Translations under genes and position numbers: made by a program | In this document: piece after piece, positions 1-64,000 of the stretch | How the letters are laid out: each line of letters opens with the position of its first letter | Position numbering within the stretch: position 1 is the stretch's first letter | Notes under the pieces: model-generated | The model's database searches: none | Told to the model about the DNA's origin: nothing | Seen by the model: the letters and a program-made list of their open reading frames with translations, nothing else | From: Streptomyces sp. NBC_00289 | GTDB taxonomy: Bacteria; Actinomycetota; Actinomycetes; Streptomycetales; Streptomycetaceae | Assembly (NCBI RefSeq): GCF_041435115.1 | Contig: NZ_CP108046.1 | Span: forward strand, 62,001-126,000 | Direction of reading: 5' to 3' | DNA: 64,000 bases

Positions 1-838
1 GATCCACTGACGGGTGGCAGGAGTTCCCGTAGCCGCGCCTCGAAGGCGAGGGCTACGGGCTCTTGCCTGTGTGGGGCCAACTGGTCATAGAACTCCCTAA
101 AGTGGCCTGACACTCGCTCCGAAGCCACAGCCGATGCTGATTCCAGAGCTTGCGTCGCGGTGTGGCACGCCTGATCGAGCTTTCCTTGGTCAAGCTGTGT
201 GCGAGCCAGCCAAAAGGCGTGGAACGCGCGGCCGCGCTGATTGGCGCGAGCTTCCCGACGTAAGGCGTCCGCAATCAACGGTTCAGCCATCGCAGCCTCG
301 CCCAGTCGGCCATGGGCAATGCCAGTATCCACGATGAGTTTCGGCTCGTCGAAGTAGGCAACCCACACCGGATCCGGGTCGCTCGCCTGGATCTGCTCGA
401 ACTGACGGTGTGCTTCCCTGATCGCCCGGTGAGTGGATGTTTGGCTGCCGAGCGTGGCATGGGCGAAGGCTTCCCGCATAGAGAGCATCGACCGGACGCG
501 CGGGGTGGTGTCGCTCGCCGAGCGGGCCTGGTCTTGGGCGGCGGTCACGAGTGCCAGGGAGTCCGCGGGCTTGTCCTGATAGGTCGCCTGCAAGCTCATA
601 CAGGCGAGGACGTTGGCCATGAACTGACGGTCGTCGATGGTCTTCGCGAGTTGCAGGGCCTTGGCAAAGTAGGTGCGCGCCTGATTGTATTGACGGGCGT
701 CGAAGTGAATCCAGTCAGTGAGGCGTGCGAGCTCGGCCGCGATTTCGTACAGGCCGTTCTGGATGGCCGGAGGGCGATTCTCTTTCAGAAGGCCGACCAC
801 ATGGCGAAGCTGACCAACGACGGCCGGCCTAACTGGCT

Positions 839-1711
839 CTAACAAAAGTTGTCGATCAGGTGACTGTTGGCTTGTCTGCTCGTTGGTCTGGTCGTGGGGA
901 AACGCCAGTCGCGACCGTGGATCGTGTCGGATGAACTCTGGTCACTCATCGAGCCGTTGCTGCCCGAGCCGGCGCCGAAGCAGGTCGAGGGCAGACCTCG
1001 AGTGCCGGACCGCCAGGCCCTGTGCGGGATCCTCTTCGTCCTGCATACCGGGATCCAGTGGGAGTACCTGCCCCAGGAGCTGGGCTTCGGCTCGGGGATG
1101 ACCTGCTGGCGGCGCCTGGCGGCCTGGAACGAGGCCGGCGTCTGGGACCAGCTGCACGTGCTGCTGCTGGAGAAACTGCGGTCGAAGAACCAGCTGGACT
1201 GGTCGAGGGCGGTGATCGATTCCTCGCACGTTCGCGCGGCCCGACGGGGCCCAAAAGCGGACCCAGCCCGGTCGACCGCGCACGTCCGGGCAGCAAGCAC
1301 CACCTCATCGTCGACGGACAGGGCATCCCGCTCGCGGTGTCACTGACCGGCGGAAACCGCAACGACGTCACCCAACTCGAGCCCCTGCTGGACAAGATCC
1401 CGGCCGTCGCGGGCCGGGCCGGCAGACCGCGCCGACGGCCGGACGCGCTGCTGGCCGACCGCGGCTACGACCACGACAAGTACCGGCGCCTGCTCTGGCA
1501 GCGAGGGATCCGCCCCGTGATCGCGAAGCGAGGCGAGCCGCACGGCACCGGTCTGGGCATCTTCCGCTACGTCGTCGAGCGCACGATCGCCTGGCTCCAT
1601 GGCTTTCGCCGCCTGCGCATCCGCTGGGAGCGACGCGACGACATCCACGAAGCGTTCCTCGGGCTCGCCGTCTGCCTGATCACCCACCGCCACGTCCAAC
1701 GCCTTTGTTAG
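839..1711 (+). mobile_element. IS5-family (IS427-like) insertion sequence
   Basis: The element is bounded by the terminal inverted repeat CTAACAAA (839-846) and TTTGTTAG (1704-1711) and fills the gap in the XRE/TPR regulator. About 870 bp with one transposase gene in two overlapping frames is typical of the IS427 subgroup. I see no convincing direct repeat longer than two bases at the ends; excision of 839-1711 restores the host reading frame. Confidence 0.75.
867..1711 (+). CDS. IS5-family DDE transposase made by -1 frameshifting
   Basis: Cut-and-paste transposase read in two frames. Frame one (867-1346, TTG start or GTG at 894) carries the DUF4096-like N-terminal region and the first catalytic aspartate in AVIDSSHVRA. 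Frame two (to 1711) carries LLADRGYDHD and VVERTIAWLHGF, giving the second Asp and the Glu of DDE. The frames overlap at 1250-1256, where C CCA AAA is a canonical X XXY YYZ slippery heptamer in the correct phase for a -1 shift into GPKSGPSPVDRARPGSKHH. That is the known IS427-group arrangement, so the protein is probably functional rather than broken. Confidence 0.8.
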
Positions 1712-2272
1712 GACCTCTAAGAGCCTCCCCGCCGTGCTGGTCGTCTCGTCGCCAGTAGTCCTCGACGGAGGAGCGGAATGCCTCAAGAGTCGCTGCGTTA
1801 AGGCTGGTTGGCGTGGTCAGTGCCAGGATGCTGTCCACATCGGGCCCAGGCAGGGACGCAGGGGGGCTCTGCGCCAGCTCTGGCACTTGGGCCTCCTCAC
1901 GCTCGGTGACTACGAGCGCTTGAGGCGTCTCCCAGGGACGTCGCGCAAGTCCGAGCATGTGCCCTGGAATCCGCAGGCCGTCGGCGATGCGCTCGATGAC
2001 GTCCATGTACAGCAACTGGCGACGCCCCGCCATGACCTCGCCGACGCGGCTCGGCGTCAGCTCGCATCGCCTTGCGATCATCGACGGGTAAATGCCTGCT
2101 CTCGTCTTCACCAGTCGGAACACTCTGCCGAAGTCCCGAACTCGGCACGCATTGATCATCTCGGGATCGGTGAGCAAGCGGGCAGGCAGTTCCTGCGGCC
2201 AGTCGGCGTCGGGCATTGGGCATGCTCCACTGCGAGGGCTATGCAACGTCGCGGATTCTACTCGCTGCGATA

Positions 2273-2289
2273 TTACCCAAGTTGGGTAA
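2273..2289. promoter_or_regulatory. 17-bp palindrome upstream of the XRE/TPR regulator
   Basis: TTACCCAAGTTGGGTAA has perfect 8-bp arms around one central base and lies 57-73 bp upstream of the regulator ATG at 2216. A symmetric site at this position is a candidate operator for autoregulation by the neighbouring XRE protein; that role is inferred. Confidence 0.4.
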
Positions 2290-2908
2290 CCAGCCTGACC
2301 TTTTGGCTGGGGTATCCGTGAGGGGCCTCGCGTTTTCCGGACAGGCTTCTGACCGTTTATTCACGCGGCGATTCGCAACTTCTCGTACTCGGCATGGACT
2401 TCGCGTGGAGGGCGGTACCCCACCGCCGAGTGGAGGCGTTTGCGATTGTACCAGAATTCGATGTAGCGAGTGATGTCCTGCCGGGCGACCTCGCGGGTCA
2501 GGTAAGTCACCCTTGATACGCGCTCGTTCTTCAGGGCGCCGAAGAATGATTCGGCCATGGCGTTGTCGAAACAGATCCCGGTGCGGCCGGCAGATCTGCG
2601 GAGCCCGAACCGGTCCAGCGTCCTCCCGAACTCGGCTGACATGTAGTTGGCGAGTTCAACCAGTCGTTGCAACACCGGGCTGTTGCAGCGAGCGTAGCTG
2701 TTCTTCGAAGACCTCGGCCGGCGTCCGCCAGCCCAGGACTTTGCGGGGCCGGTTGTTGATCGCCATGGCGACGGCTTCGAGGTCCGTGAACGACCAGCGG
2801 GAGAGATCGGTGCCCTTCGGGAAGTACTGGCGCAGCAGCCCGTTCGTGTTCTCGTTCGTCGGTCGTTGCCAGGGCGAGTGCGGATCGGCGAAGAACACCT
2901 TCGTCCCG

Positions 2909-3792
2909 GAGCCTTTTTCACGTGTAGATCATGAGGGTGAGGATCGCGGCAGCTACTGACGTGAGTCTGTTCGGACTGACGCGGGCATGCCGGAAGATCC
3001 GCCACTGCTTGATCCGGGAGATGGTTCGCTCGACGGGAGCACGCAGTGCGGCGTGGACCTTGTTCGACGTCTTGTGCTTGTCGGGCAGTTCAGTTCCGGG
3101 CCGTCGTTTGATCGGGGTGATCACAGTGCCGCCGGCCCCGACGTACCCTTTGTCCGCGAGGATCTCGAGGTCCAGTCGCGCGCAGGTGTCGACGATGGCG
3201 TGCTCGCGGGCGGCCGTCACATCGTGGGTGCCGCCCGGAAGGGCGGGTGACATCCACAGCAGTTTGCCCTCTTCTGCCGCAATGACCTGCAGATTCACGC
3301 CCTCGCGGCGGACCTTGCCGGAGAAGTGCCCCGGCGCCTGGACCCGGTCGGTCTCCGCGACGGTGCCATCCAGCAGCACGTAGCCGTCCGTGTGATGACT
3401 GGTGAGCGCCTCGGTCAACGACGGCGCGTGCTCCGCAAGTTGCCCGATCGTGTGGTTCACGTAGCGCCAGGCGGTGGCCGTGCTGATGCCGAAGCCTGCG
3501 GCGATCTGTTCGAGGGTGTCGTGCTTGCGCAGGTAGACCAGGGTGCACCGGGCCCGGTCGTACGGACGCAGTCTGCAGCGCCGGCCGGCTTCACAGGACG
3601 CGATCACCATCGTGACCAGCTCCAGGAGCTCCGGATCGACATCGCATCCGGCAGGATAGGAGAACACGGGGCATCTCCGCAGGTGAAGGTTATGCCTGGC
3701 GACTCTCCAAACCAACGGGATGCCCCGTTCGGCACGCCACCGTCAACACTTCACCGACGCTCACCCGCAGGCCGTACAAGTGAAAAAGGCTC
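2909..3792 (-). mobile_element. IS5-family, ISL2-type element (innermost of the nest)
   Basis: Terminal repeats GAGCCTTTTTCAC(G/T)TGTA start at 2909 and end at 3792. A 3-bp duplication CCG flanks it (2906-2908, 3793-3795), and removing it restores the IS30 transposase reading DTGTKVFF. At 884 bp with a single transposase gene it looks complete. A truncated relative lies at 49654-49986. Confidence 0.87.
2918..3667 (-). CDS. ISL2-type DDE transposase
   Basis: About 249 residues from GTG 3667, chosen because GGAG lies 7 nt upstream (reading on would use a poorer start at 3715). It has an N-terminal HTH_Tnp_4-like helix-turn-helix (LEQIAAGFGISTATAWRYVN), then a DDE_Tnp_4-like core with LLDGTVAETDR, EILADKGYVG and APVERTISRIKQW supplying Asp, Asp and Glu. 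It ends at ILTLMIYT next to the terminal repeat. The reading frame is intact and the element is the youngest layer here, so it may be active. Confidence 0.85.
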   Translation of the reverse strand: MFSYPAGCDVDPELLELVTMVIASCEAGRRCRLRPYDRARCTLVYLRKHDTLEQIAAGFGISTATAWRYVNHTIGQLAEHAPSLTEALTSHHTDGYVLLDGTVAETDRVQAPGHFSGKVRREGVNLQVIAAEEGKLLWMSPALPGGTHDVTAAREHAIVDTCARLDLEILADKGYVGAGGTVITPIKRRPGTELPDKHKTSNKVHAALRAPVERTISRIKQWRIFRHARVSPNRLTSVAAAILTLMIYT

Positions 3793-5636
3793 CCGGTATC
3801 GAGAGCGAACTGGGTATGACCGGAGAGTTCCTTCCCACGGTCCCAGGTGAGGGTCTTACGTAGCTGCTCAGGCAATTGCGTCATCGACGTGGTGAGCGCC
3901 GCGTTCATCGCGATCGCGCCGTAGCCCCCGAGCGAGGGGCCGTTCTTCACGGGCGGATTCTCGCCCCAGCCCTCCAGACGGGGCAGGTGCACCAGGAGCG
4001 TGGAGCGGCTGCTGCGCTCGACGAGCGTGCCGATCGCGGAGCGGCCCGTCCCGATAATCAAATCGCCTTCCCAGTGTCCGGGGACCGCGCGGTCCGTGGC
4101 CTCGGCGGGGCGTTCGCTGAGGACGACGTCCGCGGTGACATGCCCCTGCGGCTTGTTCTGCGACCGTGCACGGGGAGCCCGCAGCGCCCGGCCGGTGCGC
4201 AGGCACGTCACCAGTTCCCGCTTGAGCGCGCCACGGCCTTCGATGAACAGCGCCTGGTAGATCGCTTCGTGGCTGATGCGCATGGACTCATCATCGGGGA
4301 AGTCGACACGGAGTCGGTGCGAAATCTGCTCCGGACTCCATGCCGTCGCCCAACGTCTGTCCTGACGGTGCGGCTTGTTCAGCCCTTTCCATGCGGGCGT
4401 CTTGGGCCCGGTGACGGTCATCTTGTCGGGGCGACGGATGCTGCCGGCGAGCCGGTCCTCTACGTACTCACGCAACCGGTCGTTACCCAGGAGTTTCGCG
4501 TTCTTCGGGCGCTTGGCCGCCTGCTGAGCCTTCCACTGGGCGACCGTCGCGCGGTATTCCTGCTTGCCGCCGCGCGTGGCGGCGTTGCGGCGCAGTTCGC
4601 GAGAGATTGTCCCGGGGTCTCGCCCCAGGGCGCGGGCGATCTCGCGCACGCCCTTGCTCATCGCCATGAGGATCGCGATCTCCTCGCGCTCTTCGAACGT
4701 GAGGTACCGGCCCGAGGGCTCGGCCAACGAGATCGGAGGCATGCCGCCAGCGTGACGAAACCACCTCGCACCCACCGGCCACGACACGCCGACCACCAAC
4801 GACGCCTCCACCGTCGTGACCCCCGTGGCGATCAGTCGCCAGAACTGGCGCTGCACGACCCGAGAAGGATCAGGCCGCCCCGGCGAACGCATCGCCGGCC
4901 GCAACGCACGGTCAGCGCGCCACTGCCGACGCCGCCCCTCCGGAACATCGCTGGTCTTCAAACTCCAGTCCGCCGTGGCCACGTCGCACACCTCCGAGAT
5001 CAGGGTGTTGCGACGACCAGTTGAATCCACCGTTACTGCCGCGATCCGAGTGAAATATCGCGTCGGCCGAGAGGTTCCTGTTCCGTGCCGCGTTACGGAT
5101 CGCCTTGGATATCAGTGGGGTTTGGTAGTGGTCGTCCATCGCGTAACCGATGACTTCCTTCGTGCAGCAGTCGATTACCGTCGCGAGGTACAGCCAGCCT
5201 TCCCCGGTCCCGATATAAGTAATGTCACCGACGAGCTTTTCGCCGGGTGCGTCCGCGGTGAAGTTGCGGCCGACGAGGTCCGGCACTTGGCCGGCCGCGG
5301 CCTTGGTGAGGTTGAACCTCTTCGGCTGTGGCTGGCAGGACTCAAGTCCCAGCTCGCGCATCAGGCGGCGGACCAGTTCCAGGCCGACGCTGATGCCCCA
5401 GCGGTGCAGCTGGGCTTGGATGCGACGGTGGCCGTAGGTGCTGTCGGAAATGTCGAAGGCTTTCTTGATGAGCAGTTTCAGTTCCTCGCGCCGCTGTGCC
5501 GTCGCGGATTCCGGGCGGGATCGCCAGTCGTAGTAGCCGGATCTGGAGACGCCGAGTCTGCCGCACATGAACTCGACGCTGTATGCGCACTCCGCAGTGT
5601 CGAGCCGCATCTCATCGATGAACTCGTACTTGCTTG

Positions 5637-5927
5637 CTACCGGGGATCCTTCGCGAAGTACGCCGCGCATTTTTTCAGGAAGGAGTTTTCCATCTCCAGC
5701 TCACGGTTCCGCCGTTCGAGTTCCTTCAGGCGTACCCGCTCGTTCACCGTCAATTCTGCATCGGGAGCCGGTTCCTGCTGCTTCTGGTGCTTCTTCACCC
5801 AGCCGCGTAGCGTCTCCGAGTTCAGCTCAAGCTCCCGGGCAACTTCGGAGATCGTCTTGCTTGACCTCAACGCGATCTGGACTGCTTCCTCACGGAACTC
5901 CGGCGAGTACTTACTGGGTGGCGCCAC
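5637..5927 (-). CDS. IS3-family OrfA
   Basis: A 96-residue protein beginning MAPPSKYSPEFREEAVQIAL, with a helix-turn-helix (TISEVARELELNSETLRGWV) and a C-terminal leucine-zipper-like coiled coil around VRLKELERRNRELEMENSFL. In IS3 elements OrfA binds the ends and is fused to OrfB by -1 frameshifting; an A6 run just before the OrfB ATG at 5670 fits this. Its partner OrfB is interrupted, so OrfA could now only act as a repressor or with another copy. Confidence 0.85.
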   Translation of the reverse strand: MAPPSKYSPEFREEAVQIALRSSKTISEVARELELNSETLRGWVKKHQKQQEPAPDAELTVNERVRLKELERRNRELEMENSFLKKCAAYFAKDPR

Positions 5928-6011
5928 TTCTTCCTCGTTTCCTGTTCAGGACAACCCTATTGGGTCCCTGTCCGGAAACTTCGGGGCCCCTCACCGGGTC
6001 GGGATGCTCCT

Positions 6012-6235
6012 GTGCATGGCAAGCCATCGGTGAACTGGCGAAAGACAGGGCCACCGGACACATCGGCGTCGTCATGGGTGAGGCCGGGGCCTACGTGCGG
6101 GTGTGGCCGGTCCGCAGCGGCAAGCAGTGGGGCGCCTTACAGAACAACGTGGCGCCCAGTACGCGGAAGGAACTGACCGCACGCCTGGCCATTCGAACGA
6201 TGACAGGCAGGTCTTGCTGTGGTGCGTGCCATCGG
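6012..6235 (+). pseudogene. remnant of a small conserved actinomycete protein
   Basis: In the + frame this region reads IGELAKDRATGHIGVVMGEA and continues to VAPSTRKELTARLA, resembling the small (about 70-residue) proteins of unknown function found near ATP-binding/XRE gene pairs in Streptomyces. No start codon with a ribosome site is seen between the IS3 end and this frame, and after about 6190 the match degenerates, so I treat it as a damaged gene. The remaining stretch to 6579 shows no convincing gene. Confidence 0.35.
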
Positions 6236-6579
6236 CCGCATGCTGGCGCCCTGTTCATCATCTTCATCAGCGATTTGTGCGGTCTGGTGACTGGCATGGC
6301 CCTCACGGCCGCCAGCCAGCAGACCGGCCGACCCCCGACGGGTCGACCACCCGGCTTCCCCGCCCCTGTCCGGGGTTGGCCTCCAAGCCTGCTCTTCGAA
6401 TGGTCTGTGAGCCGAGCTCGGCAATTAGGGCGGGTCGTACGAGTCATGCACTGCCTCACTCGAAGAGATTGCGCATGACGGCAACAGCGAACTTTCTCGG
6501 GGTCGGCGACGAGCGTACGCAACCGCGTGGTGCAGCACCCGTCCCCGAGCCGCATCTTCGCAAGATCCAGGAGGACGGG

Positions 6580-7062
6580 ATGATGACGACAGCCTTAAGG
6601 ACGCCTCGCACGGTGCTCCACCGCGAGGGGTATGTGATGAACGAGCGCTTCCAGGTCGCCCCTCGCTGTAAGGGCGCGCCTCCCCGTGTCGAGGATGCCC
6701 GCCGGGTCGGTGTCATGCGTCGGATTGCCGCTGCTCGGCTCAGATACTGCGGCCTGACCGCGATGACGGACGACGTCATGGTGGTCGTTTCCGAACTCCT
6801 CACCAACGCCGTCCTACACAGCGACAGCCAGGACATCGGTTTGAGCATCACGCTTCGAGACTCCTGTCTGCGTATCGCCGTCACCGACGGACGGCCAGGC
6901 GTCGCCGCGACCCGCCGGTGCGGCAGCGACTACAGCGAGTCGGGGCGCGGTCTTCACCTCGTCCAGGCCATTGCGGAGATGAACGGCGGGAGATGGGGCA
7001 CAGAGGACGCGGGCGCGACTACCTGGTGCACTTTGGCTATTTCGGCGCCGGGGCGGCCGTAA
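6580..7062 (+). CDS. ATP-binding protein, RsbW/anti-sigma-like (HATPase_c_2)
   Basis: About 160 residues from ATG 6580 (a second ATG follows at 6583), with GGAGG a few bases upstream. The Bergerat ATP-binding fold is clear: N box ELLTNAVLHSD around residue 75, G1-like VTDGRPG, and G2-like GRGLHLVQAIAEMNGG. Such small kinases in Streptomyces are thought to act as anti-sigma or regulatory switch proteins, often next to XRE regulators. Here the divergent XRE/TPR gene lies beyond the IS3 nest. A close paralogue is at 32692-33171, so this belongs to a duplicated locus. The partner is unknown. Confidence 0.8.
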   Translation: MMTTALRTPRTVLHREGYVMNERFQVAPRCKGAPPRVEDARRVGVMRRIAAARLRYCGLTAMTDDVMVVVSELLTNAVLHSDSQDIGLSITLRDSCLRIAVTDGRPGVAATRRCGSDYSESGRGLHLVQAIAEMNGGRWGTEDAGATTWCTLAISAPGRP

Positions 7063-7210
7063 CACCGGCCATTGACCTACCCACACGGCCCGCGCCCTGG
7101 ACCGCCACCGCGCCTCGAACGCCTAATCGCGGCGTGTCCCTCAAAAGAGCGGCATCACCGACCTTCGTGCCCCCTTACAGCCCTCGCAGACGAGAAGGAA
7201 GTACCGATCC

Positions 7211-7870
7211 GTGCACACCGTGAGCCAGTCGGGCCTGGTCCCTTTCATCACCCAGCGGGAGGGTGAACGGGCAGCGCCGGACAACCTTTTCATCCTCCAG
7301 CACGGGCCCGGCAACTACCGGCTGCACTACCGTGATGAGGACGTCAGGGACCGGGACCTGCGAGGCGTGCTATGGGCGCGCTGCGCCTTCAACCCGGTCG
7401 ACGAGCGTGGGATGCCGACGGGTGCGCCGTTGTGGAAGCTCATGCATCCCTACCGGCAGATGATGACGATGCAGGCGATGCGCTGCCAGGTGTGCACCCG
7501 ACACGCACGCACTCCGCTGGGTTTCGTCTTCCTCGCCGGACCGGGTGACCACGACCCCAGCCGGCCGCAGATCCTCACCAATCAGCCTCCCGTCTGCCCA
7601 CGACACGTCCGCGCGGCCGCTGCGCTGTGTCCGCATCTGGAGGCGAAGCCGATGGTTTTCCTGGCCGCCAGCGCCCCGTTGTACGGGGTGACCGGCACTC
7701 TCTACGGCCTGGACGGTGACGGCGTCCAGGTGGTGGCGCAGCCGGACCATCCCCTGCCCTACGGGCACCCCAATCTGACGACCTTCCTCGCCTCCCAACT
7801 CATCCGCCGGCTCAGCAGCTTCCGCGTCCTCGACCTCGATGCGCTGCAGCGAGAGCTGGCGGAGGCATAG
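7211..7870 (+). CDS. conserved Streptomyces protein with paired cysteines
   Basis: About 219 residues from GTG 7211, preceded by GAAGGAAG. I do not recognise a named family. It contains MRCQVCTRHARTPLG and PPVCPRHVRAAAALCPHL (about residues 90-145), a C..C / C..H..C arrangement that could bind a metal. It is nearly identical to the product of 33644-34315, differing at scattered conservative positions, which shows that both are under coding constraint. It follows the ATP-binding gene in both copies, so the two probably work together; the function is unknown. Confidence 0.7.
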   Translation: MHTVSQSGLVPFITQREGERAAPDNLFILQHGPGNYRLHYRDEDVRDRDLRGVLWARCAFNPVDERGMPTGAPLWKLMHPYRQMMTMQAMRCQVCTRHARTPLGFVFLAGPGDHDPSRPQILTNQPPVCPRHVRAAAALCPHLEAKPMVFLAASAPLYGVTGTLYGLDGDGVQVVAQPDHPLPYGHPNLTTFLASQLIRRLSSFRVLDLDALQRELAEA

Positions 7871-7994
7871 ACCCCTGCCCGACAGCCCCAAGGCCACAGG
7901 GCACGCGTGAGCGTCCGGCGCGGGAATCCCCCCGCCCACCCCCCGTCTCGCGCCGGACTCGCACCCCGTGACGTGCAATCGATGGGAGAGGACC

Positions 7995-8201
7995 GTGACG
8001 ACAGCAAGAGACCGTGGGGCGTTGCCTCGCGCTCCGTGCGAAGGCGGTAGCCCCATGCCCTGGTGGGTGAGCGACCACCGAGGACGCCGGTCCTGGACGG
8101 TCCTCATGAACGACTGGGTTCGACCTATCGGGAAGGCCGTGCAGGCTGTCCTGCCGGCGTCCTGGAACGGCCCAGTGTGGCCCCCAACGCACGGCGACTG
8201 A
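7995..8201 (+). CDS. small conserved protein of the duplicated locus
   Basis: A 68-codon frame from GTG 7995, with GGGAGAGGACC immediately upstream, encoding VTTARDRGALPRAPCEGGSP and, later, MPWWVSDHRGR. The paralogue at 34426-34626 keeps the same start, ribosome site, frame and nearly the same length despite many substitutions. That conservation is the main evidence that it is a gene. No family is recognised and no membrane segment or signal peptide is visible. Confidence 0.5.
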   Translation: MTTARDRGALPRAPCEGGSPMPWWVSDHRGRRSWTVLMNDWVRPIGKAVQAVLPASWNGPVWPPTHGD

Positions 8202-8239
8202 ACCGGCCCCACCACACCCCAACCTCGCCGAGGCTCCCC

Positions 8240-8290
8240 CATGCCCGATTCATTACTGACCAGTGGTGGGCCCACCCGCCGCGGAGTACG
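8240..8290 (+). pseudogene. 5' stub of the TPR-like gene of the duplicated locus
   Basis: ATGCCCGATTCA at 8240 and the following codons (MPDSLLTSGGPTRRGV) match the beginning of the gene at 34668-35750. After about 8290 the sequence jumps to the interior of a glutamine synthetase-like gene. The junction marks a deletion of everything between the two genes in this copy. Confidence 0.55.
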
Positions 8291-8994
8291 GACTGGAACG
8301 CATGCTGCCCGGGGCCGACATGTGCGCCTACCTCCTGGCCACCGACGTCGACATGGCGCCGCTCGACGGCTTCGACCTCACCGGCTGGGAGCAGGGCTTC
8401 GGCGATGTCTTCGTCCAGCCTGACCTGCCCAGCATCCGCGTGCTTCCCCACCGCTGTGAAACCGCCCTCATCATCGGCACCGCCCTCCACCGGGACGACA
8501 CCCCCATCCAGGTGGCCCCACGCCACCTCCTGCAGACACAGCTCGCCCGGCTGGCAGAACTCGGATACTGGCCAGCCGTAGGCGTGGAAGTCGAAGCCGT
8601 CCTCTACCAGCAGGACGACTCCGGCCGCCGGGCACCGGCAGGGGCAGGGGCAGGGGCAGACAACCGCGACTACGGCCTCCAACACCCGCCGCTCGTCGCC
8701 GACTTCATCCACGACCTGAGCAGGCTGATCGTCGCAGGCATCCGCTACGAAGCGATCAAAGTAGAAGCCGCGCCCGGCCAGATCGAAGTCAGCCTCGCCT
8801 ACGACGCAGCCTTGACCGCATGCGACGACTACGCCGTCTTCCGCGACATCGCACACGATGTCGCCGGCCGGCGCAGCATGGTGCCCGCCTTCATGGCAGC
8901 CCCAGAGACAGGAATCGGCAACGGCCTCCACCTGCGCCTCTCCCTGCGGAACGAACACGGCGATCCGGCCTTCGCCCAAGACCGCGATCAAGGT
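8291..8994 (+). pseudogene. glutamine synthetase-like (gamma-glutamylamide synthetase type) fragment, lacking both ends
   Basis: The frame contains GADMCAYLLATDVDMAPLDG, then VGVEVEAVLY, the EAAPGQIEVSL catalytic-core region and [10 protein letters not shown], all typical of the glutamine synthetase fold. Members that act on amines, including polyamines, neighbour APC permeases, as the full-length copy does here (37365). The 5' end is missing through a deletion joined at about 8290-8300, and the 3' end is cut by ISL3 scrap near 8995, after which the frame reads into transposon sequence. The first 94 bases almost exactly repeat the last 94 bases of the fragment at 37365-37638. Confidence 0.72.
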
Positions 8995-10015
8995 CCTTCA
9001 CCGCTGATGCAGCAGGCCCTTGCGGGTCTTCTCCCGCCCAGGGTGCTGGGGTGGTTCTGCCAGCGGCCGGTGACCAGCTCCTCCCAGGTGACGGCGCGGG
9101 CATAGCGGCGGACGGTGTTGCGGGACAGTTGCAGGCGGCGGGCGATGGCCCGGATGGTGAGGCCCTGGCCGAGGAGATCTTGCACGGCGGTGTGGTGCTG
9201 CCGGGCCCGCTCAGCCAGCCGGCCCGCGTGAGAGAGTGGCGGGTGCAAAATTTCAGGGGCGAATCCGGAGCGGGGGCCGGTTCGCGAAGGCAGGAACTGT
9301 GCTTGCTGACCAGGGACTTCACGGCCTCGGCGAGGTTATGCCAGAGATGCCACACATCGGCGACCTGGACGGGCTCGGGGGCTCCGGCGCGGGCGCCGTC
9401 GGCGAAGGCGCCGCCCTGGTCGCGGCAGATGATCTCCACTCCGGGGTGGTCGGTGAGCCAGGCCGCGAACGTCGCCGCCTCCCGGTCGGCCAGCAGGTCG
9501 ATGGGGGCATGGGTCTCGCAGTCGACCAGCACGGTGCCGTACTTGTGGCCCTTTCGGGTGGCGAATCATCGACCCCGAGGACCCGGGGCGTCTGTGCGTA
9601 CGGATCGTCCAGGGCCATGGCCAGACTCAGCAGAGTGGCGTCGCTGACCGAAGCCGGCAGCCGGATCGCCAGGCGTTCACCGGCGCGGCCCGCCAGGACC
9701 ACCGCGATCGCGCCCAACAGGCCCGTGAGCTGCGGAGTCCGCCGACCGTAACGCACAGTCAGACCATCAACCTGCTCGGCGAACGTCACTCTCGCGCAGC
9801 CCGGGTTGTCGCAGAAAAGACGCCGGACGGTCAACGTGATGAACACCAGGCAGCCGACCGCACCGTCCGCGAGTCGGCGCTCGCAGCCGCTATGCCTACG
9901 CCTCGACAGAACCCCACGGGCCGGGCACGACGCCGAGATCGTCGATGCCGTACTCGCCACGATCCGTAACAGACCGCCCTCTGCTACCACTTGCTTCACC
10001 AGCACCCGCCGAGGT
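8995..10015 (-). pseudogene. ISL3-family transposase, frameshifted and truncated
   Basis: From about 10015 the minus strand reads the ISL3 N-terminal zinc-ribbon domain and RRLFCDNPGCARVTFAEQVD, then ALAGRAGE-like helices and RVLGVDD, the start of the DDE core. After a frame change near 9560 it continues [20 protein letters not shown] and [12 protein letters not shown], and after another change near 9250 it ends in an HTH-like [19 protein letters not shown]. It interrupts the glutamine synthetase-like gene at its 3' edge. At least two frameshifts make it inactive. Confidence 0.72.
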
Positions 10016-10140
10016 GCGCGGCGTCGGGGTCGGGGCAAGCCCGCCGGCGGCCGGCCGTAGGCCCTGCCGCCGGAGGACCGCATATTTGCCTGTAGCGGCG
10101 TACTCGCGGACGAACCTGATATCAAACGCCGCGTCAAAGA

Positions 10141-10983
10141 TCAGTACCCTCCAGCACGCCCTCGACCTGCAACCCTCACGCCAAGTTGACACCGCTCCCA
10201 CAACGCCTCACGGTGGACTGTCAGCCTATCGAGGACAACCTGGCCCATCGGAGTCAGGGACGGGTGGCCAGCAGCCAGGTCGAGACAGCCGGAGAAGTAG
10301 TCGATCAGATAGCGTACACGGGTTTCACCGTCCGGCATCCCGGCGCCAGCGCAAGCGTAAAATTTGATGGCGGAAGCGGCGAAATGAGCGGCGACAAGTA
10401 CACCTCGCAGTGTCCTGTCAGAAGTTCCCGACGGGAGGACGAAGTCCTCCGGAGCGTCGCCTTTCTGGAGGTCGCAAATTTCCGCGATGAAGTGGAGCCA
10501 TACATGGGCCTGCTCGTGCACGAGGATTTCCTCGAGCGGATGTGGAGAGGAGAACGCACCTTCACCCAGGTAGATGGTCTGGGGAATCAGGAGGTCGGTG
10601 GCACTGCGGACTCCCAGCTTTTGGATCTTACGGTAGCGAAGCGGGATCGCGAACAGCGGCGCCCAACTCGCGACAGCTCCCGCCACCCCGGTGAGCGCAC
10701 TGGAGACACGGCGTTCCTGATCGCCCGTGAGCGGCACCCAGTGGTAGTCGTAGTCGTTGCCCTGGCCATCGGTCATCTTCCGGTAGATGGCTGTCGCATT
10801 TCCGGGGTCAAGGTAGTCGACGAGGCTCGCGTGCCCGGTGGGATCGAGATTGCGGCGCATGGTGGCGACGAGTGTCAGTAGTGTCGAGGGCCGGAACGAA
10901 TCGTCGAGAAAGGGCAAGCCCCCTATCTCGTCAACCAGGTCACTGAAGCTTCCATATGACTGGTCCTCGCGCTGGTCACCCAT
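10141..10983 (-). CDS. HExxH-motif peptide-modification protein (mod_HExxH-like), RiPP cluster
   Basis: About 280 residues from ATG 10983, chosen because GGGAG lies 7 nt upstream; the longer frame to 11157 has no good start. The key motif is LEEILVHEQAHVWLHFIAEI (about residues 150-170), giving HEQAH, followed by VLPSGTSDRTLRGVLVAAHF, which matches the S..R.dpR.l.Gvlh region I recall for TIGR04267 proteins. That family is associated with peptide natural products; some members are described as 2-oxoglutarate-dependent HExxH peptide beta-hydroxylases. Its neighbours, TfuA and YcaO, support this. A metalloprotease acting on the leader is the main alternative. Confidence 0.65.
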   Translation of the reverse strand: MGDQREDQSYGSFSDLVDEIGGLPFLDDSFRPSTLLTLVATMRRNLDPTGHASLVDYLDPGNATAIYRKMTDGQGNDYDYHWVPLTGDQERRVSSALTGVAGAVASWAPLFAIPLRYRKIQKLGVRSATDLLIPQTIYLGEGAFSSPHPLEEILVHEQAHVWLHFIAEICDLQKGDAPEDFVLPSGTSDRTLRGVLVAAHFAASAIKFYACAGAGMPDGETRVRYLIDYFSGCLDLAAGHPSLTPMGQVVLDRLTVHREALWERCQLGVRVAGRGRAGGY

Positions 10984-11319
10984 GAGGTCTCCCGTGTTCT
11001 CTGTGCTGGTCAATCTGATTCCGGAGCAGCGGTGCCGCTCAGGTCTTGACCGGAACGGCGCCTCGCTCTGATGGAGAGCCCGCGAGTCCGGGAAGAACTG
11101 GCAGGCACCGAGCAACAAGTCTGTGGTGAAAGACTCTGTTGCTCTATTCCCAAGCAACGCGGCTGTCAGTACGTCCAGCGCCTGGCCGGGGCGTCACGAA
11201 TCGGGCAAATCAACTCGCCAGGTAGGCGAAGCGCGAGTTCGGCGAACTAAGCAAGTGAGTTGGTAAAGATGGCAAAGTGCAGGCCATGAGAGGTCGTTTT
11301 CCCGTCTTCGTCAGCAGAA
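10984..11319. other. gap between the TfuA-like and HExxH genes
   Basis: 336 bp in which I see no convincing gene. The HExxH frame extends upstream to 11157 without a ribosome site at any alternative start, so I regard this as noncoding and possibly holding a separate promoter. Confidence 0.4.
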
Positions 11320-12003
11320 TCACCGGGCGGCCGTGCTCAGCTTCTCTACTGTCAGCCAGGGCTTTTCAGCCGCGAATCCGAGCAGATCCAAAGTTTTGAG
11401 GCGGAAATGGTCGAACTCGGCCATCTCAGAGTCGACCTGATGGGGTGCCAATTCCAGGGAAGCGACTAGGGCGCGCTTGAGGCTGTACAGGGTCCGCTCC
11501 GCGTACCAGCGCTGCTTGAGGTTTGCAGTGATCTGCCGCCCGGTTTCGCTCGCGAGCTGGCCCCGTGCCACGAGGTCGGCGATGAAGGTACGGATGTGGA
11601 TCATGGGCTCTGACAGCGGCACGAATGGGGCATCGACGCCGTGCATGAGGGTGACTTCATCGTCGTCGAAGTCCTCGTTTGCGATGTACTGCTCGTAGAC
11701 TGCGCCATAGCCATGCATGCCGAGGTGGCGCATTTCGGCGGCCCGGATTGCACCCATGGAACAGAGGCCCCAAACCTGCCAGCCGGCTTCGAGTGCGGCA
11801 CGGAGCTCGGCGTGGCCGACGGAGGGGTAGCTGTGGAACGTACCATCGACAATCGCGACGCGCCCGGGCCCGTGGGATCGGATTAGCTCCTGAATGTCCC
11901 CCCTCCGCACCGGCGGATATAGCCGGACATCTTCGCCGAAGGTGTCCCGAAGGTCAATGCCGTGAGACGTCGGGCCGACATAGACGATGAGCTCAGTGGT
12001 CAC
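11320..12003 (-). CDS. TfuA-like protein, thioamidation partner of YcaO
   Basis: About 227 residues from GTG 12003, with GAAGG 8 nt upstream and only 11 bp after the ycaO stop, so translation is probably coupled. It starts TTELIVYVGPTSHGID and contains VAIVDGTFHSYPSVGHAELR and GAIRAAEMRHLGMHGYG, all typical of the TfuA core domain. In thioamitide pathways and in methyl-coenzyme M reductase maturation, TfuA works with YcaO to convert a backbone amide into a thioamide, probably by delivering sulfur. The neighbouring YcaO and short precursor gene make the same role likely here. Confidence 0.87.
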   Translation of the reverse strand: MTTELIVYVGPTSHGIDLRDTFGEDVRLYPPVRRGDIQELIRSHGPGRVAIVDGTFHSYPSVGHAELRAALEAGWQVWGLCSMGAIRAAEMRHLGMHGYGAVYEQYIANEDFDDDEVTLMHGVDAPFVPLSEPMIHIRTFIADLVARGQLASETGRQITANLKQRWYAERTLYSLKRALVASLELAPHQVDSEMAEFDHFRLKTLDLLGFAAEKPWLTVEKLSTAAR

Positions 12004-12014
12004 GACACGCGCCT

Positions 12015-13217
12015 TCAGGAATTCACGAGAGTTGCAAGACGAGGGCCCACACGCTTTAGCTCGGGTTGGAAATGTTCGAGCTTCGGGACGACGACCTTGA
12101 CGGCTGAAAGTGGTGCGAAGCGCTGGGAGAGGACCACGCGAAGGACCTGCCGGATCCCGCGCCGGCCGAGTGTTTCAATCAGTGTGCCAAGCGCACTGTC
12201 AATGTCGATCGCGGCGTTCGAAGCGTCGGGGATGGCGGAGTACTGAATGCATTCTGCGGAGTCGATGGCCTGCTCACGGGCCGCGCTCATCGCCTGTTTC
12301 TCGAACTCCCGCCCATAGCGAGCGAAGTACTCGTGGCGGTCGACGAGGTCGTCGCGGCCGCCATGGATATGAGTGAGCCGCGACTGGGCGGCCTCAGACA
12401 GCGCGCGGACAGCTGCGATGTTTTTCACGAGGTGCAGTCCGGCGCCGTAGGCAAGGGCAACCGGAGCATCGTCGGACGACTCTAGGAGGAATGCGTCGAA
12501 GTAGGGCAGTTCGAACTCGTTCGGGGTGTAGCGGATAACCGCTTCAAGACCAGCGGACACAATTTTGGAACGGAGAACCTCAATATGGGCAGTTGGGTCA
12601 CCGAAATTTACACGACGTGAGGTGTTCTTGAAGTAGTTAAGTGACCTAATGTCGCGTTCGATGACCTCGCAGAGGCCGTGCACCGTGGCCTCATCGATCG
12701 AGTTTCCTGAACATAGCCCATTGGTTCCGGAGCCGAATATCCGCTGCCCCGGGTTCTCTGGAAAAGGATGGTAGGCGAGCTCTGCGGGGACCAGCAATGT
12801 GCGTCCTGTAGTAACGTCTTCAGCCTCGACGCAGGCAAGAGCTCCGTCCGGGTCGACCGGAACCCCCATAACCGGGCAGAGGTCGACAAATTCGAAATCC
12901 GCCCACTGCTGCGAAGCCACCTCGCGCGGAGTGGACATGATAATCTCGATCTCGCGGTTTCGGTATTCTGCGAGCGCGAATTCGATGGCCTCCATGTAGG
13001 CCCCCACTCGGGCTTCTTCCGGATATGCGCCCTTTCCAGCATTGACGCAGAGAGATTTGGAGTCCGGGCGAATGCTGGCAAATACTGGAATGCCAATGCA
13101 GTCGAGCCAAGTAGTATCCGTCACTCTAACAATGCCGAGTTCTTTCGCTGCTACTTTCGCCCGCGACAGAGTTTCGGCCAGCGGTGCAGTTCGCAGGCTT
13201 GAGGTCATCCGATGCAC
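12015..13217 (-). CDS. YcaO-domain ATP-dependent peptide backbone-modifying enzyme
   Basis: About 400 residues from GTG 13217, chosen because GGAGGG lies 7 nt upstream; ATG 13208 is an alternative. ATP/Mg-binding motifs of the YcaO fold are present: YMEAIEFALAEY near residue 80, then NGLCSGNSIDEATVHGLCEV followed by IERD near 180. It lacks a proline-rich PxPxP C-terminus, as do many stand-alone YcaO proteins that use TfuA rather than a cyclodehydratase partner. YcaO activates an amide oxygen by phosphorylation; with TfuA the product is normally a thioamide. The substrate is probably the 53-residue peptide encoded just upstream. Confidence 0.9.
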   Translation of the reverse strand: MHRMTSSLRTAPLAETLSRAKVAAKELGIVRVTDTTWLDCIGIPVFASIRPDSKSLCVNAGKGAYPEEARVGAYMEAIEFALAEYRNREIEIIMSTPREVASQQWADFEFVDLCPVMGVPVDPDGALACVEAEDVTTGRTLLVPAELAYHPFPENPGQRIFGSGTNGLCSGNSIDEATVHGLCEVIERDIRSLNYFKNTSRRVNFGDPTAHIEVLRSKIVSAGLEAVIRYTPNEFELPYFDAFLLESSDDAPVALAYGAGLHLVKNIAAVRALSEAAQSRLTHIHGGRDDLVDRHEYFARYGREFEKQAMSAAREQAIDSAECIQYSAIPDASNAAIDIDSALGTLIETLGRRGIRQVLRVVLSQRFAPLSAVKVVVPKLEHFQPELKRVGPRLATLVNS

Positions 13218-13282
13218 GTTGCGCCCTCCGCCCAATAGGTCCGAACGGTTCGGTGTGGCGGCGGACCGGTATCAACTGCCGA

Positions 13283-13320
13283 CGGTCGTTGTGGAGCAGT
13301 TAGGTGCTCCACAACGACCG
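13283..13320 (-). terminator. perfect hairpin between precursor gene and ycaO
   Basis: CGGTCGTTGTGGAGC (13283-13297) and its exact complement (13306-13320) form a 15-bp stem with an 8-base loop. It lies 14 bases after the precursor stop and 66 bases before the ycaO start. No U-run follows. Such a structure can act as a partial terminator or as a 3' mRNA stabiliser, giving more precursor than enzyme mRNA; this role is inferred. Confidence 0.6.
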
Positions 13321-13333
13321 GCCGCCGAATAAA

Positions 13334-13495
13334 TCAGTTGGCGACAGTAGGGGTCTCCGGGTTGACGTCGGTGATCCCCTCAGAGAGGGCGTGGTAACCT
13401 GCAAACATGGGGCCTTCGTCGGTCAGCAGATCGGAGAACTTCTCCACGGCGGCCTCATCAAGGACGAAGTTTCCGGAAAACATACCGCTATTCAT
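13334..13495 (-). CDS. candidate RiPP precursor peptide, 53 residues
   Basis: ATG 13495 to TGA 13334, with AAGGG about 9 nt upstream. The peptide begins MNSGMFSGNFVLDEAA and ends ITDVNPETPTVAN. The N-terminal two thirds are acidic and helix-prone (LDEAAVEKFSDLLTDE), as leader peptides usually are; the C-terminal part, GYHALSEG to TPTVAN, would be the core. It is the first gene of the minus-strand run toward YcaO, TfuA and the HExxH protein, the normal place for a precursor. It has no cysteine, which argues against azoline chemistry and for backbone thioamidation or side-chain hydroxylation. I do not recognise the sequence. The cleavage site is unknown. Confidence 0.72.
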   Translation of the reverse strand: MNSGMFSGNFVLDEAAVEKFSDLLTDEGPMFAGYHALSEGITDVNPETPTVAN

Positions 13496-13500
13496 AGACT

Positions 13501-13579
13501 TAATCCCTTACTGAAGAGCTTGGCATTTCCACGATAATATGTACCTCCCGTGAGCGAGGGCTTGAGTAGTTGATACTCA
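13501..13579 (-). promoter_or_regulatory. 5' region of the precursor gene: inverted repeat and possible 10-codon leader ORF
   Basis: TGAGTAGTTGATACTCA (13563-13579) has 6-bp arms around a 5-base centre, a possible operator. Downstream, GGGAGG precedes a GTG that opens a frame of 10 codons (VEMPSSSVRD) whose TAA falls within the ribosome site of the precursor. Either could control expression; both are weak signals. Confidence 0.3.
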
Positions 13580-13648
13580 GAGCGGCGCCCCAACCTGACG
13601 TAGTGATTCCTAACGTCCTGTGTCTGGTACTGCAGGAGCGCTTCGTGT

Positions 13649-13772
13649 TGAAGTCCCCCGTTGATCTGGACAGGTTGATACTGGGACGGGGTGGTCCCGC
13701 AGTAAGCAGTCCAGTCACGTGAGTAGCAAGAGCAGTTCGGGTAAGCGGTACACGGCCGAGTTCAAGTACTAC
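13649..13772 (+). mobile_element. IS3-family left-end remnant
   Basis: TGAAGTCCCCCGTTGATCTG at about 13652 looks like an IS3 terminus, followed by a GTG-initiated OrfA start reading VSSKSSSGKRYTAEFK before the sequence changes at about 13772. Only some 120 bp survive. Confidence 0.55.
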
Positions 13773-13883
13773 AGCAGCAGATCTTGAGTGAGTGGTCGTT
13801 CTTGGTCGGCGTGTTTCCAGGGGCGGAGTCGTGCGGGGAGTGGGTCGTCGCGGCGGTAATGGGCGATGGTGGCCCGGGGCTAG
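13773..13883 (-). pseudogene. unassigned protein-tail remnant interrupted by IS1380
   Basis: The minus strand reads ATIAHYRRDDPLPARLRPWK and ends QDLLL at a stop near 13780, with the expected upstream part beyond the IS1380 insertion (15605 onward). It resembles a transposase C-terminus but I cannot assign a family. Confidence 0.25.
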
Positions 13884-15600
13884 CCTCGATTCGTCAGCGG
13901 GGTTCGATCGCTGATCGGTCCGGCGGTTCGCCTGTAATGTCCTTGGCCGGTGTAGGACAGGTCGTCGCGTGACGCTGCGGCTGCGCCGGGTTCCACGGGC
14001 CCGGAGACTGCGAGGCTCCTCCTTCCTGATCCTCGTCGGGGCAGTTCCCGGCCGTCAGGTGACGGCCGGGAGGGCGGTGAGCCGCTGCCAGCAGGTAGTG
14101 AACGCCGATGCCCAGGGCCAGGTCCGCTCGATGCGCAGCCATCGGCGGCGGGCGTGGTCGGCGAGGCGGGCGGGCAGGTGGTAGAGGCGGAAGCGCATGG
14201 TGTCCGGCTCGGCGTCGGCCAGGCCCTCGTTGTCGTGCAGGGCCAGCAGCCGCACCCAGGCGTCGAGATCACTCGCGAGGTTCGCGGCGAGCATCCAGCC
14301 GCGATTCACCTCCCATGACGCGGAGGGTAAATTGTCCAGCCCCATGGCCTTGTTGGTGCGCACCCGGTCTTCCACACCGGCATGCGAGCGGTGCAGCACG
14401 TCCAGGAACTGGCTGTGGCCCGAGCCGGCGATGCCCCACATGTGGCGGATGTTGGTGGCGGTGATGCAGTAGCGCCAGCCGGTCTTCTTCTCGAACGCGG
14501 TCAGTTTCTTCAGGTGCCGCCGGGTGGGCTTGACCCGGCGCACGATCAGCCGCATGCCCTCGGGCCAGCCTTCACGGGTGTTCAGCCCGGTCAGCTCCGC
14601 GACGAAGTAGCCCTCCTGGAGGCTGCCGTCCTGGTGCACGGAGGTCTCCCAGGCGCTTTCGGGCAGCTTTGCGATGGCCTTCTCGTCGTCTTCGGTGATC
14701 TTCCAGCCGACGGTGTAGCGGACCGTGCGCCGGGTGGTGTTCAGTGCTTCGAGGTGTTCCAGCAGCCCGTGGGTAGCGCCGGCCCCGTCCACCCGCACCA
14801 GGATTTTCGCCGTGGAGGAGCCGGGGATCTGGGCGAGCGCGTCGGTGAGCACGGCGAGGTGGTCGGCCACCGTGTTCGCCCCTGCGTTGCCCGGTCGCAT
14901 GAGCATGGCCAGCGATTCGGTGGTGTTCGCGCACCACGCGGCCAGTGGATGAAACCCGAACGTCTTTTTGAAGGTGACCGCAGCCCCGGTCTTCTTCGAG
15001 GCTGCGGTGATGACGGTGGCGTCAAGGTCGATGACGATCCAGCCGGTCAGCCGCTTGCCCGCCACCGTCAGCCAGGGGAAGCCGCCCTGCCGCAGGTGCA
15101 GCAGGCTCCACACGTGCCGGCGCACCCTCGCCCGCGCCTTTGCGACCTTCGACAGGGTGGCCACGTCAAGGGCGGCCAGCGTGCGGCGGGCGGTTGAGTC
15201 CGAGGCCGCAGCCCCGAACAACGGCCGGTAATACGACTGGAGTTGCCCGGCTTCCGAGAAGTTCGCCGCTCCCAGCACGATCGCGACCGCGAGGTGCACC
15301 AGCACCCCTGCGCGGTCCCGCCAACCGGCCACTGTGCCGGACGGCAGCACCCCGGCCAGCGCCTCCGTCAGTCCCGTGCGGTCTGCGCACCGGCGCAGCA
15401 GCACCGCCCCGGTATGCCCGACCAGCCTCTTCCCGTCAGCCGCCACGGACAGCCGACGGTCCCACCCTGTACTCTCGACCACCAGAAAGGTGCCTTGCTC
15501 TCTGCAGCGGATACGACCTAGACACTCGCATCCTCGCAGGTCAACGGCACCTTTCTGCTATCGGGGCGTCAGATCACCCAATTCCGCTGAATACCCAGGG
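13884..15600 (-). mobile_element. IS1380-family element, complete
   Basis: Bounded by CCTCGATTCGTCAGCGG at 13884 and the inverted end ...CCGCTGAATACCCAGGG at 15600. CTAG is duplicated at 13880-13883 and 15601-15604, the 4-bp duplication expected of IS1380. About 1.72 kb with one intact transposase gene; related elements lie at 46104-47797 and 54643-58105. Confidence 0.87.
14055..15482 (-). CDS. IS1380-family DDE transposase
   Basis: An unbroken frame of about 475 residues, the usual length for the family. It has the DDE_Tnp_1-type core: GWIVIDLDATVITAASKKTG carries the first Asp, KILVRVDGAGATHGLLEHLE the second, and the C-terminal domain contains RSHAGVEDRVRTNKAMGLDN with the expected Glu. 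It ends LTALPAVT close to the terminal repeat. The intact frame and matching target duplication suggest an element that moved fairly recently. Confidence 0.87.
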   Translation of the reverse strand: MVESTGWDRRLSVAADGKRLVGHTGAVLLRRCADRTGLTEALAGVLPSGTVAGWRDRAGVLVHLAVAIVLGAANFSEAGQLQSYYRPLFGAAASDSTARRTLAALDVATLSKVAKARARVRRHVWSLLHLRQGGFPWLTVAGKRLTGWIVIDLDATVITAASKKTGAAVTFKKTFGFHPLAAWCANTTESLAMLMRPGNAGANTVADHLAVLTDALAQIPGSSTAKILVRVDGAGATHGLLEHLEALNTTRRTVRYTVGWKITEDDEKAIAKLPESAWETSVHQDGSLQEGYFVAELTGLNTREGWPEGMRLIVRRVKPTRRHLKKLTAFEKKTGWRYCITATNIRHMWGIAGSGHSQFLDVLHRSHAGVEDRVRTNKAMGLDNLPSASWEVNRGWMLAANLASDLDAWVRLLALHDNEGLADAEPDTMRFRLYHLPARLADHARRRWLRIERTWPWASAFTTCWQRLTALPAVT

Positions 15601-15838
15601 CTAGTGTTCGGTGCGCCAGCGGTGCTGTTGAAGCTGATAGGCGTCGCTGTGATGGGGCGTCAGGATCGTACCCGCCGCAAAACGCTCGCCGGCCTAGTGC
15701 TGGATTCCTCATTGGATGTCACATATCGGCGCTACAACAGGCGATCGCACGTTCGCGTTGTCTGGTCGGCTGGTGCGAGTTCTCCGTCCGGTTGTTCAGT
15801 CCCTTGTGGGAGCTATCGACCGAGGGCGTCGCCTCGCG

Positions 15839-15900
15839 GTGGGCGGCGCCGTAGGAGCGGAGCTTGTCGGTGGGCGGCGCCGTAGGAGCGGAGCTTGTCG
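15839..15900. repeat. 31-bp perfect tandem duplication inside the IS6 transposase
   Basis: The unit starting GTGGGCGGCGCCGTAGGAGC occupies 15839-15869 and again 15870-15900. Thirty-one bases is not a multiple of three, so it frameshifts the gene after SYGAAHR. Confidence 0.9.
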
Positions 15901-16201
15901 GTGACGACCACCCGCGGCACCGCGCGGGTCCCTTTGAGGAGCTTGCGGAAGAAACGCCTGGCCGCAGCCTTGTCGCGGCGGTTCTGGACAAGAATGTCGA
16001 GCACGTTGCCGTCGGCGTCGACGGCCCGCCACAGGTACTTCTGCTCCCCGTTGATTGTGATGAAGACCTCATCCAGGTGCCATTTGTCACCGGGCCGGGG
16101 ACGGCGGCGCCGCAGGCCGTTCGCGTAGGCCTGTCCGAACTTCAGGCACCACCGGCGCACCGTCTCGTAGGACACGACGACACCGCGCTCGAGCATCAGC
16201 T

Positions 16202-17633
16202 GATGGCGTCCCGCGTGATGGTGTAGGCGATCACCGTGTGGGTGTGCGCGGGCGGGTGCCCGGGGCGTGCATCCGGTGACGGTCTCCGCTCCCTGCGCAT
16301 GAGGCAGGCCACCGTGCAAATCTCCCTGGTGAACGGCCAGTTCAACCCTGGAGGTGCCCGATGGCCTTGTCCCAGTCTGACCTACAACGCCTGCTGGAGT
16401 CACTACGCACGGCGGACGGGATCGAGCTCGTCCGCAACGTCGCCGAGCGCATGCTGCAAGAGCTGATCGAGGCCGAGCTCAGCGGCCGGATCAGCGCCCA
16501 GTGGAACGAGCACACCGAAGCCCGCACCGCCTTCCGCAACGGCCACCGGGAGAAGACCTTGGCCACCCAGGCCGGCGATCTGGACCTGGCGATACCGAAG
16601 CTGCGCAGCGGCAGCTTCTTCCCAGCCTGCTGGAACGGCGGCGCCGCATCGACCAGGCGCTCTACGCCGTCATCATGGAGGCATACGTGCACGGGGTGTC
16701 CACCCGCTCGGTCGACGACCTGGTCAAGGCGCTCGGCGCGGACAGCGGAATCTCCAAGAGCGAGGTCTCACGGATCTGCGGTGACCTGGACGAACAGCTC
16801 ACGGTCTTCCGCGGCCGGCCCCTGGATCACAGCCGCTTCCCCTACCTCTACCTGGACGCCACCTACTGCAAGGTGCGCGTGAACCACCGGATCGTCTCCC
16901 AGGCCGTGGTCATCGCCACCGGCATCAGTGAGGACGGCGGCCGTGAGGTGCTGGGTGTGATGGTCGGTGACAGCGAGACCGAAGCGTTCTGGAGCGAGTT
17001 CCTGCGCTCCTTGCGCGAACGCGGCCTGGGCGGGGTCCGTCTGGTCATCTCCGACAGTCACAGCGGCCTGGTGGCAGCGATCCGCAAGGTCATGCTCGGT
17101 GCCGCCTGGCAGCGTTGTCGTGTCCATTTCTTGAGGAATGTGTTTTCCGTGATCCCCAAGGAATCCGGGGAAATGGTCGCGGCGACCATCCGCACCATCT
17201 TCATCCAGCCCACCGCCGAAGCCGTCCATCACCAACTCGATGCGGTGGCCGACATGCTCGGGCAGCAGTTTCCCAAGGTCAGGCAGATGCTCCTGGACGC
17301 CAAGGAGGACCTGACCGCCTTCGCTGCCTTTCCCATCTCGCATTGGAAGAAGATCCAGTCTTCAAATCCCCTGGAGCGGATCAACCGCGAGATCAAGCGC
17401 CGCACCGACGTCGTGCAGGTCTTCCCCAACCCGGCCGCCCTCGAGCGGCTGGTCACCGCCGTGCTCAGCGAGATGCACGACGAATGGATCGCCTTCCCCC
17501 GCCGCTACCTGTCCGAAGGCAGCATGACTGCCATCTACGCCGCCGAACACGCCGACCACACCACCCATGCACTCCCCAACACCCCGAACACTACGGAGGA
17601 TTGATCGCCTACACCATCACAGGGGACGTGACC
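16202..17633 (+). mobile_element. IS256-family element inserted in IS6
   Basis: The ends are imperfect inverted repeats sharing GTGATGGTGTAGGCGATCA (near 16215 and, inverted, near 17600-17620). CATCAGCT is duplicated at 16194-16201 and 17634-17641, the 8-bp duplication expected of IS256. Length 1432 bp with one transposase gene that is broken by a one-base deletion. Confidence 0.87.
16361..17604 (+). pseudogene. IS256-family transposase with a single-base frameshift
   Basis: The first frame (from ATG 16361, MALSQSDLQRLLESLRTADG) runs to about 16622, where TTCTTCCCAGCC lacks one C compared with the paralogue at 62919-63893 (FFPSLLERRRR). The second frame then carries the rest: HGVSTRSVDDLVKALG, LYLDATYCKVRVNHR with the first catalytic Asp, VRLVISDSHSGLVAAIRKVM with the second, and NPLERINREIKRRTDVVQVF with the Glu. 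It ends at 17604. Apart from this shift the protein is full length. Confidence 0.85.
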
Positions 17634-17802
17634 CATCAGCTCCTCGACCTCGCGGAAGCTCAGCGGGAACCGGAAGTACAGCCACACACAGTGGGAGATG
17701 ATCTCCACTGGATACCGGTGCCCCCGGTAAACGACGGCAACGCGCTTCCCACGGCAAGCCCCCTCCCGAGCATGATCATCCCGCACCGGCCAGCCAACGT
17801 GA

Positions 17803-17892
17803 CAGCTCCACGTCGAGTTCTACCTCTACCTCGCCGCCACGTTCGTCACCATGCGTTGCCTCATCCAACAGGCCCGAAACCGCTACCTATAG
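17803..17892 (+). pseudogene. C-terminal tail of a transposase-like protein
   Basis: In frame, QLHVEFYLYLAATFVTMRCL and IQQARNRYL before a TAG at 17890. The pattern resembles the last helix of IS5-type transposases, but the family is not certain. From 17893 to 18091 I see nothing recognisable. Confidence 0.35.
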
Positions 17893-18091
17893 GACACCCG
17901 CCCCAAACCCGTCGCCTGAAGTGTCACCTATCCTCGGTCGCTCTTACAGATCCGATCGAAACCGGGCAGCCCCGCGTATAGAAGCAAGTAGTGATTGCTC
18001 AGCCAAGTTGCGGCGGGGCGTGTTGGGGTGGAGACAACCCCGAGGCCAGTGCTGAAGCTCAAGGTCAACAGTGTCGCCACGGGCAACGCCT

Positions 18092-18420
18092 TGAGGTTCC
18101 CCCGAGTTGCGGCAGGCGTTGGCAGAGAGGCGGATGGGTTGCATGAGAGGAGCCCAGGCGATGCCTGCCCCGTACCCGCTGGAGTTGCCTGAGCGTGCGG
18201 TGCGGATGTACCGCGCTGCCGAGCCGAAGCCGGTCATCCGCTGTATAGCCGAAAAACTCGGCTTGCATCACGAGGCCTTGCGCGGCTGGATCCGGCAGGC
18301 CGAGGCCAACACCGGTGAGCAGGACGACCTGCTCGCCACCGAGGAAAAGGAGAAACTCGCCCAGCTGCGGCGCGAGGTGAGGGAACTGCTCTGGGCGAAT
18401 GAAGTCCTGCGGACGAAGTC
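18092..18420 (+). pseudogene. IS3-family OrfA, 3'-truncated
   Basis: A likely IS3 terminus (TGAGGTTCCCCCGAGTTGCG) at 18092 precedes OrfA starting at ATG 18161 behind GAGGAG. It reads MPAPYPLELPERAVRMYRAA, a helix-turn-helix (IRCIAEKLGLHHEALRGWIR) and the coiled coil EKLAQLRREVRELLWANEVL. The normal C-terminus (LKAASAFFA type) is missing; the sequence changes at about 18420 and no OrfB follows. Confidence 0.65.
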
Positions 18421-18819
18421 GTGCTGGCGTATGCCGCAGCCGAGTACGATTACCGGCCCGTCTCCGAAGCCATGGTGAACATGCGCTACCGGCTGCACCG
18501 GGCAGAGGCGGCAGGGCTGATCAGCGCCAACAGCAGGGCATGGCAGGTGCATAGAGCCATGGACGCTTCCTGGCCCGACGGCAACTGGCCCCGGCACCTG
18601 CACCAGGCACAAGCCGACGGCCTGCCGTCCGAGGAGGCCGACCGGCTGTGGGAGTCCATCGGCACCGAGCGCCCGGATCTCAAAAGCAATGGCAAAGCGC
18701 TCCACCTGCTCGCCCGTCCCCGAGAGCGGACTACAGACGTAACGGCTGAGCCGTTCGTGTTCGAAACCACCAACGTCTGGCAGCGGATGCAAGCCCACCA
18801 GGCAACCACCCCGTTGTGA
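18421..18819 (+). CDS. unrecognised protein, probably 5'-truncated, coupled to the MFS gene
   Basis: A frame of about 132 residues (LAYAAAEYDYRPVSEAMVNM ... QRMQAHQATTPL) that begins exactly where the IS3 fragment ends, so its natural start is probably lost. Its TGA overlaps the GTG of the MFS transporter by 4 bases (GTGA), which argues that it is a real gene of the same operon. I cannot assign a family; it is hydrophilic with no membrane segment. Confidence 0.4.
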   Translation: MLAYAAAEYDYRPVSEAMVNMRYRLHRAEAAGLISANSRAWQVHRAMDASWPDGNWPRHLHQAQADGLPSEEADRLWESIGTERPDLKSNGKALHLLARPRERTTDVTAEPFVFETTNVWQRMQAHQATTPL

Positions 18820-20090
18820 CGTCGATCCAGCCCTCACCCGTCCAAGCAACGGACCGGCTGCCACGCTCCTACTGGCAGCTGTGGACCCTATCCCTGCTCA
18901 CCGCCCTGGGCGGCTTCATCGTCCTATTCCTCACGCCCTACCTCACCGAAAGCCTCGGTCACAGCCCCGTCTTCGCCGGCCTGGCTATCACCTGCTTCGG
19001 CGCTGGCACCCTCGCCGCGCCCCTGGGTGGCATCCTCGCCGACCGCTTCGGCCCCCGCCCCATAATGTTGACTGCCCAACTACCCAGCGCCGCAGCCCTG
19101 CTGGCCCTCGGCCACGTCCGTCACCCTTGGCTCATCGTCACCTGCGCGGGCCTGGCTGGGCTCACCACCAGCACCGCCCGTGCCGCCCGCACCGCGATGA
19201 TCACCAACATCGTGCCTGCCGCCCAGCGTCTGAAAGCCTTCTCCTACACCTACTGGGCCACCAATATCGGCTACGGCGTGGCCCCCCTCGCCACCGGCGT
19301 CCTCATCGACCACCACAGCGCCTGGCTCTTCACCGGCAGCGCTGCCATCACCGCCGCCTGCGCCCTGTTCGGCTACCGGATCCCACAAGGCCACCCTCCC
19401 CCCATGCCCGACGCCGCAGCTGCGGCGTCGGCCGTCCACAGGCCAGCGCAACCTGGCCAAGCAGCGCCTCCCGACCCAAGTGCCCTCCCGCGCCGGTCTC
19501 CTGCGGCCTGGCGCTGCGGGAGTCTGCCGTATGCGCTCATCGGCTCCTTCCTGGTGTGCCTGCTGTTCAAGCAGGCTTCCGTGACCCTCCCGGTCTCCCT
19601 GCAGGCCGACGGCCTGAGCAGCACCGTCTACGGCACCACCCTGGCCGTCAACGGTGTGCTCATCATCGCCCTGCAAGTCCCCTTGACCCGCTGGCTGACC
19701 GGAAAGAACGAAAACCGCATCCTCGCTGTCGCCGGCGCACTAGTAGGTCTCGGCTTCGGACTCACCGCCCTGGCCGACACGGCTTCGACCTACACCCTCA
19801 CCGTCGTGGTGTGGACGGTGGGCGAAATGCTTTATACCCCCGCCTTCGCGACCCTCACCGCCAGATTGACCCCTGACGGCCGCCACGGCTACTACCAGGG
19901 CATCGCCGCCTCCACTACCTCGGCAGCTGGCCTCATCGCCCCGGCCACCGCCGGACTGGCTCTCACCGCCGTCGGCCTCATCCCCTGGTGGGGCCTCTGC
20001 ACCGCCCTGGGCGCCCTCAGCGCTGTTCTGTTCCTCAAAGCCAGCCAGCGATCCGCCCACTCCAGCAGTCTTACCCAGACCGCCGAATGA
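18816..20090 (+). CDS. MFS transporter, drug-efflux type
   Basis: About 424 residues, GTG start overlapping the previous stop. Roughly twelve hydrophobic segments span the protein, beginning LTALGGFIVLFLTPYLTESL. The first cytoplasmic loop carries the MFS signature GGILADRFGPRP (about residues 67-78). The central loop is long and rich in Pro/Ala (PMPDAAAAASAVHRPAQPGQ). Membrane exporter; substrate unknown. It is about 5 kb from the RiPP locus and on the opposite strand, so I do not assign it as that locus's exporter, though it cannot be excluded. Confidence 0.8.
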   Translation: MTSIQPSPVQATDRLPRSYWQLWTLSLLTALGGFIVLFLTPYLTESLGHSPVFAGLAITCFGAGTLAAPLGGILADRFGPRPIMLTAQLPSAAALLALGHVRHPWLIVTCAGLAGLTTSTARAARTAMITNIVPAAQRLKAFSYTYWATNIGYGVAPLATGVLIDHHSAWLFTGSAAITAACALFGYRIPQGHPPPMPDAAAAASAVHRPAQPGQAAPPDPSALPRRSPAAWRCGSLPYALIGSFLVCLLFKQASVTLPVSLQADGLSSTVYGTTLAVNGVLIIALQVPLTRWLTGKNENRILAVAGALVGLGFGLTALADTASTYTLTVVVWTVGEMLYTPAFATLTARLTPDGRHGYYQGIAASTTSAAGLIAPATAGLALTAVGLIPWWGLCTALGALSAVLFLKASQRSAHSSSLTQTAE

Positions 20091-20207
20091 CCTCAGAAGC
20101 TGTTGGCTTTCCGGACGTGATCGCCGCGTTTTTGCTGGTCGGGCGTGGGGTCGGTGATTCGGTGGGAGTAGTGGCCTGTCGTGCTGTCGCTCCCTGGGAG
20201 GTCGTGG

Positions 20208-20759
20208 ATGCCGTCGGTGGTCGGGCTGTTGGAACAGCGTGAGCTGGGTGCTCGCCGTCGTGTAGACGAGCTACGGGAGGAGGCCGACCGTATCCAGGCC
20301 GAGTTGGCCGTGGCCGAGCGGGAATGGAAGGAGTGGGCCATCGCCTGCTCGCGGGTCGGTGAGGTGCTGGCCCCGGCGGACGAGAGCGGGCAGGACCGCG
20401 CCCGGGTCGAGGGGACCGCGTCGGCCGCCGGGGAGCAGGCCGGAAAGACGTCGCAGGTGCCGGATGCGGCGAATATGAAGCCGCAGGTGCCGGTGTGGCG
20501 TGAGGGGCTGGCCTGGTCGGTGCTGTCGGTGGACTACCAGCGCATCCTGCAGGTGCTCGCGGACCGGCACCGGCTCCATCAAGGGCCGCTGACCTGCCAG
20601 GAGAGGGCCGCGGCGTTCGGCATGGACGCGGTGCCGGCACGCATGGAGGCGCTGCGGTCGACGGCGAAACGCCTGGTCGCGCGCGGCTGGCTGGCCGAGC
20701 CCGCGCCGGGCAGATTCACCCTCGCGCAGACCGTGGCCGGGCCAGGCGGCGGGTCATGA
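20208..20759 (+). CDS. IS-associated protein with coiled coil and C-terminal winged-helix-like region
   Basis: About 183 residues from ATG 20208, with GGGAGG 7 nt upstream. The N-terminus (VVGLLEQRELGARRRVDELR, then EEADRIQAELAVAEREWKEW) is a coiled coil; the C-terminus (LTCQERAAAFGMDAVPARME ... KRLVARGWLAEPAPGRF) looks like a winged helix. Similar proteins recur beside insertion sequences in Streptomyces genomes, as I recall. Its 3' end overlaps the converging IS5-type transposase by 44 bp. It may be a passenger or regulator of that element; this is inferred. Confidence 0.5.
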   Translation: MPSVVGLLEQRELGARRRVDELREEADRIQAELAVAEREWKEWAIACSRVGEVLAPADESGQDRARVEGTASAAGEQAGKTSQVPDAANMKPQVPVWREGLAWSVLSVDYQRILQVLADRHRLHQGPLTCQERAAAFGMDAVPARMEALRSTAKRLVARGWLAEPAPGRFTLAQTVAGPGGGS

Positions 20760-21165
20760 GCAGGATCATCGACCAGTAGATCACCGCTTCGGCGCTGGTG
20801 GTGCGGCGTTCGTAGTCGCGTGCCAGGCGGCGGGTGCGCATCAGGTGGGCGAAGAGGCGCTCGACGATCCACCGCTTGGGCAGCACCACGAAGCCGCGCA
20901 TGTCGTCGCTGCGCTTGACGATCGCCAGGACCAGGGCGAACGCGGTGAGGCAGTACTCGACGGGGGGGCCGGTGTAGCCGCCGTCGGCCCAGATGAGGGC
21001 GAGCCGGTGGTGCGCGTCGGCCACCTCTTCCAGCAGCACCCGGGCGGCGGCGCGGCCGCCAGTGTCCGCGGCGGTGACCATCACCCCCAGCAGCTGGCCG
21101 AGCGTGTCGACCACGACGTGCCGCTTGCGCCCGTTATCTTGAGCCCGCACGAGTGTGTCCTTCAT
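20716..21165 (-). pseudogene. IS5-family transposase, N-terminally truncated
   Basis: The remaining frame reads NGRKRHVVVDTLGQLLGVMV, IWADGGYTGPPVEY with the second catalytic Asp, and VLPKRWIVERLFAHLMRTRR with the Glu, ending ILLMTRRLARPRSARG. The first half, including the first Asp and the DNA-binding region, is missing; the sequence changes near 21150-21165. Confidence 0.75.
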
Positions 21166-21251
21166 GTGCGTGAAGCACTCTGAAGTTTCCCCAACTCCCG
21201 TCGTGGATGCGGTTATCTGCTGCTGTCCAACACGGAAGGGGTGAATGCGCG

Positions 21252-22300
21252 ATGCGCGTACAGAGGGTGCTGGCACCCGGGTCGACGACGGAATCGTGGA
21301 CGCTGCTGGGGGATGATCTGCGACCGGTCGATCCGGTCGAGTCGTTCCTGGCCTACCTGACGGCGATCGAGCGGTCGCCGAACACCGTCAAGGCGTACGC
21401 CCACGACCTGAAGGACTGGTGGTACTACCTCGACGGTCGTGAACTGGACTGGAAATCAGTGGACTTGGAGGCAGCGGGCTCCTTTGTGGCCTGGCTTCGG
21501 CTGCCGCCCCTAGCCCGGAGCGGGACGGTGGCGGTGCTGCCGACGGTCGAGTACCACTGCACGGCTTCCAGCGTGAACCGCAAACTCTCGCGGTCAGCAC
21601 GTTCTACGAGTTCCACGCCCGCAGCGGCATCGAGGTCGCCGACCTGCTGGTGACGATGCGCCCGGCCGGACCGCATCGATCGGCGGCCACCTCCTACAAG
21701 CCGTTCTTGCAGCACATCGCCTCCGGCAAGCCCGAGCGGACCCGGACGATCAAACTCAAGACCGGACGGAAGCACCCCCGCGTCCTGACTGCCGCCCAGG
21801 TCCAGAAGATCCTGGACTCCTGCGAACACCTGCGGGACCGGCTGCTGTTCGCCCTGCTGCTGGACACTGGGGTCCGCATCGGTGAGGCCCTCGGCCTGCG
21901 GCACGACGACATCGCGATCGCCGAACGGCATGTGACCGTGGTGCCGCGGCAGAACGACAACCGGGCCCGCGCGAAGGCCGGCCGGTCCCGCAGCATTCCG
22001 GCGAGCGCGGAGCTGATGCGTCTGTACTCGGACTGCTTGCACCGCGAGTACGGCGCCCTGGATTCCGACTACGTCTTCGTGAACCTCTTCGCCGAACCCC
22101 ACGGCCGCCCCTGGGGCTATCCGGCCGTCTATGACCTGGTCAGACGGCTCCGGAAGGCCACCGGGATCGCTTTTGAACCCCACCCATACCGCCACACCTA
22201 CGCCACCTGGCTGCTTCGCCGCGGGGCCGGGATGGAGACGGTGAAGGAGTGTCACAGCCGGACCTCCCGGCCGGTGAACCAGCCTGCGGCCTCCAGCGTC
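21252..22300 (+). pseudogene. tyrosine recombinase, TnpA-like member of a Tn554-type triplet
   Basis: From ATG 21252 (GGAAGGGG upstream) the N-terminal core-binding domain reads VESFLAYLTAIERSPNTVKA. A one-base deletion near 21590 shifts the frame; the second frame then has the catalytic domain LLFALLLDTGVRIGEALGLR with the first Arg and FEPHPYRHTYATWLLRRGAG with H-x-x-R. It is truncated after MVETVKE-like sequence (GMETVKE), before the second His and the Tyr nucleophile. The product would be inactive. Confidence 0.72.
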
Positions 22301-24538
22301 CGCACCTTCCCGCCGAGAAGGCATCGGGACGGACGAGCTGCTTGAGCAGCTCATGGCCGTCGTCCGATCCGAGTTCCGCACCGAGATCTACGTCCCCGCT
22401 CCGGACGACCCCGTCTTCATCGCCGACGAGTGCGCGGTCATGGACTGCGACCGACGGCAGCGTCGGCCAGGCGCGGACTCTGCAACGCCCACGACATCCG
22501 GTTCCGCAAGCGCGGCCGCCCGCCGATGACGGACTTCCTCGCCGAACCCGGCCCACCGGTCCGAGGCCGCAGATCGCTGGCCGCCTGCGTCATCGACGGC
22601 TGTCGCTACGGACGCCGCGCCAGAAACGGCTTGTGCTCCAAACACCACGACCGTTGGAGCCGGGCCGGCAAGCCCGACCCGGCCACCTGGAATGCCCCTG
22701 ACCTGGCCCCACGTGACACCACGACGTCCGAGTGCCGTCTGCCGTTCTGCAACCTCTTGGTCGAAAACCCCGCCAAGCTCTTCTGCACGGACACGACGAC
22801 CGCTGGCACCGCCACGGCCGCCCCGACCCCGACCACTTCATCGCCGACTGCGAACTGGTCGGAACCGCCAGCATCGATCTGCGTGACCTGGCCCCACAAC
22901 TGAAACTGGAGATCCAGTACGCGCTGCAATGCCGCCACGACGCCCGCTCCCGCATCGCCGCCCCTCGCCTGGTCATGCCGGCAGTCCGACGCGTCAAGGC
23001 ACTCGGGGTCGCCTCGCTGCTGGACCTATCGGAACAGCAGCGGCGCCAAAAGGTCGGGGCCCAGGCCGACGAGTCGGCTCTGTTCCTCCTCGACGCCCGT
23101 GACGGGCTGGAGGCCCTGCGCGACGGAACTGGCTGGGGGATCGAGTACCCCAGAGATGTGTGGCGGCTCCACAAACTGCCCGGCATCACCACCCCGGCTG
23201 GACGTCCCTGTCCACGCGCCCGGCTGCGATTCGACCGCATCCCCCAGTTCTGGCTCCGTGAGCTGGGCAAACGATGGACGAGGTTGCGGCTGACGTCCGG
23301 GTTGAGCATTGGTGCGGCCCGCGCCGGGGTCGACGCGCTCATCTGCTTCGGCGGTTTCCTCACGTCCGCCGGCGTCGATGCGCTCGCCGAAGTGAACCGG
23401 CCGCTGCTGGAGCGCTACCTCGCCCACGTGATGTCACAACCCGGCGGGCACAGCATGAAGAAGACGAGGATCGGCGCGCTCAACCTGTTCTTCCAGAACA
23501 TCCGGCAGTACGGCTGGGAGGAGACCCTGTCCGGCACCGCGGCCTTCTACGTCGGCGACGTCCCGCCGGTCCCCGAGCAAGTCGACCGGCGCCTTGCCGA
23601 GTACGTCATGACCCAGATCGAGTCGCCCGGCAACCTGGACCGCTGGCCCGACGCGGCAGGCCGATTGGTCACCCTCATCCTCACCCGCTGCGGACTGCGC
23701 ATTTCCAGCGCTCTGGCCCTCGACTTCGACTGCTTCCTCCACGACGGCCAGGGCGCCCTACTTCAACACCAAGATGAGGCGCGGGGCGGCCGTGCCCATT
23801 GACGAGGAACTCGAAGCAGCTATACGCGAGCAACAACGCCGGATGCTGGACCGGTGGCCGGACGGGACGGTCTGCTTGTTTCCCCGCCAACGCGCCAACG
23901 TCTCGGGGAACCTCCCGCTGGCGGACGGCACTTACCGGCGGATGCTCGGCCGCTGGCTGGAGACCTGCGAGGTGCGTGACGAACACGGCCGGCCAGTACA
24001 CCTGACACCCCATCAATGGCGGCATACCTTCGCCTGCCGACTCATCAACCGAGACGTCCCGCAAGAGGTTGTCCGCGTCCTCCTGGACCACGATTCGCAC
24101 AAGATGACCTCGCACTACGCCAAGATCACCGACCAGACGGTGCGGCGGCACTGGGAACAGGCAACCAAGGTCAACATCAAGGGCGAACGCGTAGTCCTTG
24201 ATCCCGACGGACCGCTCGGTCAGGCCCAGTGGGCCAAGACGCGCTACGGCATCGCCACCCAGACCCTACCCAACGGCTACTGCGGGTTGCCTGTTCAGAA
24301 GACCTGCCCACACGCCAATGCTTGTTTGACCTGCCCGGTCTTCCTCACCGGGCCGGAGTTTCTGCCGGAGCTCCGCGAACAGCGCACCCGCACCCTGACG
24401 TTGATCGACAACGCAAAGAGCTGTGGTCACAGCCGCATGACCGAGATGAACCAACAGGTCGCCGACAACCTCGACCGCATGATCGGCGAGATGGAAGAAG
24501 GTCACGGCGAGGGCGAGGAGACCGCGGATGCCGGCTGA
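22300..24538 (+). pseudogene. large tyrosine recombinase, TnpB-like member of the triplet
   Basis: Pieces in three frames add up to a protein of over 650 residues. They are an N-terminal region (DELLEQLMAVVRSEFRTEIY), zinc-finger-like segments (GLCNAHDIRFRKRGRPPMTD, ACVIDGCRYGRRARNGLCSK), a helical middle, and the catalytic domain with LILTRCGLRISSALALDFDC and HLTPHQWRHTFACRLINRDV then LLDHDSHKMTSHYAKI. The C-terminus has CPHANACLTCPVFLTGPEF, typical of Tn554 TnpB relatives. Frame changes near 22470, 22790 and 23750 inactivate it. Confidence 0.7.
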
Positions 24539-24930
24539 CAACTCCCACCTGATCGTCGACGCGGCCCGTCGCCGATCCGCGGCGACCCGCCGACGGGCGG
24601 TCGCCGCTTCCTGCTGCGGATGGACGCCACCGGCACCGCGATCACCTTCGAGACCGTCGCCCGCGAAGCGGGCGTCTCCCGGTCCTGGCTCTACAACCAG
24701 GCGGACCTGAGAGCCGAGCTCGAGCGACTCCGCGCCGGCCGCCGGCCGATCCCCGCGGCCCGGCCGGTTCCAGACCGGCAACGAGCCTCCGACGCCTCCC
24801 TTCTGCGACGTTTGGAGGCTGCCACCGAGCGCAACCGACAACTGGAGGCCGAGAACCGGGAGTTGCGTGATGCCGAACAAGAAATCTTCTGCCGTCATGG
24901 GACCGTGCTGAGGAGACCGTCAAGGACAGC
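24528..24930 (+). pseudogene. TnpC-like (DUF6262-type) member of the triplet, truncated
   Basis: Overlaps the end of the TnpB-like gene. One frame starts MPADNSHLIVDAARRRSAAT; after a frame change near 24610 it continues FETVAREAGVSRSWLYNQAD, a helix-turn-helix, and the coiled coil LRRLEAATERNRQLEAENRE. It breaks off near 24930 at IS5/IS6 scrap. In Tn554-type elements TnpC assists the two recombinases. Confidence 0.62.
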
Positions 24931-24959
24931 GTCCTCCACACAACGCACCAGGTCAGGCA

Positions 24960-25245
24960 CCTACAAGATCAGCGGGCTCAAGATAACGCCCGACGATCTT
25001 CTTCCCGGCGTCGATGCCGCCGGAGGCAAGCACGCGGGTGGAGGTTTTCACGCTCTGCGCGTCGATCACGCAGGCCGACGGTTCGGCCTCCCGTCCTTCC
25101 TTCTGCCGTAAGAGTTGCCTGAGCAGGCCGTTGAGCTGGGCGAACACGCCTTCCTGCTGCCACCTGGCGAAGTAGCCGTAGACCGTGTTCCAGTGGGGAA
25201 AGTCGTGCGGAAGGTAGCGCCACTGAACCCCGGTACGGTCCACGT
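24960..25245 (-). pseudogene. IS5-family transposase fragment
   Basis: The minus strand reads TGVQWRYLPHDFPHWNTVYG, YFARWQQEGVFAQLNGLLRQ and CVIDAQSVKTSTRVLASGGI before the match stops near 24965. This is the N-terminal third of an IS5-type transposase, including the first catalytic Asp. It is joined to an IS6 fragment without a stop, giving a chimeric frame of no likely function. Confidence 0.65.
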
Positions 25246-25500
25246 CACTTGTCGCCCTGCCCCGGGCGGCCCGGACGCAGCGCGGCGGCACAGGCGGGAA
25301 CCGGCGCGTCCACTGGTGGATCGTCTCGCGGCTGACTTCGATACCACGCTCGAGCATCAACTCCCCCGACGTCGCGCCAGGCGCAGGCTGAACCGGTGGT
25401 ACAGCCACACATAGTGGGAGATGAACCTCCGGCGGGAAACGGAACCCCCGGTACGACACCGCGTCCACGAGCAGCCCTCCCGGCGATCCGACCAGACGGA
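25245..25500 (-). pseudogene. IS6-family transposase N-terminal fragment
   Basis: Reads VSYRGFRFPPEV and GELMLERGIEVSRETIHQWT, the IS6 N-terminal region and helix-turn-helix, with a damaged central part. Distinct from the IS6 gene at 15719-17786. Confidence 0.6.
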
Positions 25501-25560
25501 CGATCATGCCAGCCGAGGAGGCCTCCACTCAACCTGACCATGCCCCCGCGAGAGCGTGTC

Positions 25561-25690
25561 TCAGTAGGGGCCGTTGACGTTGTCGATCGAGCCGTACTTC
25601 ACCGCCGCGTAGTTGCACGCCGCCGTGATGTTCGCGACCGGGTCGTAGGGGTCCATCGAGGTGCCGAGGACGTGGTAAGCCTTGAAGGTC
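25561..25690 (-). pseudogene. C-terminal end of a lytic-transglycosylase-like protein
   Basis: The minus strand reads FKAYHVLGTSMDPYDPVANI then TAACNYAAVKYGSIDNVNGP before a stop at 25561. The DP..NI.A..NYA...YGS pattern is that of the C-terminus of goose-type/SLT transglycosylase domains in phage tail or secreted cell-wall proteins. The upstream part is cut by the IS21 element and is not found on its other side. Confidence 0.5.
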
Positions 25691-25868
25691 GGGTCGTGTG
25701 AGCGATCACGAAATTCCCCAGGTGGGGCGGGTGCCGCGTCACGTAATTCCCCACCCTCGCGGTCACGTAATTCCCCAGGGGGATCGCGGGTGGCGGGGGT
25801 CATAGTCCTGGCCGTTGAGAAGACGCACGCTTCCTCGATCAGTGGTTCGAGGTCGAGGGAAGCGCACG

Positions 25869-27485
25869 ATGGCAAGGAGAACGTTCAACGTGGTCGACGT
25901 GACCGAGATCTACGTCCACTGGTATGCGGGCCGCTCGAAGAGTGAGCTGTCCGCGTCGCTGGGAGTAGACCGCAAGACGATCAGGAAGTACCTGGCCCCG
26001 GCGGAGGCTGCCGGGATCACCCCGGGCGGCCCTGCGATGACCGAGCGGGACTGGGCCGGGCTGATCAAGGGCTGGTTTCCCGAGCTCGGCGACGTCCGGC
26101 TGCGGCAGGTGACCTGGCCGGAGATCGACAAACACGGTGATTACATCAAGAGCCTGCTGGGGACGGTGACCGTCTCCACGATCCACCAGCGGCTGCGGGA
26201 CGAACACGCCTTGACGGTGTCGGTGTCCAGCTTGCGGCGGTGGATAGCGGCGACGCTGCCCGAGGAGACCCGCCGCTCGCAGGTCACCGTCCTGCGTGAC
26301 GAGGTCGAGCCGGGGCTGGAGGCCCAGATCGATTACGGCTTCCTCGGCCAGTGGATCAACCCGCGCAGTGGGAAACGGCACCGGATCTGGGCGTTCGTGA
26401 TGGTGCTGCCGTGCTCGCGGCACATGTTCGTCCGGCCGGTGATCCACCTGGACCAGGACGCCTGGACCGAAGCCCACGTCGAAGCATTTCGCTTCTTCGG
26501 CGGCATCCCGCGGCGGCTGGTGCCCGACAACCTCAAGACCGGGGTGGACAAGCCCGACCTCTACGACCCGAAAATCAACAAGGCGTATGCCGAACTCGCC
26601 ACCCATTACGGCGCGTTGGTAGATCCAGCTCGCGCCCTGAAGCCAAAAGACAAGCCCCGGGTCGAGCGCCCTATGCCCTATATACGTGACTCGTGGTGGC
26701 GGGGCCGGGAGTTCGTCTCGATCGAGCAGATGCAGACCGAGGCCATCAAGTGGTGCGCCGAGGTGGCGGGCCGTCGGCAGTGCCGGCCGCTGGGCGGGGC
26801 CTCTCCGCTGTCGGTCTTCGAGGCCGTCGAGGCCGGCGCCCTGCTGCCGCTGCCGAAGACGCCGTTCGTGCTGGCCCGCTGGAGCACGGCGACCGTCGGC
26901 CCGGACATCCACATCAAGGCCGGCCGCACCCTCTACTCGGTGCCCTGGAAACTCATCGGCGCCCGCGTCGACGTCCGCTCCACGGCCGCCTTCGTGTAGA
27001 TCTTCCACGACGGCGAACTGGTCAAGACCCACGCGGCACTTGAGCAGGGCAAACGCACCCACCACGGCGACTACCCGCCGGAGAAAATCGCTTTCCCTAT
27101 GCGGACCCCTGCCTGGTGCCGCACCCAGTCCGCGCAGGTCGGCGCCGCCTGCAAGGAAAGGAGGTGATCGACGGGCTGCTGGAGATCAACGCGCTCTACC
27201 GGCTCCGCGCCGCCCAGGGAGTCCTCGGCCTGCGCAAGAAGTTACGGCGATGCCCGGCTGGAGGCCGCCTGCGCCAAGGCCAGCACGGTCGGCGACCCGT
27301 CTTACCGCACCATCAAGGGCATCCTCATCGCCGGCACCGAGACCGAACCCGCACCCGAGAGCTCCGGCGACGGCGGAGCCGCCGCGTTCCTGCACGGCCC
27401 CAAGCGGCTCTTCGCGACCGCGGCGACCCCCGACATGACGAACGCCGGCCGTGATGACCACCGTCACGAAGAAGGAGTCGCGTGA
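25869..27485 (+). pseudogene. istA: IS21 istA transposase with nonsense and frameshift mutations
   Basis: The frame starts MARRTFNVVDVTEIYVHWYA with a helix-turn-helix (KSELSASLGVDRKTIRKYL), then the integrase core with EAQIDYGF and RRLVPDNLKTGVDKPD. At 26997 a TAG replaces the expected Gln codon (FV-stop-IFHDGELVKTH). A frameshift near 27160 follows before LLEINALYRLRAAQGVLGLR. Without these two changes it would be a full IstA of roughly 530 residues ending at istB. Confidence 0.82.
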
Positions 27486-28086
27486 TGAGCATCATGGACA
27501 CCGCCCTGCGCGACGCGCTCCGCGCGCTGAAGCTCTCCGGCATGCTGGAAACCCTGGACGCCCGCCTCGCCCAGGCTCACGGCGGCGAGCTCGGACACCT
27601 GGAATTCCTCCAGACGCTCTGCCAGGATGAGATCACCCGCCGAGACACCGTCGCGTTCCAACGCCGCCTGCTCCGGGCGAAGTTCGAGCATCAGGTCACC
27701 CTGGAGGAGTTCGATTTTTCGGCCTCGCCGAAACTCCCGGCCGCCCAGATCCGCGACCTGGCGGCCTTGCGCTGGCTGCACACCGGAGAGTCCGTCATTT
27801 TGTTCGGGCCGGTCGGTGTCGGGAAGACACACGTCGCCCAGGCGCTGGGGCATCTGGCGATCCGGCAGGGCGCGAATGTCCGCTTCGCCAAGACCAGCCG
27901 CATCCTGGCGGACCTGGCCGGTGGCCACGCGGACCGCACCTGGGACCGACACTTGCGCGAGCTGGTACGTCCCGACGTGCTCATCCTCGACGACTTCGCG
28001 ATGCGCCAGCTCACCGCGGCCCAGGCCGACGACCTCTACGAACTGGTCAGCGACCGCCAGGGCCGGTCGTTGATCCTGACCAGTAA

Positions 28087-29382
28087 GGGCTCGTAGCGAA
28101 ACAAGTTATGAATCAGTCGCGCGGCGCGTACGTTTCCTGCTATGCCGATCGATATGGAGTCCCTGGCCCGGCGCTACGAGGCGATCCGGGATCACCTGAC
28201 CGAGCGGCAGCGACGGTTGTGGCTCGGCAACGAGGCTCGTGAGCTGGGTGGCGGCGGTGCACGGATCGTCTGTGAGGCGACCGGGGTGTCCCAGGACACG
28301 ATCCGACGGGGCCGCGGGGAACTGGACGATCCGCAGCCGCTGGCGGTCGGGCGGTCCCGGGGGCCGGGAGGCGGCCGCAGACGGGCCGAGGTCCTGGACC
28401 CGCAACTGGCCGTGGACCTGGATGCCCTGGTCGAGCCGGAGACTCGTGGTGATCCGATGAACCCGCTGCGCTGGACCACGAAATCGCTGTCGCACCTGGT
28501 TGCCGAGCTGGTCAATCGGGGACACCGGTGCACCGAGAACGTCGTGGCCCGACTGCTGCACGAGGCCGGCTACTCCTTGCAGGGCAACGCCAAAACCGTC
28601 GAGGGCAAGCAGCACCCCGACCGCGACGCCCAGTTCCGCTACCTCAACGATCAGGTCAGGGCGGCCCTCGCTGCCGGACAGCCCGTCGTGTCCGTGGACT
28701 GCAAGAAAAAGGAACTGATCGGGAACTTCAAGAACGTCGGCAAGGAATGGCGACCGCCTGGGGACCCGGTGAAGGTCAACGTCCACGACTTCCCCGGACC
28801 GGCCGGCAAAGCCATCCCCTACGGCGTCTACGACATCGGCGCCAACGCCGGCTGGGTCAGCGTCGGCATGGATCACGACACCGCCGCGTTCGCCGTGAAC
28901 ACCCTGCGGACCTGGTGGAACAACGTCGGCCGGGCCGCATATCCGCAGGCCACGACACTGACGATCACCGCGGACAGCGGCGGATCCAACGGCAGCCGAC
29001 TACGGGCCTGGAAGACCGGGCTGGCTGCCCTCGCCGCCGAGACCGGCCTGTCGATCACCGTGCTGCACCTGCCGCCGGGTACTTCGAAGTGGAATCGCAT
29101 AGAGCACCGGCTGTTCTCCGCAATCACCATGAACTGGCGCGGGACACCACTGACCAGCCACGAGGCCGCCGTTTCCCTGATCGGTGCGACGACGACCGAG
29201 ACCGGCCTGACCGTGTCCGCGGCCCTGGACACCGGTGTCTACCCCACAGGCATCAAGATCAGCGACAAGGCCATGAAGGCCCTCCCGCTGACCCGTCACG
29301 AAACCCACGGCCAGTGGAACTACACCATCAGCCCACCCGCCGACACTCCCGAACCCGCAGACGTTAAATCACACTGAGCCCC
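28087..29382 (+). mobile_element. ISAzo13-family element inserted in istB
   Basis: Short inverted ends GGGCTC at 28087 and GAGCCC(C) ending at 29382. The dinucleotide AA occurs on both sides (28085-28086 and 29383-29384), and removing the element restores istB. About 1.3 kb, one gene. Confidence 0.78.
28142..29377 (+). CDS. ISAzo13-family transposase
   Basis: An intact frame of about 411 residues starting MPIDMESLARRYEAIRDHLT with an RBS-poor ATG. The N-terminus has the conserved RRLWLGNEARELGGGGARIV region and a helix-turn-helix (VCEATGVSQDTIRRG). The core contains VVSVDCKKKELIGNFKNVGK, LTITADSGGSNGSRLRAWKT and LPPGTSKWNRIEHRLFSAIT, which supply Asp, Asp and Glu. The integrity of the frame inside an otherwise decayed IS21 marks it as the younger insertion. 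Confidence 0.85.
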   Translation: MPIDMESLARRYEAIRDHLTERQRRLWLGNEARELGGGGARIVCEATGVSQDTIRRGRGELDDPQPLAVGRSRGPGGGRRRAEVLDPQLAVDLDALVEPETRGDPMNPLRWTTKSLSHLVAELVNRGHRCTENVVARLLHEAGYSLQGNAKTVEGKQHPDRDAQFRYLNDQVRAALAAGQPVVSVDCKKKELIGNFKNVGKEWRPPGDPVKVNVHDFPGPAGKAIPYGVYDIGANAGWVSVGMDHDTAAFAVNTLRTWWNNVGRAAYPQATTLTITADSGGSNGSRLRAWKTGLAALAAETGLSITVLHLPPGTSKWNRIEHRLFSAITMNWRGTPLTSHEAAVSLIGATTTETGLTVSAALDTGVYPTGIKISDKAMKALPLTRHETHGQWNYTISPPADTPEPADVKSH

Positions 29383-29946
29383 AACCGGGCACCCAGCGAC
29401 TGGTATCCGCTCTTCCCCAACCCCGTGGTCGCCGAGTCGCTCCTGGACCGGCTGATCAACACCAGCCACCAGGTCATCATGAACGGCCCCAGCTACCGGC
29501 CCAACAAGCGCCCCCGAGCGGGCACCGACAAGACAAACAAGCCCTCGATCAAGTAGACATGGACAGGGCCAGGACCTGGGGAATTACGTGACGCCGGGCC
29601 CGGGGAATTACGTGATCGTTCACAGCAGCTCATGACCGAGCTCCTCAACGGCCCGGGCGACCCGGCACGCGAGATCCTCCAGCAGCGCTATCTCATGTGA
29701 CTGACGGTAGCGGAAAGTAGTCAACACTACCGAGTATGGGTGTATCCCACCGGCCTTCACCACCAAAACGAATGCCAGTCACAGGGGCAAGTGACGCTTC
29801 GCCGGGATTCGAGAGGATGTGCGGGCCGTCCGCCGGGTGCCGGCGACCCGCTGGACGCCGGAGACGACGGAGTCATAAAGATGCAGGTCCAGGCCACTCT
29901 CCCCAGTGGGTACTCTGAGGAGGGCGGTACGCGGCATACTCGACGC

Positions 29947-30186
29947 ATGGCTGGCATCGAGATTGACGACACCACCCGGGATGCGCTGCAGTCCCTAGCC
30001 GACGCGGCTGGACTGCCGCTCGACGGCTATCTGGCCCAGGTAGCCGACGAGAAGCGGCGCGAGCGTGCGCTGGCCGATGGCGCCGAGATCTTCCGCCGGG
30101 TGACCGGCGACCCGGACACGGTCGCGGCCTTCGACGCCGAGTACGGCGGCCCGGCGCAAGCCGAGCACGCCCCTCGGGCAGCCTGA
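29947..30186 (+). CDS. antitoxin-like protein (MazE/AbrB-type partner of a Doc-like toxin)
   Basis: About 79 residues from ATG 29947, beginning MAGIEIDDTTRDALQSLADA and GLPLDGYLAQVADEKRRERA, an amphipathic N-terminal DNA-binding/dimerisation segment like those of streptomycete Doc antitoxins. The C-terminus is acidic and probably flexible. It ends 3 bp before the next gene, so the two are cotranscribed. The antitoxin role rests on gene order and size. Confidence 0.55.
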   Translation: MAGIEIDDTTRDALQSLADAAGLPLDGYLAQVADEKRRERALADGAEIFRRVTGDPDTVAAFDAEYGGPAQAEHAPRAA

Positions 30187-30189
30187 CCA

Positions 30190-30576
30190 GTGCCTGCCGA
30201 GTACTACGTCGATTACCGGTGGTTCCTGGAACGGCAAGCGGAGCTGCTGGACGACCTCTCGGTCAACGACTACTCCGTGTTCGTAGGCCTTGCGGCCCGA
30301 CACAAGGTCGACCCACCCCGCCATGACCAGCACCAGCCCGACGCATTCTGGCGGGCAGCGGTGATGCTGGAGGAGTGCATCCTGCTGCGCCCGCTGCCCA
30401 CCCGCAACGAGCTGTACGGCTTCGGTGTGGCCGTCGCCTACCTGGGCCTGCACGGGGAGCGAGTGAACACGAAGTTCGAGGAGTGGCGCAAACTGATCGC
30501 GGACATCCGTGCCCTGCAGCTCGACTCGTACGACATCGCCGAGCGGCTCCGATCCCTGCGCCAACCCTCCAGCTGA
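30190..30576 (+). CDS. Fic/Doc-like toxin homologue
   Basis: About 128 residues from GTG 30190. LERQAELLDDLSVNDYSVFV, RAAVMLEECILLRPLPTRNE and LYGFGVAVAYLGLHGERVN follow the pattern of streptomycete death-on-curing proteins. The Fic signature HPFxxGNKR is replaced by a degenerate PLPTRNELYGFG region, so AMP/phosphotransfer activity is doubtful. With the upstream gene it forms a type II toxin-antitoxin-like pair, possibly relaxed or inactive. Confidence 0.55.
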   Translation: MPAEYYVDYRWFLERQAELLDDLSVNDYSVFVGLAARHKVDPPRHDQHQPDAFWRAAVMLEECILLRPLPTRNELYGFGVAVAYLGLHGERVNTKFEEWRKLIADIRALQLDSYDIAERLRSLRQPSS

Positions 30577-30682
30577 CTCCGGCTGCCCTACCATCCCTGG
30601 CATGCCGCGGTGAAGAAGGCACGCGCCGGGGAAGAGGCAGCCGCGGCTGACAAGAGAGACCCACTCGAGAAGGAGCCTGTCG

Positions 30683-31243
30683 CTAACGCAGCGGGTCCCG
30701 CATCATCGTCGCGAAGACCGGCGAGTCGTCGAACGGCTGCTGAGTACCGATCTGCTTGTAGCCCCAGGACTCGTACACAACCTTGAGGCGCCCCTCGGAA
30801 AGCGCTGGATTGACCAGCAGTGTGACGCGCTTCTCTTGGCGTTGCGACAGCAGCTCCTCGTGCAGGGCATGCGCAGCCCCCTTGCCCTTGGCTCCCCGCC
30901 ACTGTCGGCGTACGAGTATCTCGTTGAGGGCCAGGGTCCTCGTGCCGTCTTCCGTCACGTACTTGGCGGCGAGGGGCTCGCGTTCGGCAGACCACCATCC
31001 GGTGTCCTCGCCGAGCGGCACGGCGAAGACGTATCCGACTGGTTCCTCGCCCTGATATCCGACGACGGCCTCCCAGCCGGGGCGGGACGAGTACGCCGTC
31101 AGCCGCTCGTTGAACCGCTCACGCTGGTAGAAGGGCCGATCCATCAGCCCGAACTCTCCACGCACTTCGACGTGGATCCCGACAATGAGTTCCCGGACCT
31201 TCTCTACGTCACGGGTCCGACGGTAAGCGATCCTGTCGTTCAT
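30683..31243 (-). CDS. GNAT-family N-acetyltransferase
   Basis: About 186 residues from ATG 31243, which overlaps the preceding regulator stop (ATGA). GYVFAVPL and the acetyl-CoA-binding region ALNEILVRRQWRGAKGKGAA then HALHEELL (motif A, R..xGxG/A) are seen at about residues 100-130, followed by YESWGYKQIG. Cytoplasmic acetyltransferase; substrate unknown. Coupling to an XRE/TPR regulator suggests joint control. Confidence 0.8.
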   Translation of the reverse strand: MNDRIAYRRTRDVEKVRELIVGIHVEVRGEFGLMDRPFYQRERFNERLTAYSSRPGWEAVVGYQGEEPVGYVFAVPLGEDTGWWSAEREPLAAKYVTEDGTRTLALNEILVRRQWRGAKGKGAAHALHEELLSQRQEKRVTLLVNPALSEGRLKVVYESWGYKQIGTQQPFDDSPVFATMMRDPLR

Positions 31244-32499
31244 GCGGCTGCCTTCCGGTGCTCGAGCCACGCAGTGGTCTCTGGACTGCGCGGCGCCACG
31301 GACGTGAGTTGGGTGGTGAATTTGTGCAAGAGCATGGAGATGCGACCGTGCCCAACCATCCCAGCCGGAACGGTTCGAGCCGCCGTGACGGCTGGCTCGA
31401 TGTCGCCCTGACCGAGCTGGGCGAGGGCCAGGTTGGCATGCGTCAGGGCGCGGTTCCGTTCGAGGTCAGGTTGCAGCGCAGCAAGGCAACGGTGTGCGTG
31501 ACGTTCGGCGTCCTCCCACTTCATGAGCCGCAGGTGAGCGAAGGTGGCCAGGCTGTCGAGTTCCGCCTGATCGTAGAAGCCCATCCACGGCGGGCGGTGC
31601 TTCGTCTGGTCGGCCCGGTTGTAGCTGGCCTGCGCGAGACTGATCGACCGGAGCGCACTGCGCTCGTCTCCCGCGTCGGCGTGGAAGGTCGCGAGTCGCG
31701 CCAGCGCCAGAGAAGCGTACAGCGGGTCACTGCGAGTGATAGACGTCGCACGGGCCGCTTCAGCGGCAGCAATGGCATCGGCGGGACGGCCAAGGTGCCG
31801 GTACATGATCCCGGCATGGCCCCATACCCGGAAGAGGACGTGACGGTTGTTGGCCAGGCCAGCAAGAGTGACGGCCTGGTTGAGGTAGGGCTCTGCCTCG
31901 TCGAGGCGCCGGCCGTCGATAGCGGCCCACATGGCGCTCGCCGTGAATGCGGCCGCGACACCGTACAGCTCGGACCGAATGCGGTTGGATGCGGCATGAG
32001 AGTTCTGCAGGCGCACAGTCTCCTCGGCGAGCCCGGCGGCGTGCCGTTGGAGCTCCGCCGTGCCCCCGTACTTGTTATCCATACTGACGACGGCCGCCAA
32101 CTTGGCATTCATCCGGTCCACGTCGGCCGATCCAAGCCGGCGTTGCGTGGCGGAGGGCGCGGTCAGTGAAGCGCCTGCGGCGGTGGCCGCGGCCAGGAAA
32201 GCGCGTCGATACACGGGGTCGTCCTCGGGTGCTGGGGAATCTGAGTTCTGCTTTCCCCGGGGAACGAAGCCTAACTCTGCGGCTGTTCGGCCCGTCACTT
32301 TGTGGAGCGCTGCCTTCATCAGTGCATTGGGCGACCGGTGCTCCCCGCTAAGCAGCTTGTAGATGTGCCGGTCGTGCACTGTTCCGTAGCGACCTGTCAG
32401 ATCACTGATTGCCGTGTTGACCAGGGACGTTAGCTCCCCCACTGGCACTCCGTGCTCGTGCAGCCACGATGCGAACGTGTCGTTCCGTGCTTCCGGCAT
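31240..32499 (-). CDS. XRE-type regulator with TPR-like C-terminal domain
   Basis: About 419 residues from ATG 32499. The N-terminal third is a helix-turn-helix domain (DRHIYKLLSGEHRSPNALMK). The joint contains RRAFLAAATAAGASLTAPS, a feature often seen between the two domains in this Streptomyces group. The rest consists of TPR-like helical repeats (RLDEAEPYLNQAVTLAGLAN; AIAAAEAARATSITRSDPLY). It is divergent from the ATP-binding gene at 32692 and coupled to the GNAT gene, so it probably controls one or both. Its N-terminal domain differs from that of the split regulator at 1-2216. Confidence 0.78.
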   Translation of the reverse strand: MPEARNDTFASWLHEHGVPVGELTSLVNTAISDLTGRYGTVHDRHIYKLLSGEHRSPNALMKAALHKVTGRTAAELGFVPRGKQNSDSPAPEDDPVYRRAFLAAATAAGASLTAPSATQRRLGSADVDRMNAKLAAVVSMDNKYGGTAELQRHAAGLAEETVRLQNSHAASNRIRSELYGVAAAFTASAMWAAIDGRRLDEAEPYLNQAVTLAGLANNRHVLFRVWGHAGIMYRHLGRPADAIAAAEAARATSITRSDPLYASLALARLATFHADAGDERSALRSISLAQASYNRADQTKHRPPWMGFYDQAELDSLATFAHLRLMKWEDAERHAHRCLAALQPDLERNRALTHANLALAQLGQGDIEPAVTAARTVPAGMVGHGRISMLLHKFTTQLTSVAPRSPETTAWLEHRKAAA

Positions 32500-32691
32500 G
32501 TCAAAACGTTAGGTCTCCTCGCCACAGCGAAGATTAAAGAGAGCGTCAAAACGGCAGAGGGGTTGCAGACAAGTCCCGGCCTATACGGCATCCACACGAC
32601 CCCTTGCACAGCGGTTGTCTGACTACACGTAAGCAAGCAGGCGTGGCGGGGCAAGTCGCCTCTGCACCCTCTCCTGCCCCCAGAGGACGTG

Positions 32692-33171
32692 ATGATGACG
32701 ACATCCGTACGGACGCCTCGCGCGGCACCCCACTGCAGCGGCGAAGTGATGCAAGCGCGCTTCAAGGTCGCTCCTTGCCCCAATGACGCCCCGCCCCGTG
32801 CCGAGGACGCATACCGGGTGGGAATCATGCGCCGGATCGCCGCCGCACGACTCAGGTACTGCGGACTGGCCTCAATGACGGACGACGTCATGATCATCGT
32901 CTCCGAGCTCCTGACCAATGCCGTCCTGCACAGCGGCAGCCAGGACATCAGCCTTGTCATCACGGTCCAGGGCGGCTTCCTGCGCGTCACCGTCACGGAC
33001 GGAATGCCGGGCACCGCCACCCGCCGGCAAGGGGGCACTCACAGCGAATCAGGGCGCGGCCTCCACCTCGTCCAGGCCATCGCGGAGGTAAACAACGGGA
33101 CGTGGGGCACCGACAACGCCGGCGCCACCACCTGGTGCACTCTGGCCGTTTCGGCACAGGAACGACCATGA
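32692..33171 (+). CDS. ATP-binding protein, RsbW/anti-sigma-like (second copy)
   Basis: About 159 residues from ATG 32692 or 32695, behind GAGG. It has the same N box (ELLTNAVLHSG), VTDGMPG and GRGLHLVQAIAEVNNG as the copy at 6580. Its stop overlaps the ATG of the next gene (ATGA). It lies divergent from an intact XRE/TPR regulator 190 bp away, the usual neighbour of such kinases in Streptomyces. Probably a regulatory switch protein; target unknown. Confidence 0.8.
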   Translation: MMTTSVRTPRAAPHCSGEVMQARFKVAPCPNDAPPRAEDAYRVGIMRRIAAARLRYCGLASMTDDVMIIVSELLTNAVLHSGSQDISLVITVQGGFLRVTVTDGMPGTATRRQGGTHSESGRGLHLVQAIAEVNNGTWGTDNAGATTWCTLAVSAQERP

Positions 33172-33587
33172 CACCGACCGCCACCATGCCCACCCGATCC
33201 GCGCAGGCCTGGGCATCACGCCTGGATGCCACAGCGCTGAGCGCGCTGCTGGGGAAGATGCGACAGTGGGGGACTTTCGACGGTGACGCGCCCCTCGAGG
33301 ACATCTGTGACGCCCTCGACGATGTGCCACCTCGCAAGGACAACCTCGCCGTCCTTGCCCAACGGCTCCACGAGCACCTGATACAGCTGGCCGACATCGC
33401 CGCCGCATCCCCAGCCAGCCACAAAGGCTCGAGCGATAACCCGCTGGCTGGCCAGCACGCAATTCCGCGCACAGGAACTGCCGGAAGACGTCAGGCAGGC
33501 CGTCGAGCGCCTGCGCCGCATGGCCTGGACCGTCAACGAGCTCCTCGATCAACTGGCCGCGGCAAGCGACTCAACGAAGCGACATGA
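33168..33587 (+). CDS. unrecognised protein of the duplicated locus, possibly frameshifted
   Basis: Starts at ATG 33168 overlapping the previous stop. About 139 residues: MPTRSAQAWASRLDATALSA and PRKDNLAVLAQRLHEHLIQL are helical and hydrophilic. After about 33410 the frame becomes low-complexity Arg/Ala-rich, while an adjacent frame reads EDVRQAVERLRRMAWTVNEL then LDQL, much more protein-like. A one-base indel near 33410 would explain this. The first copy of the locus has lost this gene; only about 150 bp separate its neighbours there. Confidence 0.5.
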   Translation: MTPTATMPTRSAQAWASRLDATALSALLGKMRQWGTFDGDAPLEDICDALDDVPPRKDNLAVLAQRLHEHLIQLADIAAASPASHKGSSDNPLAGQHAIPRTGTAGRRQAGRRAPAPHGLDRQRAPRSTGRGKRLNEAT

Positions 33588-33643
33588 CCGCTCCCCCACT
33601 CATCTCCTACAGCCTGTCGCAGACGAGAAAGACGAACCGATCC

Positions 33644-34315
33644 ATGCACTCCGTGAGCGAGCCGGGCCTCATTCCCTTCATCACCCACCGGGAAGGTGAA
33701 CAGGCCGCACCGGACAACCTGCTCATCCTCCAGCACGGACCCGGCAACTACCGGCTCCACTACCGTGACGAGGACGTAAGGGACCGGGACCTGCGCGGGG
33801 TGCTGTGGGCGCGCTGCGCCTTCAATGCGGTCGACGAGCGTGGGATGCCAACGGGCGCGCCGTTATGGAAACTCATGCATCCCTACCGGCAGATGATGAC
33901 GATGCAGGCGCTGCGCTGCCAGGTGTGTACCCGACATGCACGCACTCCACTCGGTTTCATCTTCCTCGCCGGGCCGGGCGACCACGACCCCACCCAGCCG
34001 CAGATCCTCACCAACCAGCCCCCCGTCTGCCCACGACATGCCCGTACGGCTGCCGCGCTGTGCCCGCACCTGGAGGCGAAGCCGATGGTTTTCCTGGCCA
34101 CCAGCGCCCCGTTGTACGGGGTGACCGGCACCCTCTACGGCCTGAACGGTGACGGCGTCCACGTGGTGGCCAAGCCCGACCAGCCCCTGCCCTACGGCCA
34201 CCCCAATCTGACGACCTTCCTCGCCTCCCAGCTCATCCGCCGGCTCAGCAGCTTCCGCGTCCTCGACCTCAACACGCTGCAACGAGAGCTGGCAGAGGCA
34301 CAAACCCCTGCCTGA
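33644..34315 (+). CDS. conserved Streptomyces protein with paired cysteines (second copy)
   Basis: About 223 residues from ATG 33644, aligned with the GTG used in the copy at 7211. It has the same MRCQVC-type (LRCQVCTRHARTPLG) and PPVCPRHARTAAALCPHL cysteine groups and ends slightly longer (AEAQTPA). Differences between the copies are scattered and mostly conservative. Function unknown; possible metal binding. Confidence 0.7.
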   Translation: MHSVSEPGLIPFITHREGEQAAPDNLLILQHGPGNYRLHYRDEDVRDRDLRGVLWARCAFNAVDERGMPTGAPLWKLMHPYRQMMTMQALRCQVCTRHARTPLGFIFLAGPGDHDPTQPQILTNQPPVCPRHARTAAALCPHLEAKPMVFLATSAPLYGVTGTLYGLNGDGVHVVAKPDQPLPYGHPNLTTFLASQLIRRLSSFRVLDLNTLQRELAEAQTPA

Positions 34316-34425
34316 CAATCCCAAGGCCATCGGGCAGGCCTGAGCGTCCGGCGCGGGAAACCCCCCGCCTACCCCGCCCCGCGCCGGACTCGCACCACGT
34401 GACATGCGATCGATGGGAGAGGACC

Positions 34426-34626
34426 GTGACGACAGCACGAGACCGTGAGGCGTTGCCTCGTGCACCCTGCCAAGGCCGTAGCCCCACGCCCTGGTGGGTG
34501 AGCCACTACCGAGGACGTCTGCTTTGGAAGCTCCTCTCGGACCACTCGGGCGGACATACCGGGAAGACCGTGCAGGCCGTCCTGTCGGCGTCCTCGAGCG
34601 ACCCAGTTGGCCCCGACGGACCTTGA
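34426..34626 (+). CDS. small conserved protein of the duplicated locus (second copy)
   Basis: A 66-codon frame from GTG 34426 behind GGGAGAGGACC, beginning VTTARDREALPRAPCQGRSP and containing PWWVSHYRGR. It retains start, ribosome site and frame with its copy at 7995-8201 while diverging in the C-terminal half. No family is recognised. Confidence 0.5.
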   Translation: MTTARDREALPRAPCQGRSPTPWWVSHYRGRLLWKLLSDHSGGHTGKTVQAVLSASSSDPVGPDGP

Positions 34627-34667
34627 CTGAACCGGCCCCACCACCCCCAACCTCGCCGAGGCTCCCC

Positions 34668-35750
34668 ATGCCCGATTCATCAGTGACCAGTGGTGCGCCC
34701 ACCCGCCGCGGAGTCCGTACGGCGCCCCCCAATGGCATGCATCTCATCCTCAGCCCGGTCGGTGCCGATTCCGATTTGCGGGCAGCACTGGAGGACTTGA
34801 AGCTGGGCCGCTACGCGGCCGCCCGCGACCTGCTGCACCGGACAGGCTCCAACTGGTCGCTCCTCGCCAGCCGCAGCCAGCTCCTGGCGGCAGACGCGGG
34901 CCTGCGCGGCATCCTCAAGATGTGGCGGGATGAGGAACCGGCCAACCAGTACGCGTCCATGCTGTGGGCTCGCGCGCTCACCCAGGGAGCGACCGACCTC
35001 GCCCGCAGGGGCCAAAGCCTCAGCGTGATGGGCCGCGCCGCCTCGATGGCGCAGCAGGAATGGAAGAGGGCGGCTGACCTGTGGCCGCAGTCTCCGGAAC
35101 CGTGGTGCGGCCGCCTCCAGCTGAGCCGACTGCCGTTCGATCCGATCCTTTTAGACCCCTTACGGCGCAGCCGTCCCCTGCCCTGGGACCGGCTGAACGA
35201 CCCCACGATGCATTTCCCCGGGCCCTGGCCCCTTCTGGCTGAGGCCAATGTGCGTCACCCCGGCAGCCGGGACGGCCACCACCGCATGCGCGAGCATTTC
35301 CTGTACCGCGCCGGCGCCGGTGTCTCTCTCCAGTACGCGCAGTGGCTCGTCTCCGGCCGCCTGGAGAATCCCGAGCTGCTGATGCTGCCGCTGTACGCGC
35401 TGATGGACCTCTACCGGGCTCAGCACGGCAAAGGCCAGAGCGGTGCACTCCAGTTCTGGCAGACAGCCCAGGTAGCCCACTACGCCACCAGGGCCTACGA
35501 GGAGTGGTTCGCCCATGTCCCGCCGACCGAGTACTGCTGGGTGTCGCACTGGGACCTGAACCACCTGGCGCACGCCCTGGTGGCCTGCGGACAAACCGCG
35601 CGGGCGGCGAAGGTGTTTCGCGCTCTGGGCCCCTACGCGACGCCGCAGCCGTGGAAGGACGTCAACGACAGCCTCGGCCGCTCCAAAGAGTGGGCGGACG
35701 AGTTCCTGCGCATCCGAACCGCTGTCCTCGATAGGGCCGTGTCCGCATGA
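34668..35750 (+). CDS. unrecognised protein, TPR-like helical architecture
   Basis: About 360 residues from ATG 34668. HLILSPVGADSDLRAALEDL then KLGRYAAARDLLHRTG and later ALVACGQTARAAKVFRALGP look like tetratricopeptide helices. The middle contains QQEWKRAADLWPQSPEPWCG. No enzymatic motif or membrane segment is seen. It precedes the permease and the glutamine synthetase-like gene in the same direction, so a role in the same process is possible. In the first copy of the locus only its first 50 bases remain. Confidence 0.55.
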   Translation: MPDSSVTSGAPTRRGVRTAPPNGMHLILSPVGADSDLRAALEDLKLGRYAAARDLLHRTGSNWSLLASRSQLLAADAGLRGILKMWRDEEPANQYASMLWARALTQGATDLARRGQSLSVMGRAASMAQQEWKRAADLWPQSPEPWCGRLQLSRLPFDPILLDPLRRSRPLPWDRLNDPTMHFPGPWPLLAEANVRHPGSRDGHHRMREHFLYRAGAGVSLQYAQWLVSGRLENPELLMLPLYALMDLYRAQHGKGQSGALQFWQTAQVAHYATRAYEEWFAHVPPTEYCWVSHWDLNHLAHALVACGQTARAAKVFRALGPYATPQPWKDVNDSLGRSKEWADEFLRIRTAVLDRAVSA

Positions 35751-35850
35751 CCATCCGCGCACCGCCTCACCGCTCCCGCATCTGACCTTCACTCCACACC
35801 ACCCCCACCCCGCCCCTTCTCGTCCCTTCCTGTCTGGAACGAGGTTTCTG

Positions 35851-37365
35851 GTGTCTCACAGAAGTGCCAGTCCGCATGTGCTGGATGACGATGACGTCCT
35901 GGCCGCCCTCGGGATCAAGCCGGAGCTGTCCCGCAAGATGGGCTCCTTCGGGAACTTCGCGATCAGCTTCTCGGTCATCTGCATCCTGGCCGGCGGCATG
36001 TCGTTATTCGGATTCGGCCTCGGCCACGGCGGACCGGTCGTCATGCTCGGCAGCTGGGCCGTGATCGGCGGCATGACGCTGCTGGTGGGCATGTCGCTGG
36101 CCGACGTGGTCTCCGCCTACCCCACCTCCGGCGGCCCCTACTTCATGGCCGAGAAACTCGGCGGCAGACGGTGGGGCTGGTACACCGGCTGGCTGAACCT
36201 GCTCGGCCTGCTCGGCGCGATCGCCGGCATCGACTACGGAGCCGCGGCCTTCATCGGCGCCTTCGCACAGCTCCAGTGGGACATCACCCCCACCACTACC
36301 GGCACCCTGCTGATATTCGGGGCCATCCTCCTCCTGCACGGACTGCTCAACTCAGCCGGCGTGCGCCGAGTCAACGTCCTGAACTCGATCTCGGTGTGGT
36401 GGCAGCTCCTGGGCGTAACGGCCATCGTCGGCGCCCTCATGCTCGCCCCGGCCCCACACCAGTCCGCTGCTTTCGTGTTCACGCACTTCCACAACGACAC
36501 CGGCTTCACCAGCCCCGTCTACGTGGCCGTCGTCGGTTCTCTGCTGGCCGGCTACACGTTCTGCGGCTACGACGCCAGCTCCCACGTGGCCGAAGAGACC
36601 ACCGACGCCTCCACCTCCGCCCCCAAGGGCATCGTCCGCTCCATCTGGGTCTCCTGGCTGGCCGGGTTCGTCCTGCTGGCCGGCATGCTCTTCGCGATCC
36701 AGGACTACGCCGGAACCCAGAACACCGCGACCGGCGTGCCGCCCGCACAGATCTTCCTCGACGTCCTCGGCGCCCAAGGCGCTAAGGCACTCCTCCTGGT
36801 CGTCATCATCGCGATGCTGTTCTGCGGCAACGCCGAGGTAGCCGCGGGCAGCCGCATGGTCTACGCGTTCTCCCGCAGCCGCGCCCTGCCCGGCTGGCAG
36901 AGCTGGCGTCAGGTCAACGCGAGGACGAAGACCCCCACCCGAGCCGTCTGGCTCTGCACCGCGGTCCCGTTCATCCTCGCCCTGCCTGCCCTGTGGTCTC
37001 CGGCCGCCTACGGCGCAATCACAGCGATCAACGCAGTCGGCATGGTCCCCGCCTACGGCATCCCCGTCTTCCTCGCCCTGCGCAAGGGCCGCCACTACCA
37101 GCCCGGGGCCTGGTCCCTGGGGCGGTGGCGGCGGCCCATCGGCGTCATCGCCATCACCTACGTCGTAATCATCACCGTGGTGTTCTGCCTGCCGCAGACC
37201 GCGCCGATCACCGCCCAATCCTTCAACTACGCCAGCCTGAGCCTTCTGGTAGCTCTCCTGCTGGCCGCAATCACCTGGATGACCCGCGGCAAACGCGACT
37301 ACCAGCTCACCGCAGCCCACGCCGCTCTGCCCAGTGAGGCCGTCGGATTCACCGGAGGCTACTGA
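35851..37365 (+). CDS. APC-superfamily amino acid/polyamine permease
   Basis: About 504 residues from GTG 35851, with GAGG upstream. Around twelve membrane segments are visible; the first, FAISFSVICILAGGMSLFGF, is typical of the APC fold, and TM3 is preceded by SAYPTSGGPYFMAEKLGGRR, the family signature. Closest in feel to GABA/choline-type (BAT1/UGA4-like) permeases. Its TGA overlaps by one base the ATG of the glutamine synthetase-like gene, so uptake and gamma-glutamylation of an amine substrate may be linked; the substrate is inferred, not shown. Confidence 0.85.
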   Translation: MSHRSASPHVLDDDDVLAALGIKPELSRKMGSFGNFAISFSVICILAGGMSLFGFGLGHGGPVVMLGSWAVIGGMTLLVGMSLADVVSAYPTSGGPYFMAEKLGGRRWGWYTGWLNLLGLLGAIAGIDYGAAAFIGAFAQLQWDITPTTTGTLLIFGAILLLHGLLNSAGVRRVNVLNSISVWWQLLGVTAIVGALMLAPAPHQSAAFVFTHFHNDTGFTSPVYVAVVGSLLAGYTFCGYDASSHVAEETTDASTSAPKGIVRSIWVSWLAGFVLLAGMLFAIQDYAGTQNTATGVPPAQIFLDVLGAQGAKALLLVVIIAMLFCGNAEVAAGSRMVYAFSRSRALPGWQSWRQVNARTKTPTRAVWLCTAVPFILALPALWSPAAYGAITAINAVGMVPAYGIPVFLALRKGRHYQPGAWSLGRWRRPIGVIAITYVVIITVVFCLPQTAPITAQSFNYASLSLLVALLLAAITWMTRGKRDYQLTAAHAALPSEAVGFTGGY

Positions 37366-37638
37366 TGACCACAGCACCCACCACCCCCGTCGAAGGCCCC
37401 CGGCCCCGGCGCACGCTCTCCATGAAAACGCTCCATACCCTGGTCGAGGAGCGAACCATCTCCCAGATCATGCTCGCCGCACCGGACATGCAAGGACGCC
37501 TGAAGGGCAAAATCTTCGACGCCCGCAACTTCCTGGAACGCATGCTGCCCGGAGCCGACATGTGCGCCTACCTCCTGGCCACCGACGTCGACATGGCGCC
37601 GCTCGACGGCTTCGACCTCACCGGCTGGGAGCAAGGGC
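37365..37638 (+). pseudogene. glutamine synthetase-like gene, N-terminal fragment cut by IS30
   Basis: ATG 37365 overlaps the permease stop. It reads MKTLHTLVEERTISQIMLAA, PDMQGRLKGKIFDARNF and then ADMCAYLLATDVDMAPLDGF before ending at GWEQG, where IS30 sequence begins. PDMQGRLKGK is the conserved substrate-domain opening of amine-type gamma-glutamyl synthetases. The last 94 bases match 8302-8395 almost exactly, where the rest of such a gene continues. Confidence 0.78.
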
Positions 37639-38885
37639 GGTTTCCATCAGTGGTTGCGAATCACCTGGTCAATGGGCCTGTGAGGCATTCTTGCATGGCC
37701 TCGGCCGGGGTCTTGTCCCCGAGGACGATGCGGGGTCGGTGGTTGAGTTGGCGGGCGACGGCGCGAAGGTCTTGTGCGGTGTGGACTGACAGATCGGTGC
37801 CTTTGGGAAAGTACTGCCGCAGCAGGCCGTTCATGTTCTCGTTGGTGCCGCGCTGCCAGGGCGAGTGAGGGTCGCAGAAGTAGATCCGGAAGCCGGTGAG
37901 GGCCTCGATGTCCTCGTGGAGCGTCAGTTCGCGCCCCTGGTCCCAGGTGAGGGTTCTCTTCATCTGGGGCGGGATATGCGCGGTCTGCGTGATCAGCGCG
38001 TTGCGCACCTGCGGGGCCTTCCAGCCGCCGGGCAGGTGGATCAGGTGAACGTAACGGGTGGTGCGCTCGACCAGGGTGCCGATCGCCGAGCCCTGTCCGC
38101 GGCCGATGATGAGGTCTCCCTCCCAATGCCCGGGAGATCTGCGGTCGTTGACCTCAACGGGGCGCCGGTGGATCAGCGTCATGTTCTTGATCTTGTTCAG
38201 GGTGGGCACGCCGCGACGCTGCTTCTTGCGTCGGGTTCGGCCGGTGCGGAGCTTGAGCGTCGCGCCGGCCGAGGAGGCCGGCAAACAGGGCCCGGTAGAT
38301 CGTCTCCGGGCATGCCCGCATCGATGTGTCGTGGGCGTGTTCGCGGGCCAGGTGACGCGAGATCTGCTGAGGAGACCACTTCTCAGTGAGCTTCTCGCGC
38401 ACGAACGTCCGCAGCGGCTCGCCGACCCGGATCTTCTCCTCTTTGGGACGCCTGCGACGCAGGAGGGCGCGATTGTGGGCCCACCAGGGGTTGTAGCGGC
38501 CGTCCGGCTTGCTGTTGCGCTCGATCTCCCGGTAGACGCTCTGAAAGCTCTTCCCGATCGAGGCCGCGATCCGCTTCACGCTCTGATCGGAGTGCAGGCC
38601 GTCGGCGATCGCGATGCGGTCGTCCTGGGTGAGGAAGCGCGGCGATATCGGGCCGGGGTCAGCAATGATCATGCTCCCAGCATCGATGAACCACAACGAA
38701 CCGCAGCTCGTGGACACCCCGACCTGGCGGGCGGCAGCCGCACCTCGATACCCCGCGTGCAGCAGCTCGAAGTACCTCTTCTTCACCGCAGTCGGCACTC
38801 TGTTGGGGGCGTACCTCGGCATGCAAACACTCTCCTTCCGGAGCGTTCGCAACAACCAATAGAACTCAAGGTGTTTACCCCGTTT
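37639..38885 (-). mobile_element. IS30-family element interrupting the glutamine synthetase-like gene
   Basis: Contains an IS30 transposase on the minus strand between imperfect ends sharing GGTTGCGAA / TTGTTGCGAAC (near 37655 and, inverted, near 38850). The right end merges into unrelated IS256 and ISAs1 scrap, and the remainder of the host gene is not there, so a deletion followed insertion. Boundaries are approximate. Confidence 0.65.
37661..38822 (-). pseudogene. IS30-family transposase with a frameshift
   Basis: From ATG 38822 (MPRYAPNRVPTAVKKRYFEL) the N-terminal HTH region and SVKRIAASIGKSFQSVYREI are read in one frame to about 38270. The catalytic part, GHWEGDLIIGRGQGSAIGTL, LTWDQGREL and CDPHSPWQRGTNENMNGLLR, is in the next frame. 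The change falls in a GC-rich run near FAGLLGR. Otherwise the protein is complete to the stop at 37661. Confidence 0.8.
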
Positions 38886-38930
38886 TGTTCGTCGATGCCA
38901 TCAACGTCAAGATCAGGGTTCTGTCAACGA
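38870..38930 (+). pseudogene. about 60-bp fragment of an IS256-type transposase
   Basis: In frame GVYPVLFVDAINVKIR, the conserved first-Asp motif of IS256-family transposases, followed by a change of sequence near 38930. It is a different subgroup from the IS256 copies at 16202 and 62955. Confidence 0.55.
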
Positions 38931-38934
38931 TCTT

Positions 38935-39320
38935 GTGATCCGGACGGTCGAGTACCCCACGCCGCCCAGGTCGCCAAGGCCGTACGCCACCGCACCGACA
39001 CCAAGACCGGCAAGCAGAGCCGGGAAACGGTCTACGTGATCACCGACCTGACCAGCCGCCAAGCGTCTCCCGAACGGATCGCAACGATCTTGAGGGCGCA
39101 CTGGGTGATCGAAAACAGGCTCCACTTCGTCCGCGACACCGCCTTCCGCGAAGACGCCTCCAAGATCCGCACCGGGCACAGCCCGGAGAACATGGCCACC
39201 CTCCGCAGCTTCGCCATCAACCAACTCCGCGACGCCGGCCACACCAACATCGCCGCCGGACTCCGCACCACAGCCCTCCGCCCCTACGAGCGGCCACTGG
39301 CCCTACTCGGCCTCAACTGA
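38935..39320 (+). pseudogene. ISAs1-family transposase C-terminal remnant
   Basis: Reads HAAQVAKAVRHRTDTKTGKQ, VYVITDLTSRQASPERIATI, LRAHWVIENRLHFVRDTAF with the catalytic Glu, and SFAINQLRDAGHTNIAAGLR before the stop at 39320. The N-terminal three fifths are missing. ISAs1 C-termini end in just this way. Confidence 0.72.
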
Positions 39321-39661
39321 CCTGCGCGACACACGATCGAAGGACTTTGCAATCGCCCTGGACACCGACCCCTTGATCAGGTGGGGCCCAGGGCTGTTCC
39401 AAAATCCTGCCCCGCCACCACCTGAACCCTCCCCGCCTGCCGCATCCATCAGGACACCGACGCCGGAGAGTCAACTCGACCTGCCCGGGCACTACTTCAT
39501 TTTCGGATCAGATCCAGAAAACCCTGACAGTTCACGCTATCGAGTATCGGCTGCTCTAGTCAGGGGGCGCTGCCTGAGCTGAGGGTAGTCAGCGGAACGG
39601 GGGGTGCCAGAATCTTTGGATCCCCCACCTGACCTGCTTTCGAAGGCGCAAGGAGCATTTG
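39321..39661. other. gap before the lipoprotein gene
   Basis: 341 bp with no convincing gene. The first half probably contains the end of the ISAs1 remnant; no matching terminal repeat could be confirmed. Confidence 0.35.
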
Positions 39662-40378
39662 GTGTTGTCAACTAGCGATCGGCTTACCATCGCCGCCCTT
39701 CTGCTGGCCAGTCTCGCGGCCCTGACGGCCTGCACTACCGACGAAGAGACAGGCAAGGCGGCCAGTAAGTCCTCCGCGAGCACATCAACCAAAGCCGGTC
39801 GAGATAACGGCAAGGCATCCCCGTCGGCACCCACTAAGGGCTCCGAAGGAACGGGTTCCTCCGGCGGGTCGAAGGGCACCACGGACGGCAGCAGCAACGG
39901 CGCGCCCGGCCCAGACGAATACAGCGATGGCGATGGATACGGAAACGGCGCACCTGGCCCAGACGAATACAGCGATGGCGATGGATACGGACAGCACGCC
40001 ATGCTGTGCGACAAGCAGAAGTTGAAGGCCAGTCTCGACGGTCTCTCCGAAGCGGGAACCAGAGGCAAGGGCAGGTTCATGGTGGAGAACACGTCGTCCA
40101 AGGACTGCGTGTTGCCGAAGGTCTTGGACGCCACGTTCGGCGCCGCCGGAAATGATTTGCCCGTCAAGAGCACTACGGACGCCGCCCAGGCCCCCATCAC
40201 CCTCAAGCCTCACGCAACGGCGACAGCACTACTCTGGTACACAGTAGACGCGTCCAAGCCGTCCCTTGAAAGCGCGCAGCTCAATTTTGACGAGTTTGGC
40301 TACCTCGCGGTGGAAAAGTGGGGCGAAGCTATATACATGGGAGGAACAACCGCCAAGGTCGGTGCCTTCACCTCGTGA
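39662..40378 (+). CDS. secreted lipoprotein, DUF4232-like
   Basis: About 238 residues from GTG 39662, with AAGGAG 6 nt upstream. An N-terminal signal sequence ends in the lipobox LTAC (AALLLASLAALTAC), so the mature protein should be a membrane-anchored lipoprotein. A Ser/Thr/Gly-rich linker follows, then two copies of NGAPGPDEYSDGDGYG. The C-terminal domain (GKGRFMVENTSSKDCVLPKV; TLKPHATATALLWYTVDASK) is an Ig-like DUF4232 fold, common in Streptomyces surface proteins of unknown function. It stands alone between IS scrap and a long gap. Confidence 0.75.
   Translation: MLSTSDRLTIAALLLASLAALTACTTDEETGKAASKSSASTSTKAGRDNGKASPSAPTKGSEGTGSSGGSKGTTDGSSNGAPGPDEYSDGDGYGNGAPGPDEYSDGDGYGQHAMLCDKQKLKASLDGLSEAGTRGKGRFMVENTSSKDCVLPKVLDATFGAAGNDLPVKSTTDAAQAPITLKPHATATALLWYTVDASKPSLESAQLNFDEFGYLAVEKWGEAIYMGGTTAKVGAFTS
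39896..39991. repeat. 48-bp tandem repeat in the lipoprotein linker
   Basis: Two in-frame units, 39896-39943 and 39944-39991, nearly identical at the DNA level and identical in protein (NGAPGPDEYSDGDGYG). Confidence 0.88.
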
Positions 40379-41039
40379 TCTGGAGCTAGCCTCGCCGCTT
40401 CGGTTGGGATGAGGCCGGGAGGGCGATTCACAAGCCCCGGTTTGTGTTCCCGTCCTTCATCAACAGCAACGGCCTTACTCTGCAGTCTGACGAGCCCTCA
40501 CACAAGTCGGCTACTCAGGGCGGGGTCGTTGGGCTGGCAGGCTACCCTCCCGCTGACCGTCGCCCCATACCGCCGTGAACGGACTGTGCACCGGCAAGAC
40601 CCCACCCCCCTGAAGTCGACGAACGCTGTGATCAGTCAGCGACTGGAACAGTACCCATAGTGCCGTCGCTGCCGATCGGGCGGTGCACTGGGGGTCGGGA
40701 CGGACATGTCCCTCCTGATCCTCTCAAGGGGCGCGCCTGCCTCTCGCCAAAGTGTCAGGGCGCGCCCCTTGTCTTGTGTGGGCCACTCGTTTCTACGGCA
40801 CGACACCGACAAATGAGAAGCCCAATTCCGCTTCTCCTGAGTCGAGTTGACATCAGCCCAGCAATGTTTCACGTTAAGTGAGTGTTCGAAATCTCTGGCC
40901 AGGTGATCTGCTCAGCTGGAGAAGATGGTCTGGCTTCATCGGGATTTCGTAGGGTGGCAGGGGCGCGTGCTCGCCTTGTTTCCAGCGCCACGATCAGCCG
41001 TTTTCCATGCCAGCTCCGCTAAAAGACCGAGTGAATGAG
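40379..41039. other. 661-bp region without a recognisable gene
   Basis: Short open frames on both strands show no family resemblance or ribosome sites. The region holds the hairpin at 40725-40771. GC content is lower than in the flanking genes by eye. Confidence 0.4.
40725..40771. terminator. hairpin with 13-bp perfect stem
   Basis: CAAGGGGCGCGCC (40725-40737) pairs exactly with GGCGCGCCCCTTG (40759-40771) around a 21-base loop. A GC-rich stem in an intergenic region suggests a terminator; no T-run follows. Confidence 0.5.
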
Positions 41040-41540
41040 ATGACATCGATCGCAGTGACTGGGCATGCGAACCTCACGGAGGTGAGCAAGCCTCTGATCA
41101 GAGAAGCCCTGGTGTCTAGGCTCCTCCGATACCCAGCCTTGGAGTTGGCTGGTATATCTTGCCTGGCCGCAGGTGCGGACAGGGTCTTCGCGGATGCCGT
41201 TTTGGCCGTGGGAGGACGGTTAATCGCGGTGATCCCCTCGTGGGACTACCGGGAACGCATGGTGGATCCGAGTCATGCCGATGACTTTGATCGCCTGTGC
41301 CAGGCGGCCGCTGAAATCAAGGTGATGCCGTACCGGCGGACCACGCATGATGCCTATGTTGCCGCCAACCGTGTGCTCCTGGGTCGTGCCGAGTTGCTGA
41401 TGGCCGTGTGGGACGGCATCCAGGGTGGGCGCGGTGGGACGGCGGATGTCGTAGCCACAGCCCAGGCCTACGGGCTCCCTGTGGAGATCGTCTGGCCGGC
41501 CGGTGCTGCGCGAGGGCGGCCATGGCTCATTCGCCCTTGA
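41040..41540 (+). CDS. SLOG/LOG-like Rossmann-fold protein
   Basis: About 166 residues from ATG 41040. MTSIAVTGHANLTEVSKPLI, then LAGISCLAAGADRVFADAVL and ELLMAVWDGIQGGRGGTADV, follow the pattern of the SLOG superfamily (DprA/YspA-like), which binds nucleotides or nucleotide-derived ligands. Stand-alone members of this type in Streptomyces have no defined function; some SLOG proteins act as sensors in defence systems. The gene is convergent with, and abuts, the DUF6192-like gene. Confidence 0.6.
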   Translation: MTSIAVTGHANLTEVSKPLIREALVSRLLRYPALELAGISCLAAGADRVFADAVLAVGGRLIAVIPSWDYRERMVDPSHADDFDRLCQAAAEIKVMPYRRTTHDAYVAANRVLLGRAELLMAVWDGIQGGRGGTADVVATAQAYGLPVEIVWPAGAARGRPWLIRP

Positions 41541-42530
41541 GGAGAGCTGGGCGAGCTGCTCGTCCAGGGTGAAGTGGCCGGTGTCGACCGCGGCCTCCAG
41601 CCAGTCCGCGGCACCGCGGACCTTCGCGATCCCGCCGCGGATCGTCTCGCGCTCGTCGTTGGTGAACTCCTGGTCGCGCATCCGCGGGACGAGCCGGCCC
41701 AGGGTGGCGACATACTGGTGGCAGGAGCCGACCAGGTCCAAGTATTCGAGGGTGTGCTCGATCCTGCGGACCGCCGGGATACGGTCGCGGATCTTCTCCC
41801 GGGTCTCTTCGCTGTTGTCGAACTGGGCCCGGTTGACCGTGAAGCGGGTGTCGTCGTTGCGCATGGCCTGCCGCGCGACGCGGGGCCGTTGCAGCAGCTC
41901 GGAGGTGACGTGCGTGGCCACCTCGTCATCGCGGGTCAGCTCCTTCACCACGCGGACCCGGTCAGCGGCCGGCAGCGCGGCCGCGGTCTCCGGACGGCTC
42001 AGCAGACTGGCCGTGACCTTCACGGCGACCTCGTCGTCGCGGGTCAGATCCCTGACCGCCCGGACCTTCTCCTCGACCGTCACCGGCCGGTCGACCTGCT
42101 GCCCGACCAGGCGTTTCGCCCCGTCCGTGGTCCACTGTTTCTTGTTGGCCCGAGGGTTGAACGGGGCGTCCTCGATGGCGGCCCACCGCTCGGCCTCGTC
42201 CGGAATCGACGCAAGGATCTTGTGGACGGTGAACGGCACTCCGTCCTTGCGCCTGCCGGCCGGCCAGCGCGACGCGGTCCACCGCCAGTCCGTCACCGTG
42301 GCCAGGGCCACCCCGATGTCGTCGGCGAACATCTGCAGCGGCTCCTCGACCGTGAACAGCTCCTCGGTGCCCTTGGCCACCGATCCGCCCACCGGCCTTA
42401 TCGGTTCGATCTCCACAGCCTTGTCCCCGAGAGCGAACTGGGTCTTCGCGACCTGCGCGACCAGTTCCCTCGCTTCGGCCACCAGCTGTTCGTAACGCGT
42501 CCGTGACACGCTCCCGACCCGCTCCGACAT
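41530..42530 (-). CDS. DUF6192-like protein, C-terminus replaced
   Basis: From ATG 42530 with GGTGGAGG upstream. The protein reads RTRYEQLVAEARELVAQVAK, FADDIGVALATVTDWRWTAS (HTH-like) and PFTVHKILASIPDEAERWAA, then two related segments each containing LTRDDEVA(V/T), typical of DUF6192 proteins in Streptomyces. A natural end would be expected near LDEQLAQLS; the frame instead continues antisense through the SLOG gene to 41220, so the true stop was probably lost by rearrangement at about 41530. Function unknown. Confidence 0.6.
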
Positions 42531-42771
42531 ACCGCCTCCACCCTCTTCATCCCGGGCAGGGCCACCCACCGGACAGCGGCCGCACGACAACACATCAGCC
42601 CAGGTCACGACCAGAGTGGAGCCCCGCTTTCCCCAGCGGCAGGCGCGAGGGAGGCGCGCGATGCGCGACGACGAGGCCGTTACCCCTCTGCGGAACCTGT
42701 GGTCCTGCCGGGACGGAAGCAGCGTTCGCCTATGACGTCACCGTGACGGAATCCCGTGGCACCCTGCCCCT

Positions 42772-43035
42772 CTAGGCCCGAGTGCGACACCGCGACGAAC
42801 AGAACACCGCCGATCGCCGATGTTCAACCCCCACCGTCCATCCCCGGCCGCAGACCGGACACACCGCATCGTCCCCACGCTGCATCGCCGCCACCCGTCG
42901 GCGAGCCTGATCCAGCACCCGCCACCGCCGTGACCTGCACCTACCCGAACAGAACACCGCTGTCGCCAGCTTCGCCGGCGACAGCGGCACCCCACACTCC
43001 CGGCAATACCTTCGAACCACCCCACCAGACGCCAT
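42772..43035 (-). CDS. small zinc-ribbon protein
   Basis: About 87 residues from ATG 43035 (or 43056). Two treble-clef-like groups are visible: YCRECGVPLSPAKLATAVFC followed by SGRC, and VCPVCGRGWTVGVEHRRSAV followed by FCSSRC. Paired CxxC...C..xC motifs imply two zinc sites. Similar stand-alone proteins occur in Streptomyces accessory regions; DNA binding or a partner role is likely but unproven. The 3' neighbour is noncoding. Confidence 0.55.
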   Translation of the reverse strand: MASGGVVRRYCRECGVPLSPAKLATAVFCSGRCRSRRWRVLDQARRRVAAMQRGDDAVCPVCGRGWTVGVEHRRSAVFCSSRCRTRA

Positions 43036-43088
43036 ACCGCCCAGCATCCCGATCACCGGAACGTAGGGCCAGAGATCTCAGACAGACA

Positions 43089-44656
43089 CTGAGCTTGTTC
43101 TTTATCTACCAAGACCTTCCCGGCTTGCCGATGGCTTTGAGGCTCTCGGGGCGTTTGACGGTCTTGCCGACGTCGTAGCGGGGTGCCCGGTGTCTGTTCT
43201 TGGCGCCGGGTGGTCGTCCGGGGCCGGTGCCTCGGGGTTTGGGAACACGGGTCGGGCAGGCGAGGTAGGCGCGAATGTTCCTGAACCCCCGGCGGACCCG
43301 GGCCGGGGTGAGCCGGTCGGAGGTGGCGGGTTTCTCCCACGGCCGGCGGAGGTCTTCGGCGAGGGGCCGGGCGAGCCGGAGCTGGGTGTGAGCGACGATC
43401 AGGATCCAGGTCCAGCGGTCCGCCGCCTCGGGAGTACGCAGTTTCGGAGTGGTCCAGCCGAGGGTCTGCTTCGCGAATCGGAAGGTGTGCTCCAGGTCGA
43501 AGCGGCGGAGGAATGCCTGCCAGAAGCGGTCCACGTCTTCCGGGGTGGCGCCCGTCTTGGAGGACCATAACCATACCGGCGGGGCATCGCGGTCCTTGGA
43601 CAGATGCTCGACTTTCAACCGGATCAACGTCCCCTCGACCAGGGGAAGTTCACCGTCGTGGTCGAGCCATGAGGAGCGGTGGGTGAGCCGTGGGTGGACC
43701 CGGTCCCAGGCCTGGGTTTCGGCCTTGCCGTAGTTGGTGGTGTCAGTGACCGTGGTGATCGCGGGCTCGGGCCAGGTTTCCGGCCTGGTGAAGCGGAATT
43801 CCGGGCCGTGCTTGGGTGGCCGCCCGCCCTTCGGGTCGTGGACGCGAGGCGGCTTCGGCAGGCGCATGACGCGGTCGGAACGGACCCGGCCGACCAGCTC
43901 GACGGGCAGGTCGCGCAGGACCCAGCACGATATCCGGGCCCCCGACCTGCCACTGGCCTGCGGCGATGAGCCGTTCGATGACACCCCGCAGCTGGGAGGC
44001 CGTGACCGCGGTCGCGTCGTCCGCCGGGCCGAGCCGGACCGCGTCCAGGATCGCGGTCCAGGACGTGGCACCCGGCTCCAGGACGGCCACGAAGGAATAG
44101 GGCCAGCCCGGAATGAACTGCGATGCCGTCTTCGCGCGGCCATAGACGTGACAGAACAGCCGGTCGGCTGAGCACGGCGCGTCCGAGCGGAGCCACGGCG
44201 ACACATCGACCGCCAAGACCAGGCGCCCGCCGTCGAAACGCGGCAAGGGCAGCCCTGCCAGCAGCGTCCGAAGCCGGTCGACGTCGATCCGGCCGCGGTT
44301 CAAGCCTCCGTACATCGCTCCGTGCCCGCGCCGATGCTCGGGCAGAAGGGTCAAGTCCACCGCGGACTTCACCGCACCATCGGCACACAGCACCGCGTCC
44401 ACCAACTCGAACAGTTCGTCGCGCCGAGCGGTCAGACACTCGTAGAACTCGCCCCGGAAGCGTGACGCTTCCGCGAACGCTTCCCTGCGGACAGCATCAG
44501 GCAGCAGACTCATCCTCACGGCCTTCGTCGTGGTCACGTGCACCTTGGTCGGAGCACATGATCAGACGAAGGCCGCCCCCACGTCCGACGAACCCTCAGG
44601 TGAGCGACTTAGTTCGAGACACCGTTCGGGGCCGGAAGAAAAAGAACAAGCTGAGT
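43089..44656 (-). mobile_element. NF041680-type IS, damaged copy
   Basis: Ends share GAGCTTGTTCTTT (43091 and, inverted with one mismatch, near 44655). Upstream of the transposase a region with GGCCTTCGTC...GACGAAGGCC is shared with the intact copy at 52229-53841. Confidence 0.65.
43106..44513 (-). pseudogene. NF041680-family transposase with internal deletion and frameshift
   Basis: From ATG 44513 (MSLLPDAVRREAFAEASRFR) the first half, with LVLAVDVSPWLR (first Asp region), is in one frame to GGPDIV near 43930. The second half (WVLRDLPVELVGRVRSDRVM ... DLEHTFRFAKQTLGWTTPKL) is in another. Compared with the intact copy, the segment corresponding to VADAGYDAPRLGFLL is missing, which removes a catalytic Asp. 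The protein cannot be active. Confidence 0.8.
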
Positions 44657-45104
44657 CCAGTTGATCTGGAGCGGCGGCGTATGCAGGCGACTGAAGCACT
44701 CAAACAAGGATGCGGTGAAGCAAGGTCGCGGAAGTACTTCGTATGCCGTGCCCAGACTGAACCTCCGGGGCCCCGTAGTGTCCCCGGCAGGGCCAGAACC
44801 TCTCCAGGCCCGTAGCGGTGGGCCAGCCGGTGGCTTCAGGTCCGTCAGGAGCAGCGTCGGCATCGGCTGTGGCACGCCGTCTCGGACGCGAAGGCCACCC
44901 GTGTGTGTGCTGGACTTCAAGGCAGGCCGGCTATCGAGGCGAGGCTCTCAAGCACAGCGACGGCCGTGAGTATCCCCTGCCCGACCCCGCGCGCGGTGAG
45001 GCTGATCTTTGGGAGTGGACACCCTGACAATGGATTTTGATGGTCCAGGGAGGTGCTCTACCCCGCTGTGGGTCCGCCAGGACGAGGCCCAGGCCGTGGG
45101 AGAC
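44657..45104. other. gap with a possible IS630-like N-terminal remnant
   Basis: About 44650-44720 (+) reads LSPVDLERRRMQATEALKQG, like the start of the helix-turn-helix region of IS630-type transposases, but the helix-turn-helix itself is already garbled. The rest of this 448-bp stretch shows nothing I recognise. Confidence 0.3.
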
Positions 45105-45395
45105 TCAATGAAACCAGACCAGGGCCGAAACCCTGATCTGCCGTTCTTCCCGGATGACCGCGTATTCGATGATGACTGACTCTTCAGGGACTTCCAGCGA
45201 GTAGCGGATGCCGGAGTCGTCCATCGGATCGCCGGGCGGCTTACGGTTGGCATCGACAGCGGTGCCCGCCTCGATTCCCAGGGCATGCAAGAAATGCAGG
45301 ACCATTTTGGACAGTTCCGGGGGCATATCGAGTATGACACTCGCCGGGATCTCCTCCGTCCATACCGTCCAGCCGCGCCGTGGCCGGCCGGTCAT
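45105..45395 (-). CDS. RelE/ParE-like toxin candidate
   Basis: About 96 residues from ATG 45395, overlapping the upstream stop (ATGA). It contains PPELSKMVLHFLHALGIEAG, DPMDDSGIRYSLEVPEESVI and ends RQIRVSALVWFH, the order of elements (helices, PxDPMD, beta strands, terminal VxxLVW) seen in RelE-like partners of DUF6247 proteins. Key basic catalytic residues cannot be assigned. Toxin function is inferred from the pair. Confidence 0.45.
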   Translation of the reverse strand: MTGRPRRGWTVWTEEIPASVILDMPPELSKMVLHFLHALGIEAGTAVDANRKPPGDPMDDSGIRYSLEVPEESVIIEYAVIREERQIRVSALVWFH

Positions 45396-45670
45396 CCGAC
45401 CCCCTTTTCTACCTGCTCCAACAGGTCCTCGACCGCGAACAGAGGGCGGCTGGCGCTGACCCGACTGGTCTCGGCCTCCCGGGCACGGTCGAGCATGACG
45501 GCCTTCCACCAGCGGCGCATCACGCCGGGAACCTCGTCCTCCTCAACGGTCAGTACCTCGCCGTGAAAGCGCGCACGGTCCTCGTCAGTCAGAGAGTCGC
45601 CGATGGCACTAATGGTCCGAGGGATCGCGGCAACCCGGCTGTCTGCCGGATGCTCGGGCTGCACGGACAC
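45392..45670 (-). CDS. DUF6247-like protein, antitoxin candidate
   Basis: About 92 residues from GTG 45670 (AGGGGA upstream; a longer TTG-initiated form to 45718 is possible). LTDEDRARFHGEVLTVEEDE then VPGVMRRWWKAVMLDRA matches the helical DUF6247 pattern. It is translationally coupled to the RelE-like gene downstream, the usual arrangement of this toxin-antitoxin-like module in Streptomyces. Confidence 0.5.
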   Translation of the reverse strand: MSVQPEHPADSRVAAIPRTISAIGDSLTDEDRARFHGEVLTVEEDEVPGVMRRWWKAVMLDRAREAETSRVSASRPLFAVEDLLEQVEKGVG

Positions 45671-45756
45671 AGAGTCCCCTTCACTGTCCAAGGCTCCAGC
45701 GCCCCACGAGTAGTCCAAGGTCTGCCCCCGCTCACCCTACAGATCACCAGGTCCCC

Positions 45757-45835
45757 AACCTCGATTCGTCAGCAGGACTCGGTAGCTGACCTGCTCGACA
45801 GTTCGCCCGTAATGTCCTCCGGCCGTTCGTTCTGA
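45757..45835. mobile_element. solo IS1380 left-end remnant
   Basis: CCTCGATTCGTCAGCAGGAC followed, about 45 bp later, by CGCCCGTAATGTCCTCCGGC, matching the left ends of the IS1380 elements at 13884 and 46104. No transposase follows. Confidence 0.55.
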
Positions 45836-45871
45836 TTCCCTCCTCTGCCGCTGGACCGGCATGCCCGACGC

Positions 45872-46103
45872 TCACAGCCCGGTAACCATGTCGAGAAACG
45901 GGACTCGCTGATCGAGCGCGTCGTGCTGGTACCACAGGACACTTACCTCCGCGGTAGCGGAAATCCACAGGACCGGGTCCGGGTACACCGAGAGAGCAGA
46001 GACTGAGTACGTGCTGCGCTCAGCCGCTGTCAACGGCACATGAGATCGTCCGGACCATGAACGTGGATATGCATGGGGTCCACCTGGTCGATCGGGTGAT
46101 CGA
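45872..46103 (-). pseudogene. unassigned protein tail cut by IS1380
   Basis: The minus strand reads YSVSALSVYPDPVLWISATA and EVSVLWYQHDALDQRVPFLD then MVTGL-stop at 45872. The upstream part is separated by the IS1380 insertion at 46104 and is not recognisable beyond it. Family unknown. Confidence 0.3.
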
Positions 46104-47797
46104 CCTCGATTCTTCAGCGGTGGCCATCGACTGACTGGCCTGGCGGGCTGCCCGTTTTGTCCTCTGCCGTTCGAGGACGGGCCGTCGCGTGACGCTGCGG
46201 GTGCGCCGGCCTCCACGGGGCCGGAGTCCTTCCGGTCTGCTCCTTCCTGGTCCTCGCTGGGATGGTGGCCGACCGTCAAGTGACGGCCGGGAGGTCGGTC
46301 AGCCGCTGCCAGGCCAGAGTGAACGCGTGGGCCCAGGGCCAGGTGCGTTCGATCCGCAACCACCGGCGGCGGGCGTGGTGGGCCAGGCGGGCGGGAAGGT
46401 GGTAGATCCGGAACCGCATCGTGTCGGGCTCGGCGCGCACCAGATCGTCCTGGTCGTGCAGGGCCAGGAGACGGACCCAGCAGTCCAGGTCGTGGCCGAT
46501 GTTCGCGGCGAGCATCCACCCCTGGTTGACCTGCCACTTCTTGGACGGCAGGTTACGCAGGCCCATCGCCTTGTCACCACGCACGCGGTCCTCGACCGTG
46601 GCGTGGGAGCGGCTGAGGGCATCGAGCCACTGCGGCTGGTGGGAGCCGGCGATGCCCCACATGTGGCGGATGTTCGTGGCGACGATGCTGTACTTCCAGC
46701 CGGTCTTCTTCTCGAACGCGGTCAGCTTCTTGACCTGCCGCCCGGACGGTTTGACCCGGCGGACCAGCAGCCGCATCCCGTCCGGCCAGCCCGGCCGCCG
46801 GTTCAGCCCGGTCAACTCCGCGACCCCATAGCTTTCGTGGGGTGTGCCGTCCTGTTCGAGCAGCGCGTCCCAGGCTGCGGCCGGCAGTTTCACGATGGCC
46901 TGCTCGTCGTCGGCGGTGATGGTCCAGCCGGTCAGGTAGCGCACGGTGCGCCGGGCGGTGTTCAGCTTCTCCAGGTGCTCCAGCAGTTCGTGGGTGGCGC
47001 CCGCGCCGTCGACGCGGACCAGGATCTTCGCGCGGGAGCTGTCGGGGATCTGCCGAAGCGCGTCCGCGAGCACGGCGAGGTGGTCGGCGACCGTGTTCGA
47101 GCCCGCGTTGCCCTCGCGCAGCAGCATGGCCAACGACTCCTGGGTGTTGGCACACCACGCCGCGAGCGGGTGGAAGCCGAACGTCTTCTTGAAGGTGGCC
47201 GCGGCGCCCTCCTTCTTGGAGGACGCGTTGATGATCGTGGCGTCGATGTCGATCACGATCCAGCCGGTCAGCACCTTGCCGGCCACCGTCAGCCAGGGGA
47301 AGCCGCCGGGACGCAGCGCGAGCACGTCCCACACCCGGCGGCGTACCCGCGCGCGGGCTTTCGCGATCCGCCCGCGCGCCCGCCGGTCGAGGTCGGCCAG
47401 CAGACGGTGCGCGGTGGAGTCCGACGCGGCCGGGCCGAAGATCGCCTGGTGGTGGGCCTGGAGTTGCCCGGCGTCGGACAGGTTCGTCGCCCCGAGCACG
47501 ATCGCCGAGGCCAGGCCCAGCAGCACGTGCGTACGGTCCCGCCAGTTCGCGCTCCCGCCTGCCGGCCACAGCCGCGCAAGCGCGGCGGTCAGCCCGACCT
47601 GGTCCGCGACCCGTGCAGCAGCACCCCGGCATGCCCGACCAGCCCCTTCCCATCAGCCGTCACAGACAGCCGCCGGTCCCAGAAAGGTGCACCTGACTCT
47701 TGCGCTGATACGACCTCGACACTCGCATCCTCGCAGGCCACGGGGCACCTTTCGCTAACTCCGAGTCAGACCGGCTCGCCCGGCTGAATACCCGAGG
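46104..47797 (-). mobile_element. IS1380-family element
   Basis: Starts CCTCGATTCTTCAGCGG at 46104 and ends, inverted, GGCTGAATACCCGAGG at 47797. TCGA is duplicated at 46100-46103 and 47798-47801. Length 1694 bp; transposase frameshifted near its start. Confidence 0.86.
46276..47685 (-). pseudogene. IS1380-family transposase, frameshifted near the N-terminus
   Basis: The main frame (47526 to 46276, LLGLASAIVLGATNLSDAGQ onward) carries the core: GWIVIDIDATIINASSKKEG, KILVRVDGAGATHELLEHLE and RSHATVEDRVRGDKAMGLRN, ending LTDLPAVT. The N-terminal residues (TADGKGLVGHAGVLL) are in a different frame, with the change near 47610 where the related element at 14055 reads VLLRRCADRTGLTEAL. About 30-40 residues would be lost from a protein started downstream. 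Confidence 0.75.
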
Positions 47798-47805
47798 TCG
47801 AGCAG

Positions 47806-48417
47806 GTGACGCAGCACGGTTGGGACACGACGGATGCGCCGGTCATTTCCGATCCGGTGCCGGTGCCAGCAGAAGTGATAGCCCGATTGCGACTGCCCGG
47901 AGACAGGTCGTTGCCGCCGAGCCTGCAGCGCTGGCTCGCCTTCGACGGCTCGTGGCTCACCGAGCTGGGCTGGCTCAAGAGCCCACAGCACCCCCTCCTG
48001 GAAGGCCAGCCGTTGGGCGAGACCACGGCGCAGATGCACGGGTTCACCGAACAGGACGGCCCATGGGTGGAAGTGTTCACCGCTTTCGAGGGGCTGCTGC
48101 CTGGGCGGTGCTTCCCCCTCGTCGGTGGCTGCGACTCCCGGCGCCTGCTGTATCCGGGGGAAGCCGACTCCACCGGTGAATACCCCATCCTGGTGACCGA
48201 TATTGACGACCTGCCCTATGTCGCCGTGATGTACCCGGGACTCGATGTGTACCTGGCCGAACTCGCCGGAGTGATCGACCTGGACTTCGACGACTACACC
48301 TCGCTGACCCACCACGCCGAGTACGGCAGTCGCATGCGAGAACACGCCGACCGCACTGGACTGGGCCCCGAGGGCACAGAAATCCAGGACCGGGATTGGT
48401 CAGATAGCAGCGGCTGA
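47806..48417 (+). CDS. SMI1/KNR4 (SUKH)-type protein, immunity-like
   Basis: About 203 residues from GTG 47806, only 4 bp beyond the IS1380 target duplication, so its native promoter has been displaced. LPPSLQRWLAFDGSWLTELG, the long central strand region, and FEGLLPGRCFPLVGGCDSRR then PILVTDIDDLPYVAVMYPGL fit the SUKH fold. SUKH proteins commonly neutralise polymorphic toxins; no toxin gene is visible nearby, so this would be an orphan. Confidence 0.6.
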   Translation: MTQHGWDTTDAPVISDPVPVPAEVIARLRLPGDRSLPPSLQRWLAFDGSWLTELGWLKSPQHPLLEGQPLGETTAQMHGFTEQDGPWVEVFTAFEGLLPGRCFPLVGGCDSRRLLYPGEADSTGEYPILVTDIDDLPYVAVMYPGLDVYLAELAGVIDLDFDDYTSLTHHAEYGSRMREHADRTGLGPEGTEIQDRDWSDSSG

Positions 48418-48572
48418 CCGTCTGAAACTCACCTTGGAAGAGGCGATTGCCCATTTTGAGGAAATCGGATTTCCCGGTCGGCGGGATCACTCTTCCCTGC
48501 CGGTCGGAACTGCGAACCGTGCCGCCAACGTCTATCGCGAGCACGAGCGACCATCACTGGAGGCCATTGACC

Positions 48573-48900
48573 ATGACTTCGAAGAATTCCGGCGGCGTCG
48601 GATGCCTCCTCGCCGGCCTCGGTGCTGCTATCGCGGCGCTCGTGTGGGCGCCGCGGGCCGCGTTCAGTATCGATGGAGGGTTCGAAGGCCATGCCGTGAT
48701 CTGAGCGTACTCTTCGTCGGTCTGCCGCTCATCGTGCTTGGCGGCGCTCTGGCTCCGGCCTTCGCCTGGGTGCTGACCATACGGTGGGTGCGCCGCCCCC
48801 GGGCCGCGGCACTCGCGGCCGTGGCCGCGCTCGCATTCGGGGTGTGGGGCGCTCACGGAGTGGTGGACCCCGCGCCAGCACCCGGCCCCCGGTTACGGAC
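48573..48900 (+). pseudogene. small two-segment membrane protein, frameshifted
   Basis: From ATG 48573, MTSKNSGGVGCLLAGLGAAI and AALVWAPRAAFSI form a first membrane segment, ending at a TGA near 48704. The next frame continues [20 protein letters not shown] then [20 protein letters not shown], a second and third hydrophobic stretch. A one-base change near 48700 would fuse them. Function unknown. Confidence 0.4.
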
Positions 48901-49089
48901 CCGGGATCTGACCTGGCGCCGTCTGTTGAGCCCGGGCTGCCACGGCTCGAAGCAAGCCCGGCTGCCGCATGCGTACGCGCGCACCTTGCCGGTCTGCGCT
49001 TGTGCCTTCAGCCGTTGATGCCTCCACCGTCAGGGGGACCGGCTACTGTGGCCGGACATCCTGAACGATCTTGGTGGGAGTGGTGGGCA

Positions 49090-49539
49090 GTGGCGGGCGA
49101 AACGCTGGCGACGGTTGTGGGGAACTTGACCGCTGATCCGGAACTCCGGTTCACAACGGCAGGAATTCCGGTGGCCGGTTTCACGGTTGCATCGACGCCG
49201 CGCACGTACGACCGTGAACGGGGCCAGTGGGTGGATGGCGAGCCGCTGTTCCTGCGGTGTTCGCTGTGGCGGCAGCCCGCCGAGAATGCTGCCGGGTCCC
49301 TGACCAAGGGCATGCGCATCATCGTCACCGGACGGCTCAAGCAGCGGACCTTCGACGACAACGAGGGACAGCGCCGCACCGTCGTCGAGATGGATGCCGA
49401 AGACGTCGCGGTCTCCCTCACGTACGCGACCGCGTCTGTCACCAAGGCCTATCGGCCCAGCGGCAGCGGAGCAGCCGCACCAGTCCCGGGTCAGCAGCCG
49501 CAACAGCCCAGCGCCGAGACGCAGCCACACCCCTTCTGA
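49090..49539 (+). CDS. ssb: single-stranded DNA-binding protein, accessory type
   Basis: About 149 residues from GTG 49090 behind GGGAG. The OB fold is clear: [60 protein letters not shown] and [20 protein letters not shown]. The C-terminus is shortened to [11 protein letters not shown]; it ends in Pro-Phe but lacks the acidic residues that normally recruit partners. It binds ssDNA in replication and recombination; an extra copy in a mobile-element-rich region may belong to a lost plasmid or phage. Confidence 0.82.
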
Positions 49540-49653
49540 GCTTCCGGCCTCGTGAGAGGTGAACACGGGCGGCGATAATATTCCTAGGATTCGGGGGTCA
49601 TCGATGGTAGGAATTTCGCGTCCTGACTCCCAGTCTCAGTAGTCGACGTCAAT

Positions 49654-49986
49654 GAGCCTTTTTCACTTGTACGGCCTGCGGGTGAGGGTCGGCAAAGTGT
49701 TGCCGGTGGCGTGCCGAACGGGGCATCCCGTTGGTTTGGAGAGTCGCCAGACATAACCTTCACCTGCGGAGATGCCCCGTGTTCTCCTATGGTGCCGGAT
49801 GCGATGTCGATCCGGAGCTCCTGGAGCTGGTCACGATGGTGATCGTGTCCTGTGAAGCCGGCCGGCGCTGCAGACTGCGTCCGTACGACCGGGCCCGGTG
49901 CACCCTGGTCTACCTGCGCAAGCACGACACCCTCGAACAGATCGCCGCAGGCTTCGGCATCAGCACGGCCACCGCCTGGCGCTACG
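49654..49986 (+). pseudogene. ISL2-type element, 5' fragment
   Basis: GAGCCTTTTTCACTTGTACG at 49654 is the same terminus as in the element at 2909-3792, and the transposase start (VFSYGAGCDVDPELLELVTM to FGISTATAWRY) matches it closely. It stops at about 49986, where ISL3 sequence begins. Confidence 0.8.
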
Positions 49987-50163
49987 CCCGAGATCGCCGA
50001 GTTCATCGACACCGGACACCACAACGCCAAGAGCGAGGGAATCAACCGCGTGATCAAGCTGGTCGCCCGCAACGCGTTCGGTTTCCGCAATGCCGTCAGC
50101 CAGCGCCTACGCACACGCTGCGTGACCACCCGCCGAGCCCGCGGACACCTCCGCACCGCTTAA
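49987..50163 (+). pseudogene. ISL3-family transposase C-terminal fragment
   Basis: Reads PEIAEFIDTGHHNAKSEGIN, the catalytic-Glu region, then RVIKLVARNAFGFRNAVSQR and ends at a stop at 50163. Joined to the preceding ISL2 fragment but in a different frame. Confidence 0.72.
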
Positions 50164-50189
50164 CTTCGAAGACCCCGCAAGGAACCCCT

Positions 50190-50633
50190 CCACCCCCGCT
50201 ACGTCAAGGACGCCAGCGCCTACGAGATCAAGCACGAGGCGCGCTACCAGACCTTCGCGACCAACCATCGCCGGGGACAGATCGCCCATCTGGACGGCCG
50301 GCACCGCAAGCACGCCAGGATCGAGCCCAAGATCCGCGATCAGAAGGCGTCCGGGATCGGCCTGTTGCCCTCGCGCGAGTTGAACGTCAACGCCTCCTGG
50401 CTCACCGCCACCACCCTCGCCGCCGATCTCCGCTGCTGGTTCCAGCTCCTCGCCCTGGACGGCGAGATGGCCAGGGCCACTCCGAAGACGTTGCGCTACC
50501 GCGTCCTCCACGTGCCCGCCCGCCTCGTCCGCGGCCAGCGGAAACGACGCCTGAAACTTCCCGGCACCTGGCCCTGGGCCGGCATCATCATCCGCGCCTT
50601 CCGGCGCATCCTCGCTCTGCCGCACCCCATCTG
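50190..50633 (+). pseudogene. IS1380-family transposase C-terminal fragment
   Basis: In one frame RYVKDASAYEIKHEARYQTF, DGRHRKHARIEPKIRDQKAS, LNVNASWLTATTLAADLRCW and PGTWPWAGIIIRAFRRILAL before the stop at 50633. Only the last third of the transposase is present; a third distinct IS scrap in a row. Confidence 0.68.
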
Positions 50634-50760
50634 ACCAGCACAAACGATCACATCGAACGCCGAGAGGGGGCCACCAGCAGGCCCCGGGCCCGTGGAACCC
50701 GGCGTCATCCGGTACGTCAGCCGACGCGCGCCCCTGACCGGCACCGTCCCCGGACAGGAA

Positions 50761-51333
50761 TCAACGCGACATCACGGACGCAAGATCAACCGACCGCCGC
50801 CGTGAAACAACGAGGCCAGGGCCTGCTGCGCCTTGCGGCGGCGCGAGGATGTGTCGGTGAGCGTGGCTTCCTCTTCGCTGAGGACGGTCTGGATGATGTC
50901 GACGTAGTCCGGACCGACCTTCCATACGGCCTGTCCCGGATCGAGCGCCGGGATCTTTTCGACAGGCTGCCGTTCGAGGGAGCGGGATACCGGCCCCGAC
51001 CGCCTGGACGACCTGCCCGCCCAGTCCCGGCCGGTCATCGCCGACACCAGGGGTGAAGGCCTGGCGCTGTTCTGAGGGGTCGGATCGGCATTTCGTGTCG
51101 CGCCTTGGCCGCTGGCCTGGTGACAGGGGTTTCACCAGCTCTTGGAAGTCGAGGGCGGTGATTGTCTTGGCGACGAGAGAAAGGGCGCCGAGGGGGTCGC
51201 GGTAGTGGGTGGTGGGGATCTTCCTGTCCTTCAGATGAGCGATCGCACGAGTGCTGCTTTCGCGTCTGAAGGCAGCTTTTTGTTGTTGTTGGGGCTGCGG
51301 GGTTGTCCCGGTTTCTGCCGGGACAACCCTCAT
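50761..51333 (-). pseudogene. unrecognised protein, probably frameshifted
   Basis: From 51333 one frame reads STRAIAHLKDRKIPTTHYRD and PLGALSLVAKTITALDFQEL. From about 51047 another frame reads AVWKVGPDYVDIIQTVLSEE then EATLTDTSSRRRKAQQALAS to a stop at 50772. The two may be one protein with an indel near 51050. It is not a transposase pattern I know; a plasmid-transfer or helicase-like protein tail is possible but unproven. Confidence 0.3.
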
Positions 51334-51399
51334 CTGGGGATGAACACAACAGGTTTCCCCCGCAGTGTCAGGCGCGGGTGGCTGTGGTGTTCAGCGATA

Positions 51400-52200
51400 T
51401 CAGGCAAGCTCTGGTAGGAAGCTGACTGATCCCAGCCTTGCAGCGAGATCTTTCAGTAGTTCTCTCCCTGCCGACCACAAGGTGATATCCCAGCAGTTCG
51501 GTGACCTCTCGACCAAAAGCACCCGCTGGTCGCCGGACCGGTCGGCATACCGGAAAGTGGTCCCGGCAGGAACTTCAAACGAAGACTGCATCTGTTGGAG
51601 CTCTGTTCCGAGCGTCGTCAAATCGACCTGGGTTACTGGTAGCGCTCGACCGCTTAGGGAAAATCCGTCCGGGAATACGTCCCACAGGCGGGTGTAGATC
51701 AGATCGGAGAAGCGCGCCACATGCGGCTGCCACTGCATCTCGGGTCCCACCACATCAAAAGAAACTACCAGCGGCGGGTCATCTGCGCCGTTGAGGCGCG
51801 CGACCATGAACCACACGCCTTGATCCTCCTCCATGAACGGCAGGAGGCCGAGAGCCAACGGATCGACCCTGGAAGCTTCCTCGCCGGGCTCCGCCTCCTG
51901 GTCGCTGGCGCCACCGGGAAAACGCCAATACGGCCCCCAATACCCGAAGTCCCTTATTGGGTAGATTCGTTCCAGGCTCGATGTCGCAGCGAGGAGATCC
52001 ACCAGCTTGGGGCGGGAGTACCATTCGCGGACCGCTGCAGGCAAGACAACGCCGTGCGTGGCCTCCAGCAGGTCCAAGCGATCTACGGCGGCATCAGACA
52101 CATTCGCCGCTGCGCCAGCAAGGGTCAACGCTGCCGAAAAGTAACTCAACTTGCGAACGCCTCCATAAAGTGCACGGAAATGCCCCACTCGAGTAAACAT
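51400..52200 (-). CDS. SMI1/KNR4 (SUKH)-type protein, immunity-like
   Basis: About 266 residues from ATG 52200. The SUKH pattern is plain: LEATHGVVLPAAVREWYSRP near residue 50, YWRFPGGASDQEAEPG, GLLPFMEEDQGVWFMVARLN then DDPPLVVSFDVVG, and FSDLIYTRLWDVF. SUKH family members protect against polymorphic toxins or act as regulatory scaffolds. The NF041680 element lies 28 bp upstream of its start, so expression may be disturbed. No toxin partner is visible. Confidence 0.72.
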   Translation of the reverse strand: MFTRVGHFRALYGGVRKLSYFSAALTLAGAAANVSDAAVDRLDLLEATHGVVLPAAVREWYSRPKLVDLLAATSSLERIYPIRDFGYWGPYWRFPGGASDQEAEPGEEASRVDPLALGLLPFMEEDQGVWFMVARLNGADDPPLVVSFDVVGPEMQWQPHVARFSDLIYTRLWDVFPDGFSLSGRALPVTQVDLTTLGTELQQMQSSFEVPAGTTFRYADRSGDQRVLLVERSPNCWDITLWSAGRELLKDLAARLGSVSFLPELA

Positions 52201-52228
52201 TTACCCAGTCTTATTTACGAAACATGCC

Positions 52229-53841
52229 CTAGCTTGATCTTTAACGCCTGGCGTCGAATGACGCGTCGAACTTGATCACTCGGTCCGGTAACTGCCGTAC
52301 GTGGAGGCGGCCTTCGTCTGAACATGTGCTCCGACCAAGGAACACACACATTCAGAACGAAGGCCGTGAGGATGAGTCTGCTGCATCACGACGCCCAATC
52401 GGAGGCGTTGGCACAACTGTCATGCTTCCGGGGCGAGTTCTACGCCTGTCTGACCGCTCGTTCGGACGCCTTGTTCGAGCTCGCTGATGCCATCCTGTGC
52501 GGTGACGGGCCGGTGAGGTCTCTGGCCGAGCTGTCGCTGGTGGGTGAACACCGTCGCGGTCATGGCGGGCTCTACGCGGCGGTGGCCCGTGGTCGCATCG
52601 ATGCCGGCCGGCTGCGGCGGGCACTGGCCGAGGTGCAACTGCCACGGGCTGCCGACGGCCGGCTGGTCCTGGCCATCGACGTCACCTGCTGGCTGCGGCC
52701 CGACGCGCACACCTCACCGCAGCGGATCCTGTGCCACACGTACGGCCGGGGCAAGGACCACCACATCCCGGTCCCGGGCTGGCCCTACTCGATCATCTGC
52801 GCGCTGGAGCCGGGCCGCAGCTCATGGACCGCACCACTGGACGCACTGCGGCTGGCGCCCGGTGATGACACCGCCACCGTCACCGCCCGGCAACTGCGTG
52901 ATCTACTGCAGCGACTGATCGCAGCGGGGCAGTGGCAGGCGGGTGACCCGGACATCCTCGTCGTCGCGGACGCCGGATACGACGCGCCCCGCCTTGGCTT
53001 TCTCCTCAAAGACCTGCCGGTCCAGGTGCTGGCCAGGATGCGATCCGACCGGGTCCTGCGCAGGGCTGTCCCACCGCGGCTGCCGCACACCCAGGGCCGG
53101 CCGCCCCGGCACGGTGGCGAGTTCGTCTTCGGACAGCCCGACACCTGGGGCACCCCGGACACCGAGGCCGTCGCCGACACCCGTCTCTACGGCACCGCCA
53201 GGGCCCGCTCCTGGGACCGCCTGCACCCCAAACTGACCCACCGTTCCTCCTGGGCCGCTGCCGACGGCACCCTCCCGATCGTCGAAGGGACGGTGATCCG
53301 CCTGGACATCGACCACCTGCCCAGCGGAGCAACCCCCAAGCCAGTCTGGCTGTGGTGGTCCGGCACCGACGCCACCCCGGCAGATGCCGACCGTCTCTGG
53401 CAGGTATACCTGCGACGCTTCGACATCGAGCACACCTTCCGCCTGTTCAAACAGACCCTCGGCTGGACCTCCCCGAAGATCCGCACCCCCGAGGCAGCCG
53501 ACCGATGGACCTGGCTGATCCTCGCCGCCTACACCCAACTGCGGCTCGCCCGGCCGCTGGCGGCCGACCGACGTCGCCCCTGGGAAAGACCAACTCCGCC
53601 GGACAGACTCACCCCCGCCCGAGTCCGCCGCGACTTCCGGCACATCCGCCCCAAGGCCAGCTGCCCGGCCCAAGCACCGAAACCCACCCGTCCTGGCCCC
53701 CGACGACCACCAGGCCGAAAGAACACCCGACCCACCCCACGCCACGACGTTCACACACCCCGCAAAACACCGGCGGCGAAACAACGAACGAAGAAGTCGA
53801 CCACCCCACGACCACGCCGCACAGGTTAAAGATCAAGCTAG
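52229..53841 (+). mobile_element. NF041680-type IS, intact copy
   Basis: CTAGCTTGATCTTTAAC at 52229 is repeated exactly inverted, ending at 53841. Between the left end and the gene, GGCGGCCTTCGTCTGA...GAACGAAGGCC can form a hairpin just before the start codon, also present in the damaged copy. No target duplication was recognised. Confidence 0.78.
52372..53829 (+). CDS. NF041680-family DDE transposase
   Basis: About 485 residues from ATG 52372, the homologue of the start in the damaged copy. The catalytic core is complete: GRLVLAIDVTCWLRPDAHTS, DILVVADAGYDAPRLGFLLK, and the C-terminal FDIEHTFRLFKQTLGWTSPK with the Glu. The last 80 residues are very rich in Pro, Arg and Lys. The open frame and identical ends suggest the element could still move. 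It is named after the NCBIfam family; IS4/IS701-like fold. Confidence 0.82.
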   Translation: MSLLHHDAQSEALAQLSCFRGEFYACLTARSDALFELADAILCGDGPVRSLAELSLVGEHRRGHGGLYAAVARGRIDAGRLRRALAEVQLPRAADGRLVLAIDVTCWLRPDAHTSPQRILCHTYGRGKDHHIPVPGWPYSIICALEPGRSSWTAPLDALRLAPGDDTATVTARQLRDLLQRLIAAGQWQAGDPDILVVADAGYDAPRLGFLLKDLPVQVLARMRSDRVLRRAVPPRLPHTQGRPPRHGGEFVFGQPDTWGTPDTEAVADTRLYGTARARSWDRLHPKLTHRSSWAAADGTLPIVEGTVIRLDIDHLPSGATPKPVWLWWSGTDATPADADRLWQVYLRRFDIEHTFRLFKQTLGWTSPKIRTPEAADRWTWLILAAYTQLRLARPLAADRRRPWERPTPPDRLTPARVRRDFRHIRPKASCPAQAPKPTRPGPRRPPGRKNTRPTPRHDVHTPRKTPAAKQRTKKSTTPRPRRTG

Positions 53842-53915
53842 CTTGCGCACCCGTAAAGACAAGAGCCACCGATGTCGATCCACTCGGTATCGCCGATAGA
53901 CCCGCAAGTCTCTGA

Positions 53916-54614
53916 TCAGACGATGTGATCACATTCGATCAGCAACTGCCATTCCTGGATTTCAAGGTAAGGCGCAAAGTGCTCATTGTCAGCCACGGAT
54001 TTGCTTGCTGCGGGATCGCGCTCGACTATCTTCTCAAGTTCGCGCAGCGAATCGTTGGGTCTCCCCAAGATCGCCAGAGTCTCAGCATGTTTGTAGCGCA
54101 CCATGAGAGCCATCGGCAATGCGGCCAACGTTCTCCCGCCGACTTCGGCAGCCTCCACATGAAGATCCAGCCTCCGCAACAGCAGAATCAGATTGAACGC
54201 CGAGCTTTCGTGGTCGTCTTCAAGCGCCAGTGCCGCGCGGTAGGACCCGAGAGCTTGTTCGTGATGCTGAAGCGCCTCATGAGCAAAAGCGAGGTTGAAG
54301 TGTGCATCAGTGAAGTCGGGATCTATTGTAATGCACTTCTCTGCGAACGATATCGCCGCCTCGTAGCTGTCTAGTGCGGCTGCTGCCTGAGATGCAAGAA
54401 AGAGAAGTGACGGATTCTCCGGCTCGGCGGCAAGCAGGGGGGTGAGCCGCTTCTGAGCCTTCGCAAATTTCTCGGAATGCAGCATCCAAACGACCTTCGC
54501 CATAGGGCTTTGCGGTGCCAGGACATCAACAACGAAGGGATCACCAGCGTACTTTGTGAATTCCCTCCGCGCTCGCTCGATCAGGTCATCGTTGAGCGCG
54601 AGCGCACTGGCCAT
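53916..54614 (-). CDS. TPR-repeat protein
   Basis: About 232 residues from ATG 54614. Tandem tetratricopeptide helices are evident: NPSLLFLASQAAAALDSYEA, AEKCITIDPDFTDAHFNLAF then AHEALQHHEQALGSYRAALA. The N-terminal SPMAKVVWMLHSEKFAKAQK is also helical. No enzymatic motif. GC is visibly lower than in the neighbouring transposases. Its place beside SUKH proteins suggests an accessory or immunity-island gene; the partner is unknown. Confidence 0.6.
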   Translation of the reverse strand: MASALALNDDLIERARREFTKYAGDPFVVDVLAPQSPMAKVVWMLHSEKFAKAQKRLTPLLAAEPENPSLLFLASQAAAALDSYEAAISFAEKCITIDPDFTDAHFNLAFAHEALQHHEQALGSYRAALALEDDHESSAFNLILLLRRLDLHVEAAEVGGRTLAALPMALMVRYKHAETLAILGRPNDSLRELEKIVERDPAASKSVADNEHFAPYLEIQEWQLLIECDHIV

Positions 54615-55573
54615 GTCACGTACTGCGCGCCCCCGCCGTCCTAACCTCGATCGTTCATGAGTCCTTGTCGGTTTGTTGACGGGGACTCTGCGTTTGTGTG
54701 GTGGGGTCTTTTCGGGGCTGGGGCAGGCCGAGGGCCCGGCTCTCGCGTCGGATGGGCGCCGGGTTCCACTTCACCGGTGTGGTGGTGCGGGTTTGTCGGG
54801 ACGGGCGATGTGGCTGGTCAACCGGGGTTCGGCAGGGCGTGGAGCCTGACGATCGCGTGGCTGATGACAGCGGTCCAGGGCCATCGGGCGGGCAGGCGGA
54901 GCCAGCGGCGACGGCCGGTGTTCACGAGCTGAGCGGCGGCGGAGAACAGCCGCAGCCGGAGCTTCTTGGGTTCCCAGCGGCGGGCCTCGCCGGTCAGCGC
55001 GAGCATCGGCATCCAGGCGAGGAGGTCGAGCGCGAGGGAGACGATCTCCAGCCAGATCTGGTTCTGGGCCGTGTCGTGCAGGGGCAGATTGCGCAGGCCG
55101 GTGGCACGGGCGCCTCGGATGCGGTCCTCGCAGCGTGCCCGTCTGCGGTGACGCAGTTCGAGGTCGGCGAGCTGGCCGCCTTTCGTGTTGGTCGCGAAGC
55201 AGGTGAGCCGGTTGCCGTCGAGGTCGGTGAAGCGCAACTGGGCGCCGGGGTGCGGGCGTTCTTTGCGGACGATCAGCCGCATGCCCGTGGGCCAGGTACT
55301 CAGGTCGGGCATGTCGGTGATCTCGGCGACCCAGGCGCCGGGCCGCTCGGTGCCGTCGGCGTCGTAGGCGGGTGTCCATGCCTTCTTCGGGATCTTCAGT
55401 ACGGCCTGGTGGATGGCGTCGGTGGTGGTCATTCCGACGGAATACGACAGCCACCGGCCCCGGCGGGAGAGCCAGTCGAGGAAGGTGTGGGTGCCGCCGG
55501 CGGAGTCGGTGCGGATCAGTGTCTGCCGTCCCCGCCGCAGGTGTTTGGGCAGTTGGGCGACCCTGATGGTTAA

Positions 55574-57360
55574 TTCGGGGTCAAGCCGCGAGGGCGAGTT
55601 CGAGGCGGGCGAGGTGGCTGGTCCTGGTCCGGTCCATGGGGTGGCCGTTCCACCAGGCGTGGAGTCGGATGAGGTTGAGAGCGACGGCCGAGTAGACGTG
55701 CTCGAGGTGCGTCCGGGCCAGGCCGCGGTAGCGGGCACGGCGGGTGCCGGTGACCGCGACGGCCTGGCGGATGGTGCCCTCGACGCCTGCTCGTCGTCGG
55801 TATTCGTGCTGCCAGTCACGGGTGGCCTGGGCGAGGCGGGCGGTGTGCTGGAGCTCGTGGAGTTGGCGGGGCAGGACGGTGAGCTGCCGGTATCCGGCCT
55901 TCGAGGTGGTGCACCGGCCCCGGGCCGGGCACGGCTGGCAGGTGGTCTTGGCGAACTTGATGACCACGGCGTCGGTGCCGCGCTGGGTGCAGGGGCTCCA
56001 GGACGAGCTGGTGCGGCCCTGCGGGCAGACGGCGTTCTGCTGTTCGAAGTCGATGGCGAACGCGGCCCGGTCGTAGCCGGCACCGGCTCTGGCCTGGGGC
56101 GAGCAGTCGCCCAACAGCGGGCTGATCAGCACGGTGCCGAAGTCCTTGAGCGAGGAGGCGACAAGCGCCGCGGAGGGATAGCCGGAGTCGACGTAGTGCT
56201 CGCCCGGAGCCAGTTTCCGGCCGGCCAGGGTCTGGTGGATCGGCTCGGTCATCGACGCGTCCGGCACGGTGGCATCGGTCGTGGCCACGTTCGTGACCAG
56301 GTTCGGGGCGCGGTTGTCGCCATCATCGTCGTCACAGGTCTCGGACAGGTGGATCTTGTATCCCAGCCAGAACAAGTCCTCGCCCTTGGCCGCCCAGCGG
56401 GCGTCGGTGTCGTACGGAGAGCCGAGACGGACTCTGGCCGGCGGGAGACCGTCCTCGTCCGCCGCCCGCCGCCGCACCTCCCGTCCTCTGGGGGTGTCGG
56501 TGACCTGGTAGTTCTGCACCAGTACGGTCCGCAAGACCTGCACCGCGGGCAGCTCGCGCAGCCATCCCGGCACGTCGGCGCGGTAGACCGCTTCCAGCAG
56601 TGTGACCGCATCCGTTCCGAACGCGACGGCCAGGTCGGCGCGCTTGGACGCGGTGACGGGCAGCCGCCAGGAATCGACCCGGGCCGCATAACGCCTGGAC
56701 CATGGTTCGACGTCCACGACCGTGGCGAGCCAGCCCGGTGCCGCGGCCGCAAGCGCCTCCAGCACGGCCCGCACACTCTCACCGGCCAACTCCAGGCGGT
56801 TCATGTCCCGCACCGCGCTGATCACGTGAGTGGAGTCTGTCCGCTGCTTCCCGCCCGGCTTGACCAGGCCCTTCTCCTTCAACGCGGCCAGCAGCAGGTC
56901 CAAGGCCCGCTCCTCCAGGCCGTGCTCGACCACCCGGGTGCGGAACTCCGACAACACCGACGCGTCGAACCCCTCGTCCGCCAGGCCGAGCCCGAGCGCG
57001 TATTTCCAGGTGAGGTCCTTGCGGGCGGCATCGGCGGCCTGCCGGTCGGTGAGGTTCTCCGCCATCTGCAGCACCGTGACCAGCGCCAGCAGGCCCGGCG
57101 AGAGTGCCGGTCGGCCCCGTGCACCGAACGCACCGGAGAACTCCGTGTCCGGGAACACCTCGGGCAACTGGTCCCGGATCGCCACCGCGAGCGGCGGCTC
57201 CTTACGCGCGTATATCTTCCGCACCGCCGCAGCGATCTCCGGCGACGGTTCCGGCCACGACCGCGGCGACATCGACAAAACGAGCCCCTCCCCGGCCGGA
57301 CCCTCCCGGCACAGGAGGAACCTGCCCACCCACTCCCACCAGCACCCTCAGCCGCACGAA
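55574..57360 (-). mobile_element. IS1182-family element inserted at a palindrome
   Basis: TTAA is duplicated at 55570-55573 and 57361-57364. Outside it lie ACCCTGATGG (left) and CCATCAGGGT (right), so the empty site is ACCCTGATGGTTAACCATCA..., a near 24-bp palindrome. IS1182-group elements are known to favour stem-loops. The element ends share TTCG and a short GC-rich repeat. 1787 bp, one intact gene. Confidence 0.84.
55581..57272 (-). CDS. IS1182-family transposase
   Basis: About 563 residues from ATG 57272 (GGAGGGG upstream; frame open to 57329). It begins SPRSWPEPSPEIAAAVRKIY and has the DUF772-like N-terminal domain (GRPALSPGLLALVTVLQMAE, NLTDRQAADAARKDLTWKYA). The core contains RTDSTHVISAVRDMNRLELA, GEHYVDSGYPSAALVASS and RRAGVEGTIRQAVAVTGTRR for the Asp, Asp and Glu. 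A cysteine cluster, CQPCPARGRCTTSKAGYRQL, lies before the last region, as usual in IS1182. The frame is intact. Confidence 0.86.
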   Translation of the reverse strand: MSPRSWPEPSPEIAAAVRKIYARKEPPLAVAIRDQLPEVFPDTEFSGAFGARGRPALSPGLLALVTVLQMAENLTDRQAADAARKDLTWKYALGLGLADEGFDASVLSEFRTRVVEHGLEERALDLLLAALKEKGLVKPGGKQRTDSTHVISAVRDMNRLELAGESVRAVLEALAAAAPGWLATVVDVEPWSRRYAARVDSWRLPVTASKRADLAVAFGTDAVTLLEAVYRADVPGWLRELPAVQVLRTVLVQNYQVTDTPRGREVRRRAADEDGLPPARVRLGSPYDTDARWAAKGEDLFWLGYKIHLSETCDDDDGDNRAPNLVTNVATTDATVPDASMTEPIHQTLAGRKLAPGEHYVDSGYPSAALVASSLKDFGTVLISPLLGDCSPQARAGAGYDRAAFAIDFEQQNAVCPQGRTSSSWSPCTQRGTDAVVIKFAKTTCQPCPARGRCTTSKAGYRQLTVLPRQLHELQHTARLAQATRDWQHEYRRRAGVEGTIRQAVAVTGTRRARYRGLARTHLEHVYSAVALNLIRLHAWWNGHPMDRTRTSHLARLELALAA

Positions 57361-58105
57361 TTAACCATCAGGGTCTTGGGCCAGGGCGAGTTGGGCGGTT
57401 TCGATGTGGTCGGCGGCGGTGTTGGAGCCCGCGTTGCCGGGCCGCAGCAGGGCGGCCACCGGTTCCCCGGATCCGGCTGGGCCGTGGTCGACGAACGCGA
57501 CGAGCGGGTGATGGCCGAAGGTCTTCTTCCAGGTCGGGGTGGCGTCCTGCTTCTCGGAGTGTGCGAGCACCAGTACCCCGTCGATGTCCACGATCACTTG
57601 GCCGTCGGCGGCCGGACTGCTTGTCCCGGCCAACTCCCAGACCCGCGTGCGTACTTCGGAACGTGCGCCCCGGATTGCCGCAAGAGCCTTCGGGCCGGAG
57701 GCGGCGAGCGCGTCGACGAGGCGGGAGACGGTCGGATCGGAGGCCACCGGGCCGAACACAGCCGGCTCGGCCCGCAGCATGCCGACGTCTGCCAGACAGT
57801 TGCCGCCGAGCGCGACGGCCAGCGCCACATCCAGCAGGATCTTGCCTGGGTCGTGCACGGCCCGCGGCTTGCGCCACGGTGCCAGTGCCGCCGCTATCGC
57901 ACCGTCCAGGCCACACTTGCGGGCCGTCTCGACCAGCAGCACCGCCCCGGCCTGCGAGACCACCCCGCGGCCGCCGCCCTCGACACGGACGCGCGGGTAC
58001 GACCCGCTACTCTTCTTCACCTGGAGAGTGCTTCTTTCCTTGCAGTGACAGGACCCTCGACAAGTCCCATCGTTGCAGGTCAGCAGCACTCTCCGCTTTT
58101 TTGAT

Positions 58106-58253
58106 CAAGACCCGGACAGACCCACTCGCGAAAGCGCGAGGCTAACTGTGCATTGACGAGCGCACGCTCGAACAGCACTTCGGCCTGCGAGGGGCTATTT
58201 GTAAGCATTTGGGTAAGTTTGATACGTTTTTTCAGTAACGATTCTCTTGGCAT
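58106..58253 (-). pseudogene. N-terminal fragment of a DUF559/Vsr-like endonuclease
   Basis: From ATG 58253, with GGAG 5 nt upstream, MPRESLLKKRIKLTQMLTNS then PSQAEVLFERALVNAQLASR resembles the first helices of DUF559-type nucleases (S..E..F...L). The AT content is clearly higher than the surroundings. It is cut by the IS1380 end at about 58105, leaving some 49 residues and no catalytic core. Confidence 0.38.
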
Positions 58254-58326
58254 CGCAACTCCGTGCTCAAAAACTTCACCGACAACACTCGCATAACTTG
58301 ACAGCACACATCCGGCTGTAAACACC

Positions 58327-59428
58327 CCACGGCCCCGGAGCGTTTCCGGGATGTCCGGTTTGACCTGGTGATCGCTGGCGGGTCCCGGATGCAGGGCGAG
58401 CACGGCGCTTGTGGATCATGGAAGTTCTCTACGCTGCCACGATCTGCAAGGGTGCCGTGCTCGTCGCTCCATCTTCCCCCATGTCCGTTGCGCTTCCGGA
58501 CGCGTCCCGTCTGACCGCATCGCCGACCTGCGTGGACTCGGTCGTTCCCGAGGGGCTGCTGCAGGTCCTGGCGCAGGTGCCCGACCCGCGTGATCCGCGC
58601 GGAGTGCGATATCAACTGGCTACTCTGCTGGCGATCGGCGTCTGTTGATGGCCACGGTGGGCCCACAACTCCCTTGTCTCGGTGGGCGAGTGGGTCCGCC
58701 GCTGCGATCAGCAGACCCTGGCCGACCTCGGATGTCCCTACGATCCGCTGGCCGGGCGGATCTGCTGCCCCGACGAGAAGACACTGCGCGACGCCTACGC
58801 CAAGGTCAGCCCCGACAAGCTGACCCGGGCCGGCTATCAACGCCTGGCCGCCCTGGCCGAGACAGCAACCGCCGGTGAAGCGAGCGCGCTGGGGGCAACC
58901 AGAAGAACCTCGCCCGCCAGCTCAAGTCTCTTCCCTGGAAACAGATACCGGTCCTGCACCGCACCGCCGAGCGCGGTCACGGCCGAGAGGAGATCCGCGA
59001 ACTGCAAGTCGCCAGCGTCAACGGGCTCCTGTTCCCCACGCCCGCCAGGTCGTACGCATCCGCCGCAGAAGCCGCCCGCTCGGCAAGAAGAAGTGGACTG
59101 GAGATCGTCTACGCGGTCACCGACCTGCCCGCCGAGCAGGCTACCCCCGCCGAGATCGCCGCCTGGGCCCGCGACCACTGGACCATCGAGAACTCCGTCC
59201 ACTGGATCCGCGACGTCGTCTTCGGCGAGGACGCCCGCACGATCCGCACCCGCAACACCCCCGCCGTCATGGCCACCCTGAGCGACATCGTCCGTGGCAC
59301 GCTGCGGGCCGTCGGCTGGGCCAACACCGCCAGCGCCAGACGTGCCCACACCACCCCGGCCACCATCCTCAAGCTCCATGGCATCACATGACCAAACCGG
59401 ACAATCCCGGAACACTCCGGGGCCGTGG
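58327..59428 (+). mobile_element. ISAs1-family element, decayed
   Basis: Long terminal inverted repeats: CCACGGCCCCGGAGCGTTTC at 58327 and the inverted copy ending at 59428, both continuing TCCGGTTTG. About 1.1 kb with a transposase broken in several frames. No target duplication seen. Confidence 0.78.
58480..59391 (+). pseudogene. ISAs1-family transposase with several frameshifts
   Basis: Fragments in order: VALPDASRLTASPTCVDSVV and LAQVPDPRDPRGVRYQLATL (N-terminal DDE_Tnp_ISAs1-associated domain) stopping at 58648; LVSVGEWVRRCDQQTLADLG and CPDEKTLRDAYAKVSPDKLT in the next frame; then IVYAVTDLPAEQATPAEIAA, DHWTIENSVHWIRDVVFGED and LRAVGWANTASARRAHTTPA to a stop near 59391. Part of the core between 58900 and 59080 is garbled. 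Confidence 0.75.
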
Positions 59429-59459
59429 TAGCGCCGGGACATGTCCCGGCGCTACCACG
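59424..59459. terminator. 36-bp perfect palindrome at the ISAs1 right end
   Basis: The sequence is its own reverse complement, centred between 59441 and 59442 (GGGACA/TGTCCC), with 18-base arms and no loop. It overlaps the last bases of ISAs1. It could form a cruciform or, as RNA, a bidirectional terminator. From 59460 to 59746 I see no gene, only a short open frame reading SSQDLLRLITVDYERELAQF of unknown origin. Confidence 0.55.
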
Positions 59460-59746
59460 CGCATCTCCTCCCAAGACCTACTACGGCTCATCACCGTCGA
59501 CTATGAACGCGAGCTCGCCCAGTTCGACGAGCGAGGGCATAGGCCTCTGCGATTCGATTCCCCGGCACCGCCGACCCGGCCGACGCCGGCTGGTGACTCC
59601 GGGGACTGCGGCACTCGTCACCTGGGCGAGTCACCCTCATGACCTGGCGACTGGCCCGGAAGAACTGACAGTCGGCGATCTGGTAAGAGTGGCCTTGGCC
59701 GGTGAGTAATGTTCGTCTGGGCTCACCGGCCAGGCATGGTCCTGGG

Positions 59747-60487
59747 TTAGCGAAGTTCCTCGTTCTGGGCGTGGTAGCAGGAGGGGAGCTCTCCCTTGAG
59801 GACATCTACGCCGAACAGCCCGTGAGGCGTGTCTTCATTGGACGGAAGAAAGACCACCAGGGTCGAGCCATCGGGAATCTTGTCCCGGTGAATGGTTGTG
59901 ACTAGGCGGTTGTTTTCGCGTTCGATCTTCCCGATCGCAGCCCTGGTGACCCCCCTGTCCCGGTTGAGGTCCCTCTGGTCGACAGGGCAGCTGGGGTCTT
60001 CACGGTAAACGCGGGCATGTACGCCCATACGGTCCAGATCGTGCTGCAAGCCGGCAGGGTCAGCCAGCACCCTCTCAGGCTCAGGGCCGGTCGGAGGGAC
60101 ACTGCAATTGCCGTTGACGCACTTCAGCTCCCCTCCCTCAACCCGCATGCTCATTTTCACCGTGTTGTTGGGTTCCTGGTCGAGGGTGTAGGCCACGTTG
60201 CTGATCCGGTCTGGGCCGGCCGCGACGGTGTCGGTGTTCCCGGACGTCTGGCCGATACTCACCGCGACACCGGCCACGGCCGCCGCCAGCGCCACCGGGG
60301 CAACAAATCGCGTCGCCAGACGCCAGCGCCTCGCGGTGAGGCCGGACTCTTCTTGCACGTGGTTCATGAGGTGTTCCTTCAGCAAAAGGTGGCGGTCGCG
60401 AGAGAGATCCGGGTCCGCCGGTGCCGGCAGCAGCCGGGACAGTTCCTCGCGCTCCGACCCTTGCGGCGACTGCGGGGTGGCATTCAT
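59747..60487 (-). CDS. membrane-anchored partner of the ECF sigma factor (CU044_5270-like)
   Basis: About 246 residues from ATG 60487, overlapping the sigma-factor stop (ATGA), so it is translationally coupled. A cytoplasmic N-terminus (EELSRLLPAPADPDLSRDRH) is followed by one membrane segment (FVAPVALAAAVAGVAVSIGQ, about residues 62-82) and an extracytoplasmic domain with VKMSMRVEGGELKCVNGNCS. This is the layout of proteins found after ECF sigma genes in actinomycetes and thought to act as anti-sigma or sensing partners. No HxxxCxxC anti-sigma zinc motif is present. Confidence 0.68.
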   Translation of the reverse strand: MNATPQSPQGSEREELSRLLPAPADPDLSRDRHLLLKEHLMNHVQEESGLTARRWRLATRFVAPVALAAAVAGVAVSIGQTSGNTDTVAAGPDRISNVAYTLDQEPNNTVKMSMRVEGGELKCVNGNCSVPPTGPEPERVLADPAGLQHDLDRMGVHARVYREDPSCPVDQRDLNRDRGVTRAAIGKIERENNRLVTTIHRDKIPDGSTLVVFLPSNEDTPHGLFGVDVLKGELPSCYHAQNEELR

Positions 60488-61122
60488 CGGTTCTTCTCCT
60501 GAATCGACCGGACCGCGGATGTGCGGTCACCCGGTATCTGTCCGCTGCCAGAGGCGCGTTGCATGTTTTTTTGAACCCGGGCCAGTTCCTGCTCAGTGAG
60601 CTCCCGCAGCCGACTGCGAGCTCGCGACAGCCGGGAACGAACCGTGCCGACCGGCACCCCCAGCGCCTCGGCCACCGCCGCATGCTCCAAGCCGGACCAC
60701 ACGCACAAGGCGAACACCTCCCGCTCTGCCGGCCGCAACTGCTCAAGCGCAGCCTTGGCCGCGGCCAGCTGCTCGGTGTCGGCCAGCCGCCCCACGAGCT
60801 CCTCCGCGAAATCGGGCACAGTCTCACGCGGCGGCAGTTGCGTGAGCGCCTTCTGGTGCCGGCGCGCGGCGCGGGCGGTGTTGCGCAGCACATTGGTCGC
60901 GATCCCCAGCAACCAAGGCCGCAGACTCTCTCCGTCCGGACGCAGCTTCTTCCTCAGCCGCCACGCCTCCAGGAACGTCAGGGACACCACGTCCTCGGCA
61001 GCGACCCAGTCGCCGGTCCAGCGCACCGCATGCCTGTACACGACCCGGGCGTGCTCATCAAAGATCTGCCCGAATGCGGTCGGGTCCCCGGCACGCACCC
61101 GGGCGCGCAACGATATCTCCAC
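60484..61122 (-). CDS. ECF-type RNA polymerase sigma factor
   Basis: About 212 residues from GTG 61122; upstream in-frame starts exist but lack a clear ribosome site. Sigma region 2: FDEHARVVYRHAVRWTGDWV then AAEDVVSLTFLEAWR, with LRPWLLGIATNVLRNTARAA. Region 4: LRPAEREVFALCVWSGLEHA and VAEALGVPVGTVRSRLSRAR, binding the -35 element. It directs transcription of a stress or surface regulon not visible here, and is coupled to the downstream membrane protein, its likely regulator. Confidence 0.87.
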   Translation of the reverse strand: MEISLRARVRAGDPTAFGQIFDEHARVVYRHAVRWTGDWVAAEDVVSLTFLEAWRLRKKLRPDGESLRPWLLGIATNVLRNTARAARRHQKALTQLPPRETVPDFAEELVGRLADTEQLAAAKAALEQLRPAEREVFALCVWSGLEHAAVAEALGVPVGTVRSRLSRARSRLRELTEQELARVQKNMQRASGSGQIPGDRTSAVRSIQEKNR

Positions 61123-61363
61123 ACACAGTCCTGTCCGACCACCCAAGCCCGTTGCAGTGATACCCGTCACAGAGCTCACCGCCGACATGCCCACTGCCTC
61201 ACCATCGGTGCCGAAGCGAAGCGGCACGCCTCTGGCATCGAGCGTACGGTAACGATCGTTCGCGAAACACGAAGATCCACCTGACATTCCCAGGTCGCAC
61301 ATGTAACGCTACCCGTGTACGCACCTGTGCAACGCACAACCCCGTTCACGATACGGTTCAGAC

Positions 61364-61924
61364 ATGAGAATCGGCGTCGCCCGCGTATCGAAACGGGACC
61401 AACACCCTGAAGCGCAACAAGACGCCCTCAAAGCCGCAGGGTGCGAACAGATCTTCACCGACAAGGCATCCGGCAAGCTCGCCCGCCGCCCCGAACTCGA
61501 CAAAGCCCTCCTCGTCGCCCGCGAAGGCGACCAACTCGTCGTCACCAAACTCGACCGCCTAGGCCGCTCGCTGGAGAACCTCATCGAGCTGGCCAAAGAC
61601 CTCCAAGCCCGCGGCGTCGACCTCGTCGTGCTCGACCAGGGCATCGACACCTCCACCGCCGTCGGCAGGAAGTTCTTCCAGATCCTCGGCGCAGTAGCCG
61701 AATTCGAGCACGCCCTGATGTCCGAGCGCACCGTCGACGGCCTGGAAGCCGCACGCGCCCGCGGCCGCACCGGCGGCCAGAAACCCAAACTCGGCCCCCG
61801 CCAGATCAAGCTCGCCCGGGAGATGTACGACGCCGGTGAACTGACCGTCCAACAGATCGCCGACGAGTTCGGCGTCACCCGCCCCACCATCTACCGCCAC
61901 CTCGGCAAGACCGCCACACCATGA
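61364..61924 (+). CDS. tnpR: serine recombinase (resolvase) of a Tn3-type element
   Basis: About 186 residues from ATG 61364. RIGVARVSKRDQHPEAQQDA carries the catalytic Ser, LVVTKLDRLGRSLENLIELA the conserved DRLxR, and GRKFFQILGAVAEFEHALMS then ERT the E helix. The C-terminal helix-turn-helix is LTVQQIADEFGVTRPTIYRH. The usual Y-A-R-V-S is here VARVS. It lies immediately before Tn3 transposase remnants in the same direction, so it is the cointegrate resolvase; the res site may lie in 61300-61363. Confidence 0.85.
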   Translation: MRIGVARVSKRDQHPEAQQDALKAAGCEQIFTDKASGKLARRPELDKALLVAREGDQLVVTKLDRLGRSLENLIELAKDLQARGVDLVVLDQGIDTSTAVGRKFFQILGAVAEFEHALMSERTVDGLEAARARGRTGGQKPKLGPRQIKLAREMYDAGELTVQQIADEFGVTRPTIYRHLGKTATP

Positions 61925-61929
61925 TCAAT

Positions 61930-62868
61930 CCTTTAACGCGCAATCCTGGAGCGATACCGGCAGGACCCGGGACCTGACGATCGACCCGGTGACCGGGGTG
62001 CCATCACTCAAACAGCGCGTCGGCCGCGAGCGCACCGCCTCCGCGGAGGCACTGGAAGCCGAGCTCACCCTGCGATTACCAGCCCGGGGCATCCTGGAGC
62101 ACCTCGCCCGGGCGGCACACTGGACCGGCTGGTGGCACCGCCTCGGACCACTGTCGGGGTTGGATCCGCGAAGCTGAAGGACCCGCTGGCCCGCTACGTG
62201 GTCACCGCGTTCACCTACGGCTCCGGCCTCGGCGCCACCCAGGCGGCCCCGCACATGAACACCGTGACGGCGCACGAGTTGGCCGCGATCGCCAAACGCC
62301 ACTGCACCGCGACGAACCTTGCCCGGGCCGGCGCTGACGTGGTCGACGCCCACCTCGACCTGGACCTGGTCCGGGCGTGGGGCGACGGGTCGGTGGCCGC
62401 CGTGGACGGCACCATAATGGACGCCGCAGTCGACAACCTCCTGGCCGAGACCTCGATCCGGTACGGCGGCTACGGAGGCATCGCCCACCACCTGGTCGCC
62501 GACACCTACCTCGCCCTGTTCTCCCGGTTCGTTCCCTGTGGCGTCTGGGAGGCCGTCTACCTGATCGACTCCCTGCTCCAGAACCAGTCGGCGGCCCGGC
62601 CCGGGCCAGGTCCACGCCGACACGCAAGGCCAGTCCTTCCCAGTCTTCGGACTCGCCCATCTCCTGGGGATCGACCTGCTGCCCAGGATCCGCAACTTCC
62701 AGGACCTCACCACCTTCCACCGCCCCCACCCCGCCGTGCGCTACCGGCACATCGACCCGCTGTTCTCCACCGACCCGCGCACCGCGATCGGCTGGGAGTT
62801 GATCCGCCGCCACTGGCCCGACCTCATGCAGGTCGCCCTCTCCGTGAAGCACGGGTCTATCAGGAATT
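61930..62868 (+). pseudogene. tnpA: Tn3-family transposase, internal and C-terminal fragments
   Basis: About 61980-62160 reads PVTGVPSLKQRVGRERTASA and RGILEHLARAAHWTGWWHRL. From 62170, KLKDPLARYVVTAFTYGSGL, DLVRAWGDGSVAAVDGTIMD, RYGGYGGIAHHLVADTYLAL and FVPCGVWEAVYLIDSL follow. After a frame change near 62600, GQSFPVFGLAHLLGIDLLPR then FHRPHPAVRYRHIDPLFSTD. This is the DDE catalytic region of Tn3 transposases; the first half and the C-terminus are absent. 62869-62954 shows nothing recognisable. Confidence 0.75.
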
Positions 62869-62954
62869 AGGTGTGATTCGTCTGTTTGGCCTACGAGTTG
62901 ATGGGTGGGCTGTTCGGCCTACAGCCGTCCGGCGGTAAGGCGGCCGCTCTTCGC

Positions 62955-63893
62955 CGTCAGCAGCATCTCTTTCACCTTGGGGAACTGCTCGCCGAGCATG
63001 TCGGCAACGGTGTCCAGCTGGGTGGCGACCAGTTCCGCAGTGGGCTGGGCGAAGACGGTCCGGATCGTCGCGGCGACCATTTCACCAGCGCCTTTGGGTA
63101 TGTGCGCGAAGCAGTTGCGCAGGAAGTGAACGCGGCACCGCTGATACGAGGAGCCCAGCATCACCTTGCGGATCGCCGCGATCAGTCCGCTGTGGTGGTC
63201 CGCGATGACCAGGCGGACGCCGCCCAGGCCGCGGGCACGGAGCGAGCGCAGGAACTCACTCCAGAACGCTTCGGTCTCGCTGTCCCCCACGGCGGTCCCG
63301 AGGACTTCGCGGCCGCCGTCCTCGGTGATGCCGGTGGCGATGACCACAGCCTGCGAGACGATCTGATGGTTCACCCGCACCTTGCAGTACGTCGCGTCCA
63401 GGTAGAGGTAGGGGAACCGGGTGTGGTCCAGAGGGCGGGTGCGGAACGCGGTCAGCGGCTCGTCGAGCTCGCCGCAGATGCGGGAGACCTCGCTCTTCGA
63501 TATGCCACTGTCCCCGCCCAGGGCCTTGACCAGGTCATCGACCGAGCGGGTGGAGACCCCATGGACATATGCTTCCATGATCACGGCATAGAGGGCCTGG
63601 TCGATGCGCCGTCGGCGTTCCAGCAGGCTGGGGAAGAAGCTGCCGGTGCGGAGCTTGGGAATCTCCAGGTCCAGATCGCCGGCCGGCGTGGTCAGGGTCT
63701 TGTCCCGGTGCCCGTTGCGCCACGCTGTCCGGGAACCGGTGTGCTCATTCCAGCCGGCACCGATGTGCGCGCTCACCTCGGCTTCGATCAGTTCCTGCAG
63801 CATTCGCTCTGCCACGCTGCGGACGAGCTCGATTCCGTCGGACGAGCGTAGTGACTCCAGCATCCTTATCAGGTCAGACTGGGACAGGGCCAT
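62955..63893 (-). pseudogene. IS256-family transposase, 3'-truncated
   Basis: From ATG 63893 (MALSQSDLIRMLESLRSSDG) the frame is open through FFPSLLERRRR, YLYLDATYCKVRVNHQIVSQ and VRLVIADHHSGLIAAIRKVM, the first two catalytic Asp residues, to KVKEMLLTAK near 62960. There the IS256 similarity stops and an unrelated tail ends at 62919. The catalytic Glu region (NPLERINREIKRR in the copy at 16361) is missing. The upstream flank to 64000 should hold the terminal repeat, but I could not define it. Confidence 0.8.
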
Positions 63894-64000
63894 CACGTAC
63901 TCCTCATGGTTGAACTGGGCGTTCACCAAGAAGAGTTACGTGATGGCCCTCCTCGCGTCAGGGAGCGTCGGACACCAGCAGAAGTGCGCCCCGGGCACCC

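What the first reader, a model, noticed from the sequence alone, without database searches (positions are those of the whole stretch)
10141..13495. Compact RiPP-type locus: precursor candidate, YcaO, TfuA and HExxH modification protein
Four minus-strand genes run in one direction. YcaO plus TfuA is the established pair for backbone thioamidation (thioamitides, methyl-coenzyme M reductase maturation). A mod_HExxH/peptide-hydroxylase-like protein beside them is not a combination I know from a characterised product, so a thioamidated and hydroxylated peptide is a plausible new natural product. No peptidase, transporter or resistance gene is visible, and the locus is hemmed in by ISL3 and IS3/IS1380 scrap, so it may be incomplete or depend on genes elsewhere.
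Basis: partly seen in the sequence, partly recalled or inferred. Interest (0 to 1): 0.92.

Follow-up and report, generated by a model that had tools for sequence, protein, structure and literature searches.

The report
Four-gene cassette for a modified peptide
A soil-type bacterium carries a four-gene kit (a small peptide plus enzymes expected to swap a backbone oxygen for sulphur and to add a hydroxyl group) that recurs in the same order in distantly related bacteria, and whose product I could not find characterised.

The parts
13334..13495 (-). RiPP precursor peptide, 53 aa: leader with LDEAAVEKF...TDEG, core PMFAGYHALSEG..., variable C-terminus (boundaries inferred)
   Evidence: One of 61 related peptides; relatives sit first in the same operon; AAGGGAT upstream of the ATG
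13278..13325 (-). RNA hairpin between precursor and YcaO (arms 13278-13298 and 13305-13325), probably an attenuator or mRNA stabiliser that keeps precursor above enzyme levels (inferred)
   Evidence: Inverted repeat I3; hairpins of other sequence at the same place in L006, L007, L008, L012, L027, weaker in L005
12015..13217 (-). YcaO: ATP-dependent activation of a peptide backbone amide; GTG start
   Evidence: PF02624 E 4.4e-58; best solved match 6pe3 (MJ1094) E 3.1e-34
11320..12003 (-). TfuA: partner protein for sulphur delivery in thioamidation
   Evidence: PF07812 E 1e-34; solved TfuA-domain protein 6xp8 E 3.9e-19, SMGA(I/L)RA stretch kept
10141..10983 (-). alpha-KG-HExxH-type peptide hydroxylase, 280 aa, ATG start after a 336-base gap
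8894..9532 (-). ISL3-type transposase fragment bordering the cassette
   Evidence: PF01610 E 1.8e-5
14058..15482 (-). DDE group 1 transposase bordering the cassette on the other side
   Evidence: PF13701 E 1.3e-49

Best explanation
It is a compact RiPP biosynthetic cassette. The precursor's N-terminal part (LDEAAVEKFSDLL-TDEG) is the leader bound by the enzymes. YcaO uses ATP to activate a backbone amide and TfuA delivers sulphur, giving a thioamide; I place it at or next to the invariant AG of the core. The HExxH protein then uses Fe(II), alpha-ketoglutarate and O2 to hydroxylate a side chain in the following segment: Phe, His or Asn in the common AGFVxHExNN core, Tyr34 or His35 of the AGYHALSEG core here. 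In some relatives a dedicated TldD/TldE pair would cut off the leader and an MFS protein would export the product. Neither adjoins the window's cassette, so here these steps use genes elsewhere (one TldD/TldE pair at 7.78 Mb, ThiF-like genes at 3.8 Mb) or are lost. Shown by computation: gene content, family membership, fold of the HExxH protein, conserved order, the precursor family. Inferred: leader boundary, modification sites, order of reactions, export, and whether the copy in this strain is expressed.
For: YcaO and TfuA families. HExxH subfamily of 28 proteins: 28 of 28 match TIGR04267, HExxH, R193 and H200 invariant in 28 of 28, alpha-KG-HExxH fold. Order precursor-YcaO-TfuA-HExxH in 7 distinct loci: window, L005, L006, L007, L008, L012 (same contig as L026), L027; a weaker precursor-like end in Chitinimonas L011. 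Precursor family of 61: [MI]xAG in 61 of 61, AGF[VI]xH[EQD]xNN in 56 of 61. In 295 Streptomyces genomes the precursor is found in 3, the close HExxH subfamily (E at or below 1e-35) in 5, TfuA in 50, nested. Private sulphur relay in Pseudomonas: a 91-aa protein ending AVAGG (L006-L008) and ThiF-rhodanese. Of 6 Streptomyces genomes examined, a second TldD/TldE pair only in the 2 with the L027/L012 cassette, beside it. Hairpin after the precursor.
Against: The core here departs from 56 of 61 family members, so its product may differ or the gene may be decaying. No exporter, peptidase or sulphur carrier was seen among the neighbours scanned (the rest of the 64 kb was not surveyed for them). Transposases hem it in and its GC is lower than its surroundings (0.57-0.63 against about 0.69). 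TIGR04267 is just under its cut-off for the single protein. By sequence the best solved match of the HExxH profile is marginal (E 0.87). Three more distant Streptomyces loci (L028, L029, L040) have YcaO-TfuA-HExxH but no detected precursor of this family. L009 and L010 look decayed and gave no precursor. No experiment shows either modification.
Confidence: 0.74

Rival explanations
1. A relic: a once-working cassette, carried in by mobile DNA, that lost exporter and peptidase genes beside the transposons and now makes nothing.
For: Transposases on both sides; no MFS, TldD/E or ThiF next to it, unlike Pseudomonas and L027/L012 relatives; core lacks the VxHExNN segment; a truncated TfuA lies about 5 kb away.
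Against: All four ORFs are open, the HExxH residues conserved in its subfamily are kept, RBS-like stretches are in place, and the copy near the other end is identical. The sister locus in Actinoallomurus is just as bare: none of the 17 other ORFs called in 20.7 kb is MFS, TldD/E or ThiF by Pfam. P0086 has a similar changed core, GFHAVSEADN.
Confidence: 0.2
2. YcaO-TfuA modifies a housekeeping protein (as for McrA, or ribosomal protein uL16, the latter seen only in a search listing: PMC13063428), and the small ORF is not the substrate.
For: Among NCBI models the McrA-thioamidation pair is the best match (TIGR03266 226.2 bits, NF033432 128.5 bits).
Against: Both are far under the curated cut-offs of those models (365 and 235.2). 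The small ORF has a conserved family and place, and in 295 Streptomyces genomes it is found only in 3, all with the enzymes; so the locus is rare, unlike a housekeeping function.
Confidence: 0.04
3. The HExxH protein cleaves the precursor, hydrolytically or by oxidative backbone cleavage, rather than only hydroxylating it.
For: PflC, of the same superfamily, performs oxidative cleavage at an ARMD motif and hydrolysis when the leader is absent (PMC12636437, passages). The bare cassettes have no other protease beside them.
Against: Reported alpha-KG-HExxH enzymes beta-hydroxylate (PMC13060819, passages); no ARMD motif appears in the conserved columns; L027 and L012, with a dedicated TldD/TldE pair, still have the HExxH gene.
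Confidence: 0.15

Closest known systems
Putative 'YcaO cluster' of Pseudomonas (PMC8719888, eLife 2021; passages seen)
   Same: Precursor, YcaO, TfuA, then an 'unknown domain protein' where my Pseudomonas loci L006-L008 have the HExxH gene; then ubiquitin-like, E1/ThiF and MFS genes, as in L006-L008.
   Different: The passages name no HExxH hydroxylase, core motif or product; the last gene is called a methyltransferase where Pfam finds Cupin_8/JmjC in L006-L008. The window has only the first four genes and another core. That the two are the same cluster is my inference from gene order; no sequences of the paper were compared.
alpha-KG-HExxH peptide hydroxylases: ChlB/ChlH, SjiH, PflC/PosC, BpmH/BipH, PesO
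   Different: Stand-alone 280-aa subfamily, 14% identical to the two solved ones, paired with YcaO-TfuA; the reported ones seen in the passages pair with radical SAM or MNIO enzymes.
YcaO-TfuA thioamidated RiPPs: thioviridamide-like thioamitides, thiovarsolins (PMC6511847, passages)
   Same: YcaO and TfuA adjacent, precursor beside them.
   Different: None of the other thiovarsolin genes (heme-oxygenase-like, ATP-grasp, amidinotransferase) is among the four; another precursor.
std cluster of Streptomyces thermodiastaticus (PMC13174530; abstract and passages seen)
   Same: A YcaO-TfuA pair with an iron oxygenase that hydroxylates the same peptide; the nearest characterised logic that I found.
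   Different: The oxygenase is an MNIO, with a peptidase-carbamoyltransferase; core is SNKEWQE.
McrA glycine thioamidation (YcaO/TfuA of methanogens)
   Same: Best NCBI model matches; best solved YcaO match MJ1094. Thioamide on glycine there suggests the invariant Gly33 as a site (inference).
   Different: Substrate is a large enzyme; scores fall under the equivalog cut-offs.

Membership tests
YcaO-TfuA thioamide RiPP clusters | YcaO and TfuA genes adjacent | tested here: met
   11 bases apart; PF02624 and PF07812
YcaO-TfuA thioamide RiPP clusters | short precursor gene conserved beside the enzymes | tested here: met
   61-member family; same place in 7 distinct loci, the window included
YcaO-TfuA thioamide RiPP clusters | thioamide in the product | not testable with these tools
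   needs mass spectrometry
alpha-KG-HExxH peptide beta-hydroxylases (TIGR04267) | profile match over the curated cut-off | tested here: inconclusive
   39.2-39.6 bits against 40 for the protein; 40.8 with its neighbours in the frame in the genome search
alpha-KG-HExxH peptide beta-hydroxylases (TIGR04267) | fold of the solved HExxH oxygenase domain, and HExxH motif | tested here: met
alpha-KG-HExxH peptide beta-hydroxylases (TIGR04267) | alpha-ketoglutarate-dependent hydroxylation | not testable with these tools
   needs assay
McrA-glycine thioamidation pair (TIGR03266, NF033432) | scores over the equivalog cut-offs | tested here: not met
   226.2 of 365 and 128.5 of 235.2 bits
std-type clusters | SNKEWQE core in the precursor | tested here: not met
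   absent from the 53-aa peptide; motif taken from the abstract of PMC13174530
std-type clusters | MNIO gene in the cluster | tested here: inconclusive
   none of the four proteins matches an MNIO family at E 1; the rest of the window was not searched for one
Pseudomonas 'YcaO cluster' of PMC8719888 | order precursor, YcaO, TfuA, fourth gene | tested here: met
   window and L006-L008 against the listed order; identity of the fourth gene is inferred
Pseudomonas 'YcaO cluster' of PMC8719888 | ubiquitin-like, E1/ThiF and MFS genes follow | tested here: not met
   an ISL3-type fragment and a truncated glutamine-synthetase-like gene follow in the window

The most novel reading that the evidence does not exclude
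The cassette defines a RiPP family of its own, present in Actinomycetota and Pseudomonadota, whose core MxAG-F-VxHExNN carries both a backbone thioamide at the AG and hydroxylated Phe, His or Asn residues. The window is a core-switched branch (M-F-A-G-Y-H-A-L-S-E), which would mean that the AG unit is what YcaO-TfuA reads while the segment after it is free to change, so that the enzymes tolerate different cores.
Probability: 0.4. Interest if true: 0.75.

Novelty: new variant of a known kind. Interest (0 to 1): 0.62.

Why it matters
A minimal set of one precursor and three enzymes, found in the same order in distant phyla and with a strongly conserved core, is an easy system in which to test how thioamidation and alpha-KG-HExxH hydroxylation share one leader. 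The natural core variants among Actinobacteria could tell which residues each enzyme needs. Such core conservation (56 of 61) from Streptomyces to Pseudomonas hints at a conserved role, for example metal binding or signalling, rather than a fast-changing antibiotic (inference). In the papers that I could search, the family seems to have been noted only in passing.
Full report
OBSERVATION. YcaO matches PF02624 (E 4.4e-58) and TfuA PF07812 (E 1e-34). The HExxH protein matches TIGR04267, named by NCBI 'aKG-HExxH-type peptide beta-hydroxylase', at 39.2 bits with a cut-off of 40; the whole-genome search gives 39.9, 40.8 with its neighbours in the frame. YcaO is better started at GTG 13217, which gives the (V/M)HRMTSSL N-terminus that relatives share. 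YcaO and TfuA are 11 bases apart; HExxH begins 336 bases after TfuA, whereas in L005, L006 and L008 the two overlap or lie within 8 bases.

PLACE. The window is C1:62001-126000 of an 11.0-Mb genome; a second copy lies in opposite orientation near the other end of the 10,626,179-base contig, and all four proteins are 100% identical there. I read this as the terminal inverted repeat of a linear Streptomyces chromosome (inference). The four genes are poorer in GC (0.57-0.63) than their neighbours (about 0.69) and lie between an ISL3-type fragment and a DDE group 1 transposase, which fits import by mobile DNA (inference).

RELATED LOCI. A scan of genome contigs with the alignment found 8 loci. TfuA lies next to HExxH in 8 of 8 (only part of it in L010), YcaO in 7 of 8 (only its second half in L009), and the window's precursor detects a relative just upstream of YcaO in 5 of 8: Actinoallomurus L005, Pseudomonas L006, L007, L008 and Streptomyces L012. 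Chitinimonas L011 has a weaker precursor-like frame ending WVAHQANNEL. L028, L029 and L040 have distant YcaO-TfuA-HExxH with a gene that is only weakly methyltransferase-like (below Pfam cut-offs in L028 and L029) and, in L028 and L029, a 2OG-Fe(II) oxygenase gene, but no detected precursor of this family. A concatenated tree of 11 loci puts the window with Actinoallomurus (100/98), then with Pseudomonas (96/98); the YcaO tree agrees, the TfuA and HExxH trees leave the pair unresolved, and Chitinimonas is a long branch.

PRECURSOR FAMILY. Two profile searches give 61 peptides of 36-78 aa, window included, all without a functional name in the listings. [MI]xAG is in 61 of 61, and AGF[VI]xH[EQD]xNN in 56 of 61. 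The five without the latter are the window, Actinoallomurus (P0053), Streptomyces BF23-19 (P0067), Micromonospora (P0087) and P0086 of unnamed source. P0086 reads MRAGFHAVSEADN and the window MFAGYHALSEGIT, so the window's core looks like a shared variant rather than noise (inference). By identical longest-contig length, 8 of 28 HExxH representatives (the window included) share a contig with a precursor representative (inferred from the lengths). Of 295 Streptomyces genomes, TfuA is found in 50, the close HExxH subfamily in 5 (E at or below 1e-35) and the precursor in 3; the 3 lie within the 5 and the 5 within the 50. Leaving out the window's own genome, 2 of 2 precursor genomes fall among 4 of 294 (about 1 in 7,000 by chance, my arithmetic), before adjacency is counted; the profiles may contain proteins of these same genomes.

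SUPPORTING PARTS IN RELATIVES. Pseudomonas L006-L008 continue with a 91-aa protein ending AVAGG (ThiS/ubiquitin-like judged by its ending and place only; Pfam finds no family in the L007 copy), a ThiF-rhodanese protein, an MFS protein and a Cupin_8/JmjC protein: apparently a private sulphur relay, which fits thioamidation. Streptomyces L027 and L012 have an MFS protein after HExxH and a TldD/TldE pair read away from the precursor. Their genomes have two such pairs each, while the window's genome, G252, G284 and G861 have one, so the extra pair is probably the leader peptidase (inference). Actinoallomurus L005, like the window, is bare: of the 17 other ORFs called in its 20.7 kb none matches MFS, TldD/E or ThiF in Pfam. 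The window's genome has one TldD/TldE pair and ThiF-family genes (best C1:3846884-3847588, E 9.5e-85) far from the locus, which could serve.

HAIRPIN. Between precursor and YcaO the window has a 21-base inverted repeat (13278-13325). Hairpins of unrelated sequence stand in the same gap in L006, L007, L008, L012 and L027 (z -4.0 to -5.4 against 200 single-base shuffles; window -5.4); L005 is weaker (-2.0). This is common in operons that need more precursor than enzyme (general knowledge) and supports the precursor being real.

MECHANISM. YcaO activates an amide with ATP and TfuA supplies sulphur (established for the families; passages of PMC13174530; the paper on TfuA function is not held). Since AG is kept by all 61, and McrA thioamidation, the best-matching NCBI models, is on glycine, I place the thioamide there. 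The HExxH enzyme would act on the next residues. Leader cleavage and export come from elsewhere in this strain, if they happen.

PRIOR NOTICE AND NOVELTY. A 2021 study of Pseudomonas lists a 'YcaO cluster' of precursor, YcaO, TfuA, unknown domain protein, ubiquitin-like, E1/ThiF, MFS, methyltransferase (PMC8719888, passages); the 'unknown domain protein' most likely is this HExxH enzyme (inference). Two surveys of thioamide clusters (PMC6511847, PMC8120280) have no occurrence of HEXXH in the main text (passages also). Searches listed no characterised product of this combination. So the kind (thioamidated RiPP) is known, the combination and the core family are uncharacterised as far as I could search, and the window is a variant within it.

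Noticed in passing
window 18107-20090: A truncated TfuA (PF07812 E 0.00058, residues 3-45 of the frame at 18421-18816) lies behind a transposase ORF with an HTH_Tnp_1 domain (18107-18475) and is followed by an intact MFS gene (18816-20090): apparently the remnant of a second TfuA locus about 5 kb from the cassette.
   Followed up: partly
window 8263-9105: A glutamine-synthetase-like gene (PF00120, matched over profile positions 2-185 of 344) truncated beside the ISL3-type transposase fragment.
   Followed up: no
L028:6181-6495, L029:12928-13512, L040:5860-6177: In three distant Streptomyces YcaO-TfuA-HExxH loci a conserved protein of about 105 aa (TRxTTxxERxNIxGIxL...) is encoded on the opposite strand; it may be another kind of substrate, not detectably related to this precursor family.
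   Followed up: partly
L009:9269-10783: TfuA and HExxH form one open frame of 504 aa in Streptomyces sp. A1277, beside a YcaO that matches only in its second half.
   Followed up: partly
L027:3936-6703 and L012:4759-7556: A second, cluster-linked TldD/TldE pair in two Streptomyces, probably a dedicated leader peptidase.
   Followed up: yes
G000:C1:5543492-5547747 and C1:5799042-5799536 (L034-L036): Three further, larger HExxH genes of family TIGR04267 in the same genome (128-177 bits), not beside any TfuA.
   Followed up: no
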